Source of the DNA: an uncultured Draconibacterium sp.
GTDB taxonomy: Bacteria; Bacteroidota; Bacteroidia; Bacteroidales; Prolixibacteraceae
DNA: 64,000 nucleotides
NCBI RefSeq assembly: GCF_913060805.1
Contig: NZ_CAJXTC010000009.1
Coordinates: 62,001 to 126,000 of the forward strand
Direction of reading: 5' to 3'
Positions 1-64,000 of this stretch are shown piece after piece; within the stretch, counting starts at the first letter, position 1, and the number at the start of each line of letters is the position of its first letter. The notes below the pieces were generated by a model. The model worked only from the letters and a program-made list of their open reading frames with translations, was not told the DNA's origin and did no database searches. Position numbers and translations under genes: made by a program.

Positions 1-40
1 CTACAACGGAATGACAGTAACCATGAAACGTAATTCTTAA
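1..40 (+). CDS. C-terminal end of an upstream phage gene (partial)
   Basis: An open frame enters from the left edge and ends in YNGMTVTMKRNS followed by TAA at 38-40, four bases before the portal gene start. Tight spacing suggests the same operon. In phage order this could be the terminase large subunit or another packaging gene, but twelve residues do not allow identification. Confidence 0.4.
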   Translation, partial: YNGMTVTMKRNS

Positions 41-44
41 TACT

Positions 45-1418
45 ATGATACGTCGAACACCATCCGGAATCTACCGATCGCAAAGTGCAGCCATACTGCC
101 AAAATCAGGCGGAATGTTCCTGCTCGATACCAACCCACGCGACACCTATTACGAAGAACAGTCGCTTGTTCCCCAGTATGTAGAAGAAACCCGAAAGGAT
201 TTCTACATGCTCATTAACGGGAATAAAATAATTCCTAACGGACCAAACAACCTGTTTCCACAGGATCTGAAACGCCTGCTCGATCGCGATAACGATATGC
301 ACGGATTGTTGCGTACTAAAATCGATTTATTGCTTTCCGGAGGCTGGTACCTGTACACCGAACGGCTCGATAAAGATGAAAAAGGCCAGACTAAACTTGT
401 TAAAGACGAGGTACTCGATCCCGAAATAGAAGATTACCTCGAGAGTTATGATCTCGACAACTACCTGGCCGAAGCTGCTACCGATATGGTTTATGTGGAA
501 AACAATACACCGGTGTTCCGTCGTAACATTTATTCCCGGTCCAATCTATTCCGCGAAAAATGGCGCCTGCTACCTATGTTGGTAGGATCTGAAGACAGCC
601 GCCTGGAAGCATACGATGAAAATAACCGGATAAACCACATTTTTGCAGCCGACTGGACCGATCCCGAATCATCGCGGAAACCATCGAAAATACCGATGGT
701 AAACACCGACGATCCTTTCTCACAACCCGTATCCGCAAAATTTATCTGCTTCCCGTCGTTCGCCAGTAAATACTACGGCCGCCCTCCGTTTATTGGTGCG
801 GTAAACTATATCGAGCTGGCCACACTTATTCCGTACTGGCATAAGGATAACATTAAAAATGCCGCCTTCAACTGGCATATACAGTCGTCGTTCGAGTACT
901 GGCAAAAAATGTACGAAGAAAACAACATCACTCCCGGATCGAAAGAAGCCGTAGAATTAGAAGACGAGATACTTGCCGAATTCGACAGCATCCTGTATTC
1001 CGAAACCGCCGAAAATGCACAAAAGCGCATTCATACCAAGTTTTCGTACAGTGCCGATGGTAAGCCATTGCCAGGAATAACCATTACGCCATTGCAGGAT
1101 AACACAAAAGAGCGTTCAACAGCTTACACCGATCTGTTTAAAATCGTTAACCAGGCTAAAATCAGTGGCGTTCATCTCGATCCTACGCTGGCCAATACCG
1201 TTATCGATGGTAAACTCTCATCCGGAAGCGAAAAAATGCACGCCTTCAACCTACACAACAAAGTAGTTACACCCATGCCGCGCCGCTTAATATTGTGGGC
1301 TCCAAACTTCGCACTAAAACACAGCTTCCCAAACAAAAACATAAAAATAGGCTTCCGCGAAATCGAACTCGTTACCCAGGATAATACCACCACCGGAACA
1401 AAAGAACCGAAGGAATAA
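45..1418 (+). CDS. Phage portal protein (putative)
   Basis: 457 residues, the usual size for a portal, the dodecameric ring through which DNA enters the capsid. The N-terminal part has the portal-like layout of a pattern similar to NGPNNLFPQDLKRLL, then a 'no return to the vertex' stretch of helices (LLRTKIDLLLSGGW, about residues 85-100), a beta-rich middle and a helical crown region before residue 430. The C-terminal tail is Thr/Lys rich and probably disordered. It is the first complete gene of the late operon and is followed by a DUF6712-like head-tail protein, as in other Bacteroidota prophages. Identification rests on overall pattern and position, not on a catalytic motif. The ATG at 45 is the first in frame. 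Confidence 0.65.
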   Translation: MIRRTPSGIYRSQSAAILPKSGGMFLLDTNPRDTYYEEQSLVPQYVEETRKDFYMLINGNKIIPNGPNNLFPQDLKRLLDRDNDMHGLLRTKIDLLLSGGWYLYTERLDKDEKGQTKLVKDEVLDPEIEDYLESYDLDNYLAEAATDMVYVENNTPVFRRNIYSRSNLFREKWRLLPMLVGSEDSRLEAYDENNRINHIFAADWTDPESSRKPSKIPMVNTDDPFSQPVSAKFICFPSFASKYYGRPPFIGAVNYIELATLIPYWHKDNIKNAAFNWHIQSSFEYWQKMYEENNITPGSKEAVELEDEILAEFDSILYSETAENAQKRIHTKFSYSADGKPLPGITITPLQDNTKERSTAYTDLFKIVNQAKISGVHLDPTLANTVIDGKLSSGSEKMHAFNLHNKVVTPMPRRLILWAPNFALKHSFPNKNIKIGFREIELVTQDNTTTGTKEPKE

Positions 1419-1456
1419 TTTAAGCATTCAAGCATTTAATCATTAAAGCATTGCTC

Positions 1457-2449
1457 ATGGAACTCATTCTAAACAAATCCAACAACGGAATACAAGAGGT
1501 AAAAACAGTAGCCGGTGGTACCGTACTTAATTTCGGATACGAAAACCTCGAACCCGATTTTCGCCGTGCAATTGGCTTTGTAACCGGCACCATTTCCGGA
1601 GCCGTTTACACCGCTGCACTCACGCATTATAAGTCCGAACGATTTCAGGATGCCGATGCAACAGATGAAGAAAAAGTACTCGACGGGTTAGTGCTCCTTA
1701 TCCAGGAGGCAATAATTTGGAAAGGCATTTACGAGTATGTTCCCGAAGGAAATGTCATCATCGATAACTCCGGTTTCCATCATCAAAAATCAAACGACAA
1801 CCAGGTGCAAGCCTTCCAGTGGGCTGTAAATGCTGTGGCTGCAAAATATCTCCGCAATGCGTACAACACCATCGAGCAACTGTTGAGCTACCTCGATAAA
1901 AAGCGCGATAATATTGCTTCGTGGAAGGATTCAGATGCCGAAAAAGCTTCTCTCGAGCTATTTGTCCCTACTGCAGCAGTATTCCAGGAATCCGTGTATA
2001 TCGATTCCAGCCGTCGCCTGTTTATTGCCATGATTCCTATTATGCGCCGTATCGAGCGGGTAAACATTAAGCCGGTACTGGCCGATCGTTTCGATACCAT
2101 TAAAACAAAGCTCCAGGCTAAAACCGACCTCGAAGAAAGCGAAAAGATAATGCTCGAACATATTCGTATTATCGTTCCTAACCTGGCAATGGCCACCGCA
2201 ATGGTTCAATTTCCAGTACAAGTTATGCCTGAAGGTTTAATCGAGAAATATACTTCTATGTTTGTTACTCAGGATGCTGGTCAGCCGGCACGTACTCCGC
2301 TAATTAAAGTGGCAAAAGAGTATTTTACTGCAGCTGGCGAATCCGAGATTACCAAGCTAAATAAGTATATTTACGATCTTGATAAACTCGACGACGATCC
2401 CGATTACCGCTATCGTCCCGGAGTATCCCGAAAAGGAATAAGTTTCTAA
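1457..2449 (+). CDS. DUF6712-like phage head-tail protein
   Basis: The ORF track starts at a TTG. The ATG two codons later (MELILNKSNNG) is the more likely start, giving 330 residues. The C-terminal half has the helical pattern FIAMIPIMRRIERV followed by a long helix ending ATAMVQFPVQVMPEG, which resembles the DUF6712 family of Bacteroidota phage proteins found next to portals. Its molecular role is not established; a head-tail connector or adaptor is a reasonable guess from position. No signal peptide or membrane segment is seen. The 32 bases upstream carry a degenerate triple AAGCATT repeat instead of a Shine-Dalgarno site. Confidence 0.5.
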   Translation: MELILNKSNNGIQEVKTVAGGTVLNFGYENLEPDFRRAIGFVTGTISGAVYTAALTHYKSERFQDADATDEEKVLDGLVLLIQEAIIWKGIYEYVPEGNVIIDNSGFHHQKSNDNQVQAFQWAVNAVAAKYLRNAYNTIEQLLSYLDKKRDNIASWKDSDAEKASLELFVPTAAVFQESVYIDSSRRLFIAMIPIMRRIERVNIKPVLADRFDTIKTKLQAKTDLEESEKIMLEHIRIIVPNLAMATAMVQFPVQVMPEGLIEKYTSMFVTQDAGQPARTPLIKVAKEYFTAAGESEITKLNKYIYDLDKLDDDPDYRYRPGVSRKGISF

Positions 2450-2468
2450 CATCAAATAGCTATTGAAT

Positions 2469-3365
2469 ATGATCCCGGTAGAAGTAAACACCGAAACAAT
2501 CCCAATGCCCGAAACATGGAACGAACTAAGCTTTGAAGCTGCTCTAATTGTTGCCGGCCAGGTAATCAGTAAAACTACCGTTGAAGGAATGAAATTGGCC
2601 CTGTTTTGTCATTATTCAAAAGCGGCTGATGCTGCAGTAAAGCAAGCTCAGGAACTCGATAAACAAGGCAAAACATTGCCATTGGTACAACTTTCCGAAA
2701 CCATTTATATCGAAACACAAGAGCTTTTTAACTTTCTGTTTAAGAAAGTGGGCGATATGCAAATCGTAAATTCAGAGCTAACCATTAACCGGCTCGAAAC
2801 TTTCGCCGGTCTCTTTGGTCCCGATCATTTTAAACGCCTCGAGGTTTGGGAGTTTGCACTGGCCGAAAAAGCTTACGAAAACTGGCTCGAAACCAATCGT
2901 GTTGAATTCATTAACCGGCTGATGGCAATTTTGTATCGACCGGCCCGAAAAAATCTGAAATCCCTGATTAATACTCCGGAATACGACGGAGATCCGCGCG
3001 AGCTGTTTAACGATCAGCTAATCGATAACCGCATCCTTAAAATACGCCAGGAAGTTCCATTGCACATGCGTTACCTGGTGCTGTGGTGGTTCGAAGGCTG
3101 TATAAAACAGTTGCCGCAAATATTTAAAGTATTATACCGCAATACCATTGCCGAAAAACTCGATCCCGAAGCCGGTAAAATAAAAAAGCCTCGCCTATCG
3201 TGGTATGATACCATACTGAAAGTATCGCAACACGAACACCGCGATGCCGACGATATCGCCCGCCGTAACCTCTTCCAGTTTATGCGCGAACGCGAACTGC
3301 TTATTCTCGAAAACGACGAACACCAACGCGAACTCGACAAAATAAAAGCAAAAAACAAAAGCTAA
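2469..3365 (+). CDS. Phage structural protein of unknown function
   Basis: About 298 residues if started at the ATG at 2469 (MIPVEVNTETIPMPETW); the track's TTG start adds only two residues. The protein is helical, soluble and charged, ending in a long Glu/Arg/Lys-rich helix (from about residue 255) that could form a coiled coil. It sits between the DUF6712-like protein and two tail-completion-like genes, so a head-tail or tail role is inferred from context only. Bases 2450-2468 before the start contain TAGCTATT, a motif repeated before two other genes of this phage. Confidence 0.5.
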   Translation: MIPVEVNTETIPMPETWNELSFEAALIVAGQVISKTTVEGMKLALFCHYSKAADAAVKQAQELDKQGKTLPLVQLSETIYIETQELFNFLFKKVGDMQIVNSELTINRLETFAGLFGPDHFKRLEVWEFALAEKAYENWLETNRVEFINRLMAILYRPARKNLKSLINTPEYDGDPRELFNDQLIDNRILKIRQEVPLHMRYLVLWWFEGCIKQLPQIFKVLYRNTIAEKLDPEAGKIKKPRLSWYDTILKVSQHEHRDADDIARRNLFQFMRERELLILENDEHQRELDKIKAKNKS

Positions 3366-3399
3366 TAGCTTGTAGCTTGCGGCTTGTAGCTATAATATC

Positions 3400-3897
3400 A
3401 TGATAAATTTCACCACATACGAAAACTACTTCGAAGCCCTGGCAACAAAACACGTGGCCATCGAAAAATTCTATCCCATCGATCTGGATGATATGGCCAA
3501 TGCCACCAACGAAGTACGAAACATGAATGCTCAAACCCTGCTCGTACTTGAAGCCTATGCCATCGGTAAACACGTACAAACCTCCGATCAGGTATTCGAC
3601 CGCGCTACATCCGGTTATCTGGTATTGAAAAAGCTTACTAATCCACGCGCCGATGTAGCAGCACAGCGCAAGGCAATACTCAACGAAACCGAAATATGGT
3701 GCAACGATTTCGAAGCCCGTATAAAAAACGATGCCACTCTGCCGCGTTATACCTTCCTTAATCAGTTGCAAATAGAATCCTTCAACCGCGAAAAAATAGG
3801 CCCTGTTTTCGATGGTTATTATGGCTGGCGTACCACCTTCCGTTTCTTCTCTTACAATCCAATGCTGGTCCTAAAATCCCAATGGAGTGATTTATGA
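3400..3897 (+). CDS. Phage neck or tail-terminator-like protein (hypothetical)
   Basis: 165 residues, no membrane segment, mixed alpha/beta with a C-terminal beta-rich portion (YGWRTTFRFFSYNPMLV). Its gene overlaps the next one by four bases (ATGA), a sign of translational coupling. Size and place just before a gp10-like protein resemble head-closure or tail-terminator proteins, but no family motif was recognised. The 34 bases upstream are a low-complexity TAGCTTG-type repeat ending in TAGCTATAA. Confidence 0.5.
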   Translation: MINFTTYENYFEALATKHVAIEKFYPIDLDDMANATNEVRNMNAQTLLVLEAYAIGKHVQTSDQVFDRATSGYLVLKKLTNPRADVAAQRKAILNETEIWCNDFEARIKNDATLPRYTFLNQLQIESFNREKIGPVFDGYYGWRTTFRFFSYNPMLVLKSQWSDL

Positions 3898-4316
3898 TTA
3901 CCGACAAACTAATACAGCAACGCTTTGTAGAGACAATACTCGAAAAATATGGCGCCAGAATAGAAGAGGCCATAAAACAGGGTATTACCGAAAACCGTTA
4001 CCAGGGAAGCGGTACACTATATAGCTCTGTAAGCAATAGCGTGCAGGCCTCACCCGATTATTTTAACGGACTACTAGCTATTGGGATGAAACTCCGGGGC
4101 CGTTTTCTCGATATTCAGGCCACGCACAAATACAAGTGGAACACCGAAAACCCCGAAAAAAACAAAAAGAGCTACCAAAAAACCACAAAGCCAACCGGCT
4201 TTTATTCCCGAAATGCCTACGGTTCTATCGGCTCCATTGTTTACTCCCTTATGTACTACCTAACCGACGATGTAGTGCAAGGTATTAAACAGGAGCTGGA
4301 AGCTGCAAACGGGTAA
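3894..4316 (+). CDS. HK97 gp10-like minor tail protein (putative)
   Basis: 140 residues. The pattern of an N-terminal helix, a basic SGTLYSSVSNSVQ-type segment and a long central helix, together with the size and position after the neck-like gene, recalls the HK97-gp10 family of tail-completion proteins. It contains a basic Lys/Asn-rich middle (residues about 80-105). It is the last gene before a strong terminator, which closes the head/neck transcription unit. Identification is by layout, not by motif. Confidence 0.4.
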   Translation: MITDKLIQQRFVETILEKYGARIEEAIKQGITENRYQGSGTLYSSVSNSVQASPDYFNGLLAIGMKLRGRFLDIQATHKYKWNTENPEKNKKSYQKTTKPTGFYSRNAYGSIGSIVYSLMYYLTDDVVQGIKQELEAANG

Positions 4317-4339
4317 CGCGGTTTTTAACCGCGTTTTTT
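4315..4339 (+). terminator. Rho-independent terminator after head/neck genes
   Basis: Perfect 9-bp stem AACGCGGTT / AACCGCGTT with a three-base loop and a following T run. The stem starts within the stop region of the gp10-like gene. It separates the head/neck genes from the AT-rich accessory block. Confidence 0.85.
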
Positions 4340-4378
4340 ATATCTTCACCCCACTTTAAACCTTAAAAATCAAATAGT

Positions 4379-4636
4379 ATGCTTTGGGTAATTCTCGTAA
4401 TCCTTGGAATTGTGCTAATAGTTAGCATATCAAAAGGAAACAAAAAGAAAAATCTTGAAATAGAAAAATTGCAGCGCGAAAAATGGCAAAAGCAAAAACT
4501 AGAGCGCGAAGCAAAAGAGAACGCCGCCAAACAGACCAGCGTTTCCGACGAATTAACAAAACTGAAAAAACTCCTCGACGATGGTATTTTAACGCAGGAT
4601 GAATTTGAAAAGCAAAAATCAAAACTTTTAAGTTAA
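4379..4636 (+). CDS. Small membrane protein with C-terminal SHOCT domain
   Basis: 85 residues. An N-terminal membrane segment (MLWVILVILGIVLIVSI, residues 1-17) is followed by a very basic and acidic helical linker rich in Lys/Glu (20-55) and a C-terminal SHOCT motif, LTKLKKLLDDGILTQDEFE, which is about 30 residues long as in the family. SHOCT modules occur at the ends of many membrane or secreted proteins and probably mediate oligomerisation; no enzymatic role is known. In this prophage it is an accessory gene placed inside the structural operon, together with the lipoprotein gene six bases downstream. Confidence 0.7.
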   Translation: MLWVILVILGIVLIVSISKGNKKKNLEIEKLQREKWQKQKLEREAKENAAKQTSVSDELTKLKKLLDDGILTQDEFEKQKSKLLS

Positions 4637-4642
4637 TATGCT

Positions 4643-4855
4643 ATGGTAAAGATATTTATTGTTGCTTCCGTTTTGTTATTTTGTTTTTCATGTAGGCAAA
4701 ATAACAACTACGAAGAAAGAATTAGTAAGTTAGAACAGCAGGTAGATAGTTTGAAAAGTGATTTGAAGTACGGGTATCAAACGGATTCAATTATTATACA
4801 CGAGCTTCTAAAACCAGAAAAAGGAACTCTTTTATACGAGCTAGAAAAGCAATAA
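4643..4855 (+). CDS. Small coiled-coil lipoprotein
   Basis: 70 residues. A short lipoprotein signal (MVKIFIVASVLLFCFSC, with lipobox FSC at Cys17) is followed by a heptad-like segment (ISKLEQQVDSLKSDL). It is predicted to be anchored in a membrane facing the periplasm or surface. It follows the SHOCT gene by six bases, so the two probably form one transcription unit closed by the terminator at 4857. Possible roles include altering the lysogen's surface (superinfection exclusion) or a spanin-like function; neither is supported beyond architecture. Confidence 0.6.
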   Translation: MVKIFIVASVLLFCFSCRQNNNYEERISKLEQQVDSLKSDLKYGYQTDSIIIHELLKPEKGTLLYELEKQ

Positions 4856-4856
4856 C

Positions 4857-4886
4857 AAAAAACCCGGCCATCAAGCCGGGTTTTTT
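4857..4886. terminator. Bidirectional terminator between convergent accessory genes
   Basis: AAAAAACCCGGC - CATCAA - GCCGGGTTTTTT, a 12-bp symmetric stem with A and T runs on the two sides. It can stop the plus-strand lipoprotein unit and the minus-strand gene at 4926. Confidence 0.85.
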
Positions 4887-4925
4887 AATGTTTAATTTTA
4901 AATTATATAAAATGGAAATGTAGAG

Positions 4926-5108
4926 CTACCCTTGTTTAAGTAACTCTATTTGTTTGCGTAGTTTGATTACATAGTCTTTCATTGCTATTTCCAGGCAATT
5001 TCCTTTTTTTAAACTAATTCCTGTTACTTCTTCATATTCCTTTAATACGGCATCAAATTCGTTTGATGTGTCTTCTTCTGCCTGAAAATTCACGTTTTTC
5101 TTAACCAT
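4926..5108 (-). CDS. Small regulator-like protein (possible ribbon-helix-helix)
   Basis: 60 residues, the only reverse-strand gene within the structural region. The sequence starts with a short strand-like stretch (KKNVNFQ) and two predicted helices around FDAVLKEYEEVTGI and LEIAMKDYVIKL, the layout of ribbon-helix-helix DNA-binding proteins, and is rich in charged residues. No certain family match. Opposite orientation and its own AT-rich promoter region (5109-5236, shared with the divergent gene) suggest expression in the lysogen independent of the late genes. Confidence 0.5.
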   Translation of the reverse strand: MVKKNVNFQAEEDTSNEFDAVLKEYEEVTGISLKKGNCLEIAMKDYVIKLRKQIELLKQG

Positions 5109-5236
5109 TGGTGTTTTTGTTTACAAATATAATACAATAGAAATTTATATAACAAATAATAATATTCTTTTTAATTCTTGGAAATAAAAGAAAAATATTG
5201 AAACTTTGTGTCATTGAATTTTTAAAACGATATATT

Positions 5237-5449
5237 ATGCAAGAATGGACTGAACAAGAAGTAATGTCTGAATTGCTTTCGGAAGGAAAGTTTTCGGAAA
5301 TAGATGGAAAAATGGAACCAGTTGTTTCATTTGAGAACTTAAAGAGGATTGTTTTTCATCCTCGTTTTCCTGATTCAAAATCAGAAAAAGCAACGGGAAT
5401 GATCGTTGCAATTCAAAATCATTTTAATGAGTTGAACATCAAAAAATAA
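5237..5449 (+). CDS. Small hypothetical protein upstream of KilA-N gene
   Basis: 70 residues from the ATG at 5237 (MQEWTEQEVM). The track's start at 5198 is a TTG that would add 13 residues and lies in a promoter-like AT-rich stretch, so the ATG is preferred. No membrane segment or known domain. It is five bases from the KilA-N gene, so the two are probably co-transcribed and divergent from the gene at 4926. Confidence 0.55.
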   Translation: MQEWTEQEVMSELLSEGKFSEIDGKMEPVVSFENLKRIVFHPRFPDSKSEKATGMIVAIQNHFNELNIKK

Positions 5450-5454
5450 TTATT

Positions 5455-6015
5455 ATGAAAATTCTAGAATTTATTTACAACGAAAAATCCATCAGTTTCG
5501 ATTCTACCGGAAATGATAACGTGATGGTAAATGCCACTGAAATGGCAAAAGTTTTTGGAAAAGATTTATTTCAATTTACAAAAAGTGATGCTACAAAAAA
5601 GTTTATTTCAGCCTGTTTAAAACCTGCATTTGCAGGTTTATTAAACCTGAAAAGTGAAGAAGATTTGATCATTTCAAGGCAAAAATCTGGAACATGGATG
5701 CATCGAATTTTAGCTTTAAAATTTGCTGCCTGGCTTGATCCTGAATTTGAGGTTTGGGTTTGGACAACAATTGACCAAATAATTCTTGGCCATTATCGAG
5801 AAATGAAGGAGGCTACTGTTGAAAAACTAAAAGCCGAAAAAGAGTGGAAGGACAAAAAGGAAAAACTGATTAGAGAAAATCCCCAATTGGCAGAGGTATT
5901 TGAAGCTGAGCTGAAGATTAGTGCTGCAGATAGAAAAAGGATGAAGGCCATGAAAGCCGCTACTGACCAATTAAAATTTGATTTGTTTGGCGATGATAAA
6001 GAGAAAAGGAAATAA
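5455..6015 (+). CDS. KilA-N domain protein
   Basis: 186 residues. The N-terminal 120 residues carry a KilA-N module: VMVNATEMAKVFGK (conserved 'vNATemak' helix), then a block ending SGTWMHRILALKFAAWLDPEF and VWTTIDQII. KilA-N is a DNA-binding fold common in phages and large DNA viruses. The C-terminal part is a long Lys/Glu-rich helix (about 125-180). In phages such proteins often act as antirepressors or regulators; the exact role here is unknown. Its placement between tail-completion genes and the tape measure gene, in AT-rich DNA, marks it as an accessory (moron) gene. Confidence 0.85.
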   Translation: MKILEFIYNEKSISFDSTGNDNVMVNATEMAKVFGKDLFQFTKSDATKKFISACLKPAFAGLLNLKSEEDLIISRQKSGTWMHRILALKFAAWLDPEFEVWVWTTIDQIILGHYREMKEATVEKLKAEKEWKDKKEKLIRENPQLAEVFEAELKISAADRKRMKAMKAATDQLKFDLFGDDKEKRK

Positions 6016-6021
6016 ATAAAC

Positions 6022-6064
6022 AATCCCCCGGGAGGTGTTACGAGCACCTTTGCCCCGGGGGATT
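6022..6064 (+). repeat. Nested GC-rich hairpin after KilA-N gene
   Basis: Outer stem AATCCCCCGG / CCGGGGGATT encloses an inner stem AGGTG / CACCT. No T run follows, so it is not a classical terminator. It could act as an mRNA-stabilising 3' end for the KilA-N transcript or a 5' structure for the gene at 6093. Confidence 0.6.
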
Positions 6065-6092
6065 CATTATAAATATATAACACCACAAAGAA

Positions 6093-6386
6093 ATGGAAAA
6101 TACTGCAAACTGCGGTACTCATTTAATGAGAATTGTACACCGCAACCCCAAAAATCAACCAATAGGAGGTTTTTCAAACCCATCTAAACACAATTCAGAT
6201 AATTTGGATAAACATATCGATTGTCTTCAAACATTCGTTTGCCGAGTAGCTGACTTGGCAAAGGGAACAAACCACACCTCGCCTGAAGAGATAGCTTATT
6301 ACGGTCATCTTTGCTTAGAGCATATTATTATGTTGGGGAGTAATAGTTCATTCCGTAGGCATTTTAATAATGTGTCATCGCGCTAA
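6093..6386 (+). CDS. Small hypothetical accessory protein
   Basis: 97 residues, unknown. It begins with a polar, Asn/His-rich stretch (to about residue 40) followed by a helical segment with Cys and His (HIDCLQTFVCRVADL) and a second helical part (YYGHLCLEHIIMLG). Four cysteines are present but not in a recognised metal-binding spacing. It follows the nested hairpin and is closed by a terminator at 6418, so it may be its own transcription unit. Confidence 0.5.
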   Translation: MENTANCGTHLMRIVHRNPKNQPIGGFSNPSKHNSDNLDKHIDCLQTFVCRVADLAKGTNHTSPEEIAYYGHLCLEHIIMLGSNSSFRRHFNNVSSR

Positions 6387-6417
6387 CCGGGCTTCAATAC
6401 AAATAAATATAAAATCA

Positions 6418-6454
6418 AACCTTCAGGCGTTTCCCAAACCCTGAAGGTTTTTTT
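6418..6454 (+). terminator. Terminator closing the accessory block
   Basis: 10-bp perfect stem AACCTTCAGG / CCTGAAGGTT with a 12-base loop and a T7 tail. Confidence 0.85.
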
Positions 6455-6486
6455 ATTCCAAAAATAGCAGTCCGAAGGACACCTTA

Positions 6487-6550
6487 TTGTTTCCCCCGCT
6501 TGGGGGGAAATGTCAGCGTAAGGAATGTGCGAGGCCGACAAAGGGGGTTA
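6487..6550. repeat. Dispersed-type intergenic repeat with C/G-run hairpin
   Basis: TTTCCCCC...GGGGGAAA stem (6490-6510) followed by a GTCAGCG / CGAGGCCGACAAAGGGGG-like segment. This pattern looks like the non-coding repeats scattered between genes in many Bacteroidota genomes. Copy number elsewhere cannot be seen from this window. Confidence 0.5.
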
Positions 6551-6554
6551 ATTT

Positions 6555-6620
6555 ACTTTTCACCCAAAAACTAAAATAAATTAACCTATAGGTTAACTTT
6601 TCACCCCAAAACTAAAATAA
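6555..6620. repeat. Two 25-bp direct repeats flanking a 16-bp palindrome
   Basis: Copies at 6555-6579 and 6596-6620 (core ACTTTTCACCC, then AAAACTAAAATAA) differ at one base. Between them lies the perfect palindrome TTAACCTATAGGTTAA (6581-6596). The arrangement resembles a protein-binding site with half-sites or a small repeat unit; function unknown. Confidence 0.75.
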
Positions 6621-6667
6621 GCCACTCCATTTTGCCTTTCCACTTTTTACTTTTGCCTTCCAAATTA

Positions 6668-6722
6668 TCGTCCTGAGCGTACCTGTCCCGACCGAAGCAT
6701 CGGGAGACGAAGGGCTGTCCTT
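6668..6722. repeat. CGTCCTGAGCG-type dispersed repeat
   Basis: Contains CGTCCTGAGCG, an internal hairpin CCCGA...TCGGG and an ending GACGAAGGGC. Similar 'TCCTGAGC...GAAGGA' intergenic repeats are widespread in Bacteroidota. It is non-coding here. Confidence 0.4.
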
Positions 6723-6802
6723 TATTTTCCCCCTTTCCCGCCCTTACTTTGATTGTGTAATCAGCTCGCAGCTCGTAGCTCGTAGCTAATAGCTATAAAA
6801 AC

Positions 6803-9800
6803 ATGTCAGGCAAAGTAACACAAGAAGAAGTTCAACTCCGGATAACCGTTGGCGGCAACCAGGCTAAAAAAGAACTGGGCCAGCTCGAACAGCAGGCTCG
6901 CGAACTCACGCAGGAACAAAAAGCCCTGAGAGCCGAAAAAGCCAAACTAAACAAAGATGTTGCTGCAGAGAAAAAGCAGATTACAGCTTTAAACAAAGAG
7001 CTGAAAGTTAACCGCGAAGCCCTTGAAAAAAATAAAGACCGCCAGGCAGCATTGCGTAAAGAAATAGGCCTCACCGGTCTTACAATGCGCCAGCTAAACA
7101 TGCACATTAAAACCCTTCAGTACCACCTGCACAATGCAACGCCTGGTACCGAAGAGTGGAAACGTTACAATGCTGAGCTAACAAAAGCTATTGCTCATAA
7201 ACAGCGTCTGCAAAAAGGTGTTACCGTTATGGGGCAGGCAATGCGCCGGGCAGCTACCACCGTTAACCACTATGCCGGTATGATGATGGCTGCAGGTTTT
7301 GCAGTTTACAAAGTTTACGACACATTTATCCAGGGAAATGCCAAACTCTCCGACCAGCTTTCCGATGTCGAAAAACACACCAACCTTACCCGAAAAGAAC
7401 TTAACGCCCTGTATCTCGATCTCCGGAAGGCCGATACCCGCACCAGCAGAGAAGAACTTTTAAAGCTCGCGTCTGTAGCTGGTAAGTTGGGTATCGAAGG
7501 TCGCCAGAATATCCTCGAATTTGTAAAGGCATCCGATCAAATTACCGTTGCCCTGGGCGAAGATATGGGCCAGTCTGCCGACGAAGCCGTTAAAATGGTA
7601 GGTAAAATTGTCGATGTATTCGATCTCGATAAAATTTATGGAATCGAGCAGGCCATGCTAAAAGCCGGTTCTGCCGTAAATACCCTCGGGCAAAGTTCAT
7701 CCGCCAACGAAGGGTATATTGTCGAGTGGACCAATCGGGTTCAGGGTATTGCCAAAACTGCCGGAATTGCAATGACCGATGTTATGGGCCTCGCTTCTGC
7801 CAACGATCAGCTCGCGCAATCTGCCGAGGTATCAAGTACAGTGTTTACCCAAATCGTACCAAACATGTTTAAAGATACTGCTACCTATGCCAAAGTAGCC
7901 GGTATGGAAGTGGGCGATTTTACCAAACTACTTAAAACCGATGCCAACGAAGCTTTTATCGCCCTGCTCGACGGGCTAAACGGCAACAACGACAGCCTCG
8001 ACACCATGACCCAAAAACTCGATGGCCTTGGTCTCGATGGTAAACGGGTTATCTCCGTTCTGCTCGCCCTTGCCCGCGACACCGATAAAATCCGCGAAGC
8101 CCAGGATATCGCCAACGAATCATTTAAACAAGGCACTTCAATAACTGATGAATTCAGCAAAAAGAATGAAAACCTTGCCGGTAACCTTGCAAAAATTGGT
8201 AAACGATTAAAGGAGTTGACTACCAATTTTGCACTGGAGTCCTGGTTAACAAGCGTTACAGGTAAGTTTGCCGGAATGATAACTAAAACCCAAACTGAAA
8301 GGGTACTAAAACTGGCTGATAACCTGAAGAAATTGGAGCGACAATTCGCGGACCAAAACGATACTGTCGACAAATTACTTATTACTTATGATGAACTTAA
8401 GGATAAACAAACGCTTACAAAAGATGAACAAGAGCTGCTAAACGAAACGATCCGTAAGATTGGAGAAATCGTTCCAACCGCAATTTCAGAGTTTAACAAA
8501 TATGGCGAAGCTGTAGGTATAAATAAGACCAAAATAATGGAAGCCAGGGAGGCTCAACGTTTGTTGAATCTCGAAATGAAACAGGATGTAATAGAGGATC
8601 TGGTTAAGAACATCGATAAACAAAACGAATCCATTACCCGGGCAAACGGATCTATCGAGGCCCGTCAGAAACTTTTAGCCGACGAGGATCTGATGACAAA
8701 AACAATAGCCTATAGTGGTAAAACTCGAGAAGAAATAGAAAAAACCAACCTCCTGGCCATAAAGGACCAAAACGATGTTATAAAACAAAATAATGTAGAA
8801 CTGGCTCAGTCAATTCTAAAGCTGAAAGATATCGGACTTACGGAAGAAGAAATTAGCACCAAAACCGGCATTTCTATTGAAAAAATGACCGATATCGTAA
8901 ATAAGTACATCGAGACAATTAATAAAGCCCCGGGCGAAATAAATGCACCAGATACAAACGACGAAGATATGGGCGCCGGTGCTATATCAAAAAAACAATT
9001 AAAATCTCAGGAAGAATTACTCGAGCAATCATTTACGGCTCGTCAAAATATTGTAAAAGAGCAATACCTTCAGGAAAAAATAACCCAGGACGAATACAAC
9101 AATCAAATGTACGTTCTCGAACAGGCACATTTAATAGCTCTCCGTGAATTGTATAAGAAAAATGGGAATGACATATCCGAAATACAAAGCGATATTTTGG
9201 ATAAAAGAATCGAGCATGCCAAAAAAATGGTTAAACAGGTTACCGAAGAAAGTCAGGCTGCCATCGATATTGCAATGTCAATCCAAACCGATGAAGAAGA
9301 AGAAACTTTCGATCCTGCCACCAATGCCGAGATTCAGAACTTTTTGCAAACACAGGAATTTAAAGAGCTTTTACTTAAAGATAAACGCGATCAGGGATTG
9401 ATTTCTGAAGCTGAATACCTGCAAAAGTTGGAGCGGTTACGCCAGCAGTATGCAAACAAAGAAAAGGATCGATTAGAAATTATTCAGGAAACCGCTGACG
9501 CACGCCTTGAAATAAAAGAAATCGAATTAGCGGCAATCGGCGAAGTTTCAGGAGCCCTATCCGGAATGGTTGAAGAGGGATCGGCAGCTTATTATGCCTT
9601 GTTCGGGATTGAAAAAGCAATGGCAATTGCACAGGTATGGTTAAACTATGCAAAAGAATCAGCGGCAATTGCAGCTGCAGCAGCCGAAATGAACGCCGTT
9701 AGTTTTGGTATTGCCGGAACAGCCTGGGGTTTAGTTCAGCAAGCAAAAGCAAAAACCCGGGCAATTGCTAATACGGCCCTTATTGCTACTCAATCAATCG

Positions 9801-10297
9801 CCGCTTTGGCACAGAAACGCGATGGCGGTTACGCCACAGTTTACGGTGCCGACGATGGCCGCCAGTACCGTGCCCGCGTGCTCACCCAGGCAGGTACCGG
9901 CATGTTGCCCAATAACCCGGTTGTTATGCCATCCGGTATACTGGCATCCGAAGCCGGGCAGGAATATTACGTAGATAACCGAAGCCTGTCGTCAGAGGTA
10001 CGCGATGCCATGGGCCTTCGTATTGCCGACCATGTGGCAATGATCGATGCCATGAAAAACAATACCGTGCTCACCCAGCGTATTGCCGGCGGTTACTCGC
10101 CGCAGCCAAAAATCGTTAAAGAGGTGGCTAATCAGGGTCAAGACCCTACACAACCTTACACATCCGGAATGGATAAAGAAACAGCTGAAGAATTGACGAA
10201 AGCTTTAAAGGCATTTACAAATAAAAAACTGGTTGTATACTCTGAGTTAATCAAAAAAGATCTTGAATTACTCGATCAAATTGAAAAAGAAAGTTAA
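6803..10297 (+). CDS. Tail tape measure protein
   Basis: 1164 residues, the longest phage gene in the window, which is typical because this protein sets tail length. The N-terminus (10-95) is a highly charged Gln/Lys/Glu coiled coil. A hydrophobic segment follows (AGMMMAAGFAVYKVY, about 158-172), then the TP901-type tape-measure core with motifs such as LRKADTRTSREELLKLAS and the LGLDGKRVISVLLALA block near 400. Further coiled coils occupy 480-900, and an Ala-rich membrane-like region lies near 950-1010 (GIEKAMAIAQVWLNYAK). The C-terminus ends in a Gly-rich GGYATVYGADDG segment. It implies a long-tailed (sipho- or myovirus-like) particle. No major tail tube gene is obvious just upstream, where the accessory block lies. 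Confidence 0.9.
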   Translation: MSGKVTQEEVQLRITVGGNQAKKELGQLEQQARELTQEQKALRAEKAKLNKDVAAEKKQITALNKELKVNREALEKNKDRQAALRKEIGLTGLTMRQLNMHIKTLQYHLHNATPGTEEWKRYNAELTKAIAHKQRLQKGVTVMGQAMRRAATTVNHYAGMMMAAGFAVYKVYDTFIQGNAKLSDQLSDVEKHTNLTRKELNALYLDLRKADTRTSREELLKLASVAGKLGIEGRQNILEFVKASDQITVALGEDMGQSADEAVKMVGKIVDVFDLDKIYGIEQAMLKAGSAVNTLGQSSSANEGYIVEWTNRVQGIAKTAGIAMTDVMGLASANDQLAQSAEVSSTVFTQIVPNMFKDTATYAKVAGMEVGDFTKLLKTDANEAFIALLDGLNGNNDSLDTMTQKLDGLGLDGKRVISVLLALARDTDKIREAQDIANESFKQGTSITDEFSKKNENLAGNLAKIGKRLKELTTNFALESWLTSVTGKFAGMITKTQTERVLKLADNLKKLERQFADQNDTVDKLLITYDELKDKQTLTKDEQELLNETIRKIGEIVPTAISEFNKYGEAVGINKTKIMEAREAQRLLNLEMKQDVIEDLVKNIDKQNESITRANGSIEARQKLLADEDLMTKTIAYSGKTREEIEKTNLLAIKDQNDVIKQNNVELAQSILKLKDIGLTEEEISTKTGISIEKMTDIVNKYIETINKAPGEINAPDTNDEDMGAGAISKKQLKSQEELLEQSFTARQNIVKEQYLQEKITQDEYNNQMYVLEQAHLIALRELYKKNGNDISEIQSDILDKRIEHAKKMVKQVTEESQAAIDIAMSIQTDEEEETFDPATNAEIQNFLQTQEFKELLLKDKRDQGLISEAEYLQKLERLRQQYANKEKDRLEIIQETADARLEIKEIELAAIGEVSGALSGMVEEGSAAYYALFGIEKAMAIAQVWLNYAKESAAIAAAAAEMNAVSFGIAGTAWGLVQQAKAKTRAIANTALIATQSIAALAQKRDGGYATVYGADDGRQYRARVLTQAGTGMLPNNPVVMPSGILASEAGQEYYVDNRSLSSEVRDAMGLRIADHVAMIDAMKNNTVLTQRIAGGYSPQPKIVKEVANQGQDPTQPYTSGMDKETAEELTKALKAFTNKKLVVYSELIKKDLELLDQIEKES

Positions 10298-10299
10298 CA

Positions 10300-11502
10300 A
10301 TGGCAATAGCAGTAAATATATTAGGAGGTTTGGTACAGCTAACCGGTAACCCGGTAGAAATAAAATGTTCGGGTGCTGCAGCTCCGGCCGGAAGCAGCGA
10401 TTATAAAATTCTGCTTCGTGTAATTTCGCAAGACGGAAAACTGGAAGGAGCACCTTTTGAAGATGCCAAAGCACCCGACGAAAATGGTGAGCGCATTTTT
10501 GATATCAGTGCATATGTTGATCAGCCGGTAAAGAAAAGTTTCGATTACCCTTTTACCGCTGCCATGGTGAGTTACCCCACGCAAACATTTAGCATACAAG
10601 TGCAGGCCGGCGAAAGCTACTGGGATAGCAACAACGAATACCAGGAAGTGTGGGGCGAAGTGGAAGCCGATATCGTACAGATGTTAAAGGGCGGAATTAA
10701 CCCACGCCAATACTCCATGATGGAAGCCGATAACCTGAGCTTTTATAACGTGTATGTTGAAGGCGATAACTTTCTTACTCCACGGCCAAACGGCGAGCTG
10801 GTTTATAAAACGCAGATGATAAAACTGTGGTACATGGTGGCTGCCAATACTACAGGAACTTTCGAAATTGAAGCTCATTTCGACGACGACAGCATCGAAA
10901 CCTATTCGACACCCATTACCTTAACCACCGCCAATTTATACGAGTTTAACTGTAACCCTGCTTTGCATGGCATTGACTTGGAGCAGGCCGATAAACGATG
11001 TGTTTTCTTTAAAGTTTGGCTGGCATTGGCATCGGGTAACTCGCAGGTGCGCAACTTTTATTTCGACTGGAATTACTGCGAGCGCCCAACCTACATCCTT
11101 TTTGCCAACAGCCTTGGAGGAATCGACGATGTATTTTTTAGCGGAAATGTAAAAGATGCTTTTGCCACCGAAGGCGATTTGGCCGAATTCCCGTTCGATA
11201 CAGCTAACACAGTGTTCGATCCGACAATTATACCGGCCGCTAAAACCGGGCAAAACAAATGGACCGTTAACACCGGGTGGAAAAACCTTACCACTATTCA
11301 GTATTACCGCGATTTAATGGTAACCCGACAAGCATGGTATTTATATGGCTTCGTTACCAAAGATTCATTCCTCGTAATTCCGGTAACCATCGATAATGCC
11401 GATAAAGTGATTTACGACCGCCAAAAAGATATGTACAACATTGAATTAACCATTACCGAAGCACATAGCAGCCCATTTGTCTTCGATAACCGAATGTATT
11501 AA
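10300..11502 (+). CDS. Phage tail/baseplate protein of unknown function
   Basis: 400 residues, beta-rich, without membrane segments. Position directly after the tape measure gene (two-base gap) is where long-tailed phages encode distal tail proteins, so a baseplate or distal-tail role is inferred. No catalytic motif was recognised. It starts with MAIAVNILGGLVQLTGNPVE, a beta-strand-like opening, and contains acidic loops. The next gene starts two bases after its stop. Confidence 0.55.
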   Translation: MAIAVNILGGLVQLTGNPVEIKCSGAAAPAGSSDYKILLRVISQDGKLEGAPFEDAKAPDENGERIFDISAYVDQPVKKSFDYPFTAAMVSYPTQTFSIQVQAGESYWDSNNEYQEVWGEVEADIVQMLKGGINPRQYSMMEADNLSFYNVYVEGDNFLTPRPNGELVYKTQMIKLWYMVAANTTGTFEIEAHFDDDSIETYSTPITLTTANLYEFNCNPALHGIDLEQADKRCVFFKVWLALASGNSQVRNFYFDWNYCERPTYILFANSLGGIDDVFFSGNVKDAFATEGDLAEFPFDTANTVFDPTIIPAAKTGQNKWTVNTGWKNLTTIQYYRDLMVTRQAWYLYGFVTKDSFLVIPVTIDNADKVIYDRQKDMYNIELTITEAHSSPFVFDNRMY

Positions 11503-11504
11503 CC

Positions 11505-13376
11505 ATGCTGGGATATTACTTAAATAACAAACCGTTTTTACTGGATGACGATACTTCGGTGCGCCTTACCTGGTTAAATCCTGCCTGCAATTTTGAAGAA
11601 TTCAAAGGCGATAAAGGAATGGGCATCGATATCCCGGTTAACGATCCTAACCGTGCATTGCTGGGTAATCCTGAGCGTTTTGAAAAATATGCCAATACAA
11701 ACGATCGCGAATTCCCCAATTTTGAAATCAGGTTTAGCGGAAAATTGCTAATGGCCGGTACATTGGTAATTAATAAGGCCGACGACGAACAATATTCCGG
11801 ATGGTTGCGTGGCGTGGTTGGCAACCTGAAAAAAGAGCACCAGGAGAAATACATTTACGACATTGATGCTTTTGATCAGGATGTGGATCTCGAACTTAAT
11901 TCGTTCCCCAATTCGTCAACCGACGATTACTGTTTGCCACGGCTAAAAAATACCAAGTTTTTTTACGATAAAGGCCGTAACAAAAATGTGCCTACCGAAA
12001 TTGAAAACCCCGATTGGTATTATGGGAGCAAGTTAGACGAATACACAACGGAAGATATTGAAACTGCGATTTACGATTTGGCTTTTAAACGCACTGCCAA
12101 TTCGATGGTTAACCAGCACCCGCCACTGGTAATTCCCGAATCAACCGTGGCCGCTTATGCTGTTGAACTTTACCTCGATGTGTATGTAATATCGCCCATG
12201 TTGTTTTTAAACTACGTGTTGAAAGAATTAATGCGCGATGCGGGTTTTTATATCGATCGTAACGACATTGCCGACGATCCTTCGCTAAGCAAGCTTTTTA
12301 TCTACAATAATTTCGATATCGGTGTTTTCGATTACGTGAAAGAAAACGAAGAGCAATTTGGCTACAATACCGATCCGTTCGACGGTGGAGGAAACACACT
12401 TTATTTCTTAATTCAGGATATTCACCGCCATTACCCTTCGTTTAAATACAAATGGCTGCTTCCAAAAATACAGTTGAAGGAATTTATTATCGGTCTGCAA
12501 AACATGCTGAATGTTTGTTTCCAGTTTAAACAAAACGGCAAAGTTGACATTATCGACCGTGAGCAGATAATTACCAAACAGGCTTTTGATATTAGTAAGT
12601 ACCTGGTAGGCAACTGGGCTATGGACGAGCGAAAAGATGTAAGCCTGAAATTCAGTTTTGAGCACGACGAAGACGATACTTTTTTCCAGGATAATTGGGA
12701 AGACATTGACGACCGCCGCGACGATGTAGAAGCAGCGCTCGACAACTGGGAAGATCTTCCGGAACTGGCCGATCCTGAAGTGGGCGACATTCGTTACCTG
12801 AAAGAACTGGATATTTATGTGGAGTACTGTTTGATTCAGGAAAGCTACGGCAGCCAGATGTCGGGTAACCAAATGATTGAAGACCGCCTGGGCTGGAAAC
12901 GTATTTCGTATGGTTTTCAGCATGGTTTTATTAACCGGGCCGACGATAAGGAAGAGGAAGAAATAGAAACCGTTTTCAGCACGCTGTTTAACAACGGTAC
13001 CGACACCGTTACATACCAACCGGGAAACACCCGGGGAAAACGATTTTTGTATCAGAATTTTTCGCCCCGCCTCCTGTTCCATAATGGGCAAAACTCGTGC
13101 AGTAACACCGACTCAACCAACGGCTTAATGCTCGATTGGTTAAAAGAAGGTATTGGATTACTCGCAAAACGTTACCCCAAATGGGGCCGGTTTTGGAGCA
13201 CTCGGCAACCTGCTTCGCGAAAATCGATGTTACCGCTTAATGTGCTCGATTATATGGTTCGGAATATTACCGATCCATACACCAGCAAAGAGGGAGATTT
13301 TATAATTGAGAAAATGGAAGCAACAGTATACAAACACCACGTTGGAGTTACCACGATCGATGTATATAAAAAATAG
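11505..13376 (+). CDS. Phage baseplate / tail-associated protein
   Basis: 623 residues, acidic, beta-rich with helical insertions; no signal peptide. The N-terminal domain (1-130) opens with a strand-rich MLGYYLNNKPFLLDDDTSVR segment. A poly-acidic region near 385-415 (DDRRDDVEAALDNWEDL) is notable. In gene order it takes the place of the tail-associated 'hub' protein after the distal-tail gene, but I see no lysozyme or peptidase motif. Role is inferred from position. Confidence 0.5.
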   Translation: MLGYYLNNKPFLLDDDTSVRLTWLNPACNFEEFKGDKGMGIDIPVNDPNRALLGNPERFEKYANTNDREFPNFEIRFSGKLLMAGTLVINKADDEQYSGWLRGVVGNLKKEHQEKYIYDIDAFDQDVDLELNSFPNSSTDDYCLPRLKNTKFFYDKGRNKNVPTEIENPDWYYGSKLDEYTTEDIETAIYDLAFKRTANSMVNQHPPLVIPESTVAAYAVELYLDVYVISPMLFLNYVLKELMRDAGFYIDRNDIADDPSLSKLFIYNNFDIGVFDYVKENEEQFGYNTDPFDGGGNTLYFLIQDIHRHYPSFKYKWLLPKIQLKEFIIGLQNMLNVCFQFKQNGKVDIIDREQIITKQAFDISKYLVGNWAMDERKDVSLKFSFEHDEDDTFFQDNWEDIDDRRDDVEAALDNWEDLPELADPEVGDIRYLKELDIYVEYCLIQESYGSQMSGNQMIEDRLGWKRISYGFQHGFINRADDKEEEEIETVFSTLFNNGTDTVTYQPGNTRGKRFLYQNFSPRLLFHNGQNSCSNTDSTNGLMLDWLKEGIGLLAKRYPKWGRFWSTRQPASRKSMLPLNVLDYMVRNITDPYTSKEGDFIIEKMEATVYKHHVGVTTIDVYKK

Positions 13377-13379
13377 CAC

Positions 13380-16151
13380 ATGGCAGATTCAAGGCTAAGA
13401 ACAAAACAGGAGCTTAAACGCTTATTCCGAAACCTGAAGCGCAAAGGAATTACCGACGATATGATGAACATTCTTATCGACACGCTTTGGCGCGATCGCG
13501 TGGTTAATCGTACGTCCGGATTTTACTTTCCTGGTGGCGAGGATTGTCATATACTTTTTGAAAATTCATCTCGCACTTTTACCATTCAGCCTGTTGATCC
13601 GTTGGTTGATGGCTATAAACCGCGATTCCTGTTTTACAGCTTTACCAACCGCCCGGTACTTCAACGCAAGTATTACGTTGAAACCATCGTGCTACCCGAT
13701 GAAGAGGGTTTGTTTGTTGTTTATTATAAATCCGACGAATCTAACAGCGATTATGTGCTGGCGTATAAAAAGAATCCGACAGAAGAAGAGCTGCAGGCGA
13801 TTTACGAAGATGAAATTGTAATCACCTTTATTTATTGGGATGCCACAGCCAAACAAGCCCTAACTTTTGGCGAAGACCGTCACGGCAGCGAGTGGAATCC
13901 GCAAATACATTGGTACCTGCACAACGCTTTTCATGGCCGACGAAACCCGGGAGGATTAAACGTAACGGGCATGCAGATTAACGAAGACGGATCTGCTGAT
14001 GCACACGCACAGTTTTCGGTTACTGCAGGCGGTTTTTCGCACGACGATATTCCCATTGCTGTTGATTCAGCTGCCGGAGGAACATCCGCAATACCTGTGC
14101 TCTATTTTTCAGGAGCCGGAAGTTATCCCCGCTTTTCGAGCCAAACAGGTTTTCAGGTATTAAACAGCGGCAGATTGGTGTACAACCAAAACAGCCAAAG
14201 CCTTACCCAGTGTACCAATGGCTGGTTTGTGGCTTACCACGTTTTTGCCACCAACGACAGACTCGATGGCCAGCAAATTATTTCAGTTGCCGGCCAAAAC
14301 CAATACGAGAAACTGGCCGAAGCTTTTGCCCAGGTGCAAAACGAAGTAAATACCATTTACGGATTGTCGCCACAACAGGGGCTTTGTTATCTGGGTTCTG
14401 TTATCTATCAAACATCCGATGCTTACACCAATGCCGTAAAAGCACGTATTGCCGGGTTTAGTGGCGATGAAGAACACCCTGCAGTAAGCATTGCCCCGGG
14501 TAGTGAGGATTATTTAAGCATAAACGAGGATCAGGAACTGGCGTTTGATGCTGATGCGCTTCAGTTTGCCGATGGCCTGTCAGCCTACGAAATAGCCGTA
14601 CAAAATGGTTTTGTTGGTACCGAAGCCGAGTGGCTGGCTTCGTTGGTTGGAGCTGCCGGAAACGATGGTGCAGGCGTAACAATTGTGGGCAGTGTAACTT
14701 CTTCATCAAATCTCGATCCGTCGTACACCGGCGATGTTGGCGATATGTATATTGCCCAGGATACCGGACACGGTTGGGTTTGGGATGGAAGTACATGGAA
14801 TGATGTTGGCCAGATACAAGGACCGCAAGGCGATACAGGAAACACCGGAGCTTCGGCATACCAGGTAGCTGTTGCCAATGGTTTTACAGGCACCGAAGCC
14901 GAATGGCTTGCGAGCTTAGAGGGAACCGATGGAACGAACGGCACAAACGGCACCGATGGAGCCGACGGAGCCGATGGCGATGACGGCCTATCAGCATACG
15001 AAGTTGCAGTGCAAAATGGTTTCTCCGGAACTGAAGCCGAATGGCTGGCCAGTTTAAAAGGCGACGATGGCGATCCGGGATTAATTACCGTTGATACAAC
15101 CTGTGGTGATGAGCAGATTACCAACACCACTGATATTATTGCCATTCTCGATACCACAAGTGGTCCCTATACGAATTCTGATAATGTTGATTCGGTAGTG
15201 GCTTCGCTTAACAGCTGGTTTTCGGCGTACCAAACCGCCAATCCCGATTTTCAGGGAAACCTTTACATCGGTAAAAACAACGTGGAAGATTACGTTGCCT
15301 GGCTGCCACAATTGCGAACCAATTACGCCAGCGGATTCGTATGGATTAGCGGTTACGAAATGACCGCCAATGCCGGTTCGGAAGTATTCCTGATCTGCTT
15401 TGTAAACGAATCAAATCCAAGTTATCACGATTCAACAACACCGGCTGCTGCCGATACGCCAACAGCTGCGTTTATTTCAGATTATAACGAGTTTGTAACA
15501 GCACGCGGAGAAATGGATTTCTTTGGAAGTGTGGTTTACCCCGTTGTGGCATTAAATCCTACCGGCGTTGAATCTAATTTTCTGATAAATACCTACGCGG
15601 TAATGAATTCGCCTTCTAATTTGTCGGAAACAGCATTTGCCACGCAAGCAGGTACCAACTACGACAATGCCAGCTACGATTTCTCAAGTACTGCAAACCC
15701 GTATGCAAGTTACCCGCTTGGTCCGTACGGATTTACTGCAGTGTTAAACAAACATACCGTTGGCGGAAGTACCGCTGCAATATCGTTTACCGCCGCCGAA
15801 TTTGCTGAAGACATAAACGCAATTCTGTCGGGTGCCAACGCTACAACCAGTCAGGTGAGTTTATTTCAAAGCTACGTGAATCAAATACTCACCTTGCGCG
15901 GTTTGCGATCGAACACCATATCGCTCGAAATACTGCCCGGTGGTTGCATACAAATGGAGGTTGACGAAAGTGCTTCGGGAGGCAGCGGTGGCGACCAGGT
16001 GCAGTCCGATTGGGCCGAAACCGATCCAACGGCAGCGTCCTTTATCAAAAACAAAGATTTAGTTACAATTGACCGAAATATCAACGGCGGATCTGCAGCA
16101 TCTGTATATCTGCCCACACAAATAATCTCAGGAGGAGGAGCAAATGGCTGA
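13380..16151 (+). CDS. Large tail fibre protein with collagen-like linker
   Basis: 923 residues. The N-terminal 240 residues are probably the particle-binding part. Three copies of a module of the form AYxxAVxNGFxGTEAEWLASL occur near residues 400, 495 and 540. They are joined by Gly-Xaa-Xaa collagen-like tracts (GPQGDTGNTG and a GTNGTDGADGADGDDG type run). Such modules are common in phage fibres and in surface proteins. The C-terminal third (from about 560) is a Ser/Thr/Asn-rich globular region, possibly a receptor-binding head. The gene's last eight bases overlap the start of the next fibre gene. Confidence 0.75.
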   Translation: MADSRLRTKQELKRLFRNLKRKGITDDMMNILIDTLWRDRVVNRTSGFYFPGGEDCHILFENSSRTFTIQPVDPLVDGYKPRFLFYSFTNRPVLQRKYYVETIVLPDEEGLFVVYYKSDESNSDYVLAYKKNPTEEELQAIYEDEIVITFIYWDATAKQALTFGEDRHGSEWNPQIHWYLHNAFHGRRNPGGLNVTGMQINEDGSADAHAQFSVTAGGFSHDDIPIAVDSAAGGTSAIPVLYFSGAGSYPRFSSQTGFQVLNSGRLVYNQNSQSLTQCTNGWFVAYHVFATNDRLDGQQIISVAGQNQYEKLAEAFAQVQNEVNTIYGLSPQQGLCYLGSVIYQTSDAYTNAVKARIAGFSGDEEHPAVSIAPGSEDYLSINEDQELAFDADALQFADGLSAYEIAVQNGFVGTEAEWLASLVGAAGNDGAGVTIVGSVTSSSNLDPSYTGDVGDMYIAQDTGHGWVWDGSTWNDVGQIQGPQGDTGNTGASAYQVAVANGFTGTEAEWLASLEGTDGTNGTNGTDGADGADGDDGLSAYEVAVQNGFSGTEAEWLASLKGDDGDPGLITVDTTCGDEQITNTTDIIAILDTTSGPYTNSDNVDSVVASLNSWFSAYQTANPDFQGNLYIGKNNVEDYVAWLPQLRTNYASGFVWISGYEMTANAGSEVFLICFVNESNPSYHDSTTPAAADTPTAAFISDYNEFVTARGEMDFFGSVVYPVVALNPTGVESNFLINTYAVMNSPSNLSETAFATQAGTNYDNASYDFSSTANPYASYPLGPYGFTAVLNKHTVGGSTAAISFTAAEFAEDINAILSGANATTSQVSLFQSYVNQILTLRGLRSNTISLEILPGGCIQMEVDESASGGSGGDQVQSDWAETDPTAASFIKNKDLVTIDRNINGGSAASVYLPTQIISGGGANG

Positions 16152-17640
16152 TGTTATACAATTCAGAGTTGATACAACCGCAAACTGGACGAGCGTAAAT
16201 CCTACGCTTGCTCAGGCCGAAAAAGGTATTGAAATACTTTCGGGAGGTGGTTACAAAGAAAAAATTGGCGATGGCGTTACCGCCTGGAACGATTTGGGTT
16301 ACTACGAAACTACGCTCGAAGGCGATTTAAACGCCATTGCAGCATTAACAGGCACTTACGGTTTGTTGCGTAAAACTGCCGAAAACACATGGGAAATCGA
16401 CACATCGGTTTACCTAACCGCTATCACAAAAGCCATGGTTGAGGCCGTTTTAACCGGAACAATCAGCAGCCACGATCACAGTGGCGCTTATTTAGAAAGT
16501 ATAACCAAAGCGATGATTGAAGCCGTGCTTACGGGTGTAATTTCAACACACTCGCATACGGTAAGCAAAGCTGATGTTGGTTTGGGTAATGTTGACAATA
16601 CCAGCGATGCCGACAAACCTGTGTCGACAGCTCAGCAAACTGCCCTCGATTTAAAAGCAAACAAAGCCAATGCCGCGTTAACAGGAATACCTACTGCTCC
16701 AACTGCATTAGCTACCGACGATTCAACACAGTTGGCAACAACTGCTTTTGTTCAGGCTGTAATTGCTAATTTGATTAACAACTCACCGGCTGCGCTTGAT
16801 ACCCTCGACGAGCTGGCAGCTGCTTTGGGCGACGATCCGAACTTTGCCACAACAGTTACTACCCTAATTGGCGAAAAGCTGGCAAAGGCTTCCAATTTGT
16901 CCGATTTAACCGATGTTGCGGCTGCACGTACCAACCTGGGGCTTGGAGCAGTTGCCTTACTGGCCTCGATAGCAATTAGCGATGTAACTGGACTGCAAGC
17001 TGCGTTGGATGCAAAACAAGCCTCCGGAAACGAATTAACCGCATTGCAGGCTTTGGCCGATACAGCAGGTTTTATTAAAAAAACAGGAGATGGAGCCTAC
17101 ACAATCGACACTTCAACTTACCTTACAGGAATAACAAAGGCAATGGTCGAGGCAGTGTTAACAGGTACAATCAGCTCGCACAACCACAGTGGTACCTACG
17201 AACCAGCCGATTCTACCATATTGAAAGAGGCTGATGTTGCCACCCTGGCATTGATAAATGCTTTGGTAGGTGATGCCACCTTAATAGATACCAACGACAC
17301 TCGCCTAAGCAACACACGCACACCCACGGACGACAGCGTTACCGAAAGCAAACTGGCCGACGCTTATAAAAACATGGAAGCTGTTGCCGGAACGGTACTG
17401 AACTGGGCTAATATGGGCGGAACTAAAACGCTTACTGCCGATACTACTTTTACGTTCTCGAACCTGCGGAAAGGAGCTTACTTTTTTGAAACGCAGGGCG
17501 ACTTTTCGCCTACGCTTCCGGCCGGTTTTAACTATGCAGGCGGCGAACGAGCAGCAACAGGAACCACGCTTTACCAAATTGTATGCACTGATAGTTCAAC
17601 GCCTGTTGGTTGGTATATAATCCTTAAAACTGAAAGCTAA
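16144..17640 (+). CDS. Tail fibre with Mtd-N-like start and three HxH motifs
   Basis: 498 residues. The first 55 residues (IQFRVDTTANWTSVNP ... IGDGVTAWNDL) match the pattern of the N-terminal domain of major-tropism-determinant-type and other fibre proteins. Two copies of a module containing IDTSxYLTxITKAMVEAVL, plus one partial copy, each carry an HxH pair (SHDHSG, THSHTV, SHNHSG). In T4 gp37 HxH pairs coordinate iron in the fibre shaft, so a metal-stabilised trimer is plausible. The C-terminus (430-498) is a small beta domain. The start has a strong Shine-Dalgarno-like GGAGGAGGAG, unusual in this window, and overlaps the preceding gene by eight bases. Confidence 0.75.
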   Translation: MADVIQFRVDTTANWTSVNPTLAQAEKGIEILSGGGYKEKIGDGVTAWNDLGYYETTLEGDLNAIAALTGTYGLLRKTAENTWEIDTSVYLTAITKAMVEAVLTGTISSHDHSGAYLESITKAMIEAVLTGVISTHSHTVSKADVGLGNVDNTSDADKPVSTAQQTALDLKANKANAALTGIPTAPTALATDDSTQLATTAFVQAVIANLINNSPAALDTLDELAAALGDDPNFATTVTTLIGEKLAKASNLSDLTDVAAARTNLGLGAVALLASIAISDVTGLQAALDAKQASGNELTALQALADTAGFIKKTGDGAYTIDTSTYLTGITKAMVEAVLTGTISSHNHSGTYEPADSTILKEADVATLALINALVGDATLIDTNDTRLSNTRTPTDDSVTESKLADAYKNMEAVAGTVLNWANMGGTKTLTADTTFTFSNLRKGAYFFETQGDFSPTLPAGFNYAGGERAATGTTLYQIVCTDSSTPVGWYIILKTES

Positions 17641-18365
17641 TGAGTTTGATTGTGCCTATAATGAAGCCGGTAATTTCGACTCCTTCGGGTGGATTGCTTA
17701 CATATTTGAGGTTATCTACTGAATTAAACGAAGCTTCCGGATCTACAGTATATGATAGCTCAGACAACAATAACGATGGAACAAATGTAAACTGTACAGT
17801 AAATCAAACCGGTATTCTGGATAAATGTTACAGCTTTCCGGGATCGAATAGTGGCATAGAAATACCTGATAATAACTCGCTGGATTTAACAGAGGCAATA
17901 ACGGTATGTTCGTGGGTGTATTTGTCTGATGTTGCAAGCGGTGGTGTGATAGCAGCCAAGAGGAGTAATGCTTATTACGCTTGGGATTTTAGTTCTTCAA
18001 GGGTTAGCGGGTATGCTTATTTTGGGCCTAATAATAATGCTTATCGCGCCAACACAGGTGAATCAATTCCAATAGGTGAATGGTGTATGCTTACAGGTAC
18101 TTTTGACAGGTCGTCTGTTAAAGTTTATATAAACGGAACACTTAAAGGATCTTACACCTATAACACAGCGATTAATACTAACTCTGAACCGGTTTACATT
18201 GGACGCAGAGGTAGCGGATTTACGTTTAACGACACTCAATATTGGGGCGGATTAATTGACGCTACGCGAATATTTTCAATTGCTTTGGATGCAACTGCTA
18301 TAACCTGGCTGTGGAATTCTGGCAATGGCCGTACTTATTCTGAACTTCAAAATTACTCGATATGA
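17640..18365 (+). CDS. LamG / concanavalin-A-like lectin fibre protein
   Basis: 241 residues. After a short N-terminal segment, residues 25-225 follow the LamG-type jelly-roll pattern of phage and bacterial glycan-binding proteins: LNEASGSTVYDSSDNNNDGT, an aromatic core strand TVCSWVYLSD, GEWCMLTGTFDRSSVKVYING, and a closing strand with GLIDATRIFSIAL. It probably binds a host surface glycan. ATG overlaps the stop codon of the preceding fibre gene (TAATG), suggesting translational coupling and joint assembly into the adsorption apparatus. Confidence 0.75.
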   Translation: MSLIVPIMKPVISTPSGGLLTYLRLSTELNEASGSTVYDSSDNNNDGTNVNCTVNQTGILDKCYSFPGSNSGIEIPDNNSLDLTEAITVCSWVYLSDVASGGVIAAKRSNAYYAWDFSSSRVSGYAYFGPNNNAYRANTGESIPIGEWCMLTGTFDRSSVKVYINGTLKGSYTYNTAINTNSEPVYIGRRGSGFTFNDTQYWGGLIDATRIFSIALDATAITWLWNSGNGRTYSELQNYSI

Positions 18366-18898
18366 TAAAAGCACGCTTTGAAAATGGACAAATAAAACGG
18401 TATATAGAAATACCTAAATACTGGGCTCACTATGCCGGAAACTTTGCTGAGCAAAGCGATGAAGTACATGAGCAGTTTGGATTTTACCCGGTTGTTTTCC
18501 CGGATTATGATCCGCAATTGCAAACCCGTGGAGAGATTTACTGGGATGAAGTTAACCAGGTGTTTACCTACCCGGTAACTGATAAAGCGCTGGATTTGGA
18601 AGAGCTAAAAGCCCAAAAACAAGCCGAGGTTAGCGCTGTGGTTGATGAAATTTCGCAGATAATTTCTACAGCAAAAAACCTTTACGATCCGTGGCGCGAT
18701 ACACCGGAGGCAATCCCAACCGATTTTAAAACACTTGTGGCCCAACGCACTACTTGGCTTGCTCGTGCCAATGCCGAAATTGGTGCACTGGCCACTGTTG
18801 CCGATGCCGTTAACTACGTGGTTCGTGGCCCCGAGGTAGAGGCTTACATCGATATGTTGAAACAATTTACAAACACCACAAATATTACTGCCGAATGA
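18362..18898 (+). CDS. Tail fibre accessory protein (chaperone-like, hypothetical)
   Basis: 178 residues. N-terminal 80 residues are beta-rich with aromatic residues (KRYIEIPKYWAHYAGNF); the C-terminal 95 residues form helices (LEELKAQKQAEVSAVVDE) as in DUF4376-like and fibre-assembly proteins that follow fibre genes. It overlaps both neighbours by four bases. A role in fibre folding or attachment is inferred from position and architecture. Confidence 0.5.
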   Translation: MIKARFENGQIKRYIEIPKYWAHYAGNFAEQSDEVHEQFGFYPVVFPDYDPQLQTRGEIYWDEVNQVFTYPVTDKALDLEELKAQKQAEVSAVVDEISQIISTAKNLYDPWRDTPEAIPTDFKTLVAQRTTWLARANAEIGALATVADAVNYVVRGPEVEAYIDMLKQFTNTTNITAE

Positions 18899-19464
18899 AG
18901 ACAATAAAACCAACCGATTTACAACCCGGCGACATACCGGCAATTTGCACCCCAAAAGGCTTTTTACCCAAAGGAATCCGCGCTTTTATGTGGTTGTGGA
19001 GTGTAATCCACTACCGCCGCATCCCGAAAGGGAAATTATACAACCACACCATGATCGTGTTCTTTCCGGGTAAAATTGCCGAGGCCGTTAAACGCGGTTA
19101 CGTGCGCCATTTGTTTATGGAGCACTACGCCGATCGGTTGGAACACATGGTTGTTTTCCGCCCAAGGCAACCACTTACAGCCGCCGAAATTGAAAAGCTT
19201 CAGCAGGCATCGCTGGCAATGGCCGACAGAAACGTGGAATACGAGATCCTTAATTTCTTTTACTGGATGGTGTACATCGTTACCAATGGCCGCGTCGATT
19301 GGTTTCCGAAAGGAAGTAAAATTGACGATAAGGTTTTCTGCTTCGAAGTATCGGCCACCCACACCAACGATTACCGACCGGGTTTCTTCGCTAGGCCAAG
19401 CCATACAAATACGGTAGATCTGCAGAACGATGATCGGTTTGAACAATTGTATTTTAAAGAATAA
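18895..19464 (+). CDS. YiiX/YaeF-like permuted papain-fold peptidase (C92-type)
   Basis: 189 residues. It shows the order expected for the circularly permuted NlpC/P60-like group: an N-terminal LQPGDIPAICTPKG segment, the catalytic-type histidine in YNHTMIVF, an acidic residue in AEAVKRG, and the cysteine in KVFCFEVSA near residue 150. Family members cleave peptide or amide bonds in cell-wall or lipid substrates. It stands at the head of the lysis region, so a role in wall digestion at entry or exit is plausible, but the substrate is not shown. Confidence 0.6.
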   Translation: MKTIKPTDLQPGDIPAICTPKGFLPKGIRAFMWLWSVIHYRRIPKGKLYNHTMIVFFPGKIAEAVKRGYVRHLFMEHYADRLEHMVVFRPRQPLTAAEIEKLQQASLAMADRNVEYEILNFFYWMVYIVTNGRVDWFPKGSKIDDKVFCFEVSATHTNDYRPGFFARPSHTNTVDLQNDDRFEQLYFKE

Positions 19465-19516
19465 TCTGTCCTTTCAATCAGTAGCCATGTGTCGCATATT
19501 TACAATAAAAACAGTT

Positions 19517-19789
19517 ATGAAAGAATTCCTCCAGAAATTCTGGTTAATGATCGCCGGCTTTTTTAGCTCAATATTTTATCAAGGCGTTAACGACTTGCAT
19601 GCACAGGGCACCAACGCACAGGAAATGGCGGTAAAAGCTGCAGAACAATTTGCCTCGGCTTCGCCTGAGCATACTATGCTGTGGTATTTTATGATTGGTG
19701 TTGTTGGAGCAGTTGGCGGCTTGCTGGTTAAAATTATCTGGGCCTGTTTGAAAAGGTTGTTCCCAAAACTTAAAACAATCGACGCATGA
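19517..19789 (+). CDS. Holin-like membrane protein
   Basis: 90 residues from the ATG at 19517 (MKEFLQKFWLMIAGFF); the track's longer version starts inside the previous gene and adds an unlikely N-terminus. Two hydrophobic segments (WLMIAGFFSSIFYQGV and WYFMIGVVGAVGGLLVKII) are joined by a polar, Ala/Gln/Glu-rich loop, and the C-terminus is basic (KRLFPKLK). Small size, two membrane spans, charged tail and a position before the endolysin fit a class II holin. Its end overlaps the next gene by four bases. Confidence 0.6.
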   Translation: MKEFLQKFWLMIAGFFSSIFYQGVNDLHAQGTNAQEMAVKAAEQFASASPEHTMLWYFMIGVVGAVGGLLVKIIWACLKRLFPKLKTIDA

Positions 19790-20145
19790 AAACTTTAATC
19801 AAATTAGCAAAGGGTTTTGTAACCGACTTTTGGATGCTTCCGCTGGCCATTGTTATAATGATTCAGCACGAATACATTGTTGAGCAGCTACAATTAATGC
19901 CCACACTTAACGAAGTAAAAGTTGGCAACATTGTACCAACAATTGTAATATTCCTCCTTATCATGTTCTTTGTAAGGCTCTATTTTCTGAGTCAATACCC
20001 CGATGTATACCGGAAGAGTTTAATGAACGAAAAAAACGGAACGTTATGGCCAAGCTTATCGCCCTGGCGGCAGTTTATTGTTTTGCGATTGGAACGCTGG
20101 GTTTTAATACTATCGGCAACACTGATCTTCCTGGCAATGTTTTAA
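19786..20145 (+). CDS. Small membrane protein of lysis cassette
   Basis: 119 residues with three hydrophobic segments (MLPLAIVIMIQHEYIV, IVPTIVIFLLIMFFVRLYF and WVLILSATLIFLAMF). It starts on the stop of the holin-like gene, and its last 100 bases overlap the start of the CHAP-type endolysin in another frame. A second holin or antiholin is possible; no family was recognised. Confidence 0.55.
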   Translation: MKTLIKLAKGFVTDFWMLPLAIVIMIQHEYIVEQLQLMPTLNEVKVGNIVPTIVIFLLIMFFVRLYFLSQYPDVYRKSLMNEKNGTLWPSLSPWRQFIVLRLERWVLILSATLIFLAMF

Positions 20146-20741
20146 CACGTAAAGAGCGTCAGGAACTTACTACCCGCAACAATGTAATTGAATCGGCAAA
20201 ACGCTGGCTCGATGTTTACGAGCTTACCGGGAAAAACGATCACCCGATGATTGCTAAATCGATGCGCCTTTGTGGGCTGCCAGGCGATAAAGGTTATCCG
20301 TGGTGCGCCAGTTGCCAGTCTGAGATTTTCGATCATGCCGGTGTTTCCACTATAATTTCGGCACGCGTAACCGACTGGTATAAATCGAACCTGGTTTGGG
20401 AACGCAGCTGGGGAGTGCCATTACCAAAACAATATTTACAACCGGCCCAAAGCCTCGGGTTTTATTATAAAAGCCTGCACCGCTACGGGCACACAACCTT
20501 ATTGGTTTATGCAAGCGACAAACGCGTTTATTGTATGGAAGGCAATACTTCGCGCAAAGGATCGTATGATCCGGTTACTTTTGAAATGATTGATTTGGGC
20601 GAAGATACCGAACGCGATGGCGATGCCTTTTATCCGAAAACGCACTCTTACTACGAAATCGATGTTGTTTCCGACAAATGCCTGCAGGGAAATGACTTCA
20701 TACGCAGGTACAACGATTATTTAAAAACCGTAATGCCATAA
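20046..20741 (+). CDS. CHAP-type endolysin with N-terminal export signal
   Basis: 231 residues. The start MAKLIALAAVYCFAIGTLGF looks like a signal peptide or signal anchor. The catalytic domain has the CHAP-type cysteine in GYPWCASCQSEIF (near residue 87) and the histidine in YGHTTLLVYAS (near 157), followed by CMEGNTS, a common pattern in CHAP amidases that cut peptidoglycan. The N-terminal 33 codons lie inside the preceding membrane-protein gene in another frame, which makes this start unusual, but the signal-like residues and the intact domain support it. An export signal would allow Sec-dependent release with a pinholin-type trigger. Confidence 0.7.
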   Translation: MAKLIALAAVYCFAIGTLGFNTIGNTDLPGNVLTRKERQELTTRNNVIESAKRWLDVYELTGKNDHPMIAKSMRLCGLPGDKGYPWCASCQSEIFDHAGVSTIISARVTDWYKSNLVWERSWGVPLPKQYLQPAQSLGFYYKSLHRYGHTTLLVYASDKRVYCMEGNTSRKGSYDPVTFEMIDLGEDTERDGDAFYPKTHSYYEIDVVSDKCLQGNDFIRRYNDYLKTVMP

Positions 20742-20743
20742 CC

Positions 20744-20833
20744 ATGTTTGCATTTGGATTTTCTTTAGGATTTGCTGTGCTGATAGTATTCGAATTGTAC
20801 ATGTGCAGCTTCGAAGTTGATAATAAAAATTAG
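20744..20833 (+). CDS. 29-residue membrane micro-ORF
   Basis: Too short for the ORF track. The ATG is two bases after the endolysin stop and the frame encodes MFAFGFSLGFAVLIVFELYM plus nine polar residues ending in TAG at 20833. One complete transmembrane helix is predicted. It lies four bases before the next gene start. Position between endolysin and a coiled-coil membrane protein suggests a small lysis component (for example an Rz1-like or holin-modulating peptide), but there is no lipobox. Real coding status is unproven. Confidence 0.45.
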   Translation: MFAFGFSLGFAVLIVFELYMCSFEVDNKN

Positions 20834-20837
20834 AGCT

Positions 20838-21182
20838 ATGAAACAATTTTTTAAAAACTACACGCCATTTAATACCATCGAGAATATTTTGGTGGTGATT
20901 TTAACTGTTGTGTTTATGAAGGTTTTTGTCATTAACCCAATGCAAAAAATGTACGAAACGCGACTTGATAAACAAACCGCTGTAATTGTAGAGCTGGCGA
21001 AGATCGAAAAATACAAGATCCAGAACGATTTCGAGAAAATGAAAGCCCACAAAGGCAGCGATATTGTTTTGGATTTGAATAATACGCTTAACGCTTTGGA
21101 ATTGGAAACAATGCCATTGGATACCATTCCGGCACAACCGGAGAAAAAAGGATTTTTTAAACGATTATTTTCAGGAAAATGA
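20838..21182 (+). CDS. Inner-membrane spanin-like protein
   Basis: 114 residues from the ATG at 20838; the track's TTG start at 20817 lies inside the micro-ORF. A single N-terminal membrane segment (ILVVILTVVFMKVFV, about 14-28) is followed by a charged helix (KQTAVIVELAKIEKYKIQNDFEKMKAHKG) and a Pro-containing C-terminal tail ending KKGFFKRLFSGK. One span plus a periplasmic coiled coil is the layout of i-spanins (Rz) that help break the outer membrane. The matching o-spanin lipoprotein is not evident. Confidence 0.45.
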   Translation: MKQFFKNYTPFNTIENILVVILTVVFMKVFVINPMQKMYETRLDKQTAVIVELAKIEKYKIQNDFEKMKAHKGSDIVLDLNNTLNALELETMPLDTIPAQPEKKGFFKRLFSGK

Positions 21183-21406
21183 AAGGAATGATTAACGTCT
21201 TTAGGGAGATATTCAAACTGTACATTACCTATGTGTTTTATCCTTTGCTGATAATTGCGATTGTACTCTATTTTACGCACGAAGTAGATCTGCAATATCT
21301 GGTAACAGTTCTGTGCTTTATCCTGTTTTGGTTTTACTACGAAATAAACGCCAAGGATCTGCAGCTGCGAGAAAGGAATAAACTCCCTGACGCAAAAGAT
21401 AAGTGA
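21179..21406 (+). CDS. Small two-span membrane protein
   Basis: 75 residues; overlaps the previous gene by four bases (ATGA). Two hydrophobic segments (LYITYVFYPLLIIAIVLYF and LVTVLCFILFWFYYEI) and a charged C-terminus (RERNKLPDAKDK). Last gene of the late operon before the terminator at 21453. Function unknown; holin-like size and topology. Confidence 0.55.
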   Translation: MKGMINVFREIFKLYITYVFYPLLIIAIVLYFTHEVDLQYLVTVLCFILFWFYYEINAKDLQLRERNKLPDAKDK

Positions 21407-21452
21407 TAAACCGGAGCTTCCGGTAGCCCAGCATAAGTATGCTAAGGTTTGC

Positions 21453-21483
21453 AGAATCCCTGCAGCGGTAGGGATTCTTTTTT
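21453..21483 (+). terminator. Terminator of the phage late operon
   Basis: 9-bp stem AGAATCCCT / AGGGATTCT, loop of eight bases, then T5. Confidence 0.85.
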
Positions 21484-21584
21484 GTCCTTTCGCTTATTTA
21501 CGATTATCGACAAATTGAAGTCTCAAAAATGAAACGATAGATTAAAATCAATCAATCAATTAAGTTCAATTTAAAGAAAGTACT

Positions 21585-22046
21585 ATGAGAAAAATGTTTA
21601 CAAGGCTTATTGTAGTGATGATTCTCCTGGTGGTTTCCAATGCGTACCAAGCCAACGCAGGTCCACCAGACAACATCGGCAATGATTACACCCACGCGGT
21701 TGTAATGCCCGACGTTGACAATTTCGTTATTAACCAGGTTACTCCCGATGCTGAAGTATATACCTACTCGGCACCGGAGCTGGCAACAGAAGAAAGTTTT
21801 TACGTTGAAATAGAGGTTAACGTAATGGTCCGGGAGGTGACTACCTGCAGGAAGATCTCAACCTTAAAAGCTTTAAGTGGATCTGCTACCGAGAATGCAG
21901 CTATAGCTTTAAATTCTGCTTGCACCAATTTGAATAACGTTACTCAAAGTCCACCATTGCTATGCTCAGCAAACGTGGCAATTAATAACTCGTTGAGAAG
22001 AGATTTACAGCATTCCAATTTTGGCTATCCGCTTACAGCGAATTAG
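21585..22046 (+). CDS. Exported cysteine-containing accessory protein
   Basis: 153 residues, unknown. A clear Sec signal peptide (KMFTRLIVVMILLVVSNA, cleavage near AQANAG at about 26) precedes a mature part that is acidic at first (PDVDNFVINQV) and then Ser/Asn/Ala-rich with three cysteines (TTCRK, SACTNL, LLCSAN). It stands alone between the late operon terminator and the integrase, with its own terminator, the usual place for lysogenic-conversion genes. No domain was recognised. Confidence 0.6.
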   Translation: MRKMFTRLIVVMILLVVSNAYQANAGPPDNIGNDYTHAVVMPDVDNFVINQVTPDAEVYTYSAPELATEESFYVEIEVNVMVREVTTCRKISTLKALSGSATENAAIALNSACTNLNNVTQSPPLLCSANVAINNSLRRDLQHSNFGYPLTAN

Positions 22047-22091
22047 CGCAATATTTTTTCATAAGTTTGGTTTAGTTAGGTTTAGTTTGAA

Positions 22092-22118
22092 AGCATCCGC
22101 TGGGGCGGGTGCTTTTTT
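22092..22118 (+). terminator. Terminator after the exported accessory gene
   Basis: Stem AGCATCCGC / GCGGGTGCT (one G-U pair), loop TGGG, then a T run. It lies six bases before the convergent integrase stop codon. Confidence 0.8.
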
Positions 22119-22123
22119 ATGGC

Positions 22124-23344
22124 TCAAAATCCCTTTGGCGAAGGGAAACTCTCGCGCACATGCTCCGATCGTTCTCCAAAGTGCTGCCGGATATATCTGT
22201 AGGTTGAAGTAATATCGGTATGCCCCAGCTGGTTCATTAGTTCAACAATGGTTGCTCCACTCTCCAAGAGTTTGCCGGCTCCGGTATGTTTAAACGAGTA
22301 CCACTTGTAACTTTTCGACAGATCAAGATCATCCCGGAAACTATTGAACCGGTTCCGGAGCGTATTGGTTCCGATCTGCCGGTTGCCTGGTCTTCCAAAC
22401 GGACCAATCAAAAACATTTCTTTTCCATACGTATGAATTCCATGTTGCTGCAGCACCTCAAAAAGTTGGGTAGGGATGTCGATCACACGCTCTTTGCGTT
22501 TTTTTGCAATGTTTTTTGGGATTAAAATTGTCCGGGCTCCAAAGTTAATGTGCTTCACCTGCAGGTTTAATAATTCGTTGCCCGGGCGAACAAAACAAAA
22601 GTACTGCAGCAGTGCAGCCAAAAACAATTGCGGATCTTGTTCGCGCATCATCGGCAGGATCTTTTCCATATCATCATCAAGAAAAGGCATCGCCGAAAAA
22701 TCTTCATCCGTTTCCGGAATATCAATATCGTGCACCGGGTTTTCAATAAGCACATTTCGGATAATCAGGAATTTAAAAAACTTGTGCAGTGTCATTCTGT
22801 ATTTTTCAACAGTCCGCCTGGCCAGCTGCCGGTCGTTAATCAGGTATGCAAAAAAACGGATGATAACATCGTTATCGAATGTGGTAAGATCATTATCCAC
22901 AAGTTTCTCAAGCTCAAGCCACGCTGTAAACTCTCTGATCTTGCCTCGGTAGCTCTCATAAGTCTTTTTTGCCGATATACCTTTTATGTGCGAAATGTAT
23001 TCCGACCCGTAGAAACGTATGTTTTTATTGGCTTTCCGTTTGCGACCGTAAACCCGGGCGGCTTCGTGGTATTCCAGCTCATCCTCGTAAACTACCTGGT
23101 TCTTTATATCGTCGAGAGGAGTCCAGCCTTTGTTAAGCTTTGCGGTGTAGATCCTTATCAGCTCTTCGGCTTTCGCGTACCGGGCCTTTTTCGTTTTCAG
23201 CAGAGACAAGTCTTCCTGATAACGCTTGCGTTTCATTTTCCCGTCCTTCGGATCTCTGTATCCCAATTCAATCCACCACGATTTCGCGATGTCGCCACCG
23301 GCATCGTACAGGTAAGGAGTTCTAAAAAGTTTTTTCCTTCTCAT
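22124..23344 (-). CDS. Phage tyrosine recombinase (integrase)
   Basis: 406 residues. An N-terminal arm-binding-type region and a SAM-like core-binding domain (to about 210) precede the catalytic domain. Box I is FVRPGNELLNL with the first catalytic Arg, the basic hairpin is IPKNIAKKRKERV, and the C-terminal block is LGHTDITSTYRYI, whose last Tyr is the nucleophile. Box II reads WYSFKHTGAG, with Tyr and Lys in the positions of the usual His and Arg; this YSFKHT variant recurs in Bacteroidota integrases. The gene lies 130 bases downstream of ssrA in the same direction, as expected for an integrase acting on an attachment site at the tmRNA 3' end. Confidence 0.93.
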   Translation of the reverse strand: MRRKKLFRTPYLYDAGGDIAKSWWIELGYRDPKDGKMKRKRYQEDLSLLKTKKARYAKAEELIRIYTAKLNKGWTPLDDIKNQVVYEDELEYHEAARVYGRKRKANKNIRFYGSEYISHIKGISAKKTYESYRGKIREFTAWLELEKLVDNDLTTFDNDVIIRFFAYLINDRQLARRTVEKYRMTLHKFFKFLIIRNVLIENPVHDIDIPETDEDFSAMPFLDDDMEKILPMMREQDPQLFLAALLQYFCFVRPGNELLNLQVKHINFGARTILIPKNIAKKRKERVIDIPTQLFEVLQQHGIHTYGKEMFLIGPFGRPGNRQIGTNTLRNRFNSFRDDLDLSKSYKWYSFKHTGAGKLLESGATIVELMNQLGHTDITSTYRYIRQHFGERSEHVRESFPSPKGF

Positions 23345-23474
23345 ATCCGTTAAAATTTCGCGTTCCCCAACGTGAAAAAATTAACCGACAATCGATGAAA
23401 TACACGCTTTATTTACACTGACATACACTTAATGTGTGTAACTAACTGTATATCAAATGTGTTGTAAAACATAG

Positions 23475-23510
23475 TGGAGCTGGCGGGAGTCGAACCCGCG
23501 TCCAAACGAG
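23475..23510 (-). other. Inferred phage attachment site (tmRNA 3' end)
   Basis: This is the acceptor and T-arm segment of ssrA (contains GGAGCTGGCGGGAGTCGAAC read on the plus strand). ssrA 3' ends are classic integration targets, and the integrase is adjacent. The exact core length cannot be set because the partner copy lies outside the window. Confidence 0.55.
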
Positions 23511-23744
23511 GAAGCTACAAGCTTTCTACATGTTTATCTCTGACTTAATTTTCGAATAGCAGCCGGATCAAAGCCACCAACTACTACCTTATCTCTTTTA
23601 ATTTCGCAAAAACGCCAGAGCCTCATTTATGCTAGCTTCGATTTATTTGCACCGCCTGATCGGACCGCTTCAAAGCATTAGCATCCGGGCGATGTCTCGT
23701 CCTGGCACCTTGTGCCGGGATTAAGTATAACCTACTTGATTCGG

Positions 23745-23774
23745 TTACGCAGCAAGAGCGTAATTATTTTCGCC
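23745..23774 (-). other. tmRNA tag reading frame (GENNYALAA)
   Basis: GGC GAA AAT AAT TAC GCT CTT GCT GCG TAA on the minus strand. The hydrophobic ALAA end is the ClpXP-type degradation signal. Confidence 0.92.
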
Positions 23775-24002
23775 AATTATGGTTTTGATCATTATTTTTT
23801 ACGGGTCAACAACCAAAACCCGACATGCTTACCTGTCTCTTCTACCCGCTGTCAAAACCAGTCAGCCCCATAGAAGTTGTATTTGTCTTAAATACAGAAC
23901 GTTCGGATTGGCCTTGTTTAAATATGGCAACAAACCTTCTTGTTTATTGCACAAACAATGTGCCTAATCCGCTGCAAATATATTGATTCTGCTTAAATTC
24001 TT

Positions 24003-26420
24003 CTATTTTATCGATTGTATATTGATTGATGAATCGCCCAATCCATCAGAACTTGCTTTGAGTGTAATCATTCCGGCTTGGTCTGAACTTCTTACCACAA
24101 CCATTGCACGGCCTTTAAATGCTTTTCTTGAAGTGCCAACATAAGGATCAGTATCTCTGATGTCGCTGTTTGAAACTGCTATTATACTTCCAGGACCTTC
24201 AATCGCAAAATGTAACTGGTTTGCCGCGTTGGGATCAAGTTGCCCTTTTGCGTCGGTCATTTCAACAGTTATAAACGAAAGGTCTTGTCCGTCTGCATCA
24301 ATCTCCGTGCGATCAGCAGTTAGTTTTATTTTAGAAGCTTTCTCTGCGGTTGTGAGAACGGTTGACTCCATTTCCTGATCGCCACTTACTCCAACAGCTT
24401 TTATTGTGCCGGTTTCGTAAGGTAGCGTAAATAACGCTTTAAATTCTTCTTGTCTGCCTGTTGCTTTTTCTCCAATCAGTTTGTCGTTGCAGTAGAGTCG
24501 TACTTTTTCGTATTTCGAGTAGATTTCAACTTCAATAGCTTTTCCTTCGTGGCCCGGCCATGTCCAGCTTTCCCAGGTTGGCCAGGTTCCCCACATAGTT
24601 GTAATAATTTTCGAACCTTCTTTTTCCGGCTCATGAACAGCCATGTACAACTTCTCGGTGTCGTTATACAACATGCTGCGATAATGCGAAATCGGTTTTC
24701 TCCAGCCATTCAGATCAATGTCGCCACAATAGGCTGCGTGCCACGGGTAAAGGTCTTGGTGCCAGTGTTCTCCTTCAACATCTCCTTCGTAATACCAGCG
24801 ACCGATGCCCGATTCGCCCAGGTAATCGATGGCTGTCCACACAAAATCACCAATGATATATGGATTTTCTTCTACCAGATCCCAACAAAAGAAAGCATCT
24901 TTTGGGTACGATTCTGATTGATAGATAATACGCGACGGAACACGCTCGTGATCAGCTTTTGCTTCGTGTAGCTGGTAATTATAGCCACAAACATCGTGTT
25001 CGGCCATAAGCGGATCAAAAATCTCCCAGCCTTGCCCCCAGGTAGTCATTGCCGATGTAACCGGACGCGTTGTATCAATTTCTTTTACGGCAGCTGCCAA
25101 CTTTCGTGCCGTCTCAACCGCCTCCGGTTTTGTGCGCTCAATAATTTCGTTACCGATGCTCCACATAATAATCGATGGGTGGTTTTTATCGCGTTTCACC
25201 ATAACCTGAACATCAGTTTTCCACCACTCGTCAAACAGGGTAGAGTAGTCGTGTTCCAGCGCAGTGAAGGCTGATTTCATTTCGCGCCAGCCATCAAAAG
25301 CTTCATCGATAACCAGCAACCCTAAACGATCACAGGCATCAAGAAATGCCTCCGATGGAATATTGTGTGATGTTCGTACCGCATTAAAACCGGCTTCTTT
25401 TAGTAATTCAACTTTGCGCTCTTCTGCACGGTCGAATGCTGCCGCACCAAGACAACCATTGTCGTGATGTACACAACCACCATTTAAAAGAACTTTTTCG
25501 CCGTTAAGCAGAAATCCATTTTCTGCACTAAACTCAATGCTGCGAATTCCAAAAGTATTGTCTGTTTTATCAATGGTTTGTTCACCATTTTTGATACTGA
25601 TTGTTGCATTGTACAGATTTGGTGTTTCAGGTGTCCACAGCGCCGGATTTTCAACAACGATGTTCTGCAAAATTTCCTTTTCAGAATTCGGCAATAATTC
25701 CACTTTTATTTCACTGCCTCCGGCAGTATGTTGTTCTTTATTAGCTATTTGTGTTGAAAGCGTAATTTCCTGTGGCGAAGATGTTTCGTTTTTCAGCGTG
25801 GTTTTAATTTCAACGGTAGCTTCCTGTTTGCTTACAGTTGGTGTGGTAATGGAAACTCCCCATTGGGCAATATGAATCGGATCGGTAACGATCATCGATA
25901 CATGGCGATAAATTCCTGAACCGCTGTACCAACGGCAGTTTTTTTGCTGCGAATTGTCAACGCGCACGGCGATTGTATTTTCTCCGCCAATATTCAGATG
26001 AGGGGTGAGGTCGTAATAAAACGATGAATAACCATAGGGATAAACACCCAATGAATGTCCGTTGATAAAAACCTCGGAGTTCATATAAACACCCTCAAAA
26101 TATATGCTCACCTTTTTATCGTTCCAGCTGGCCGGCACCGTAAACTGTTTTCGGTACCATGCAATTCCGGTTGGCAGATAAGCTCCGTCGTTTCCTGCCG
26201 GATTGGAAGGATCAAATTCACCTTCGATACTCCAGTCGTGCGGAAGATCGAGCATACGCCACGATGCATCATCAAATTCCGGTTTTGAGGCTTCTGTATT
26301 CTCTCCTAAAAAGAATTTCCAGTTGTTATCGAAGTTTTGTTTGCGTTCCGGGTTTTGTTCAGTCGGATTACTACATGCAAAAATTACCAGCGCAAGAATA
26401 AAGGTGATCGTTAGTCTCAT
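24003..26420 (-). CDS. Exported GH2 beta-glycosidase (DUF4982-containing)
   Basis: About 805 residues when started at the ATG at 26420 (MRLTITFILALVIFACSN), which makes a lipoprotein; the track's longer start adds 24 residues without signal character. Domains in order: sugar-binding jelly roll (YRKQFTVPASW ... FINGHSLGVYPYGYSSF), immunoglobulin-like domain, TIM barrel (from about 280), then DUF4982 and a further C-terminal Ig-like domain. The acid/base Glu is in WSIGNEI and the nucleophile-type Glu in YQSESYP. The family removes terminal beta-galactosyl, beta-glucuronyl or related residues; this sequence alone does not decide which. It is probably surface or periplasmic and divergent from the nucleoside-hydrolase-fold gene at 26731. 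Confidence 0.9.
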   Translation of the reverse strand: MRLTITFILALVIFACSNPTEQNPERKQNFDNNWKFFLGENTEASKPEFDDASWRMLDLPHDWSIEGEFDPSNPAGNDGAYLPTGIAWYRKQFTVPASWNDKKVSIYFEGVYMNSEVFINGHSLGVYPYGYSSFYYDLTPHLNIGGENTIAVRVDNSQQKNCRWYSGSGIYRHVSMIVTDPIHIAQWGVSITTPTVSKQEATVEIKTTLKNETSSPQEITLSTQIANKEQHTAGGSEIKVELLPNSEKEILQNIVVENPALWTPETPNLYNATISIKNGEQTIDKTDNTFGIRSIEFSAENGFLLNGEKVLLNGGCVHHDNGCLGAAAFDRAEERKVELLKEAGFNAVRTSHNIPSEAFLDACDRLGLLVIDEAFDGWREMKSAFTALEHDYSTLFDEWWKTDVQVMVKRDKNHPSIIMWSIGNEIIERTKPEAVETARKLAAAVKEIDTTRPVTSAMTTWGQGWEIFDPLMAEHDVCGYNYQLHEAKADHERVPSRIIYQSESYPKDAFFCWDLVEENPYIIGDFVWTAIDYLGESGIGRWYYEGDVEGEHWHQDLYPWHAAYCGDIDLNGWRKPISHYRSMLYNDTEKLYMAVHEPEKEGSKIITTMWGTWPTWESWTWPGHEGKAIEVEIYSKYEKVRLYCNDKLIGEKATGRQEEFKALFTLPYETGTIKAVGVSGDQEMESTVLTTAEKASKIKLTADRTEIDADGQDLSFITVEMTDAKGQLDPNAANQLHFAIEGPGSIIAVSNSDIRDTDPYVGTSRKAFKGRAMVVVRSSDQAGMITLKASSDGLGDSSINIQSIK

Positions 26421-26730
26421 CTTATTTATTGGATTTATAATTTCCTGCAAGATGGGATTTTTTGCATAGAATGGGTAACTGAATTTCTGCAAAGGGTGTC
26501 ATAAATCAGTCAAAAAATATCAATATTTATGATCTTCAGCTTTTTCAGAATAGCTTAGCAATAAAACAAAAGTTAATGATGCATTGCAACGAAGCATGTT
26601 CTTATTCTCAATGATTTTTATCGCAAACTTTCTGATTTATTTCTGCAACTTTACGATTACGGAACAGTAATCAAGCCGATTGTTGAATAAATTTGTAACA
26701 TTTAATTTTTGAAAAAAAGGACCAATACAA
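26421..26730. promoter_or_regulatory. Divergent promoter region, GH2 / nucleoside-hydrolase-fold gene
   Basis: 310 AT-rich bases without a convincing gene. On the plus strand TAAATTTG at 26688-26695 matches the Bacteroidota -7 element TAnnTTTG, 36 bases before the ATG at 26731; no clear -33 TTTG was found. Elements for the reverse gene were not resolved. Confidence 0.4.
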
Positions 26731-27768
26731 ATGAGTAAACTAAAACTGAAATTAATAGCCACACTTTTTCTTTATCTGGCAACTAACAGTGTTTTGTGGG
26801 CGCAAACGAAATCGATAAATTACTCGGAATTTATCGATGCCAGAGTTCGTGTTATTATTGATAACGACTTTGGCGGCGATCCTGATGGATTATTTCAACT
26901 GGCGCATCATTTATTATCTCCGGGTGTTGAAGTGAATGGAATTATTGGCTCGAAACAATATGCCGGTGGATTTTACGATGCTCCGGGTGATGCCAAATTT
27001 TCGTGTAAAATGGTGAATGAGTTGTTGGCTGCAATGGAGTTGTCAGAAAGATATTCTGTGTATGAAGGAGCAAGTTCTGAATTGCCGGATACCTTAACTC
27101 CAGTAGTAACCGAAGGCGCAGAAGCAATTGTTCGTGAAGCGATGAGAAACGATACCGAAAAGCCCTTGTATGTGGTTTGTGGTGCCGGTTTAACGAATAT
27201 TGCCAGTGCCTTTTTAATGGAGCCTAAAATTGCAGAAAGACTAACCTTAATCTGGATTGGCGGAACAGAATATGAGGGAATCGCCGTTCCTCCGCCGGGT
27301 GCAAGCAAACGTTGGGAGTACAATACCGGGATTGATGTAAAGGCCTGTCAGGTTGTATTTAATCTATCATCGATTCCGATTTGGCAGATTCCACGCGATG
27401 CTTACCGGCAGGCACTAACTTCATACAGCGAGCTTATTTATAAAGTGAAAGGAAAAGGGGAGACTGGCAATTACCTTGTTGGCCGTTTGGAACACCTCAT
27501 GGAACAGGCAAAGAAAACTTTAGGCGAGGCCTATGTTTTGGGCGACAGTCCTTTGGTGCTTTTAACTGCGTTGCAAACTTCGTGGGAATCAGATCCGGCT
27601 TCAAGCAAATATGTACTCAAACCGGCGCCAACAGTAAGCGATTCAGGTATGTTTATGGAAAACACAACTGGTCGGGAAATCAGGGTATATTATGATTTGG
27701 ATATCCGACTGATGTTCGAAGATTTCTTTGCCAAACTGAGCTTATTTAGCGATTCTTCTCAGGATTGA
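26731..27768 (+). CDS. Exported nucleoside-hydrolase-family protein
   Basis: 345 residues. Sec signal (LIATLFLYLATNSVLWAQ, cut after AQ about residue 25). The mature N-terminus has IIDNDFGGDPDGLFQLAH, the calcium-binding Asp cluster of the inosine-uridine nucleoside hydrolase fold (canonical DxDxGxDD), here with DPDG. A later segment YVVCGAGLTNIASAF corresponds to the family's central GPLTN-type strand-turn. Members hydrolyse N-ribosidic bonds, but exported relatives in glycan loci have unclear substrates. It is divergent from the GH2 gene and ends in a hairpin at 27799. Confidence 0.8.
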   Translation: MSKLKLKLIATLFLYLATNSVLWAQTKSINYSEFIDARVRVIIDNDFGGDPDGLFQLAHHLLSPGVEVNGIIGSKQYAGGFYDAPGDAKFSCKMVNELLAAMELSERYSVYEGASSELPDTLTPVVTEGAEAIVREAMRNDTEKPLYVVCGAGLTNIASAFLMEPKIAERLTLIWIGGTEYEGIAVPPPGASKRWEYNTGIDVKACQVVFNLSSIPIWQIPRDAYRQALTSYSELIYKVKGKGETGNYLVGRLEHLMEQAKKTLGEAYVLGDSPLVLLTALQTSWESDPASSKYVLKPAPTVSDSGMFMENTTGREIRVYYDLDIRLMFEDFFAKLSLFSDSSQD

Positions 27769-27798
27769 CAACCTTAATTATCAAGAAATAAAATTGAA

Positions 27799-27828
27799 CA
27801 GCTACAATCGAAAGAACGAATGTAGCTG
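27799..27828. terminator. Hairpin between convergent genes
   Basis: 12-base arms CAGCTACAATCG / CGAATGTAGCTG with one mismatch and loop AAAGAA. There is no long T run, so termination strength is uncertain. It lies between the nucleoside-hydrolase gene and galU. Confidence 0.55.
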
Positions 27829-27857
27829 CTTTAAACGGAAATGAAGCCCGACACAAA

Positions 27858-28724
27858 CTAAAGTTGTCGGGCAAACTCTTTTATCCAGCTTTTTAATGTT
27901 TCGCTAATTTCCGGATCTTTCAAGCCAAACTCGAGGTTGGTTTTCAGGAAACCCATTTTATCGCCAATGTCGTATCGTTTTCCGTCGAATTTTAAGCCAA
28001 ACATCGGATGTTCTTTTACCATATCGCGCATGGCATCGGTCAACTGAATTTCGTTGTTTTTACCGGGAGTGGTGCTTTCCAGGTAGTCGAAAATCTCGGG
28101 TGTAAAAATATATCGGCTGGCAATCGCCAGGTTCGATGGCGCCTCTTCCTGCGATGGTTTCTCGATCCATCCGTTTGCTTTGTAAACATCGTCGGAAATA
28201 GGTGTCCCGTCAAGAATCCCATAGCGGCTTACCATTTCCGGCTCCACTTCTTCCATGGCAACAACTGAGCCTCCGTGTTCATTGTACACATCAATCAGTT
28301 GTCTGGTAATCGGGCCTTTTCCCTGAACGAGTGTGTCGCCCAAAAGAACGGCAAAAGGTTCGTTGCCCACGTGGTATTTTGCATGAAGTATCGCATCGCC
28401 CAAACCATTCATTTCTTTTTGCCAAACAAAATGAATGTTGGCCAGGTTGGAAATGCCTTTTAGTTTTTCCAGCATTTCGTAGTTGCCTTTTCTTTCCAAC
28501 GATTCTTCAATAATCGGATTCCGGTCGAAATGTTCTTCAATGGCGCGTTTCCCTTTTCCTATGATCATTAGAATATCGGTTATCCCGCTGGCAACCGCTT
28601 CTTCAACAACATATTGAATAACGGGTGTGTCGATAATCGGGATCATTTCTTTAGGCTGCGATTTAGTGGCCGGCAAAAAACGGGTTCCGTAACCTGCTGC
28701 CGGTATAACTGCTTTTTTAATCAT
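27858..28724 (-). CDS. galU: UTP-glucose-1-phosphate uridylyltransferase
   Basis: 288 residues, normal for bacterial GalU. The nucleotide-binding loop is IPAAGYGTRFLPATKSQPKEM (residues 7 onward), followed by VVEEAVASGI and the acidic metal site in VLLGDTL; the C-terminal DIGDKMGFLKTNLEF motif is conserved. It makes UDP-glucose from glucose-1-phosphate and UTP. Its start is three bases downstream of the GHMP kinase stop, so the two are one operon, and GalU-type enzymes can also accept glucuronate-1-phosphate. A GCCCGACA / TGTCGGGC hairpin overlaps its stop codon. Confidence 0.93.
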   Translation of the reverse strand: MIKKAVIPAAGYGTRFLPATKSQPKEMIPIIDTPVIQYVVEEAVASGITDILMIIGKGKRAIEEHFDRNPIIEESLERKGNYEMLEKLKGISNLANIHFVWQKEMNGLGDAILHAKYHVGNEPFAVLLGDTLVQGKGPITRQLIDVYNEHGGSVVAMEEVEPEMVSRYGILDGTPISDDVYKANGWIEKPSQEEAPSNLAIASRYIFTPEIFDYLESTTPGKNNEIQLTDAMRDMVKEHPMFGLKFDGKRYDIGDKMGFLKTNLEFGLKDPEISETLKSWIKEFARQL

Positions 28725-28727
28725 GTT

Positions 28728-29729
28728 CTAATTGTTTACGATATTGGGTTTAATCACTTCAATTCCTTTTCTGCTCAGGGTGTTGTGCAGGTTGTTAAAC
28801 ATTGTTCTGTCGGTGTAAGTGCCAATAATAGCTCCTCCCGATCCGGTGAATTTTGCACTGGCACCAACCGATCGGGCCAATTCTACCATTTCAATATTTC
28901 CTTTCGAGATATTGATTGTTTTTCGTCGCAGATCGAAATTCTCGTCTATAAGATCGTGCATGCTTTGGTAGTCGTTGTTGCCCAAAGCCACTTTAAAATC
29001 TTCGGTAATTTGTCCCCAGCGCAACATGGCTTGCAACACTTTTGGGTCACCAATTTCAAAGCGTGCTTTCAGGTTGTTGTGCACCACTTCGGTTCCTTCC
29101 GAAAGATTTTTACGATAGGCAATATAAAAGTGGGGGAAGTTTTTTACATCCAGTTCCTGATATTCGCCGTAACCACGACTTTCCATCAGGTCGCGGTCAA
29201 AATCCATACAAACCGGACATTCGTAGGCTTGCGCCACACGATCCTGCAAACCCGCAGCAATTCCCAATTCTTCCGTTTCAACGGCAAGAACAAGATTGGC
29301 AAAAACGGGTTTCGGAATTTTCACTTCGTAGAACATGCACAGTGCACGTAAACATGCTGTAATGATTGCACTCGAACCAGCCAATCCCAAACGAAACGGG
29401 ATGTTCGATTTATAACGAATGGTAAAATTCCGGTCGTCGATTTTTATGTTGTTTGACTTACAGTACTCATAAAAAATCTTGATCATTGCCTTCAGTAAAC
29501 GCATTCCTCCGTAGTATCCGGCAAGGTTTACGTCTTCAACCAATTCCTGTATGCTGTTGAAATTTGTACCATCTAAACGTTCAGGTAAAATCTGTAGCTC
29601 GGGTGTTTCGTAAAGCTGCACACGCGCCTCGAAATTGGAAAACAAAAAGGCAATTGTTTTTCCGAAATAGCCGTCGGAAGGATTACCAATTACTGCGGCT
29701 CTGGGGTATGAATATGTTTCGAAAATCAT
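28728..29729 (-). CDS. GHMP kinase, plant-glucuronokinase-like
   Basis: 333 residues. The N-terminal motif VIGNPSDGYFGKTIAFLFSN (residues 13-32) is close to the opening of plant glucuronokinases (GNPSDVYFGRT type). The GHMP ATP-binding loop is LGLAGSSAI (115-122) and the C-terminal glycine motif is KFTGSGGAIIG (near 290). GHMP kinases phosphorylate sugars or small alcohols; this subgroup makes glucuronate-1-phosphate. With galU directly downstream, the pair could salvage free glucuronate to UDP-glucuronate without oxidising UDP-glucose. Substrate is inferred from similarity and context. Another sugar-1-kinase activity remains possible. Confidence 0.8.
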   Translation of the reverse strand: MIFETYSYPRAAVIGNPSDGYFGKTIAFLFSNFEARVQLYETPELQILPERLDGTNFNSIQELVEDVNLAGYYGGMRLLKAMIKIFYEYCKSNNIKIDDRNFTIRYKSNIPFRLGLAGSSAIITACLRALCMFYEVKIPKPVFANLVLAVETEELGIAAGLQDRVAQAYECPVCMDFDRDLMESRGYGEYQELDVKNFPHFYIAYRKNLSEGTEVVHNNLKARFEIGDPKVLQAMLRWGQITEDFKVALGNNDYQSMHDLIDENFDLRRKTINISKGNIEMVELARSVGASAKFTGSGGAIIGTYTDRTMFNNLHNTLSRKGIEVIKPNIVNN

Positions 29730-29777
29730 TCCGGTTATTTTTAGCAGGTAAAACTAATATTTTTTTATTCTTTGGCG

Positions 29778-29830
29778 AATATGATTTCTCGATGTGTAAA
29801 ATGATCCTTGAAAGGTGGGATGTTATTTGA
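29778..29830 (+). pseudogene. Relic of the 3' end of a sulfatase gene
   Basis: The plus strand encodes EYDFSMCKMILERWDVI followed by TGA. The intact sulfatase at 59690-61567 ends with NYDFSMCKMILEKWDVI and a stop. A run of 32 identical bases is shared (29780-29811 with 61517-61548). Sequence upstream of 29775 is unrelated to the sulfatase and overlaps the start region of the divergent GHMP kinase gene. It is therefore a remnant left by deletion or rearrangement. Confidence 0.8.
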
Positions 29831-29842
29831 TGAACCAGATAC

Positions 29843-29887
29843 AAAAATTCCCGACAAACTTTGCCAGGAATTTTTTTGTATAATGGG
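29843..29887 (+). terminator. Terminator downstream of the sulfatase relic
   Basis: Arms AAAAATTCC and GGAATTTTT with a 25-base loop and T7 tail. It probably was the terminator of the lost sulfatase and now sits 14 bases from the convergent PepSY-type gene end. Confidence 0.65.
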
Positions 29888-29901
29888 TTCGGAAAATGTC
29901 T

Positions 29902-30408
29902 TTAAATCAGCACAATAATTACAGCAAATACCAACCCGGCAATGGCCACAATCACTCCTTTTCGTAATACTTTATTGGTTTTGGTATACATGAAAAATGC
30001 CGAAACCGAGAAGAACAGCAATGAAATACCAAAGAAAATATTCAGAAAGTACAAGGGCGAATTGGTAGTTGCTTTATGCAGTCTTTCCAGCTTCTGCAAA
30101 ACAAAAGGAAGCTCTTTTACCGTGTAAGTTGCAACACCCGTTGTTTTGTCGTACGACCCTTGCGCAAATGTTATCGTGTTGGCATCTTCTTCCAAAACCT
30201 GCAGATTTCGTATAAAAAGTTTACCACCCAACTCCTCTGCCGGAACGTTTGCTCCAATCTCTCTCTCTGTAATTTTATCTTGTTTCAGAAAATCCGTTGT
30301 GCGGAAAATCATAATTGTGCCGCTTAGGGCATAAATTGTCATAATTCCGGCAAGGAAAAATCCAAGATACCGATGATAAACTCTAAACGTTTTGCTAATC
30401 TTGCTCAT
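29902..30408 (-). CDS. PepSY-associated membrane protein
   Basis: 168 residues. An N-terminal span (RYLGFFLAGIMTIYALSGTIMIF) with the HRYLGF motif of the PepSY-associated TM family, a periplasmic domain of about 85 residues (KLFIRNLQVLEEDANTITF ...), then two more spans at the C-terminus (FFGISLLFFSVSAFFMY and IVAIAGLVFAVIIVL). PepSY-TM proteins occur with iron uptake and membrane reductases. It is the last gene of the row that starts with the DUF5916 gene, separated from the previous gene by 111 bases, so it may be expressed separately. Confidence 0.7.
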   Translation of the reverse strand: MSKISKTFRVYHRYLGFFLAGIMTIYALSGTIMIFRTTDFLKQDKITEREIGANVPAEELGGKLFIRNLQVLEEDANTITFAQGSYDKTTGVATYTVKELPFVLQKLERLHKATTNSPLYFLNIFFGISLLFFSVSAFFMYTKTNKVLRKGVIVAIAGLVFAVIIVLI

Positions 30409-30519
30409 AAGCGTAACTCTTTTTTTTAATCATTAATAATTAATTATTTCCTGGTTTTAAAGTTGGTTGGTTCTGAATTTTGAGAATATGATACTTAAAC
30501 TAAACGCAGCACCAATGGT

Positions 30520-31017
30520 TTAATCTGACTTATTATTTTTTCTTGATTTTACCCATTTTGTGAGCATGTCCGTGTAAATGGTAACCACTGTGAAACCGGC
30601 AAAAACGATAAAAAACCAGCCGACATTAACCAGCCGAACGCTTTGTCCTCTTCTAAAATCGCGTCCCTGACCCCGGCCTCTGAAATCGCCTCTTTCGCGA
30701 GTAACGGTTTGTGCACGGCTTTGGCGTAAACTATCGTTTTCAACACGGGCACCTCTTTCGGCAATTAGCCGTTGCCGCACACTGTCGGGCAGGTTCTCAA
30801 AACTCTGGCGCTCTCTGCCGCCAAAATCCTGTGGCCGTGCTCTGAAATCTCGTCCTCCGCGACCACCTCTCTCAAAACCACCACGACGGGCGTTTTGCAT
30901 ATCGTTTGTTTTAAATATCCAGATACTACGTTCGATAAAACGCAGTCGTGATAAGCCGTACAATGCCGCAATAACAATTGCCAGCGAAATTATTCCGTTG
31001 ATGATCTTTCTGTTCAT
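30520..31017 (-). CDS. Two-span membrane protein with Arg/Gly-rich periplasmic loop
   Basis: 165 residues. Span one is IINGIISLAIVIAALYGL (about 5-22), span two is LVNVGWFFIVFAGFTVVTIY (about 130-149). Between them is a loop of about 90 residues with more than 20 arginines and repeated RGG/RG units (FERGGRGGRDFRARP, DFRGRGQGRDFRRG). The charge distribution at the ends suggests both termini are cytoplasmic, which puts the arginine-rich loop in the periplasm. No known domain. It overlaps the DUF4405 gene by four bases, so both are translated together. A role with the cytochrome-like partner is inferred from this coupling. Confidence 0.65.
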   Translation of the reverse strand: MNRKIINGIISLAIVIAALYGLSRLRFIERSIWIFKTNDMQNARRGGFERGGRGGRDFRARPQDFGGRERQSFENLPDSVRQRLIAERGARVENDSLRQSRAQTVTRERGDFRGRGQGRDFRRGQSVRLVNVGWFFIVFAGFTVVTIYTDMLTKWVKSRKNNKSD

Positions 31018-31457
31018 GATGCTACTTTTTTGAATTTAAAACGTAGTTGTACCCATTTCCAGTGCAGCCCCAGGTGAATGCCAAAAAGCGCCAGTGTTAT
31101 GAACGATGAGCTGGTATGCATCACGCGCCAAAACATGCCGGAGCCTCCGAGGTTCATCCACGAAAAGTCGATGGTTCGGGCAATGGCAATTCCGCTCAGT
31201 ATCATCAAAACCATTCCGGCAAGCAGTAATACGTCAAGAATATAATTCAATCGTGCACGGCCCGGCGAGCTCTTAAAAAAGCAAACCGTTACTTTTTTTA
31301 TCCAGCTCCAGTTTAGTGCTTTGTGCAGAATAAAAAACAATCCAATTATCAGTCCTGCCCATTCATGGAATTCCAGTCCGTAAAACGACCGGGGATCCAT
31401 TAACAGCAGCATTACTATCAGTAATAAAATGTTTAAAATCAATTTAAATCGGTTCAT
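31014..31457 (-). CDS. DUF4405 cytochrome-b-like membrane protein
   Basis: 147 residues with four predicted membrane spans. Histidines sit in positions suited to bind heme between helices (FHEWAGL, LHKALNW, RVMHTSSSF, HLGLHWKW), the DUF4405 / cytochrome b561-like pattern. It may pass electrons across the inner membrane. Gene start is four bases after the DUF5916 gene stop and its end overlaps the Arg/Gly-rich protein gene. Confidence 0.75.
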   Translation of the reverse strand: MNRFKLILNILLLIVMLLLMDPRSFYGLEFHEWAGLIIGLFFILHKALNWSWIKKVTVCFFKSSPGRARLNYILDVLLLAGMVLMILSGIAIARTIDFSWMNLGGSGMFWRVMHTSSSFITLALFGIHLGLHWKWVQLRFKFKKVAS

Positions 31458-31461
31458 AGTT

Positions 31462-33693
31462 TTATAGTCTAAAAGTGTGTGTATATTTCAATAAAATCGT
31501 TTGCGAAAGAAATCCCGGAGGAGTGGGCGTTAAGTCTTTTTTATCGGCAAAACGTGTATCGTTCAGCACCAGGTAAAGATCGTTTCCGTCGCGCGGATTG
31601 TAGCGAAGCCGGAAGTTCGATAGTACAATGTTTTCCAGCTCGTTGTATTGCATGTACGCGCTCATCGATAATTTGGTATTCAGCATGTAAGTGGCTTTTA
31701 AACGCGCCAGGTTATTGGTGAATTCCTGGTTAGTTTCATCAAAACGCACCTTGTCGAATTTGTAGAATGCTGATAGTTGAAAACTGGATGAAATATTGAA
31801 GTCGGTTTCCAGATCGATTGCAAACTGGTTACCATCGTAAAATCCGCCACCGTCGATACCGAAATTTGCAACAATCTTTTTAGTTCGTGGCGTGTTAAAA
31901 TGCGAGCGAAATGCCCAATACGAATAATCTCCCTGTTCAACAATTATACCGCCCGGCAATTCAAAATCAAAAGGAACTCCTTCCTTATTATAGCCAGGAC
32001 TTATAAACATCCCAATTCCGTTTTTCAGGTCCATTTTAAATTGCGGTGCCAATTCCATGTTTTCAACTTTCCCGTCTTCCATTCGGCTTTTTATGCTGAA
32101 ATCTCCTTCGAAAGAATATTTGAAAATCGGGGATTTTTCATCAGCTATCCAGCCATAGCCTGTGCTGGCGCGGACTTCGTGAACATTGTTGATAAAAACA
32201 AAACCCGATTTGGGATCGAAATTTTCACCCCAGTAAGCATATTTCGCTTCGTATAGGAATCCGGCTTCTGAACGACGGTTAAGCTCTAACGAGAAAAAAG
32301 TTGGATCCATAGAAAACACTTTTGTATCCATGGATTTATCCTGCGATTGTGCCAGTTTTACGGTAATGTAATCTACATCGGTGTACTTAAAAATACCATC
32401 AAAACCGTAAGCGATATTGTAACTGCCATCGAACCCGAGACGGGTTGTCATCATTCCTCCAACGTATGAATTTTCGTTAATTACCTGTCTTCTCAATCGG
32501 GCAACACCAAAGTTTTCCGATGGTGTTTCCTCAAAATCGGCCGTATTCATATCCAGAAAACCAACGTCCCATTTTCCAACTCTTCCCACCATTCGCACTC
32601 CACCGTAAATAGTTACCGGCTCGCCTTGTGCAATACCAATATTACGACTGTAAAACAGGTTTTGCGGGCCACCCAGTTCGTAACTGAAAATACCCGAACG
32701 TTCCTGGAAGAAAAGCCTTTTCTCGGGGAAAAACAGCGAGTAACGTGTAAGATTAACTTGTTCATCGTCTGCTTCCACCTGGGCAAAATCGGTATTCACT
32801 GTAAAGTCAAGCGTTAGGTTGTTGTTGAGGTTATATTTTACATCTAAACCGCCGGTAAGTTCCGGATCATCCGTTTTTTCGTAATCCGTTTCGTTTTCAT
32901 TCAGTTCGTTCATCCGTGTGGTTCCTGCCAATACATATGGCGATATATAAACCGGATTACGAGGATTAATATCTTCAAAAACAATGGTTTTCGCCAGCGA
33001 TGGTCGGGTGTTGGCGCCGCGGCCGTATTTTGTGTCGATAGGCGGGAAGGTGTTAATCTCGTTCAGGTGACTGATACTACGGTTAACGATCAAACCCATT
33101 TTGGTGATGCCGTTTTTACTCTGAAAACGTAAGCTTGAAAACGGGATGCGCATCTCAACATGCCAGGCTTCGTTTGTGGTCGTGGTTTTTACATCCCAGT
33201 AAGAGTTCCAGGTGTAATTTTTCGAGCTCATTCCGGGACCGGGGCCGCCACCTTCGCCATCATTCGAAACCGAATAGTCAATTTTCAGTCCCGATGGCAT
33301 GGTGAAAAAGGCCAACGCATTTTCATTGTCGTCGTATGAGTCGAGCAGAATCCCGAACGCATCCGAGTTTTCCGATTCCTCGTCTCGTTTTTTACTGGTT
33401 GATACAATGTTGTCAACATCGTTGTAATACAAAATTGCACCCACCCACAAATAATCGTTGTCGAAAGTGAGGTAGACCTGGCTTTGTTCCGTTGGTGCAT
33501 TGTTAAAAACAGGAAAATGCATGGTTAGCGGAAATTGCTGACTTAGTTTCCAGGCCGGTTCATTTACCAGTCCGTCAAATTCAATTTCGCCTGTCAGCGG
33601 TTTAATGCCCACTTCGTCTTGCGCCTGAAGAGCGTGAATAGATACAATAACGAAGAGGTTCAACAAAATCATAAAACGAATCAGATTTTTCAT
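31462..33693 (-). CDS. DUF5916 outer-membrane protein with CBM9-like N-terminus
   Basis: 743 residues. Signal peptide (MILLNLFVIVSIHALQAQ, to about 25). Residues 30-210 follow the CBM9-like ligand-binding pattern (GEIEFDGLVNEPAWKLSQQF, WHVEMRIPFSSLRF). The rest is a DUF5916 beta barrel with aromatic-ended strands and a terminal phenylalanine-containing strand (LLKYTHTFRL). It probably is a surface protein that binds carbohydrate or another ligand. It heads an apparent operon with the DUF4405 and Arg/Gly-rich genes. Confidence 0.85.
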   Translation of the reverse strand: MKNLIRFMILLNLFVIVSIHALQAQDEVGIKPLTGEIEFDGLVNEPAWKLSQQFPLTMHFPVFNNAPTEQSQVYLTFDNDYLWVGAILYYNDVDNIVSTSKKRDEESENSDAFGILLDSYDDNENALAFFTMPSGLKIDYSVSNDGEGGGPGPGMSSKNYTWNSYWDVKTTTTNEAWHVEMRIPFSSLRFQSKNGITKMGLIVNRSISHLNEINTFPPIDTKYGRGANTRPSLAKTIVFEDINPRNPVYISPYVLAGTTRMNELNENETDYEKTDDPELTGGLDVKYNLNNNLTLDFTVNTDFAQVEADDEQVNLTRYSLFFPEKRLFFQERSGIFSYELGGPQNLFYSRNIGIAQGEPVTIYGGVRMVGRVGKWDVGFLDMNTADFEETPSENFGVARLRRQVINENSYVGGMMTTRLGFDGSYNIAYGFDGIFKYTDVDYITVKLAQSQDKSMDTKVFSMDPTFFSLELNRRSEAGFLYEAKYAYWGENFDPKSGFVFINNVHEVRASTGYGWIADEKSPIFKYSFEGDFSIKSRMEDGKVENMELAPQFKMDLKNGIGMFISPGYNKEGVPFDFELPGGIIVEQGDYSYWAFRSHFNTPRTKKIVANFGIDGGGFYDGNQFAIDLETDFNISSSFQLSAFYKFDKVRFDETNQEFTNNLARLKATYMLNTKLSMSAYMQYNELENIVLSNFRLRYNPRDGNDLYLVLNDTRFADKKDLTPTPPGFLSQTILLKYTHTFRL

Positions 33694-33837
33694 AAGGTTA
33701 TTGGTTGAATTGATTTTCTACGTTTGGCTTTTTGACTTGAAAAAAATGATTTGGATTAATCTACACTTGTTGAGATAGTTATGGAAAAACGAGGCAAAGA
33801 ATCATATGTTCGAAATAATAAGTAATTTGGGTAATTA

Positions 33838-33854
33838 TATCCGTAATTCGGATA
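33838..33854. promoter_or_regulatory. Inverted repeat in divergent intergenic region
   Basis: TATCCG - TAATT - CGGATA, a perfect 6-bp inverted repeat lying 68 bases before the ATG at 33923. It could be an operator for the hydrolase gene or the divergent DUF5916 operon. Confidence 0.3.
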
Positions 33855-33922
33855 GGTTATTGAATAAAATCATCGCCATCTTTGTTATACTATAATTTGG
33901 GCTTTTAAGCTTTTATTTGATT

Positions 33923-35032
33923 ATGAAGAAAACACTAGGAATACTGGGAGCAATCGTTTTATTAATTACTTTAACAACCATGATTACAGTTCGACAGAAA
34001 AAATTTGGACAAACACCACGCGGCGAGCGCTTAGAACGCATAAAAAAGTCGCCAAATTACCGTGATGGGGAATTTAAAAACTTCAGCGAAACACCAACAA
34101 TTACTGCTGATAAAAGCAGAATGCAGGTGATGTTCGATTTTATGACCAGAAAGAAAATAAGGTTAACGCCGGAAGATGAAATTCCAACGATAAAAACCGA
34201 CATAAAATCAATTAATCCGGAGGAAGATTTTGTGCTTTGGTTTGGGCACTCCTCGTACTTTATTAAAGTGAACAGGAAGACATTTTTAATCGATCCGGTA
34301 TTTAGCGATTATGGTTCGCCGTTTCCGTTTATCAACAAAATTTTTGAAGGGACCGATGTTTACCATGCTGAAGATTTGCCGGCCATTGATTACCTGGTAA
34401 TCACGCACGATCACTGGGATCACCTGGATTACAATACGGTAATGAATTTAAAGCCAAAAATAGCGCGTATTATCTGTGGATTAGGCATTGGTCAGCATTT
34501 TGAATTCTGGGGATTTGATCCGTCGATGATTAGCGAACTCGACTGGTTTGAAGGAGTTGAATTAGCCGATGGGTGGAAGATGACAGCCACTCCCGCACGA
34601 CATTTCTCGGGCCGGGGATTAAAAGGAAACCAGACCTTGTGGGTGTCGTTTGTTTTAAAAACACCCGCGTATAATTTATTTTTAGGTGGCGATGGAGGAT
34701 ATGACACGCACTTTGCCGAAATCGGAGCCAAATTAGGACCATTCGATTTGGCTATCCTGGAACAAGGGCAGTACGATAAAAACTGGAACTTAATCCATAC
34801 CATGCCCGAGCAGGTTTTTAAAATTGCCGGAGAATTGAAAACCAAAAAAATATTCCCGGTTCATAACTCAAAGTTTGCACTGGCCAATCATCCGTGGGAT
34901 GAACCATTGAATAAAATAACTGAAAACCATGCTGATTCAGGCATTTCGGTTCTTACGCCAAAAATAGGGGAGCCAATATTTCTGAAAGACAGCACACAAA
35001 CATTCAGTAAGTGGTGGACGGAATTGAATTGA
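33923..35032 (+). CDS. Membrane-anchored metallo-beta-lactamase-fold hydrolase (NAPE-PLD / UlaG-like)
   Basis: 369 residues from the ATG at 33923; the track's start is a TTG two codons earlier. The N-terminal hydrophobic segment (GILGAIVLLITLTTMITV) acts as signal anchor. Metal-binding motifs are in order: LWFGHSSYFIK, the THDHWDHLD cluster (HxHxDH), TPARHFSGRGL, LGGDGGYDTHF, and FPVHNSKFAL. This order is that of the group containing NAPE-PLD-like phosphodiesterases and UlaG. The substrate is unknown; a phospholipid or sugar-lactone are the family's usual ones. Closed by a terminator at 35048. Confidence 0.85.
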   Translation: MKKTLGILGAIVLLITLTTMITVRQKKFGQTPRGERLERIKKSPNYRDGEFKNFSETPTITADKSRMQVMFDFMTRKKIRLTPEDEIPTIKTDIKSINPEEDFVLWFGHSSYFIKVNRKTFLIDPVFSDYGSPFPFINKIFEGTDVYHAEDLPAIDYLVITHDHWDHLDYNTVMNLKPKIARIICGLGIGQHFEFWGFDPSMISELDWFEGVELADGWKMTATPARHFSGRGLKGNQTLWVSFVLKTPAYNLFLGGDGGYDTHFAEIGAKLGPFDLAILEQGQYDKNWNLIHTMPEQVFKIAGELKTKKIFPVHNSKFALANHPWDEPLNKITENHADSGISVLTPKIGEPIFLKDSTQTFSKWWTELN

Positions 35033-35047
35033 TTCGGAAGGAAAGAT

Positions 35048-35083
35048 AAAAAAGCATCCAGCAATAAGTTGGATGCTTTTTTT
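35048..35083. terminator. Bidirectional terminator between hydrolase and MFS genes
   Basis: AAAAAGCATCCA / TGGATGCTTTTTTT, a 12-bp stem with nine-base loop and A/T runs on both sides. Confidence 0.88.
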
Positions 35084-35103
35084 ATATATGCGAATTAGTT
35101 AGT

Positions 35104-36432
35104 CTATCTCAAATTCTTAGAAGGAATATTATATACCGCTAATCCTGCAACTACCAGCGGAATTGAAAAGATAATGAACAGAGTAGAGATGGATAGTTGC
35201 ATATCGGAAAGGATACCAAAAATTGCAGGTCCTACGATAGCACCAAAACGTCCGGCACCCGTTGCCCAGCCAATTCCTGTTGTTCGCACTTCAGGAGCGT
35301 AAACGCGGGTTGTAGCCGGCCAAAAACCATTAAACCCACCTTGCACGAAAATCCCGATCAGGAAAGTAATAATAAACATTAAGGCATTGCTGAGCGGTAA
35401 ATTACCATAGGCTACCATAATTGCAAACGCAATAATGAAAAAGGTGAAAATGAGTTTGCGTAATTTGAATTTTGCCGCCAGCCAGCCAATTCCGGTACTT
35501 CCAATAAATGCACCAACATTTAATGCTGTTCCTACGTAAGTCGCCATTTTAAATGGCATTCCCGCATCGGTGGCAATACTTGGCACCCAGCTGATAAGTG
35601 TATACAAGGTCATAAACCCAAAAAAGATTCCTATCCACAAACGAATGGTCGAAAATTTATATTCTTTGTTGAATAAAGTTTTTACACTGGCCGGTTCTGA
35701 AACAGTGATCTGCGGAAGCCGATCAATCTCATCGTAGCCGATTCTTCTGAGTATTTTATTTACTTTTTGCAGTGCATTTTTAGGTTGTCTGATCAGCAGG
35801 TATTCAATAGATTCGGGCATGAATAATATAACCATAACCAACATGGCTGCAGAAATCAATCCCGCTGCGAGGTATGAAAAACGCCACCCGAATTCGGGAA
35901 CTGCCCAGGCGGTAAAAAAGCCCATGAAAATAGCCCCGATAGGATATCCGGCCTGCACAAATCCAACCGACAAATCTCTTCGGTAGTTGTTTGAGAATTC
36001 TGCTGCAATAGCCGCCATTGTGGGTAGCAAACCACCGATTCCCAATCCGGCAAATAAGCGTAAAACCAACAGTTGGTAGTAGTCGGTTACCAACGACGAT
36101 AAAATCATGGCAACAGCCTCAACGGCAACGGCATATATAAATAACTTGCGTCGTCCAATGCGGTCGGCGATGGGCGCAACAAAAAGGCAACCCAATGTCA
36201 TTCCAGCCAAACCGGCACTGTAAATGTAACCTTGCATCGCTTTGGTTAATCCCCATTCAGCCAGAATTTCCGATCCGGTGTACGACACCACCATCACATC
36301 AATTCCGTCGTTCATGTTTAAAATGAAACACATAATAACTACCAGCACCTGGAAAGGCGCCATTGCTTTATGTGCGATGATTTGCGTTATATTTTCGTGT
36401 GAGAATTGGTTTGATTCGTTAGTCTTGCTCAT
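35104..36432 (-). CDS. MFS transporter, aromatic-acid/H+ symporter-like
   Basis: 442 residues with 12 predicted spans. The MFS loop 2-3 motif is GCLFVAPIADRIGRRKLF, and the acidic residue in the first span (NDGIDVMVVSY) is the DxxD/D-type feature of the AAHS and related organic-acid groups. The sixth-seventh loop is long and basic. It is 13 bases downstream of the zinc dehydrogenase gene, so both are one operon, and the transporter probably brings in the acid or sugar acid that the enzyme oxidises. Confidence 0.85.
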   Translation of the reverse strand: MSKTNESNQFSHENITQIIAHKAMAPFQVLVVIMCFILNMNDGIDVMVVSYTGSEILAEWGLTKAMQGYIYSAGLAGMTLGCLFVAPIADRIGRRKLFIYAVAVEAVAMILSSLVTDYYQLLVLRLFAGLGIGGLLPTMAAIAAEFSNNYRRDLSVGFVQAGYPIGAIFMGFFTAWAVPEFGWRFSYLAAGLISAAMLVMVILFMPESIEYLLIRQPKNALQKVNKILRRIGYDEIDRLPQITVSEPASVKTLFNKEYKFSTIRLWIGIFFGFMTLYTLISWVPSIATDAGMPFKMATYVGTALNVGAFIGSTGIGWLAAKFKLRKLIFTFFIIAFAIMVAYGNLPLSNALMFIITFLIGIFVQGGFNGFWPATTRVYAPEVRTTGIGWATGAGRFGAIVGPAIFGILSDMQLSISTLFIIFSIPLVVAGLAVYNIPSKNLR

Positions 36433-36445
36433 TTTGTTGGTTTCT

Positions 36446-37465
36446 TTATTCGGAGATCGTAACTACTATCTTACTTTCATGTCCTTTTACTGCTTCGCTT
36501 AGTGCTTCATGCAAATTGGTAAGCGGGTAATATTTTGAAACAATGAAGCCGGGATCGATAACCTTGTTTTCAATCAAACGGATACAACGTTTAAAGTCAA
36601 ACGGATGATCGTAAATCAGCGATGGAATGATGTGGTTTCCTTTTCTGGAGATTAAGCGTGGATTAAAGGCTGAACCTTCTTCCGAAAGCCCCAGTAAAAT
36701 AACGTCAACACCGCGAGGAACCGATTGGATAGCCAGTGCAGCAGATTGTTCAGAGCCGGCACATTCAAAAACGGCAGCCACTTCTTCATCATGAAAAACA
36801 GTTTCATAAATTTCGGCAGTTTCCTTTAGCGAATTTCCTCCTTTTACATAGTGAGCACCCATTTCAACCGCTTTTTTGATCTTGTCTTCAACCAATTCGG
36901 CAACCAAAACTTTATAGCCCAGCGACAATGCTATGTGGGTAAGCAACATACCAATTGCCCCAAGACCAATAACGGCAATGGTGTCGCCCGGTTTGGCTTT
37001 CGATCGGTTTAAAGCTGCCAACCCAACTGTTGTAGGTTCAATTGCAACAGCATTAAGTTCCGAAATTGAATCGGGTAGCTTATGAATTATATTATCCGGA
37101 AGACAGATGTATTCCGCAAAACAACCTGTTTCATTTACTCCAATTATTCTTTTGTTCCGGCACACGTTTCCTTTGCCACTCCAGCATTCCGGGCAATGCA
37201 AACACGGAACATTGGGCTCGATTACCACGCGCTCTCCAACTCTCGATGATGAAACTCCTTCGCCAACTTTCTCGATAACGCCAATTCCTTCGTGACCGAT
37301 CGTCAGCGGACTGTCGAGCCGGTGTCCATTTTTAAACATGTGAATATCGGAACCACAGATTCCAACCATGGTTAAACGGATTAAAACTTCGCCATTTTTT
37401 GGCTCGGGCACGGGAGATTCGGACAACTGAATATTGTTCGGTTCTGTAAGATAGGTCTGTAGCAT
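36446..37465 (-). CDS. Zinc-dependent medium-chain alcohol/polyol dehydrogenase
   Basis: 339 residues from the ATG at 37465; a TTG two codons upstream is the track's start. Catalytic zinc ligands are in VGICGSDIHMF and GHEGIG, structural zinc cysteines in CLHCPECWSGKGNVC, and the Rossmann motif is VIGLGAIGMLL. This is the layout of sorbitol, threonine and galactitol/galactonate-type dehydrogenases using NAD(P). The partner MFS transporter suggests a polyol or aldonate substrate; it cannot be named from sequence. Confidence 0.87.
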   Translation of the reverse strand: MLQTYLTEPNNIQLSESPVPEPKNGEVLIRLTMVGICGSDIHMFKNGHRLDSPLTIGHEGIGVIEKVGEGVSSSRVGERVVIEPNVPCLHCPECWSGKGNVCRNKRIIGVNETGCFAEYICLPDNIIHKLPDSISELNAVAIEPTTVGLAALNRSKAKPGDTIAVIGLGAIGMLLTHIALSLGYKVLVAELVEDKIKKAVEMGAHYVKGGNSLKETAEIYETVFHDEEVAAVFECAGSEQSAALAIQSVPRGVDVILLGLSEEGSAFNPRLISRKGNHIIPSLIYDHPFDFKRCIRLIENKVIDPGFIVSKYYPLTNLHEALSEAVKGHESKIVVTISE

Positions 37466-37748
37466 AAACAATTTACTTTCGATTAAAACAAGTGCTCAAA
37501 ATTTATACTGGTTTAGTTGAGTTTAGTCGTAATATGAAAAATTTTGGACCATAAAACTATAAAATAATTCGTGATAGCAAGATTTTTATTTTACTTTGAA
37601 AGTTAAGTGCGGTAAAAACTAACAAATTGGAATACAAGCTTAACTTTAAACTTGAAAAATCAACTGGTTTTTATTTGCCACACTCATGGCTTTTTGAATA
37701 AAAAGCGATTATAAACCAGAAATAAGACAAATAACTAAACTTTTACAT

Positions 37749-38768
37749 ATGAAACGCGCGAATCAATTTGTATTGATCCTTACAGCTTTTATGCTGTTTT
37801 TTTCCTGCACACAGGTAAGCAACGAAAGTAATCAAGAAGATTCTTTAGCAACCAAAACAGCTCCGGCCTGGACAATCGACGATGTTCCGGTTGCAGCCGG
37901 CGTTGTGATGGTAAACCGTTATCCGAAAACAAAAATTAGTTTCCCCGGCGGAGTTATCGGGTACCAGGATCTGGTTTATCAACAGATTTCGGGTTACCGC
38001 CCGCAGCGACTTGATATGTACCTTCCTGCAGATACAACCACTACGCATCCGTTGATCATGTATATTCATGGTGGTGGCTGGCAGAACGGACATTCGCGCA
38101 ATTCCGGCGCTTTTGATAACTGGCCGGCTACATTGGCGATGTTGGCTTCGCGAGGATATGTGGTTACATCCATCAATTATCGTTTGGGCGGGGAAGAGAA
38201 ATTTCCGGCAGCTATTCAGGATGTAAAAACAGCCATTCGTTGGTTACGTGCAAATGCCGGCGAGTATGGAATCGATAAGGATAAATTTATGGTTTGGGGC
38301 GCTTCAGCAGGTGGTCATTTGGCTGCACTGGCCGGAACTTCTGCCGGAGTAGAAGAACTGGAGCCTGTTAATTTACCCGAAGAACTGGCAGCAGAGTCCG
38401 ACAAAGTTCAGGCAACGGTTTGCTGGTACGGAATTTTCGATCTCACCGGAATGGGTGAGGGGGGCGGTCCCGGCGGATATTTTGCCGGTACCACAAAGTT
38501 GGCCAGTCCGGTAAACTATGTCGACGAAACCGATGGTGCTTTCCTGCTTATTCACGGATCGGAAGATCCTGTAATTCCTTACCAGCAGTCGATTGATTTT
38601 AATGAGCTGCTGACTTCCAATAACCTGAAATCGAGTGTCCACATCATTCCCGGCGTGGCACACAGTTTTATTGGCGAAAGTGCCGAGAGTACAAAAGGCG
38701 CCAGCATTGAGGCGCTGCAAATGGTTATGGATTTTGTGGATGACGTTTTTAATCAAATTAATAACTAA
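37749..38768 (+). CDS. Exported lipoprotein esterase (BD-FAE-like alpha/beta hydrolase)
   Basis: 339 residues. Lipoprotein signal with lipobox FFSC (Cys20). The oxyanion motif HGGGW, the nucleophile elbow VWGASAGGHLA, the acid in HGSEDPVIP and the base in PGVAHSF form a complete catalytic set. The HGGGW plus GASAGG pattern matches bifunctional feruloyl/acetyl-xylan esterase-type and carboxylesterase-like proteins. It probably removes acyl groups from plant or algal glycans in the periplasm. It is 17 bases from the next esterase gene, so both are co-transcribed. Confidence 0.85.
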   Translation: MKRANQFVLILTAFMLFFSCTQVSNESNQEDSLATKTAPAWTIDDVPVAAGVVMVNRYPKTKISFPGGVIGYQDLVYQQISGYRPQRLDMYLPADTTTTHPLIMYIHGGGWQNGHSRNSGAFDNWPATLAMLASRGYVVTSINYRLGGEEKFPAAIQDVKTAIRWLRANAGEYGIDKDKFMVWGASAGGHLAALAGTSAGVEELEPVNLPEELAAESDKVQATVCWYGIFDLTGMGEGGGPGGYFAGTTKLASPVNYVDETDGAFLLIHGSEDPVIPYQQSIDFNELLTSNNLKSSVHIIPGVAHSFIGESAESTKGASIEALQMVMDFVDDVFNQINN

Positions 38769-38785
38769 TTAACTTTTTAGCATAG

Positions 38786-40612
38786 ATGAAAAACCTTACT
38801 AAACTGATCGCCTTATTTGCATTCGCAATTTTGTGTTTCCCTACTGATGCACAACCCGGATTTGGAGGTCCGGGAGAAGATGTGATAAGGGTATTTACAC
38901 CGAAATCGCTGGATAAAATTGCTCCACCGGACTATGATTTTCAGCGAGCCAATAAATTGCCTTTAACAGGTTATCTTGAAAAATCGTTTGATATAAACGG
39001 ACAAAGCCGCACTGCTAAGTTTTATATTTCGTCGGTGGCTCCCGTTCGCCCGTTTTTCACTGTAATTGCAGTTCCTGAAAAGGTAAATACCACCGAGTTT
39101 TTGGTGGCAAGTGGCTGGCTCGATCTGGTTGAAAAGAATGAAGAATGTTTGGTTCTGCTGGAAGCTGGTAACGATGGCTGGGGAGATGTAAATTCTGAGA
39201 AACAGTATATTGATTCGGTAATGACATTTTATTCGGGTAACACCTATTTTTCAACGTTCGGAATTAACTATTTGCTGGGCTTTGATGGGGGAGGTTCGGC
39301 ACTGGAAGCCTGGTCTGCAGAAAATCCATTGAAAGTAATCAGCCAGGTTTTTATCAATACCGAAAGTCAACGAGATGATTTTTATGAGACACAAGCCAGC
39401 AAGTTTATGGATGGAAATTCGTCGGGTTATAAGGCGATTGAAATTCCGGAAGATCTTCTTATCGCGCATAACGAGATTCCGATTCCAACATTGTTTGTCA
39501 ATTCTGATTTAAGCAAGGTGGAAACCTGTATGGAATACTGGTGCGATGTGAATGATGTATATTCAATCTCTTCTTCGAACGACGACGAATTGTGGGGTGC
39601 CAAAGTTTATCCTCAGGCAGAAAATTCAAAAGCATGGGCAACGGCATATTCTGGTCCGGTTTCAAAAGTGGCAACTCTGGAAAGTAAGGTTGATGTTCTC
39701 GATCCGAATCTCAATAAGATGATGCATGAATTTCTATCTGAATTCGTTGCTTACGACAATACCACCGCTTATGGTAGACATTTGGCGCTTCGAAAACCTT
39801 ATGGCGAAATTCGGAATATGCTGGTAAAAGATGAATTGCGCGAATTTCAGGTCTACGTGCCTGAGTCAGCAGCAAAAATGTGGCCGGAGGGAGCGCCTGT
39901 AGTTTTTGTTTTTCCGGGAAACAGTCAGACTGACAAAGTCTTTTTTCACAATACGCTTTGGTGGAAAGTTGCCGATCAGGAAGGATGTATTCTGGTGATA
40001 ATTTGCGAAACATACAGCAATAATTCTGTTTCTGTAAGTCATGCAAATACCGGATTGTTTTACGAGCAACTGGCGGATTACATGAAAAAATATTATCCCG
40101 TTGATGCTACCCGGTTTTATGCCACCGGGCAATCGGCCGGAAGTTTTGCAGTTCAGGGATTCGGAATCACCAATCCGGAATATTTTGCTGCCATTGCTTC
40201 AACATCGGGTTTAAGTTCGGTTAGTAACGAACCCGGTTTTGGCCGAACTTCGGTTGAAGATGCATCCTATAAAACCATTCCAAACTATTGTATCATTGGT
40301 GAGGGCGACATTGAAATGATGACCGGAACACTTTGGGACGATACTGAGAATATGTTGGACGCTTGGGCAGAATATTATCTAAAAGCCAATAAGCTAGGTT
40401 CAGTGGGCGACGGTTCAAACATGGAAAAAGACGGTCGTTTTTACACCTGGACCTGGAAGAACGATCAGGATATTCCGCTTTTTAAAGTGGGCCGCACCAT
40501 GTATCGAGCGCATAATTCTATTCCGGCAGAAATGCCGCGCTTGTGGGATTTTTTGAAACACTGGTCGTTAAAAGATGGCGTTCGGTATTACGATGGTGTT
40601 GCGGTGAAATAA
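38786..40612 (+). CDS. Exported two-part esterase (PHB-depolymerase / CE1-like)
   Basis: 608 residues. Signal peptide (LIALFAFAILCFPTDAQ). The C-terminal half has the alpha/beta-hydrolase pattern VVFVFPGNSQTD and the nucleophile elbow YATGQSAGSFAVQ, close to polyhydroxybutyrate depolymerase / feruloyl esterase (CE1-like) proteins. The N-terminal half (about 80-300) also looks alpha/beta-hydrolase-like (LVLLEAGNDGWGDV, LLGFDGGGSALEAW) but has Gly in place of the expected nucleophile Ser, suggesting a non-catalytic duplicate. Co-transcribed with the BD-FAE-like esterase. Confidence 0.78.
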   Translation: MKNLTKLIALFAFAILCFPTDAQPGFGGPGEDVIRVFTPKSLDKIAPPDYDFQRANKLPLTGYLEKSFDINGQSRTAKFYISSVAPVRPFFTVIAVPEKVNTTEFLVASGWLDLVEKNEECLVLLEAGNDGWGDVNSEKQYIDSVMTFYSGNTYFSTFGINYLLGFDGGGSALEAWSAENPLKVISQVFINTESQRDDFYETQASKFMDGNSSGYKAIEIPEDLLIAHNEIPIPTLFVNSDLSKVETCMEYWCDVNDVYSISSSNDDELWGAKVYPQAENSKAWATAYSGPVSKVATLESKVDVLDPNLNKMMHEFLSEFVAYDNTTAYGRHLALRKPYGEIRNMLVKDELREFQVYVPESAAKMWPEGAPVVFVFPGNSQTDKVFFHNTLWWKVADQEGCILVIICETYSNNSVSVSHANTGLFYEQLADYMKKYYPVDATRFYATGQSAGSFAVQGFGITNPEYFAAIASTSGLSSVSNEPGFGRTSVEDASYKTIPNYCIIGEGDIEMMTGTLWDDTENMLDAWAEYYLKANKLGSVGDGSNMEKDGRFYTWTWKNDQDIPLFKVGRTMYRAHNSIPAEMPRLWDFLKHWSLKDGVRYYDGVAVK

Positions 40613-40791
40613 TCATGGTTGTAAATTATAGATGTTGATTTTCAGTAGTTTGAAGAGAATTTATTGGTTCAGTTTTGGTGGAAATCTCCATCAATTTTCG
40701 TAAATTGAATAGGAAACCAAAAATTGATTTAAACTCGCCAGGCATAATCATCTGAATGTTTTAATGCAGCGAGTTTATTAAACTACATGAA

Positions 40792-41382
40792 ATGAGGTTC
40801 ATCATCGTATCTCTGTTTCTTTCATTTCTGAGTTTTACCCAGTGGAACGCTTGTGCCCAATCGCAGTCATTAAGTTTCTCTTCAAACTATCTTTTTGCAC
40901 CAATCAATAACACTCAAAAGGTTCAGCACCAATTAAGTCTTTATGCTTATGGAAATTCAAGTGTCACCTATCTCAAATCTAACCATATTAATGCGGTAAA
41001 CTCCTATTCCGGTTTGACATCCTCAACATACGCCTCCGAGAGAACAAGCGCTGAGAACGGGGCAATATTGGGCGGATTAGCCGGATTTTTAGCTGGAGGA
41101 GTTGTTGGAGGTCTCGCGAATCCTGAAACGAATCTTGCAGTATCGGCTATTGCTTTGATTTTAAATGACGAAGAGGAGAATGAAGTTATGGAAGAGCAGG
41201 TTCCGTACATCATTATTGGAACTCTGGTTGGAGTTGGAATAGGAGCTCTCATTGGAAAGAGAAGGAACAGAGTAACAATTCATGACAGAGAATATCTTAT
41301 TGACTTTCAACCGGTATTTGCATCAGTTCCAACTTCTACAAATAACATGGTTCTTGGCTTAAATATCTCGTTTCGTTACTGA
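40792..41382 (+). CDS. Exported glycine-zipper protein, unknown function
   Basis: 196 residues. Signal peptide (SLFLSFLSFTQWNACAQ). A central glycine-zipper hydrophobic stretch (GGLAGFLAGGVVGGLANP) and a second one (IIIGTLVGVGIGALIG) could insert into a membrane. The C-terminus is beta-like with FVP..SFRY at the end. No known family. It is unpaired, between the esterases and the glycosyltransferase. Confidence 0.55.
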   Translation: MRFIIVSLFLSFLSFTQWNACAQSQSLSFSSNYLFAPINNTQKVQHQLSLYAYGNSSVTYLKSNHINAVNSYSGLTSSTYASERTSAENGAILGGLAGFLAGGVVGGLANPETNLAVSAIALILNDEEENEVMEEQVPYIIIGTLVGVGIGALIGKRRNRVTIHDREYLIDFQPVFASVPTSTNNMVLGLNISFRY

Positions 41383-41632
41383 GAATACTTTATTCGCAGA
41401 GGTATGTGAAGTTGTTCATTTTAACTTATCGCGAAGAATAATTCCAAAAGTAATAGATTCACGCACACTTCAGATTTTCTTCAGAATTAGTAACTATGTT
41501 TGTTCGGTTGGAAAGTAAAATGCTCTGGTGCTCTGAAGGTTGTAGAACATTGGAAGGTGGAGTTACGAAACAAAAAAAATGTTCGGTTGTTTTATGTCTG
41601 GAAACCATAAACATATGTTTTAAAATTTTGTG

Positions 41633-43189
41633 ATGAAGTATTTTTTATTGATTCTCTTGTTTAGCGGATTGTTGTTTTTCTCGTTTTTGGGAGGAACAAG
41701 TGTTTTTCAGGTGGCAGAAGCACGAAATGCCGAATGTGCACGCGAGATGATGGAAAACAAAGAGTGGGTGGTGCCAACTTTTAATGGCGAACTACGCACC
41801 GATAAACCTGCGCTGGAATACTACGGAATGATGGCCGGCTACAAACTCTTTGGTATAAATGAAGGAGGTGCCCGTTTTTTTTCGGCTTTGTGCGGATTAC
41901 TGGTGGTGCTGGCTACTTTTTGGATGGCACGCCGCCATTGGAGCGAAAAAGCTGCCTGGTGGGCTTCGCTAACCATGCTGGCATCAATGCACTTTATTAT
42001 ACAATTCCGTTTGGCCACACCCGATCCTTACCTCATTCTTTGTCACACACTTTCTATTTACTTCTTTTACGAAGGATGGCATTCACGTCGCTGGAAGTGG
42101 TTTGCTTTGATGTATATTTTCCTGGGATTGGGGATTTTTGCCAAAGGTCCGGTTGGCCTGTTATTGCCGGGATTGACCTTCCTGCTTTTTATGCTGGTTA
42201 CAAAAACACTTACCCGGAAACGACTGGTGGAGCTAAAACCCTGGTGGGGAGTTTTGCTGGTTGCAGCTGTAGCTTTACCATGGTATTACGCCGTGCATTT
42301 AAAAACAGGTGGGGAATGGACACGAGTATTCTTTTTTGAGCACAATTTAAATCGTTTTGATGCGGGATTAAAAGGGCATCATGGATCGTTCGTAATGCCA
42401 GTAGTATTCGTATTGGCCGGATTGCTGCCGTTTTCGGTGTTTGCCATTCGTGCTTTCAAAGAAACCTGGCGCCAGCGAAAAAGTAATCCGTTGATGGTTT
42501 TGGCCGCTTTATCCACATTAGTTGTAATCGGTTTTTACGCTGTTTCGCAAACGAAGTTGATCAATTATACATCGCCGGCTTATCCCTTTTTGAGTTTGTT
42601 GATAGGTAGTACTATTGCCCGCCTAACTGCAGATAAGGTATCGTTTCGAAAATTGCGCATCGAAATTTATATCATAGTGCTTTTAACCATTGTGTTGCCC
42701 GTGGCTGTATTCTTTTTTGCAAGAAATACGTCGCCCCTGCAAAATGTCGGGTGGATTGCATGGTTCCTGTTTTTACTGCCTGTAGGTGGAATTATTGCCC
42801 TCGTATTACGAAAAAGATCAACACAATACGGGCTGTGCGCTATTGCCGCCGCTTTTATGGTAACAACCTTTATTATCTTTTGGAAACCGTTTCAGGTGAT
42901 GGATGATCAGTCGCCGGTTCAAAAATACGAGGCCATGGTAAGTGCTCATAAAGAAGTAGTTGCCTACAAAGATTTCGACCATGCATTTGCCTTTTATGCT
43001 AAAAAACGAATTCCGGTTTTTCAACAAGAAAAGCAACTGGAAGATTATTTGGCCCATCATGATAATGTGTTGGTACTGAGTCGAGATCGCGATCTGAGCT
43101 ACATGGAAAAAATTCCTAACCTGGAGCTTATTGGTGTCCAGCATGACTTGTTTAGCGGACGTTCAACCGGAGTTTATCACGAGCGTTAA
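41633..43189 (+). CDS. GT39/ArnT-type membrane glycosyltransferase
   Basis: 518 residues with about 12 spans. The start is taken at ATG 41633; the track begins at a GTG one codon before. The first luminal loop has the ArnT/PMT-type EARNAECAREMMENKEWVVPTFNGELRTDKPALEYY segment, where the acidic residue after the first span is catalytic in the family. These enzymes transfer sugars from polyprenyl-phosphate donors to lipid A, lipids or proteins on the periplasmic side. The acceptor is unknown here. Confidence 0.85.
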   Translation: MKYFLLILLFSGLLFFSFLGGTSVFQVAEARNAECAREMMENKEWVVPTFNGELRTDKPALEYYGMMAGYKLFGINEGGARFFSALCGLLVVLATFWMARRHWSEKAAWWASLTMLASMHFIIQFRLATPDPYLILCHTLSIYFFYEGWHSRRWKWFALMYIFLGLGIFAKGPVGLLLPGLTFLLFMLVTKTLTRKRLVELKPWWGVLLVAAVALPWYYAVHLKTGGEWTRVFFFEHNLNRFDAGLKGHHGSFVMPVVFVLAGLLPFSVFAIRAFKETWRQRKSNPLMVLAALSTLVVIGFYAVSQTKLINYTSPAYPFLSLLIGSTIARLTADKVSFRKLRIEIYIIVLLTIVLPVAVFFFARNTSPLQNVGWIAWFLFLLPVGGIIALVLRKRSTQYGLCAIAAAFMVTTFIIFWKPFQVMDDQSPVQKYEAMVSAHKEVVAYKDFDHAFAFYAKKRIPVFQQEKQLEDYLAHHDNVLVLSRDRDLSYMEKIPNLELIGVQHDLFSGRSTGVYHER

Positions 43190-43214
43190 ACTGAATTTCG
43201 AAACAACTTATTCA

Positions 43215-43937
43215 TTATTTCTTCATCTTTTTAAACCACATGTATTCGCCTTTGTGGTAATACTGGTCTTTTAGTTCCGGATTTTGCTCCAATTCGTCAG
43301 ATGTGTATGGTTTGTGAGGAACAAGAACATCGTCGCCGGGTTGCCAGTTCATTGGTGTAAGCACATTCTCTTTTTGGGTTAGCTGCAAGGCTTCAACGGT
43401 TCGCAGTATTTCATCCATATTTCGTCCCACATTCATCGGGTAAAAAGATATGGCCTGAATAATATTGTCCGGATCGATAATAAATACACCTCTAACATCT
43501 CTTTTATCATTTATCGAATGATGTAACATGCCGTACTTTTTCGAAACTTCGCCCGAAAGATCAGCCACAATTGGGTACTCAATTTTTGTGGCATTGTTTT
43601 CGTCACTAAGCACCCTTTCCATAAATTCTTTCCACAAGAGGTGCCTGTCAAGTTCATCGATTGAAACAACGGCCACTTTCACTCCCAGTGCATCCAGCTT
43701 TTCCTGGTTACGCGCCAAACCACACAATTCAGAGGTACAAACGGCTGTAAAATCAAGCGGATGGCTAAATAATATTTTCCAGTTGGTGCCAAAATCCTCC
43801 GGAAAGTTCAGAGTTCCATTTGTTGATTTTTCGGTAAACGAAGGTGCTTTATCTCCAATAAGTGGGATGCTTGTTCCTTTTGACCAGCCAGTTATCGAAA
43901 TAAGTACAATCAGAAAAGTTAATGCAAGTTGTTTCAT
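43215..43937 (-). CDS. Exported 1-Cys peroxiredoxin (Prx6-type)
   Basis: 240 residues. A Sec signal peptide (LALTFLIVLISITGWSKG) precedes a complete peroxiredoxin domain: FSHPLDFTAVCTSEL with the peroxidatic Cys in the PxxxTxxC motif, then VDSIDELD-type strand and the Prx6-like C-terminal arm (PYTSDELEQNPELKDQYYH). The only cysteines in the domain are the peroxidatic one and CGLARN, so resolving is by an outside thiol. Family members are normally cytosolic, and this one is predicted periplasmic. It probably removes peroxide at the envelope. Confidence 0.87.
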   Translation of the reverse strand: MKQLALTFLIVLISITGWSKGTSIPLIGDKAPSFTEKSTNGTLNFPEDFGTNWKILFSHPLDFTAVCTSELCGLARNQEKLDALGVKVAVVSIDELDRHLLWKEFMERVLSDENNATKIEYPIVADLSGEVSKKYGMLHHSINDKRDVRGVFIIDPDNIIQAISFYPMNVGRNMDEILRTVEALQLTQKENVLTPMNWQPGDDVLVPHKPYTSDELEQNPELKDQYYHKGEYMWFKKMKK

Positions 43938-44056
43938 AATTTCAGCAATAAATTGTTTTAAAAAGTTTACACATTGATTGTGTTACTAGTCAATAACATA
44001 TTTATGAAATGAAGGTTTGTTAACGGGGTGTTATTTTCTATAATTGTTGACTATCA

Positions 44057-44560
44057 GTGTGTTATTTTGTAACTTGTTTAGTAAACCAAAAATTAACGGC
44101 TATAAAAAAGTTTTTCGTCACCGGATTATTTTTTCTGTTGCTGGTTGTTGCCGGCAATGCACAGCGAACTTACTCTGTAAAAAATCTTCGACAACTTTCG
44201 AATGAGGAGCTTAACCTGTATTATCACAAAGCGATGAACCTGGAGCGAATGGGTGAAACTTTATCTTTAGCGGGCGCTGCGGCAGGATTAGTAGGAGTTT
44301 TGGGCGGAGCAGTTTTAAACGACGATTGTTCGTCGGCAGGTTCAAGTGTATTGTGCGCAACAGCTGCCACATTGATGGCTGGGGGAGTAGCCGCCACCAT
44401 AATCGGATTTACGATGTATATGACGGGAATATCGCGTCTCGACAGAATTAGAAGTGTTCAGTTCTCCGATTCCTTTCAGCTGGAGTTAATTCCGGGTGGA
44501 TTCTATTGCTCACATCCACAAAACTACCCAAGCGGAATAACGCTCCGAATTACCTTTTAA
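44057..44560 (+). CDS. Exported glycine-rich hypothetical protein with uncertain start
   Basis: 167 residues if the GTG at 44057 is used. The signal-peptide-like part begins 15 codons later (KKFFVTGLFFLLLVVAGNAQ) and is preceded by an ATA at 44102, exactly where an ATG would be expected, so the start may be an unusual ATA or the 15 extra residues are real. The mature part has a glycine-rich hydrophobic region (GAAAGLVGVLGGAVL and AGGVAATIIGFTMYM) between polar ends. No known family. Confidence 0.5.
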   Translation: MCYFVTCLVNQKLTAIKKFFVTGLFFLLLVVAGNAQRTYSVKNLRQLSNEELNLYYHKAMNLERMGETLSLAGAAAGLVGVLGGAVLNDDCSSAGSSVLCATAATLMAGGVAATIIGFTMYMTGISRLDRIRSVQFSDSFQLELIPGGFYCSHPQNYPSGITLRITF

Positions 44561-44592
44561 AGAAAGGGGATTTTCATTCGGACAGAACTACG

Positions 44593-45246
44593 TTATTGAT
44601 TATTTATGATGTCGTTAAATTGATCGACCGGCAATATCCGTGGTTGATAATCAATACCTCTTTTGTTCAGATCGCTAACAAAAGCCCTGAGGTGATTCTC
44701 CGATCCGCTAATCAGGTTTTCGTAAACCTGTACAATGTTCGGAACATCGCTTGCCTCCATTAAAATAGCAATGTCTTCAATATCCGTTTCTTCAATAAGC
44801 GCTCCAACGACCAGCGCTGAATCCAGGTTGTTATCTCCCAATATCATCAAATCATCAAAAAGGCTAGCCAGCGCTGGATCTTCAAACTCCCCAATGATAT
44901 CGATAAACGGATCACGAAGATCGTAGTAATTTAGTAACCTCAAAATAGCGTCGGTATGCACCTGCTCGCTTTGCGAGATATTATTGAAAACCTGGTGCTC
45001 ATACTTCGCGTACAAAACGAGGTAAGCATCGCGTGCCAGTTTTTCTTCTTCCCGCATAAAAATTAATCCAGTACTATCAATTTCTGTTAAAGCCAAAATC
45101 TCTAACAGCGCACCGGTTTTTAACGACTCTTCTTCCGTTTTGTCGGAAATCGAAAGGTCTTCATCCTTTTGACTATCAGTGCATGCCGAAAGCATTAGTA
45201 CGATAGCCAGGATGGCAATTTTAAATAACAAATGTTGTGTTTTCAT
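44593..45246 (-). CDS. DUF2202 ferritin-like lipoprotein
   Basis: 217 residues. Lipoprotein signal with lipobox LSAC (Cys22). The four-helix ferritin-like domain has the DUF2202 motifs LIFMREEEKLARDAYLVL, QSEQVHTDAIL, ALIEETDIEDI and ISGSENHLRAFV, whose Glu/His residues can hold a di-iron site. Family function is unsettled; a role in metal storage or peroxide handling is plausible. It lies 108 bases downstream of the giant subtilisin gene in the same direction. Confidence 0.85.
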   Translation of the reverse strand: MKTQHLLFKIAILAIVLMLSACTDSQKDEDLSISDKTEEESLKTGALLEILALTEIDSTGLIFMREEEKLARDAYLVLYAKYEHQVFNNISQSEQVHTDAILRLLNYYDLRDPFIDIIGEFEDPALASLFDDLMILGDNNLDSALVVGALIEETDIEDIAILMEASDVPNIVQVYENLISGSENHLRAFVSDLNKRGIDYQPRILPVDQFNDIINNQ

Positions 45247-45354
45247 GACATGTATTTTTAGTTATTACCGATTTAATCAACTGCAGCCTTTATCGATTCC
45301 GGCTGCCGGATAATCATTTTCATTTGTTGATATTTTTATCCAGTTCTTAGTCCA

Positions 45355-48300
45355 TTACAATTTTAGAAGGCATATTTGTGCCGTTCGTAGGTTTGTTTTA
45401 ATTTTTATGAAATACACCCCGGTTGAGAGAAATGATACGTCGAAATAAGAAGCCGTTGCTGCTTGCTCATTTAGTAGCATTTTGCCGGTAGCCCCAAATA
45501 CCAAAATCTCGTCAATAAATTCGTTTTGAATTAATTGCACCGTAAAACCTTTGTTTATGGGATTGGGATAAACCAGAATTTCGTCGACATCTTCGTACTC
45601 CGAAACCGCATTCACGTTTTCAACCGTAATCAGCATCGTATCCGAAGAATAACAAGAGGTTTCATTTGAAACTTTTACCCAAATCGGATGGATGCCCAAA
45701 CCAAGTTCGCTGGCAACAATGGTGAGATTGGCTTCGGTTGTTCCATCGCACCAAAGAACCGAACAGTTCAGGTTGGGAATTTGAAGTGATATCGAATCTT
45801 CAATTCCCAAAACCTGATCAGGACCAAGATCGACTTCTAATTTTTCGTACACGACAACCAGAAATTCTGTTTCACCAATACATTCGTTTTCTGTAACCGT
45901 GTAAGTTAAAGTGTGTGTTCCGGCTCCTGCAACCGACGGATCAAAATATAGATCAGTAACGCCGGCTCCGGAAAGAACTCCGCTTTCTGGAACTGCTTCT
46001 ATTAAAACGGGCTGCTGGTCTTCGCAAAGCGAAAGGTTGTAATTCAGTATTTCAGGATGGATCACCGAATCCACAATTACCTGAAATTCGATTTCACCAG
46101 TGCAGTCGTTTTCAGTTACGGTGTAAGTTAAAGTGTGTGTGCCCGGTCCTGCAACTGAAGGATCAAAGTAAAGTCCTGAGACGCCTGTTCCGGAAAGTAC
46201 TCCGCCCTCGGGAACTGCTTCAATTAAAACGGGCTGCTGGTCTTCGCAAAACGAAAGGTTGTCATTCAAAATCTCAGCATGGATCATCGAATCTACAATC
46301 ACCTGAAATTCGATTTCACCAGAACATTCGTTTTCAGTTACGGAGTAAGTTAGTGTGTGTGTGCCCGGTCCGGCAGTCGACGGATCAAAATATAGATCAG
46401 AAACGCCGGCACCGAAAAGAACTCCGCCTTCGGGAATTACTTCGATCAAAATAGGTTGCTGGTCTTCGCAAAACGAAAGGTTGTCATTCAAAATTTCAGG
46501 ATGGATCACAGAATCTACAATCACCTGAAATTCAATTTCTCCTGGGCATTCGTATTCGGTTATTGCGTAAGTCAGCGTATGTATACCGGCGCCTGCGATT
46601 ACTGGATCAAAGAACAGACCTGAAACACCAGCACCGGAAAGTATTCCGCCTTCGGGAATTGCTTCGATCAAAATAGGTTGCTGGTCTTCGCAGAACGAAA
46701 GGTTGTCATTCATAATTTCAGGATGGATCACCGAATCCACAATTACCTGAAATTCGGTTTCACCGATGCAGTCGTTTTCAGTTACGGTGTAAGTTAGTGT
46801 GTGTGTTCCCGGTCCTGCAACCGACGGATAAAAATACATACCTGAAACACCTGCACCGGAAAGTAGTCCGTCTTCTGGAACTGCTTCTATTAAAACGGGG
46901 TGTTGGTCTTCGCAAAACGAAAGGTTGTCATTTAAAATTTGAGGATGGATTACCGAATCTACAATTACCTGAAATTCTATTTCACCAGTGCATTCGTTTT
47001 CGGTTACCGAGTAAGTTAAAGTGTGTGTGCCCGGTCCTGCAATTGACGGATCAAAATATAGATAAGAAACGCCGGTTCCGGAAAGTACTCCGCCTTCGGG
47101 AACTGCTTCTATTAAAACGGGTTGTTGATCTTCGCAAAACGAAAGGTTGTCATTTAAAATTTCAGGATGGATCACCGAATCCACAATAACCTGAAATTCG
47201 ATGTCGACAGTGCATTCGTTTCCCGATACGGAGTAAGTTAAAGTGTGCGTTCCCGGTCCTGCAACCGACGGATCAAAATATAGATCAGAAACACCTGGTC
47301 CGGAAAGTACTCCGCCTTCAGGAATTGTTTCAATTAAAACGGGTTGCTGATCCTCACAGAAGGAGAGATTGCTATTCAAAATCTCAGGATGGATCACGGA
47401 ATCTACAATTACTTGAAATTCTATTTCGCCAGTGCATTCGTTTTCTGTAACCGTGTAAGTTAAAGTATGCGTTCCCGGTCCTGCAACTGACGGATCAAAG
47501 TATAGATCAGAAACGCCTGCACCTGAAAGAACTCCGCCTTCGGGAATTACTTGGATCAAAATAGGTTGCTGGTCTTCGCAGAATGAAAGGTTGTTATTCA
47601 AAATTTCTGGATGAAATACAGAGTCTACAATTACCTGAAATTCGGTTTCACCAGTGCATTCGCTTTCAGTAACTGTGTAAGTTAAAGTGTGTGTGCCGGG
47701 GCCGGCAACCGACGGATCAAAATACAAACCTGAAACGCCATTTCCGGAAAGTACTCCGCCTTCTGGAACTGCCGCGATTAAAACGGGCTGTTGATCTTCG
47801 CAAAAAGATAGGTCTGAATTAAGGATTTCCGGCTGTGGCATGGAATCAACAACTACCTGAAACGTTATTTCTCCAATGCAGTTATTGTCGTCGATTACGG
47901 TGTAGCTTAAGGTGTGCGTTCCCGGCCCGGCAAGGGCGGGAGAGAAATAAAGATCAGTAACACCATCACCGGAAAGCACGCCTTCTTCTGGAAGAGCTTC
48001 GATGAGAACCGGTGACTCGTCTTCACAGAATGAAAGGTCGGCCGTAACGATTGTTGGTTGAGGATTTCCGTATATGTCGATGGTTTTTTCGAATGAATTA
48101 TTGACGCTGTTGCTGTCGAGCGCTGAAGTCAGCAGAAATTCAAATGTGTAGCTCTGTTCATTGCTTAAATCCGGATGACTGTTCATTTCATAACTCAGTT
48201 CCTCGTTTTGTAAAAGGGATGTTGAAAGCACCACAGTTTCTTCAACACTTTCGTTCGAGGTGCAAGTCATTTGAATTGTGATACTGTCGCCGGATAAAGC

Positions 48301-50928
48301 CGGATATGGCCCAAGGTTTTTGAAGGAAATACCTACCTTTTCATCGTCAGACAAAGCACAGGATGAAACCGGGTAATTCATCGCGGTTATGGTAAGGTCT
48401 GTAACACGCGGTTCTTCTTCGCCCGTAACAGAAATATTATCCAGTCCGGCGCCCATTCCCCATTGGTAAAAATCGTCGTAATAAAAGCCCAGTTGCGTAC
48501 CGTTTTTACAAATTTCCGGTGGCAGTTCTACTGTTTTATTTGTCCAGGCAACGGCCTTTTCCAGGTTAATAAATTCATGCCATTCCGTTTCTTCCTGGTT
48601 TTTGTAAACCACATGCATTTCATCAATGGCATCGTAAATTTCTGTTTTTAATAAATAATCGAATGAAAGTGTAACGTTTGAATAATTGGCAAGCAATAAC
48701 GGGGGAGTGGCAGCAATATCGGAAACGTGCACAGCTTCTCCGGCAGAGTAAGAATCAGTAGCTATAAATTTGGTGCTATTGGCTATAAAGTCGAGGTAGT
48801 AACAATTCAATGATTCGCTATCTCCCCATTGAAATCCCGAAATATTGTCCTTAATCTGCACATCATCAGCACCAACTTCGAAATCAACAATATAAGGCAA
48901 CGAACGCGCAGTTCGAGGATAAACGACAACTTTATTCGTGCCAATACTTTCGGTTTCTTCGTTGTTGATGGTGTAAACAGCTGTTACGTAATACGAGTAT
49001 TCATTATCGAAAATGATTGTTGCATCGGAATAAGCAGACGTATTACTTTCGGAAAGAAATGTGCCATTCCGGTAGATTTTGTATTTGTCAGGAACTCCCG
49101 AAACCGGAGGATCCCAGCTGAGCAAAATGGCGGATTCTCCTATCGAGTAAGTTAAGTTTTGAGGAGGATAAATTTCCGATTGTGTTTCGATTCCGGTTAC
49201 CACCAGACTAAATGCTTGCGACCCACCGGACAGTGATCCGGAATGTGAAATCTTAATGGCAAAATCATTGGCTCCGGGATTCGTAAAATACACCTGTTCC
49301 ACATTGTCAACATTATTTGAACCATGAGTAGCCGAAGTTGCCGGACTTTCAACATCGAGTACCCAGGGAAGAAAAGATTGCCCGGTAGCTGTATTTTCTA
49401 CCGTTAAATTAAGATCGTTTACCAGTTTAGCGGTTCGTTGATTTAAGGCGGGAAAGGAAGCTTGTCCGGCCGGATCTGTCCAACAAACTGTGGCTTTTAA
49501 AAATGGGGCATTGTCAGCCGTTTTTACAGGAATTGTTAGCACTTCTCCTTCACTCAATACTTCCTCGTATATATTTTTACCCTGATTGTTTGAGTTGTTG
49601 TAAATCAGATCGGCGGCAGCTTTTATATTTATCAGCCCCCAGCCAAAACTGTAATCCGGACCCGGATTGCCTAAGTCGGTGGCCGAATGCATTAAAACAC
49701 TTTTTAGCGTTGAGGACCTCAATTTTACTCCGGGCTGAAGCAGGTTTTGAAGCTGAAGCAAAAGTGCGATAGAACCTGTGGCAGCTGCTGTCGACATCGA
49801 TGTGCCGGTGTAAGTATCGTAGCTCGATATTGTTGAAGAGATGGACGAATAAACATCAACACCATCTGAAACCAGATCCGGTTTTATTCGCCCATCATCA
49901 GTTGGACCGAAGCCACTAAATACGGTCATGTTTTGGGCATCGTCAACTGCTCCAACAGTCAATATATTTTTGGCGACTGCCACCGGCGACAGACAATCGT
50001 AACCATCTTCGCCGCCGTCGGGATCGCGTTCATCGTTTACCAACACCCAGTTTTCGTCCCACACATAATGAGAGACCGCCGTTTCGGGACCATCGTTTCT
50101 GTCATTTCCGGCCGATTTTACGATGAGGTAGTAGGGGGCCAGCTTTGCTATGTAATCCAAATCGGCACTTACATCGCTGTAAAAGCCAAACTCGTAATCT
50201 TCGGTTGCCGAAATTTCGGGATCGCCGTACCAGTACCAGTTTTCGTTTTGTGCATTATAGTACCAGCCACATAAAGGCCCGTACGAATGATTGGAAATCA
50301 TTATACCATCGGCGGCAGCACTGGCCATTTCGGCAATATCATTATCTAAATCCCACCCTTTGATGAGGGCTTCTCCGGCCATTCCTTTGGCTTCGGATTT
50401 TTTCCCCATGGCGATCATTGTACCTGAAATATGTGTTGAGTGGTCGGATACCGGCAAGTTTAAATCGCGCATTGTAATTCGCGAACCATTGGGGCTTTGA
50501 AATTCCTGATGGGTAGCCAAAACCGTTCCTCCATCCCACAAGTTTATTTCAATGCCTTCGCCTGTAAGTTCGGGGTAATCGTTGCTGGCCGACCACACCT
50601 GATCGACGGAAAGAGTTGCCGCAACACTCAAATTGTCGGTGGCATAATAAACAGGTTGGTTATTATCCCCCAGGCGTTGAAGGCTAACTACGCGGCCGCT
50701 TGCTTCAACGTAAAATATGGGTATTTGTAGGCGGTTAGCAAGTGAATCGGCAATTCGCTTTTGCTCCGTCCATTTGGCATTTTTTTGCCAGGCAAACTGA
50801 TTTAATTCCAATTGATTTGATTCTGGGGGGCGGTTTTGCTGTGCCGTTAAAATGTGGGGTGTTCCAAAAAATAGGAGCAAAAGTATACATCCATTTAAAA
50901 GAAAAGCCGTGGTAAGTTTTGTATACAT
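45355..50928 (-). CDS. Type IX-secreted subtilisin with ten Ig-like repeats
   Basis: 1857 residues from the ATG at 50928 (MYTKLTTAFLLNG, clear signal peptide); the track's longer start adds 16 residues. The S8 catalytic residues are Asp in INLWDGGTV (about 132), His in SDHSTHISGT (about 166) and Ser in TGTSMSTAAATG (about 385). Then follow a proprotein-convertase-like beta domain, a fibronectin-type-III-like domain (YPPQNLTYSIGESAILLSW), a MAM-like region, and ten repeats of 74 residues. The C-terminal 80 residues (VYPNPINKGFTVQL ... STGVYFIKI) form a type A type IX sorting domain, so the protein is exported to or anchored at the surface. An acidic lipoprotein gene lies 107 bases upstream in the same direction. 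Confidence 0.92.
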   Translation of the reverse strand: MYTKLTTAFLLNGCILLLLFFGTPHILTAQQNRPPESNQLELNQFAWQKNAKWTEQKRIADSLANRLQIPIFYVEASGRVVSLQRLGDNNQPVYYATDNLSVAATLSVDQVWSASNDYPELTGEGIEINLWDGGTVLATHQEFQSPNGSRITMRDLNLPVSDHSTHISGTMIAMGKKSEAKGMAGEALIKGWDLDNDIAEMASAAADGIMISNHSYGPLCGWYYNAQNENWYWYGDPEISATEDYEFGFYSDVSADLDYIAKLAPYYLIVKSAGNDRNDGPETAVSHYVWDENWVLVNDERDPDGGEDGYDCLSPVAVAKNILTVGAVDDAQNMTVFSGFGPTDDGRIKPDLVSDGVDVYSSISSTISSYDTYTGTSMSTAAATGSIALLLQLQNLLQPGVKLRSSTLKSVLMHSATDLGNPGPDYSFGWGLINIKAAADLIYNNSNNQGKNIYEEVLSEGEVLTIPVKTADNAPFLKATVCWTDPAGQASFPALNQRTAKLVNDLNLTVENTATGQSFLPWVLDVESPATSATHGSNNVDNVEQVYFTNPGANDFAIKISHSGSLSGGSQAFSLVVTGIETQSEIYPPQNLTYSIGESAILLSWDPPVSGVPDKYKIYRNGTFLSESNTSAYSDATIIFDNEYSYYVTAVYTINNEETESIGTNKVVVYPRTARSLPYIVDFEVGADDVQIKDNISGFQWGDSESLNCYYLDFIANSTKFIATDSYSAGEAVHVSDIAATPPLLLANYSNVTLSFDYLLKTEIYDAIDEMHVVYKNQEETEWHEFINLEKAVAWTNKTVELPPEICKNGTQLGFYYDDFYQWGMGAGLDNISVTGEEEPRVTDLTITAMNYPVSSCALSDDEKVGISFKNLGPYPALSGDSITIQMTCTSNESVEETVVLSTSLLQNEELSYEMNSHPDLSNEQSYTFEFLLTSALDSNSVNNSFEKTIDIYGNPQPTIVTADLSFCEDESPVLIEALPEEGVLSGDGVTDLYFSPALAGPGTHTLSYTVIDDNNCIGEITFQVVVDSMPQPEILNSDLSFCEDQQPVLIAAVPEGGVLSGNGVSGLYFDPSVAGPGTHTLTYTVTESECTGETEFQVIVDSVFHPEILNNNLSFCEDQQPILIQVIPEGGVLSGAGVSDLYFDPSVAGPGTHTLTYTVTENECTGEIEFQVIVDSVIHPEILNSNLSFCEDQQPVLIETIPEGGVLSGPGVSDLYFDPSVAGPGTHTLTYSVSGNECTVDIEFQVIVDSVIHPEILNDNLSFCEDQQPVLIEAVPEGGVLSGTGVSYLYFDPSIAGPGTHTLTYSVTENECTGEIEFQVIVDSVIHPQILNDNLSFCEDQHPVLIEAVPEDGLLSGAGVSGMYFYPSVAGPGTHTLTYTVTENDCIGETEFQVIVDSVIHPEIMNDNLSFCEDQQPILIEAIPEGGILSGAGVSGLFFDPVIAGAGIHTLTYAITEYECPGEIEFQVIVDSVIHPEILNDNLSFCEDQQPILIEVIPEGGVLFGAGVSDLYFDPSTAGPGTHTLTYSVTENECSGEIEFQVIVDSMIHAEILNDNLSFCEDQQPVLIEAVPEGGVLSGTGVSGLYFDPSVAGPGTHTLTYTVTENDCTGEIEFQVIVDSVIHPEILNYNLSLCEDQQPVLIEAVPESGVLSGAGVTDLYFDPSVAGAGTHTLTYTVTENECIGETEFLVVVYEKLEVDLGPDQVLGIEDSISLQIPNLNCSVLWCDGTTEANLTIVASELGLGIHPIWVKVSNETSCYSSDTMLITVENVNAVSEYEDVDEILVYPNPINKGFTVQLIQNEFIDEILVFGATGKMLLNEQAATASYFDVSFLSTGVYFIKIKTNLRTAQICLLKL
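45840..48055 (-). repeat. Ten tandem 222-bp repeats inside the subtilisin gene
   Basis: Each unit encodes about 74 residues with the pattern NLSFCEDQQPVLIE ... GVLSGAGVSDLYFDPS ... GPGTHTLTYTVTENECTGE ... FQVIVDS. Two cysteines occur in every unit (FCED and the Asn-x-Cys position), suggesting one disulfide each. Units are about 85-95% alike by eye at the DNA level. The pattern is an Ig-like module common in Bacteroidota surface proteins. Confidence 0.9.
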
Positions 50929-51035
50929 ATTGCCGGATTTTAGAGAACCATCTGCCAGGGATAGGCAGATGGTCACTCTTCAGATTACTACACGGGAAAA
51001 TTTTGATAAACCCACAATTGCCTGGTGATTATATT

Positions 51036-52220
51036 TTATGGTTCGTAATTTGGTAAGAAAATAATATTTGAATCGCCATGGACATAATCCAGCACTTGTA
51101 CTGCATCATCAACGGCTATAGCAAATCCCTTCACTTTTACTTCATCAGTACCTCCCCATCGATCACTAAATTGCGGCTGAGCTCCGATTCCTTTATAAGG
51201 TTCTATGCCTTCAAAAATGTCGTAGATTGAGAATACCGGACCTTCCGAAACACCATCTTCATCTAAAGGATAATAAACATTGTCCCAAACCAGAAACTGA
51301 ATGTACCTATCTTTATAAATTCCACGGTTGTACTGAAATTGTCCATCACCTTCTCTTGGTTCAGTAAAATTGAAGTAGTAATTGTTGTCGTGGTCAAAAT
51401 CATAGTCATGTTCGTTTAAAATTGGATTCAGTCCACTACAGTCAAGGAAGCCATTGATGTAAACTACTTCATCAATATCAACAGTGCCGGTTTTGTCTGA
51501 ACCTGCAGAAAAACATCCTGCAGCAAGCAACAACGGATCAATTTGATAAGCTTCTAACAAAGCCAATCGGTTGTTATAATTGTTCTCTGCGGTTTCTTCG
51601 AACATAAAATTCATTAGATACTGATACATGGCCATATTTTCGCGAGGAGAGTCGATTGTTTTGGTTAATACCAGTTCTTCATTTTCATCATAATTCCAGA
51701 TGGATAAACGACCGCAGAAATCGAGTGTAAAATCATCGCCGGCGTCAATTACTTTCATGGCTTCTTCAAAGGCCTGGTCTAAAACCGATTGTGGCGAACG
51801 AACAATGTTTAAACGCCCAAAATCTACTTCAGTTGGATTGGCGGATTCAGGGACTTCTCCATATTGGTCAAGCTTTATTACTGTTCCGGTAATTGCATCG
51901 ATCGGCTGAACAAAGTATTCATCGTCGTCTTGTTCACTATCTTCATCAACATCTACCCAGGTCATAGTCGGAACACCATTGTCATCCCTAAGTAGCACAT
52001 ATAAATCGCCGTAGTCGCCACCACGGGTAGTTCCTGAGTCATCATTTCCCTTAATGTGGGTGTTGTCTTCGGTTTCTCCACCAGCCCACTCGGGGCGGTC
52101 TGAGTCATCATCTACATTCGGGAAAACATCGCCTTTTTGGCAGTTACTTAAAAGAATAGTTAAGCTGCTCATTAGGAGCAATAAAAATGCATAGCGAGAA
52201 TAACGGATAATTGCTTTCAT
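51036..52220 (-). CDS. Acidic lipoprotein of unknown function
   Basis: 394 residues. Lipoprotein signal with lipobox LSNC (Cys28, in LTILLSNCQKG). The mature N-terminus is extremely Asp/Glu-rich (NVDDDSDRPEW, DVDEDSEQDDDEYF), which may bind calcium. The rest is a mixed alpha/beta domain with aromatic residues (HDYDFDHDNNYYF, RYIQFLVWDNVYY). No family was recognised. It lies just upstream of the giant subtilisin gene, on the same strand, and divergent from the response regulator at 52482, which is a candidate regulator. Confidence 0.6.
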   Translation of the reverse strand: MKAIIRYSRYAFLLLLMSSLTILLSNCQKGDVFPNVDDDSDRPEWAGGETEDNTHIKGNDDSGTTRGGDYGDLYVLLRDDNGVPTMTWVDVDEDSEQDDDEYFVQPIDAITGTVIKLDQYGEVPESANPTEVDFGRLNIVRSPQSVLDQAFEEAMKVIDAGDDFTLDFCGRLSIWNYDENEELVLTKTIDSPRENMAMYQYLMNFMFEETAENNYNNRLALLEAYQIDPLLLAAGCFSAGSDKTGTVDIDEVVYINGFLDCSGLNPILNEHDYDFDHDNNYYFNFTEPREGDGQFQYNRGIYKDRYIQFLVWDNVYYPLDEDGVSEGPVFSIYDIFEGIEPYKGIGAQPQFSDRWGGTDEVKVKGFAIAVDDAVQVLDYVHGDSNIIFLPNYEP

Positions 52221-52481
52221 GGTTAAGAAATTTTGGTTAATAAATAATCCCTGGATTTTAATCGGAGCTTAATATTGGTAACCCCAATTTATAAATTTAA
52301 AAGAGGCAAGACAATCCGTAAATTGTTGGTTTTGGAGGCCTTTTCAGCCAGACCTTAATCAACACTTTCGTTTGTGCGCTAGCCATTTATGTAGGCGGTG
52401 TCGACAAATATTTAATATGAACTAAACAGATGGTTATATAAATTTTTTGTAAATTGTATATCAATTGTTTTCCTATTTGCC

Positions 52482-53168
52482 ATGCTTTCAGTTAAAACAA
52501 TGAAAATATTAATAGCCTACGATCAACGATTGGTTGCCGACTGCCTCAAGTCTTATCTCACCGATCAAAAGCACTTGTTAGTAGTTGGTATGGTAAATAG
52601 TGAGGATAATCTCTACATCGCCATTGAAGAGTTAAAGCCAGATTTGATCGTCTTTGAATTTATGTTGTGGTCGATAAAGTATATCGACTACATGTCGAGC
52701 TTAAACATTAGGTTTCCACAATTAAAAATACTGGTAATTTCCGAATTGATTTCGCACGAACTTATGGCGAAGATTATGCCTTATATTAATGGGTATATTG
52801 TTAAAACGTGTGCGGCCGAAAAAATTATCATAGCAATTCAGGAGATTAAAAGTTCAGGAAAATATCTGTGTCCTAAAGCGGTAGATAAATATTTTAGCTG
52901 TCCACATGGAGAGAAGACAAATTCGCAGTTAACCACCAGAGAGAAACAGATTCTGGGTACGTGGATTACTGAAGATACCTACAATGCAGTGGCAAATACT
53001 CTAAATATCAGCGAGTCGACGGTGCGTACGCATTTAAAGAATATTCGTGAGAAACTGGGAAGCATCAATCATTTGCAAATGATGATTTATGCCTGTCAGC
53101 ACAATTTAATAAGCGACAAGCATAAACCAATTTGCCCGAACTGTCGGTTTTCCATAAGCACCTCCTGA
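52482..53168 (+). CDS. LuxR-type response regulator with degenerate receiver domain
   Basis: 228 residues (or 222 from the second ATG at 52500). The receiver domain occupies 7-125; the phosphoacceptor position in DLIVFEFML is Glu59 where the family has Asp, and the acidic pair at the start is YD (ILIAYDQRLV) in place of DD. The lysine in GYIVKT is kept. The C-terminal LuxR/NarL helix-turn-helix is complete: LTTREKQILGTW, SESTVRTHLKNIREKLG. The protein ends with a CPNC pair. It is an orphan without a histidine kinase in view and may be constitutively active or use another signal. Confidence 0.85.
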   Translation: MLSVKTMKILIAYDQRLVADCLKSYLTDQKHLLVVGMVNSEDNLYIAIEELKPDLIVFEFMLWSIKYIDYMSSLNIRFPQLKILVISELISHELMAKIMPYINGYIVKTCAAEKIIIAIQEIKSSGKYLCPKAVDKYFSCPHGEKTNSQLTTREKQILGTWITEDTYNAVANTLNISESTVRTHLKNIREKLGSINHLQMMIYACQHNLISDKHKPICPNCRFSISTS

Positions 53169-53250
53169 TAATTTGTATTTCTATCAAACCCCGAATTCAC
53201 GTTAATTAATAATGTCTGAAAAGGACAGTTAGTTATATTTCTTGTGAACG

Positions 53251-53276
53251 AAAAGCGTCTATTTATAGGCGCTTTT
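53251..53276. terminator. Terminator between response regulator and sigma factor genes
   Basis: AAAAGCGTCTA / TAGGCGCTTTT, 11 bp with one G-U pair, four-base loop; A and T ends on both sides, so it can serve both convergent genes. Confidence 0.8.
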
Positions 53277-53291
53277 AAGTTAAACTTGTAC

Positions 53292-54152
53292 TTAATCCAA
53301 ATATGTTTTCAATAGCTTACTTCGTGATGTTTGTTGCAGTCGTCTGATTGCCTTTTCTTTTATCTGCCTTACCCGCTCGCGGGTCAATCCAAATCGTTCT
53401 CCGATTTCTTCCAGTGTCATTTCCCTACAACCCAAACCAAAAAATAATCTGATAATGTCGTTCTCGCGCTCTACCAACGTTGCTAATGAACGGTTTATCT
53501 CTTTTTTCAGTGATTGCGCCATAAGTGCACGGTCGGCGTTTGGTGAATCGTTATTGACCAAAACATCCAAAAGACTATTGTCTTCGCCATAAACAAATGG
53601 GGCGTCAACCGAAACATGTCTGCCTGATACTCTGAGAGTATTGGCAACTTTGTCGGCAGGTAACTGCAAAATTTCAGCTAATTCTTCCGGCGATGGTTTT
53701 CGTTCATGTTTTTGCTCAAATTTCGCAATTGCCCTATTTATTTTATGCAACGAACCTATCTGGTTCAATGGCAAACGAATAATACGCGATTGTTCTGCAA
53801 TTGCCTGAATAATTGATTGACGAATCCACCACACCGCATAGGAAATAAATTTAAACCCGCGTGTTTCATCAAACTTCTGACCTGCTTTAATCAGCCCCAG
53901 GTTTCCTTCGTTTATCAGGTCGGGCAAGCTCAATCCCTGATTTTGGTACTGCTTTGCCACCGATACAACAAAACGTAAGTTTGCCCGGGTTAATTTTTCC
54001 AAAGCACTTTGGTCGCCTTTTTTAATTCGTTGTGCTAATTCAACTTCTTCCTCAATCGTAATCATTTGCTCCTTACCAACTTCCTGTAAATACTTGTCTA
54101 AAGAAGCACTTTCACGATTAGTTATAGTTGTTGTAATCTTTAGCTGTCTCAT
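53292..54152 (-). CDS. rpoD: RpoD-type sigma-70 factor (primary-type or paralogue)
   Basis: 286 residues, the short length usual for Bacteroidota primary sigma factors. Region 1.2 is [20 protein letters not shown], region 2 contains [30 protein letters not shown] and [12 protein letters not shown], region 3 is [14 protein letters not shown], and region 4 is [28 protein letters not shown]. It recognises promoters of the -33 TTTG / -7 TAnnTTTG type in this phylum. Some stretches differ from the common Bacteroidota RpoD ([24 protein letters not shown]), so it could be a second paralogue and not the single housekeeping gene. Confidence 0.88.
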
Positions 54153-54911
54153 ATAATTGTTCTAAAAAAGAGTGAATCATACACTGGAAAAACCGAATCC
54201 ATTAATCACACCAATCCCTGATTTTTAAATCAAGTCGTACAGTTATTCACTAATCACGGGCACACAAATGCACATTATAAGCATTGGTATTATAACGCCT
54301 TATGTCATGCTTATCAAAGTATGACGTACAGTTTCTCCTGCGATTAGTGACTCCGATTTTTGGTGGTAAGGTGGTTCGATTTTTCCACAGGTATTACTAC
54401 GGAAGAAATAGCGGTTTTGTTGCGATACAGAAGGCGAGATTAAAAAAAGGAGGCACTGCGGCTTCTTCTTTGTCTTCTGTGTCGTCATCAACAATGGGGA
54501 TGTAAGGTCGCACGCCAAAAACAAGATTGAAAATAGGAGGGGCCCAGTAAGATCAAACTTATTTTCTGCTTCATTGTCCTGTGTTGTGAATAAAATTTGT
54601 TGTTGTGTTTAATACACGAGTGGGAAGGATTACCCTAGCGGATATTATAATAATATTGCAGTTGGAATCACCCATTTTGCCGAAGTATATATTGGCACGC
54701 ACGTAAGTGGAATTTACATCAAGGACGAACGCATTCCTCAACAGGTTTTTATTGCAGGGCGGGGGTGATGGAATCCAAATTTCGGATTACAGGACAAATT
54801 TGGTTACGGCTTGTTTATTTTTACTTAAAAAATTACACCAATTAGCTTTACAACAGATTAAAACTATTATCTTTTGCTTCGTTTGGATAAACTTGAACCT
54901 AATTTAAAAAT
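54153..54911. other. 759-base stretch without a convincing gene; possible coding relic
   Basis: No ORF has a plausible start, signal and composition. The segment at about 54613-54768 reads YPSGYYNNIAVGITHF... in one frame up to a TGA, with protein-like codon use but no start codon and a stop just before, so it may be a decayed gene end. The stretch at 54300-54540 has two weak opposite ORFs considered shadows. Promoters for the reverse sigma gene and the forward gene at 54912 should lie here but were not resolved. Confidence 0.35.
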
Positions 54912-56453
54912 ATGAAACCTAAACTTTTATTCTACGCGGCAACAGTTTCCATGTTTTTATTTGCTTGCACAAGTACCCATAAAGAAGAAAGGCAAGAACA
55001 ATCCAAACCACGTGTTATAGTTACCTGCGACCCCGAATTGGATGACAATAATTCTCTGATTCGCTTTTTACTTTTTAGTACCGACTTCGACGTTGAAGGA
55101 CTGATTTATGCAAGTAGCCGGTTTCATTGGAAAGGTGACGGAAAAGGAACTACTCAGTATATTCCCGACAGAGAATATTCTTCTGAAGAACGGGATCTGG
55201 GACCACAAACTTCGTGGCGTTGGGCAGAAGGCGAGCGTTTTATTGATGATCTGGTTGAAGCTTACGAATCTGTTTATCCGAATCTAAAAGTTCATAATCC
55301 AGATTATCCAACGCCTGAGGAATTGAAGTCAAAGATTTACGTGGGCAATGTTGAGTTTGAAGGCGACATTTCTCATGACACTCCCGGTTCCGACAGGATA
55401 AAAGAAATTCTGCTTGACGATGATCCGAGACCTGTTTTTATCCAGGTTTGGGGTGGCCCGAGTACTGCTTCGAGAGCACTAAAGTCGATTGAGGAAGAAT
55501 ATAAAGACACTCCCGAGTGGGAAAGTATTAAAGCAAAGGTTTCAGCAAAGGCAAAATTTTGTCTTTCCGGGATGCAGGACTTATCTTACCAGGAATATGT
55601 GCAACCCAACTGGACGGAGGTTGAATCTATTATACTTAATGCTGGAGTTACAAGTTTGGGCTATGGAGCAAAGCGTGCAGTTGCCGGTACTAAAGATACC
55701 ATCTATTTTTCTTCGGAATGGACCATGGAAAATGTCAAAAGTAAAGGTGTTTTTGGAGAACATTACCGTGTGTGGGGCGATGGCCGGCAAATGGCTAAAG
55801 GCGATTTTACCGACTACTTTGGCGAAAAAGGATACACAGCTGACGAACTTCGCGAAAAGGGGTACTGGGTTTGGACACCACCTCAGCCCGAAGGTAGTTT
55901 TATTAGCGAAGGAGATACGCCAATGTTCCTGAATCTGATTGCAAATGGATTACGAGCGCACGAAGGGCAGGAGTATGGAGGATGGGCCGGACGCCGAAAA
56001 GAACTTTCGGAAGAAGAGAAAGCTGCCGGCTATACTGCTCCGTATGCAATGAGAAGAGTAAAGGATGAAGTACTTCCTGATTTCTTGCCGGCCATACAAA
56101 ATAGCTTCGCAGCGCGTTTAATCTGGTCGGTTACTTCTGAGTATGACGATGCAAACCACGAGCCGGTTATTGAAGGACCGCTAGAAATGTCGGCAGCTGC
56201 GGGCAGCACCGTTAATCTTGAATTCGAGGTATCTGATCCCGATAAGGATCCGGTTTCCACAAACTGGATGCAATTCAAAGTAGGCAGCTACAAGGGCGAT
56301 GTTTCCTTTGCTAGTCCTACATCTGCATCCACTTCTATTGTAGTGCCCCAGGATGCTGAGCCCGGACAGACCATTCACCTCATACTTCAGGCCGAAGACA
56401 AGGGCGAACCGGTTTTAACGCACTATCACCGGCTAATTATAACTGTAATTTAA
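54912..56453 (+). CDS. Sde182-type nucleoside-hydrolase-fold lipoprotein (DUF1593)
   Basis: 513 residues. Lipobox FAC (Cys19). Residues 33-320 are the Sde182-type nucleoside-hydrolase-like domain (VIVTCDPELDDNNSLIRFL, the metal Asp cluster; GNVEFEGDISHDTPGSDRI; VFIQVWGGPSTASRAL). The C-terminal 90 residues form an Ig-like domain with EPVIEGPLEMSAAAGSTVNL. Sde182 from Saccharophagus was described as cellulose-binding; catalytic activity is not established. It heads a row with a paralogue and two sulfatases, so an activity on glycan-derived material is inferred. Confidence 0.85.
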   Translation: MKPKLLFYAATVSMFLFACTSTHKEERQEQSKPRVIVTCDPELDDNNSLIRFLLFSTDFDVEGLIYASSRFHWKGDGKGTTQYIPDREYSSEERDLGPQTSWRWAEGERFIDDLVEAYESVYPNLKVHNPDYPTPEELKSKIYVGNVEFEGDISHDTPGSDRIKEILLDDDPRPVFIQVWGGPSTASRALKSIEEEYKDTPEWESIKAKVSAKAKFCLSGMQDLSYQEYVQPNWTEVESIILNAGVTSLGYGAKRAVAGTKDTIYFSSEWTMENVKSKGVFGEHYRVWGDGRQMAKGDFTDYFGEKGYTADELREKGYWVWTPPQPEGSFISEGDTPMFLNLIANGLRAHEGQEYGGWAGRRKELSEEEKAAGYTAPYAMRRVKDEVLPDFLPAIQNSFAARLIWSVTSEYDDANHEPVIEGPLEMSAAAGSTVNLEFEVSDPDKDPVSTNWMQFKVGSYKGDVSFASPTSASTSIVVPQDAEPGQTIHLILQAEDKGEPVLTHYHRLIITVI

Positions 56454-56492
56454 GCAGAACATATTAATATCAACCTGATTTAAACTTATACA

Positions 56493-58082
56493 ATGAAAAA
56501 AACACTATTTACAATTTTAACTCCGGTATTGGCAACATTTTTATTCGTTTCGTGCGGGCAGTCGCCTGCAACTAAAGCAACCTTAGCACCGGAAGATCTG
56601 GCCGAAAAAGTTGACAAAAGCCAGCAGGAAAGAATATTGATTACCACCGATCTGGAAGTGGATGATATGAACGGTTTGCTTTTAAGTTTGATGTACGCCG
56701 ATCATTATGATCTTGCCGGAATTGTTTGGACAGCAGGTATGTATCATTTTCAGGGCGACCACGGCGAACATACATTGGGCGAGATTACTCCAAATTACCG
56801 CTGCAGTGCTCAACATTGCGAGCACCGTGTGGAGTCGGCCGCCGATCTCACGGAGTATCGTCCGGTTGACCCGACATGGCTCGACCGTATTTTGGATTAT
56901 TACGAAACCGATTATCAGTTGATGAGCAAGAATAATCCGAATTTCCCGACACCTGAGCAATTGAGGAGCATTACCAAAGTAGGTAACATCGAATTCGAAG
57001 GCGATTACCGCTTTGAAACCGATGGCTCTAAATTTATCGAGGAATGTATTATGGACGATGATATGCGTCCGCTGTACATTCAGCATTGGGGCGGAATTAA
57101 CACCACGGTACGTGCGCTGTACTCTATTTACGAGAAGTACCACGGCACACCGGAATGGGAGCAGGTGCTTGCAAAAGTAACGGCTAAGGTCCGTATTGGT
57201 GGCGATGGCGAAGACAATTGCCGTGCCGACAGTAAAATAGACGAGATGTTCCCCGGCCTGCAGAATGGTGGCTACGGTGGAGGTTTCTTTAATTATGGTT
57301 CCTTTTTTGCGTCGAGCTACAACTCTCCGATGCGCGCCGATGATGAACTTCAGCCGTATCTACATGCCGATTTCATCCTTGATGCCTACAAAGAGGACCA
57401 CGGAAAGCTTTGTGAGGAGATTTGGCTGTATGGCGAAGGCCGTGCTATTTATGGCGAACCGATTATTTACAATTACGGCCTGATAACTTATATGGATTGG
57501 GCGAAATCGGCTGAACTGGGCTGGGGGCCTGCAAACCTTGCAGATTTTCCGCGTGTTGATTTCAAACCGTACGACTGGAGCATCTGCCAGTTTGGTTGTG
57601 CCTCTTTCATCAATATCGGACTTCGTTCGGATGTTACCAACAGCAGTCGCCAATTCTTAGGGCCAACACCTGAAGGTTTCAAAAAAAGCAACCATTACAC
57701 CATCGTAATGTGGGAAGAACTGGCAGCACGTGCCGACTGGGCGATCTGCGAACCACAGGACTGTAACCATGCTCCGATAGTAACAGCCGACGAATTGGAT
57801 TTCACTGCTGCTCCGGGAGAAACGGTTTCGCTTTCGGGTAATGCGAAAGATCCTGACGGAGACCAGTTGGTGGCAAAATGGTGGGTTCCTGCTTTCTCGT
57901 GCACCTACATGGAAGGCAAAGCAGAAGGACTGGCTGTTTCTTCTGAAACCGGTTGGAACACTGAATTTACCATTCCTGCCGACGCAAAAACGGGCGACAA
58001 ATTCATTGTGAACCTTGAAGTGAAAGATGACGCTACCCGTCCGATGACGCGTTTTGCTCAGTATGTAATTACTGTTTCGTAA
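56493..58082 (+). CDS. Second Sde182-type nucleoside-hydrolase-fold lipoprotein
   Basis: 529 residues. Lipobox VSC (Cys21). Same fold as the preceding gene: LITTDLEVDDMNGLLLSLMY at the metal site, GNIEFEGDYRFETDGSKFI, LYIQHWGGINTTVRALYSI, and a C-terminal Ig-like domain (NHAPIVTADELDFTAAPGE). The two differ strongly in the middle, so they are old paralogues with possibly different substrates. It starts 40 bases after the first gene and is followed by a sulfatase 30 bases downstream. Confidence 0.85.
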   Translation: MKKTLFTILTPVLATFLFVSCGQSPATKATLAPEDLAEKVDKSQQERILITTDLEVDDMNGLLLSLMYADHYDLAGIVWTAGMYHFQGDHGEHTLGEITPNYRCSAQHCEHRVESAADLTEYRPVDPTWLDRILDYYETDYQLMSKNNPNFPTPEQLRSITKVGNIEFEGDYRFETDGSKFIEECIMDDDMRPLYIQHWGGINTTVRALYSIYEKYHGTPEWEQVLAKVTAKVRIGGDGEDNCRADSKIDEMFPGLQNGGYGGGFFNYGSFFASSYNSPMRADDELQPYLHADFILDAYKEDHGKLCEEIWLYGEGRAIYGEPIIYNYGLITYMDWAKSAELGWGPANLADFPRVDFKPYDWSICQFGCASFINIGLRSDVTNSSRQFLGPTPEGFKKSNHYTIVMWEELAARADWAICEPQDCNHAPIVTADELDFTAAPGETVSLSGNAKDPDGDQLVAKWWVPAFSCTYMEGKAEGLAVSSETGWNTEFTIPADAKTGDKFIVNLEVKDDATRPMTRFAQYVITVS

Positions 58083-58112
58083 ATCCCATTGGAAAAACAA
58101 AACCTTACAACA

Positions 58113-59606
58113 ATGATAAAAATAATCAGCATATTTTGTGTGTTGCTCGGGCTTAGCCTGGCAAGCTATGCTCAGGAAAAACCAATGAACGTGCTTTTCA
58201 TCGCCACCGATGATATGAGCAACGATTTGAATACTTTTGGGAATCCGGATGTGTACACACCCAATATGGACCGTTTGGCCGAAAGGGGAGTCGTGTTTCA
58301 AAATGCCTATTGCCAGGCGCCGCTATGTGGGCCCAGTCGTGCATCGTTAATGACCGGTTATTACCCGGATAAGACCGGTGTTTTTGACCTTGGTCCACGA
58401 TTTCGCGAGAAGTTGCCTGATGCCGTAACCATGGCTCAACTATTCAAGAATAACGGCTATTTTACCTGCCGAATTGGTAAAATATTTCATCAGGGAGTTC
58501 CCGGTGATATTGGTCATGCAGGGCACGATGATCCGGCTTCGTGGACAACCACTTACAATCCGATTGGTAAAGATAAAACCGATGAATATAAACTACAGGG
58601 TGGTGATGCCGTGATGTTGGGAACTTACCTTGCCATGGATTGTAACGACGATGAGGTAACCGATGCGATTTCGGCAAATGTGGCTTTAAGTATTTTGCGC
58701 CAGCGTACCGGCAATCAGATGATAAGTGCATATGGAAGTTACAATGCCGGTCGTGTAAGTCCTGAGCCATTTTTTATGGCGCTTGGATTTTACCGCCCGC
58801 ATATTCCGTATATGGCGCCAAAGAAATATTTCGACATGTATCCGCTGGAGAAGATAAAGTTGCATGAAAATCCTGAAAACGACTGGGAGAATAAACCGCA
58901 TGCGGCAGCCTGGGTTTGGCCACCAAATGCCGGAGCAACAGAAGAGCAGCAGAAGAAAGCAATTCAGGCTTATTATGCATCTATTTCGTTTGTTGATGCA
59001 CAAGTTGGAAAATTGCTCGACGGGCTGCAAGAGTTTGATTTGCTTGATAATACGATCATTGTTTTTTGGAGCGATCATGGTTACCAGTTGGGAGAACACG
59101 GACAATGGCAAAAACAGACTTTATTTGAAAAAGGATCTAATCAGCCATTATTGATTTCTGTGCCGGGAGTGACCTCGGGAACAAGAACCGAAGCCATTGT
59201 TCAATTGGTTGATCTTTATCCAACACTGGCCGAACTTGCAGGTTTGGAGCCTCCAAAAGATTTGGTGGGCCACAGTTTGGTGCCACTTCTGAAAGATCCG
59301 GATGCAGAGTGGGATCACCCGGCTTTTACCATTCAGGCGAGAACCGTAAATCCAAGAGCGCAGGAAGGACAATCGAAATATAGTTTTAATCCGAATCTGG
59401 CATCAGAAAATCCAACCATCTTCGGACGTACCATTCGCGTAAAAAAATACCGTTATACAGAATGGGATGAAGGTCGTTTGGGAGCTGAATTGTATGATTA
59501 TGAAAATGATCCGAAAGAGTTTAATAACTTGGCTAACGATCCGAAATACAAGGATATTATTGATGAACTGGCAGAGATTCTGCACCGGGATTTTAGCGCG
59601 GAGTAG
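58113..59606 (+). CDS. Exported sulfatase, iduronate-2-sulfatase-like (S1)
   Basis: 497 residues from the ATG at 58113 (IKIISIFCVLLGLSLASYAQ signal peptide); the track's TTG start adds eight residues. The formylglycine motif is LCGPSRASLMTGYYPDKTG with the Cys to be matured by an anaerobic or aerobic sulfatase-maturing enzyme not in view. Metal residues are in FIATDDMSNDL and FWSDHGYQLGEHGQW. Overall pattern fits the iduronate-2-sulfatase-like subfamily, which removes 2-O-sulfates from uronic acids in glycosaminoglycans or algal glycans. Substrate is not proved. Confidence 0.9.
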   Translation: MIKIISIFCVLLGLSLASYAQEKPMNVLFIATDDMSNDLNTFGNPDVYTPNMDRLAERGVVFQNAYCQAPLCGPSRASLMTGYYPDKTGVFDLGPRFREKLPDAVTMAQLFKNNGYFTCRIGKIFHQGVPGDIGHAGHDDPASWTTTYNPIGKDKTDEYKLQGGDAVMLGTYLAMDCNDDEVTDAISANVALSILRQRTGNQMISAYGSYNAGRVSPEPFFMALGFYRPHIPYMAPKKYFDMYPLEKIKLHENPENDWENKPHAAAWVWPPNAGATEEQQKKAIQAYYASISFVDAQVGKLLDGLQEFDLLDNTIIVFWSDHGYQLGEHGQWQKQTLFEKGSNQPLLISVPGVTSGTRTEAIVQLVDLYPTLAELAGLEPPKDLVGHSLVPLLKDPDAEWDHPAFTIQARTVNPRAQEGQSKYSFNPNLASENPTIFGRTIRVKKYRYTEWDEGRLGAELYDYENDPKEFNNLANDPKYKDIIDELAEILHRDFSAE

Positions 59607-59689
59607 CACATTTTAGTATTTTTACTGAATTGCGGTTTCTATTGGAACCGTGATATTTGCAATTGATTTTTAATCTAAACTAAACCAAA

Positions 59690-61567
59690 ATGCTAAAACT
59701 GAATGAGATAAAGATCAGTCGGTTAGTTTTATTATTTACGCTGTTCCTGAGTGTGCAAGTTAGAGGGCAGCAAGACCGGCCTAATATTTTATGGATCACC
59801 AGCGAGGATAACAGTCCGTATTTAGGCTGTTACGGCGATGCTTTTGCAACAACGCCAACCCTCGATAAACTGGCCTCTGACGGATTTCGCTACACCAATG
59901 CTTATGCTAACTGCCCGGTTTGTTCGCCTGCACGAAATACGATTATTACCGGTGTTTATGCCGCATCGAACGGGAACGAGCAAATGCGAAGTACTTATCC
60001 GAAATCGGAGTCGGTTATTCCTTATCCCGAGCTATTGCGAAAAGCCGGTTATTACTGCACTAACAATGTAAAAACCGATTACAATTTTGCAGGAGATTAC
60101 AACAGTATGTGGGATGAATGCAGCAATACTGCACATTGGAAAAACAGTCCGGAAGGGAAACCATTCTTCGCCATATTCAATTTGATGACGACGCACGAAA
60201 GTCAGCTTTTTCCTTTTACACCTGATGCGGAATTAAGGCACAAACCGGAAGATGTGATTTTGCCGCCGCAGCATCCTGATACTAAGGAAATGCGCCACGA
60301 TTGGGCGCAGTATTACGACAAAATAGAGGATATGGATGCGCAGGTTGGCGATTTGTTAAAAGAGCTGGAAGAAAGCGGGCTGGCTGACAATACCATCGTT
60401 TTTTATTATGCCGATCACGGTGGAGTGCTGGCGCGCAGTAAACGTTATATTTTCGAAACCGGAACGTGGGTGCCGTTTATCGTTCGTATTCCTGAAAAAT
60501 ACAAACAATATTTTCCTGCAGAGAAACCGGGCGATGCCGTTGATCGCAACATAAGTTTTGTAGATCTTGCTCCAACTTTGCTAAGTATAATCGGAGCTGA
60601 AAAACCGGACTACATGCAGGGCAACGCTTTTCTTGGGAATGCGGTTGAACCGGAGCCGGAATACATTCATATGACCCGCAGCCGCATGGACGAGCGTATT
60701 GACATGAGCCGTGCCGTGCGGGATAAAAAGTATCGTTACATCCGCAACTACATGCCTTTTCGTATTTATTTGCAGCACCTGGCGTACTTGTTCAATGCCC
60801 GTTCTGCACAATCGTGGGAAGATTATTACCTGGCTGGGAAATGTAACGATTTGCAAAGTATTGCTTTTCAAACCAAACCGGTGGAAGAACTTTACGATAC
60901 CGAGAACGATCCTAACGAACTTTATAATCTTGCTGATGATCCGGCTTATAAAGAGGTGTTGGAGCGCATGCGAAAAGAGAATATTCGATGGATGAAAGAA
61001 ATCAGGGATGTGGCTTTGATTCCGGAAACTGAATACACGAAAAGGGCAGGAGGCGGATCGATGTACGATTACATGCGGTCGGAGGCTTGTCCGTTTGATG
61101 AATTATTGGCCGCAGCAGAACTGGCAACTCAGCCGGGTAACGGAGCGATTTCTGAATACATTGAATTGCTTAAAAACGAAGATTCAGCATTACGTTACTG
61201 GGGAGTTACTGGCTTGCTTATTCACGTTGAGAATGCCCAATCGGCATTGCCGGTGTTAAAAGCACTGTCAGGTGAAGATGCAACAGCAACAGCCGTTTTA
61301 ATTGGCGAAACCTTGTATCGTTTAGGAGAAAAAGAACTGGCAGAAAAGATATTCCTACGCATTTTGAGTGACGAAAATAGTACAATGCATGAGCGAAACT
61401 GGGTATTGAACAGTGTTGACGCGATTGACTCCAGAACTGCGGCAATTGAAAAATGGATAAAAGACTTTTACGATCGCAAGAGCGGGGAGCTAAAAGGATG
61501 GGATATTTACAGCAACTATGATTTCTCGATGTGTAAAATGATCCTTGAGAAATGGGATGTGATTTAA
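59690..61567 (+). CDS. Exported sulfatase, heparan-N-sulfatase-like, with C-terminal extension
   Basis: 625 residues. Signal peptide (LVLLFTLFLSVQVRGQ). The formylglycine motif is CPVCSPARNTIITG; metal-site segments are LWITSEDNSPYLGCYG and FYYADHGGVLARSK. The core resembles sulfohydrolases of the SGSH-like group. After about residue 480 a helical extension (LRYWGVTGLLIHVENAQSALPVLKAL) resembles HEAT-type repeats. The last 17 residues (NYDFSMCKMILEKWDVI) recur as a relic at 29778-29830. It ends 66 bases before a terminator. Confidence 0.9.
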   Translation: MLKLNEIKISRLVLLFTLFLSVQVRGQQDRPNILWITSEDNSPYLGCYGDAFATTPTLDKLASDGFRYTNAYANCPVCSPARNTIITGVYAASNGNEQMRSTYPKSESVIPYPELLRKAGYYCTNNVKTDYNFAGDYNSMWDECSNTAHWKNSPEGKPFFAIFNLMTTHESQLFPFTPDAELRHKPEDVILPPQHPDTKEMRHDWAQYYDKIEDMDAQVGDLLKELEESGLADNTIVFYYADHGGVLARSKRYIFETGTWVPFIVRIPEKYKQYFPAEKPGDAVDRNISFVDLAPTLLSIIGAEKPDYMQGNAFLGNAVEPEPEYIHMTRSRMDERIDMSRAVRDKKYRYIRNYMPFRIYLQHLAYLFNARSAQSWEDYYLAGKCNDLQSIAFQTKPVEELYDTENDPNELYNLADDPAYKEVLERMRKENIRWMKEIRDVALIPETEYTKRAGGGSMYDYMRSEACPFDELLAAAELATQPGNGAISEYIELLKNEDSALRYWGVTGLLIHVENAQSALPVLKALSGEDATATAVLIGETLYRLGEKELAEKIFLRILSDENSTMHERNWVLNSVDAIDSRTAAIEKWIKDFYDRKSGELKGWDIYSNYDFSMCKMILEKWDVI

Positions 61568-61633
61568 AATACTGCAGAAGGATTCTTCTTCTGATTTTTC
61601 TATAGTTAGTTTGGTTAGGGATGTAAATCCCAG

Positions 61634-61667
61634 AATTTCCGGCATGAATTGTCGGGAATTTTTATTT
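61634..61667 (+). terminator. Terminator after the sulfatase row
   Basis: AATTTCCGGCA / TGTCGGGAATT, 11 bp with two G-U pairs, five-base loop, then TTTATTT. Confidence 0.75.
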
Positions 61668-61734
61668 AAGCATTAAACCTTCGCCATTGACGATGGTAGT
61701 GTATGTTTTGCTACGCATTTTATAACTGTGCCTT

Positions 61735-61891
61735 TATTGCAAAGTACCGAAAACTATCCCACACCGTTTATCACAGCAATTTTCATGTAGTCTTCGTTCC
61801 AAAGTATCCTAACCGTATTTTGGAAGGCAAAGTCAAAGACTTACTTTTTACTCTTGTTAAAATAGCAGCATTGCAGGTCGCTCAGAATTAA
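61735..61891 (+). pseudogene. IS200-type transposase remnant
   Basis: The frame encodes KYRKLSHTVYHSNFHVVFVP followed by KYPNRILEGKVKDLL, which matches the start of IS200/IS605 Y1 transposases (typically KLSHTVY...HIVFVPKYRxRIL). The start codon is gone (GCA where ATG would lie), and similarity stops after about 37 codons, before the HUH motif and catalytic Tyr. Only the N-terminal part remains, so the element is dead. It lies between the sulfatase row and the GH2 gene. Confidence 0.8.
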
Positions 61892-61909
61892 TCATACTGT
61901 TTAAAGAAA

Positions 61910-61937
61910 CAAAAGCCCACCATAAGGCGAGCTTTTG
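61910..61937 (-). terminator. Terminator of the right-edge GH2 gene
   Basis: On the minus strand CAAAAGCTCGCC / GGTGGGCTTTTG, 12 bp with two G-U pairs and loop TTAT, followed by TTTCTTT. Confidence 0.8.
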
Positions 61938-61956
61938 ATTTTCATATTATCTAAAT

Positions 61957-64000
61957 TTATTGAATATTAAAACCAGTGATATCAACTGTTGGTTGATCTC
62001 CATTGGTATCTTCATTCTTCAAATTCATTGTTATCACTTTTTCTTCGCCCGGTAGTAACGAAACGTAATTATCGCTATAAATTACAGGTAGCATACGTTC
62101 TCCGGTTTTAGCTCCAACAACGTTTAAGCGAATCATTAACGCCGGAGTATTTGACGTATTTTTCATTGTAGTTGTAAGCGTCCAGCTGTTGTCCGATTCT
62201 GAAACTGTAGTGTTGCTTTCTAAATTCACTTTAGGAAGTGAATTTAGTGCCTGGTAATTTCCTTCTTCCAAGCCTCGCCAGTAAAAGTTTTCCGAAATAA
62301 CTTTGTCGTTTTCAGTTAACTTGAGTTTTATAAAGTGAACGTCGGACAAGTTATCCGGGAATTCCAATTTGAAACATTTTTCAGTTGAATCTTCTTTACT
62401 GTCGATTTTTGCGTCAGACTCCCAAACAACAGTCCCGTCCATGTTTATTAGTTCTGCTTTAACCGAAAGCCCGCTTCTGTCTCTTCCAAAATTATTTACC
62501 ACTTCAATTTCATCTGTAACCGGATTCCATTGGATGTGAATTGGCTCACAAGCTTTTTTACAGCCAAAATAGGCAGCGGTTGGTTCGAAGTAATAATCGT
62601 AGGTTTGCCACACCATTGATGGCCATGCCGAATGACTCATCCACAGCAGAAGGCCTTTTCTGTACGGACTCCTTGCTTCAAACATTCCGCGATAACCTTC
62701 ATAATTTATCCATTGGGCAAGCTCGGTAAATTCTTTTGCATCATCAGCTTCTCCGAAAGCTTTTTCAATGATCTGGTTAAACGAAGCCGCTCCCTGTGCT
62801 CCTTCCAAACAATAGTCGTGAATTCCCCACAAACTATTTTGCGGCCACAGCGCCGATTCCGGCAACGTTTGTTTAAGGCTTTCATAAGTCATCACGTTAG
62901 GCATTCCCCTTTCGCTGTGGAACTTATCCAGACCATTTATCGAATAGTATGTTTTTACCGGAAGCGCGCGGTAAGGGCCTTCGCCACTAACAACTCCACG
63001 CGACGAATGTGAAATATAATGTAGCCCCGGATGTGATTGATGAACCAGGTTGTTCAAGGCAGTATCCAGTTCAACGGGAGGATTACCTTCGTTTCTTCCG
63101 CAATAAATGGCGATAGAAGGGTGGTTTCGAATCCGTTTTACCATATCTGTGGCGTTGGCCATAAACATGCTATTGTTATCCGGATCCGGTCCGTCCCAAG
63201 GATTGGCCAGCCAGAAATCCTGCCAAATCATAACCCCGTACTTGTCGCACGCCTCATAAAATTCGTCATCACCAATTTGTCCCACCCAGTTACGAATCAA
63301 AGTAAAATTCATATCTGCGTGGTAGGCAACGGCAATATCATACTCTCTGCCACGGTAATTGAGGTTCGATTCAGAGAATCCCCAGTTACCACCACGGCCA
63401 ATAAAACGACGGCCATTAATGAATAACCTCAATGCCCCGTTTTCTTCATCATAGTTCATTTCGCGTACTCCCGATTTGAATTCCTTCACATCTGAAACAG
63501 TTCCGGCAACTTCAAATTCCAGTTTTACATCATAGAGATTTGGACTTCCATATCCTTTTGGCCACCAAAGTTTTGGATTTTCAAAATGCAGGGCAGGGTA
63601 ATCTGACGGATCTAATTTTACACTTTGAACTTCGTTAGCATTAAGCGAAATATTTTCTTCGAAAGTGATGTCTCCATATGAGCCTTTTAGCACACCTTCG
63701 ATGTTTTCCGAAGAAGTATTTCTAAGTGTCAATTCAATGTTGATGTCTGCAGCTGTGGTATCCGGCAGTGCTAAATCAGTAGTAACAAATGGATCTTCGA
63801 TGCTGACCGGGCCTACGGTTGACAAGAATACATCATTCCAAATCCCGATGTTTCTGCCACGTATGGTTGGTATCCAGTCCCATCCGATTGATGCATGATA
63901 GGTTGGATTATCAGCTCCCAATATACCACCATTTTTATCCGGAGTAATTTGAGTTTGCTCTTTGATAACACCCGGATTATCATTTTTGTGAATTAAAACA
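61957..64000 (-). CDS. Exported-type GH2 glycosidase, beta-mannosidase/glucosaminidase-like (partial)
   Basis: The frame stays open to the right edge (it reads VLIHKNDNPGVIKEQTQITP before the track's TTG start), so the N-terminus is missing from the window. Visible parts: end of the sugar-binding jelly roll (IGWDWIPTIRGRNIGIWNDV), an Ig-like domain, then the catalytic barrel with ALRLFINGRRFIGRGGNWGF, acid/base Glu in CGRNEGNPP and nucleophile-type Glu in FHSERGMPN, and C-terminal Ig-like domains. The pattern is of GH2 enzymes like beta-mannosidase and exo-beta-glucosaminidase. It is convergent with the sulfatases and probably acts on the same glycan. Confidence 0.87.
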   Translation of the reverse strand, partial: VLIHKNDNPGVIKEQTQITPDKNGGILGADNPTYHASIGWDWIPTIRGRNIGIWNDVFLSTVGPVSIEDPFVTTDLALPDTTAADINIELTLRNTSSENIEGVLKGSYGDITFEENISLNANEVQSVKLDPSDYPALHFENPKLWWPKGYGSPNLYDVKLEFEVAGTVSDVKEFKSGVREMNYDEENGALRLFINGRRFIGRGGNWGFSESNLNYRGREYDIAVAYHADMNFTLIRNWVGQIGDDEFYEACDKYGVMIWQDFWLANPWDGPDPDNNSMFMANATDMVKRIRNHPSIAIYCGRNEGNPPVELDTALNNLVHQSHPGLHYISHSSRGVVSGEGPYRALPVKTYYSINGLDKFHSERGMPNVMTYESLKQTLPESALWPQNSLWGIHDYCLEGAQGAASFNQIIEKAFGEADDAKEFTELAQWINYEGYRGMFEARSPYRKGLLLWMSHSAWPSMVWQTYDYYFEPTAAYFGCKKACEPIHIQWNPVTDEIEVVNNFGRDRSGLSVKAELINMDGTVVWESDAKIDSKEDSTEKCFKLEFPDNLSDVHFIKLKLTENDKVISENFYWRGLEEGNYQALNSLPKVNLESNTTVSESDNSWTLTTTMKNTSNTPALMIRLNVVGAKTGERMLPVIYSDNYVSLLPGEEKVITMNLKNEDTNGDQPTVDITGFNIQ

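Follow-up and report, generated by a model that had tools for sequence, protein, structure and literature searches.

A short in-frame sulfatase tail lies between two intact genes in the genome of an uncultured Draconibacterium sp., and the questions it raises are which gene it belonged to and how the remainder disappeared. The stretch analysed (hereafter the window) comprises 64,000 nucleotides of contig NZ_CAJXTC010000009.1, and also contains an intact sulfatase gene, 32 kb away. An earlier reading made from the sequence alone had taken the tail to be the relic of a second sulfatase, the product of gene loss or of a rearrangement linking two carbohydrate regions, and had seen in the bases identical to the intact gene a recent event or gene conversion.

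The relic and its surroundings

The relic consists of 51 bases, TATGATTTCTCGATGTGTAAAATGATCCTTGAAAGGTGGGATGTTATTTGA, translated as YDFSMCKMILERWDVI*, i.e. 16 sense codons and a stop (Table 1). It is situated between a GHMP-family sugar kinase gene and a PepSY-TM-like gene, both on the minus strand, and the ORF that holds it (29564-29830, with a TTG start) is antisense to the kinase gene. Being limited to the C-terminal 16 codons, it has no sulfatase catalytic domain and no C-x-P-x-R motif; judging from these codons, the functional protein is gone, and no useful product is left in the stub.

The end of the intact 625-aa sulfatase gene matches the relic at 46 of 51 bases, including 32 consecutive identical ones (29780-29811, corresponding to 61517-61548). 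When the relic was used as a blastn query against its own 5.48 Mb assembly, this gene was the only second match (92% over 49 bp, E = 3.8e-13), and the similarity is therefore far beyond chance. The in-frame tail, its stop codon and the 32 shared bases are thus real, as the sequence-only reading had it. The interval it gave, 29774-29887, does include the end of the sulfatase and a hairpin, but its first six bases (29774-29779) are upstream flank of the kinase gene, and the sulfatase part starts only at 29780.

The kinase, which scored below every NCBIfam cut-off, is followed downstream by galU (27858-28724). Elsewhere in the window, positions 1-23869 carry prophage-like genes and then a tyrosine-type integrase (22124-23344) next to a tmRNA gene (23474-23869). 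Such a tmRNA gene is a well-known target of integration, and one of the relatives described below, G007, shares the integrase-tmRNA stretch at 87%. On the minus strand, 45355-50976 encodes a 1873-aa subtilase-like secreted protein with about ten tandem repeats of ~74 aa (222 bp), and repeat-offset matches to its gene were found in three other genomes (G002, G009 and G051).

Table 1. Coordinates of the features discussed, in window positions.
Feature	Position	Strand	Evidence
Intact GHMP-family sugar kinase gene, left neighbour of the scar	28728..29729	-	PF00288; G007 orthologue 97% aa
Retained upstream flank of the kinase gene, ending at the deletion join	29730..29779	.	Collinear with G007 (to 904393) and G052 (to 4927531)
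Relic, last 16 sense codons and stop of a syntenic sulfatase gene, very probably deleted	29780..29830	+	Differences from the G052, own-copy and G007 genes
Terminator hairpin	29839..29880	-	Bidirectional in G052; in the window it is chiefly the PepSY-TM minus-strand transcript that gives a stable fold
Intact PepSY-associated TM protein gene, right neighbour	29902..30408	-	PF03929, weak, under the curated cut-off; next to a full sulfatase gene in both G007 and G052
Displaced block: two DUF1593 (Sde182-like) genes, sulfatase 1, sulfatase 2 and its 3'UTR	54895..61668	+	86% to G007
Intact S1-type sulfatase gene, paralogous or displaced copy	59690..61567	+	PF00884; ~75-85% DNA identity to orthologues
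Probable conversion tract, 3' ~190 bp of the lost gene's type	61355..61550	+	86-91% identity to G052/G013b

The locus in related genomes

Two genomes of the same genus, G007 and G052, are about equally close to the window (90.6% and 89.9% DNA identity, respectively, over galU-kinase). In G052, a complete orthologue of 626 aa (4933667-4935547; hereafter sulfatase 2) is found between the same kinase and the same PepSY-TM gene. The 8.0 kb separating the two genes contain, in order from galU-kinase, a DUF1593 gene, small genes, one other sulfatase gene and sulfatase 2, followed by PepSY-TM. The order in G007 is galU-kinase, two DUF1593 genes, a 10.7-kb segment, sulfatase 1, sulfatase 2 and PepSY-TM; the segment encodes an ECF-type sigma factor, FecR-like, SusC-like and SusD-like proteins and two further sulfatases, names that were read off the translations without family profiles. 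In both genomes the full sulfatase 2 ends exactly at the end point of the relic, and the search for a full sulfatase beside the kinase gene, which had been suggested as a check, was therefore successful twice.

The similarity to G052 does not stop with the coding sequence. Window positions 29780-29883 are 87.5% identical over 104 bp to the 3' end of the G052 sulfatase gene and its terminator, and the alignment runs through the stop codon and terminator into the collinear PepSY flank, with the original orientation kept. On the other side, collinearity of the kinase flank with G007 and G052 extends as far as 29780, past which both relatives carry sequence unlike that of the window. The join (GGCGAA/TATGAT) shows at most 1 bp of microhomology (0-1 bp). 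The deletion would begin 51 bp ahead of the kinase start and end 17 codons short of the sulfatase stop, so that the window lacks what corresponds to 4927531-4935494 of G052 (8.0 kb) or 904393-886893 of G007 (17.5 kb). Because the whole orthologue stands at the same spot in G052, and a full sulfatase gene ends there in G007, the relic is best regarded as a deletion scar, and the earlier claim of gene loss is borne out.

In three other genomes (G005, G009 and G002), sulfatase 2 directly precedes an arabinosyltransferase-like gene, which in the window is located at 41.6-43.2 kb. G024 and G051 are more distant; their kinase and PepSY-TM genes are adjacent, ~139 bp apart, and no match to the relic was found in the gap, which indicates that this interval gains and loses genes readily.

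Type of the lost gene

Counted on its 48 sense bases, the relic shows three differences from the G052 gene, four from the window's own intact copy, and five, seven and eight from the genes of G013b, G005 and G007, respectively. With the stop codon included, five of 51 bases differ from the own copy. The longest run shared with the G052 gene is 38 consecutive bases, more than the 32 shared with the copy in its own genome. In addition, the intact copy and the G007 gene are followed by a different 3'UTR of ~65 bp (CTATAGTTAGTTTGGTTAGG...), which is absent behind the relic and which is no dispersed repeat, since it occurred once per genome stretch examined. The fewest differences, the 38-base run and the shared stop and terminator flank identify the relic as the end of a G052-like gene (type B), an assignment made on 51 coding bases that rests on about five sites and the 3' flank. 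It should be noted that G007, marginally the closest relative, has a type-A 3' end at the kinase-PepSY locus, so that the ancestral state was possibly A or both.

Two inferences drawn from the 32 shared bases could not be upheld. The run by itself is no sign of a recent event, since G052, which is another species, shares 38 bases, and runs of 26-47 bases are routine among intact orthologues of the sulfatase from other species. Nor is there support for the intact gene as the one from which the relic was cut: it was rejected as a direct source, the same-locus gene of G052 and its terminator-bearing 3' flank fitting better.

The intact sulfatase and its block

The intact gene encodes a member of the PF00884 superfamily (127.6 bits, against a gathering cut-off of 25), whose formylglycine-type motif, CSPAR, is present and whose best solved relative is the S1_8C sulfatase 9bba (E = 4e-86). 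It closes a block whose gene content and order are those of the G007 kinase-PepSY interval minus the 10.7-kb Sus segment; at 58082-58092, where G007 has these 10.7 kb, the second DUF1593 gene almost abuts sulfatase 1. In G009, which lacks the block, the sequences flanking it stand 198 bp apart.

These correspondences bring in another origin for the relic, namely that the cluster at 54.9-61.7 kb moved 25 kb out of a G007-like kinase-PepSY interval and left its last codons behind, the relic and the intact sulfatase being then the same gene twice. In its favour, it is precisely the kinase-PepSY interval of G007 that holds the same set (two DUF1593 genes, sulfatase 1 and sulfatase 2), the 86% identity of the window block to that set is about equal to that of the vertically inherited flanks, and G009 shows the place of the block without it. 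However, the intact copy has its whole 3' end, and plain cut-and-paste cannot leave a tail twice, so that a copying step would be needed; moreover, the 3'UTR common to the intact copy and G007 is missing from the relic, whose stop region and terminator resemble those of G052 instead. We consider this origin unlikely.

Far less credible is that the end of the intact gene was copied to this site and added there as a small insertion or duplication, which the 32 identical bases might recall: the sequence downstream of the intact gene differs from that behind the relic, and in the relatives a whole gene occupies the very same site, its similarity in G052 continuing into the PepSY flank. An assembly artefact (chimeric join or collapsed repeat), to which the abrupt join might point and which the sequence-only reading had named as a refutation, is just as improbable, given that the relic is no copy of any other sequence in the genome (five of 51 bases differ from its only other match), that both flanks are collinear with the relatives to the base on a contig extending ~90 kb each way, and that the 99.5%-complete assembly contains no orphan or detached sulfatase body.

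The preferred reading, a deletion at the kinase-PepSY-TM locus, also agrees with searches for the missing part. The body of the lost gene was not found elsewhere in the assembly, where the only match was the intact copy (83%), and the stretch of G052 corresponding to the deletion, compared with the whole Draconibacterium genome, matched the intact copy, the DUF1593 gene of the block and scattered unrelated pieces, with no second sulfatase 2 body.

Some further observations concern the block and its gene family. Behind the intact sulfatase, a conserved 3'UTR element, CTATAGTTAGTTTGGTTAGGGATGTAAATCCC (61600-61632, plus strand), is nearly identical in G007 and recognizable in G013, despite a coding end only ~80% alike; it is possibly regulatory or structural. 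A second gene relic of ~29 codons (ITHFAEVYIGTHVSGIYIKDERIPQQVFIA; 54661-54749, plus strand), which corresponds to a part close to the C-terminus of an esterase-like alpha/beta hydrolase, sits on the left edge of the block. The esterase gene is intact in G009 (L159), and matching DNA is present in G002, G005 and G013. These 89 bp, which recur across genomes, were considered as a mobile element at the block edge, and rejected, being the tail of the esterase gene with no repeat element or tRNA. Finally, G013 has a second, frameshifted sulfatase copy (L059, C1:3006133-3008006), ~92% identical to the G052 gene, away from the kinase locus.

A mosaic 3' end

The intact sulfatase gene is mostly 77-89% identical along its length to the type-B genes of G052 and G013b. 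Its last ~200 bp, where variability is otherwise highest, are 86-91% identical to these two and at most 81% to all the others. A maximum chi-squared test gave 44.7, with a switch near nt 1666 of the CDS; informative sites are of type B in 45 of 47 cases to the right of the break and in 54 of 137 to the left. The accompanying shuffle test for mosaicism is anticonservative (control queries, with weaker scores of 17.5, 16.7 and 13.4 against 44.7, reached p ~0.001 too), and its p-values are indicative only. The type-B tract covers approximately nt 1666-1861 of the CDS, and type A is seen again at 1862, at 1877 and in the 3'UTR.

The relic and the intact copy are identical at 32 of 32 bases up to the end of the tract and at 14 of 19 after it (Fisher p = 0.005), the overlap between tract and relic being confined to the last 32 bases of the tract; the rest of the presumed donor is deleted. 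The mosaic tail suggests gene conversion from type B into type A before type B was deleted; we infer the direction, the donor and the timing from the sequences. The earlier mention of gene conversion is thus plausible in view of the last ~190 bp, but not the recency that had been read into the 32 bases.

The terminator behind the stub

In G052, the hairpin lies between the converging sulfatase and PepSY-TM genes and pairs perfectly whichever strand is transcribed (about -30 and -29.3 kcal/mol). The window hairpin folds as RNA with -17.9 kcal/mol on the minus strand and -10.2 kcal/mol, with a degenerate structure, on the plus strand, where it is weaker because two changes that give G-U pairs on the minus strand give C-A mismatches on the plus. 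One further pair has changed on both sides with pairing kept (a compensatory change). Three rows of the four-sequence terminator alignment are informative, the G012 row being misaligned. A simple consensus terminator scan of the hairpin region gave nothing on either strand, nor did the promoter and terminator consensus scans in general, and RNA folding was more informative.

Few as the changes are, their pattern is suggestive of continued use by the PepSY-TM operon only, and the terminator behind the stub probably still ends transcription of this operon on the minus strand. This may explain why the deletion ended before reaching it. It is a much bolder conjecture, and one we hold to be doubtful, that the stub persists because the once-shared convergent terminator is still needed by the surviving gene, the hairpin having drifted so as to pair only in the RNA of that gene.

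Discussion

In our opinion, the relic is very probably the 3' stub of the sulfatase gene once resident between kinase and PepSY-TM, removed by one large deletion. Starting from the homology, the synteny, the deletion join and the mosaic tail, the order of events might be reconstructed as follows. A syntenic type-B sulfatase, as in G052, would have occupied the kinase-PepSY-TM locus, and a second, related type-A sulfatase would have been present in a separate block, now at 54.9-61.7 kb. Some 190 bp at the 3' end of A would then have been overwritten from B by gene conversion, and B, redundant by then, would have been lost by deletion except for 16 codons, the stop and the terminator.

Neither the literature on PUL rearrangement nor that on the genus contained anything specific to this locus. 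In Salmonella, the youngest pseudogenes are rapidly removed by deletional processes (Kuo and Ochman, 2010; PMC2916853). The present case resembles these in that a gene was inactivated and largely erased by deletion, leaving a short remnant; it differs in that most of a gene cluster went in a single large deletion, in that 17 codons are left together with a terminator that may still be used, and in the species and pathway involved.

Gene conversion between paralogues is a known process. Here too, a tract of ~190 bp with sharp edges in one paralogue has the sequence type of the other; a difference is that the presumed donor has since been deleted, and survives in no more than the tract and the stub. 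As for the S1 family sulfatases of Bacteroidota, of which 9bba is a solved example, the intact paralogue is like them in its PF00884 superfamily membership and CSPAR motif, while the relic retains none of the catalytic domain.

The relic is a well-resolved but ordinary instance of a gene lost from a region for carbohydrate use, in a Draconibacterium-type bacterium. It teaches that a short stretch identical to a paralogue is not to be taken as a sign of a recent event, and the locus keeps the probable trace of a conversion whose donor is now deleted. If the conjecture on the shared terminator were true, strand-asymmetric decay of convergent terminators would allow gene losses to be read from the sequence, and could be tested over many genomes.
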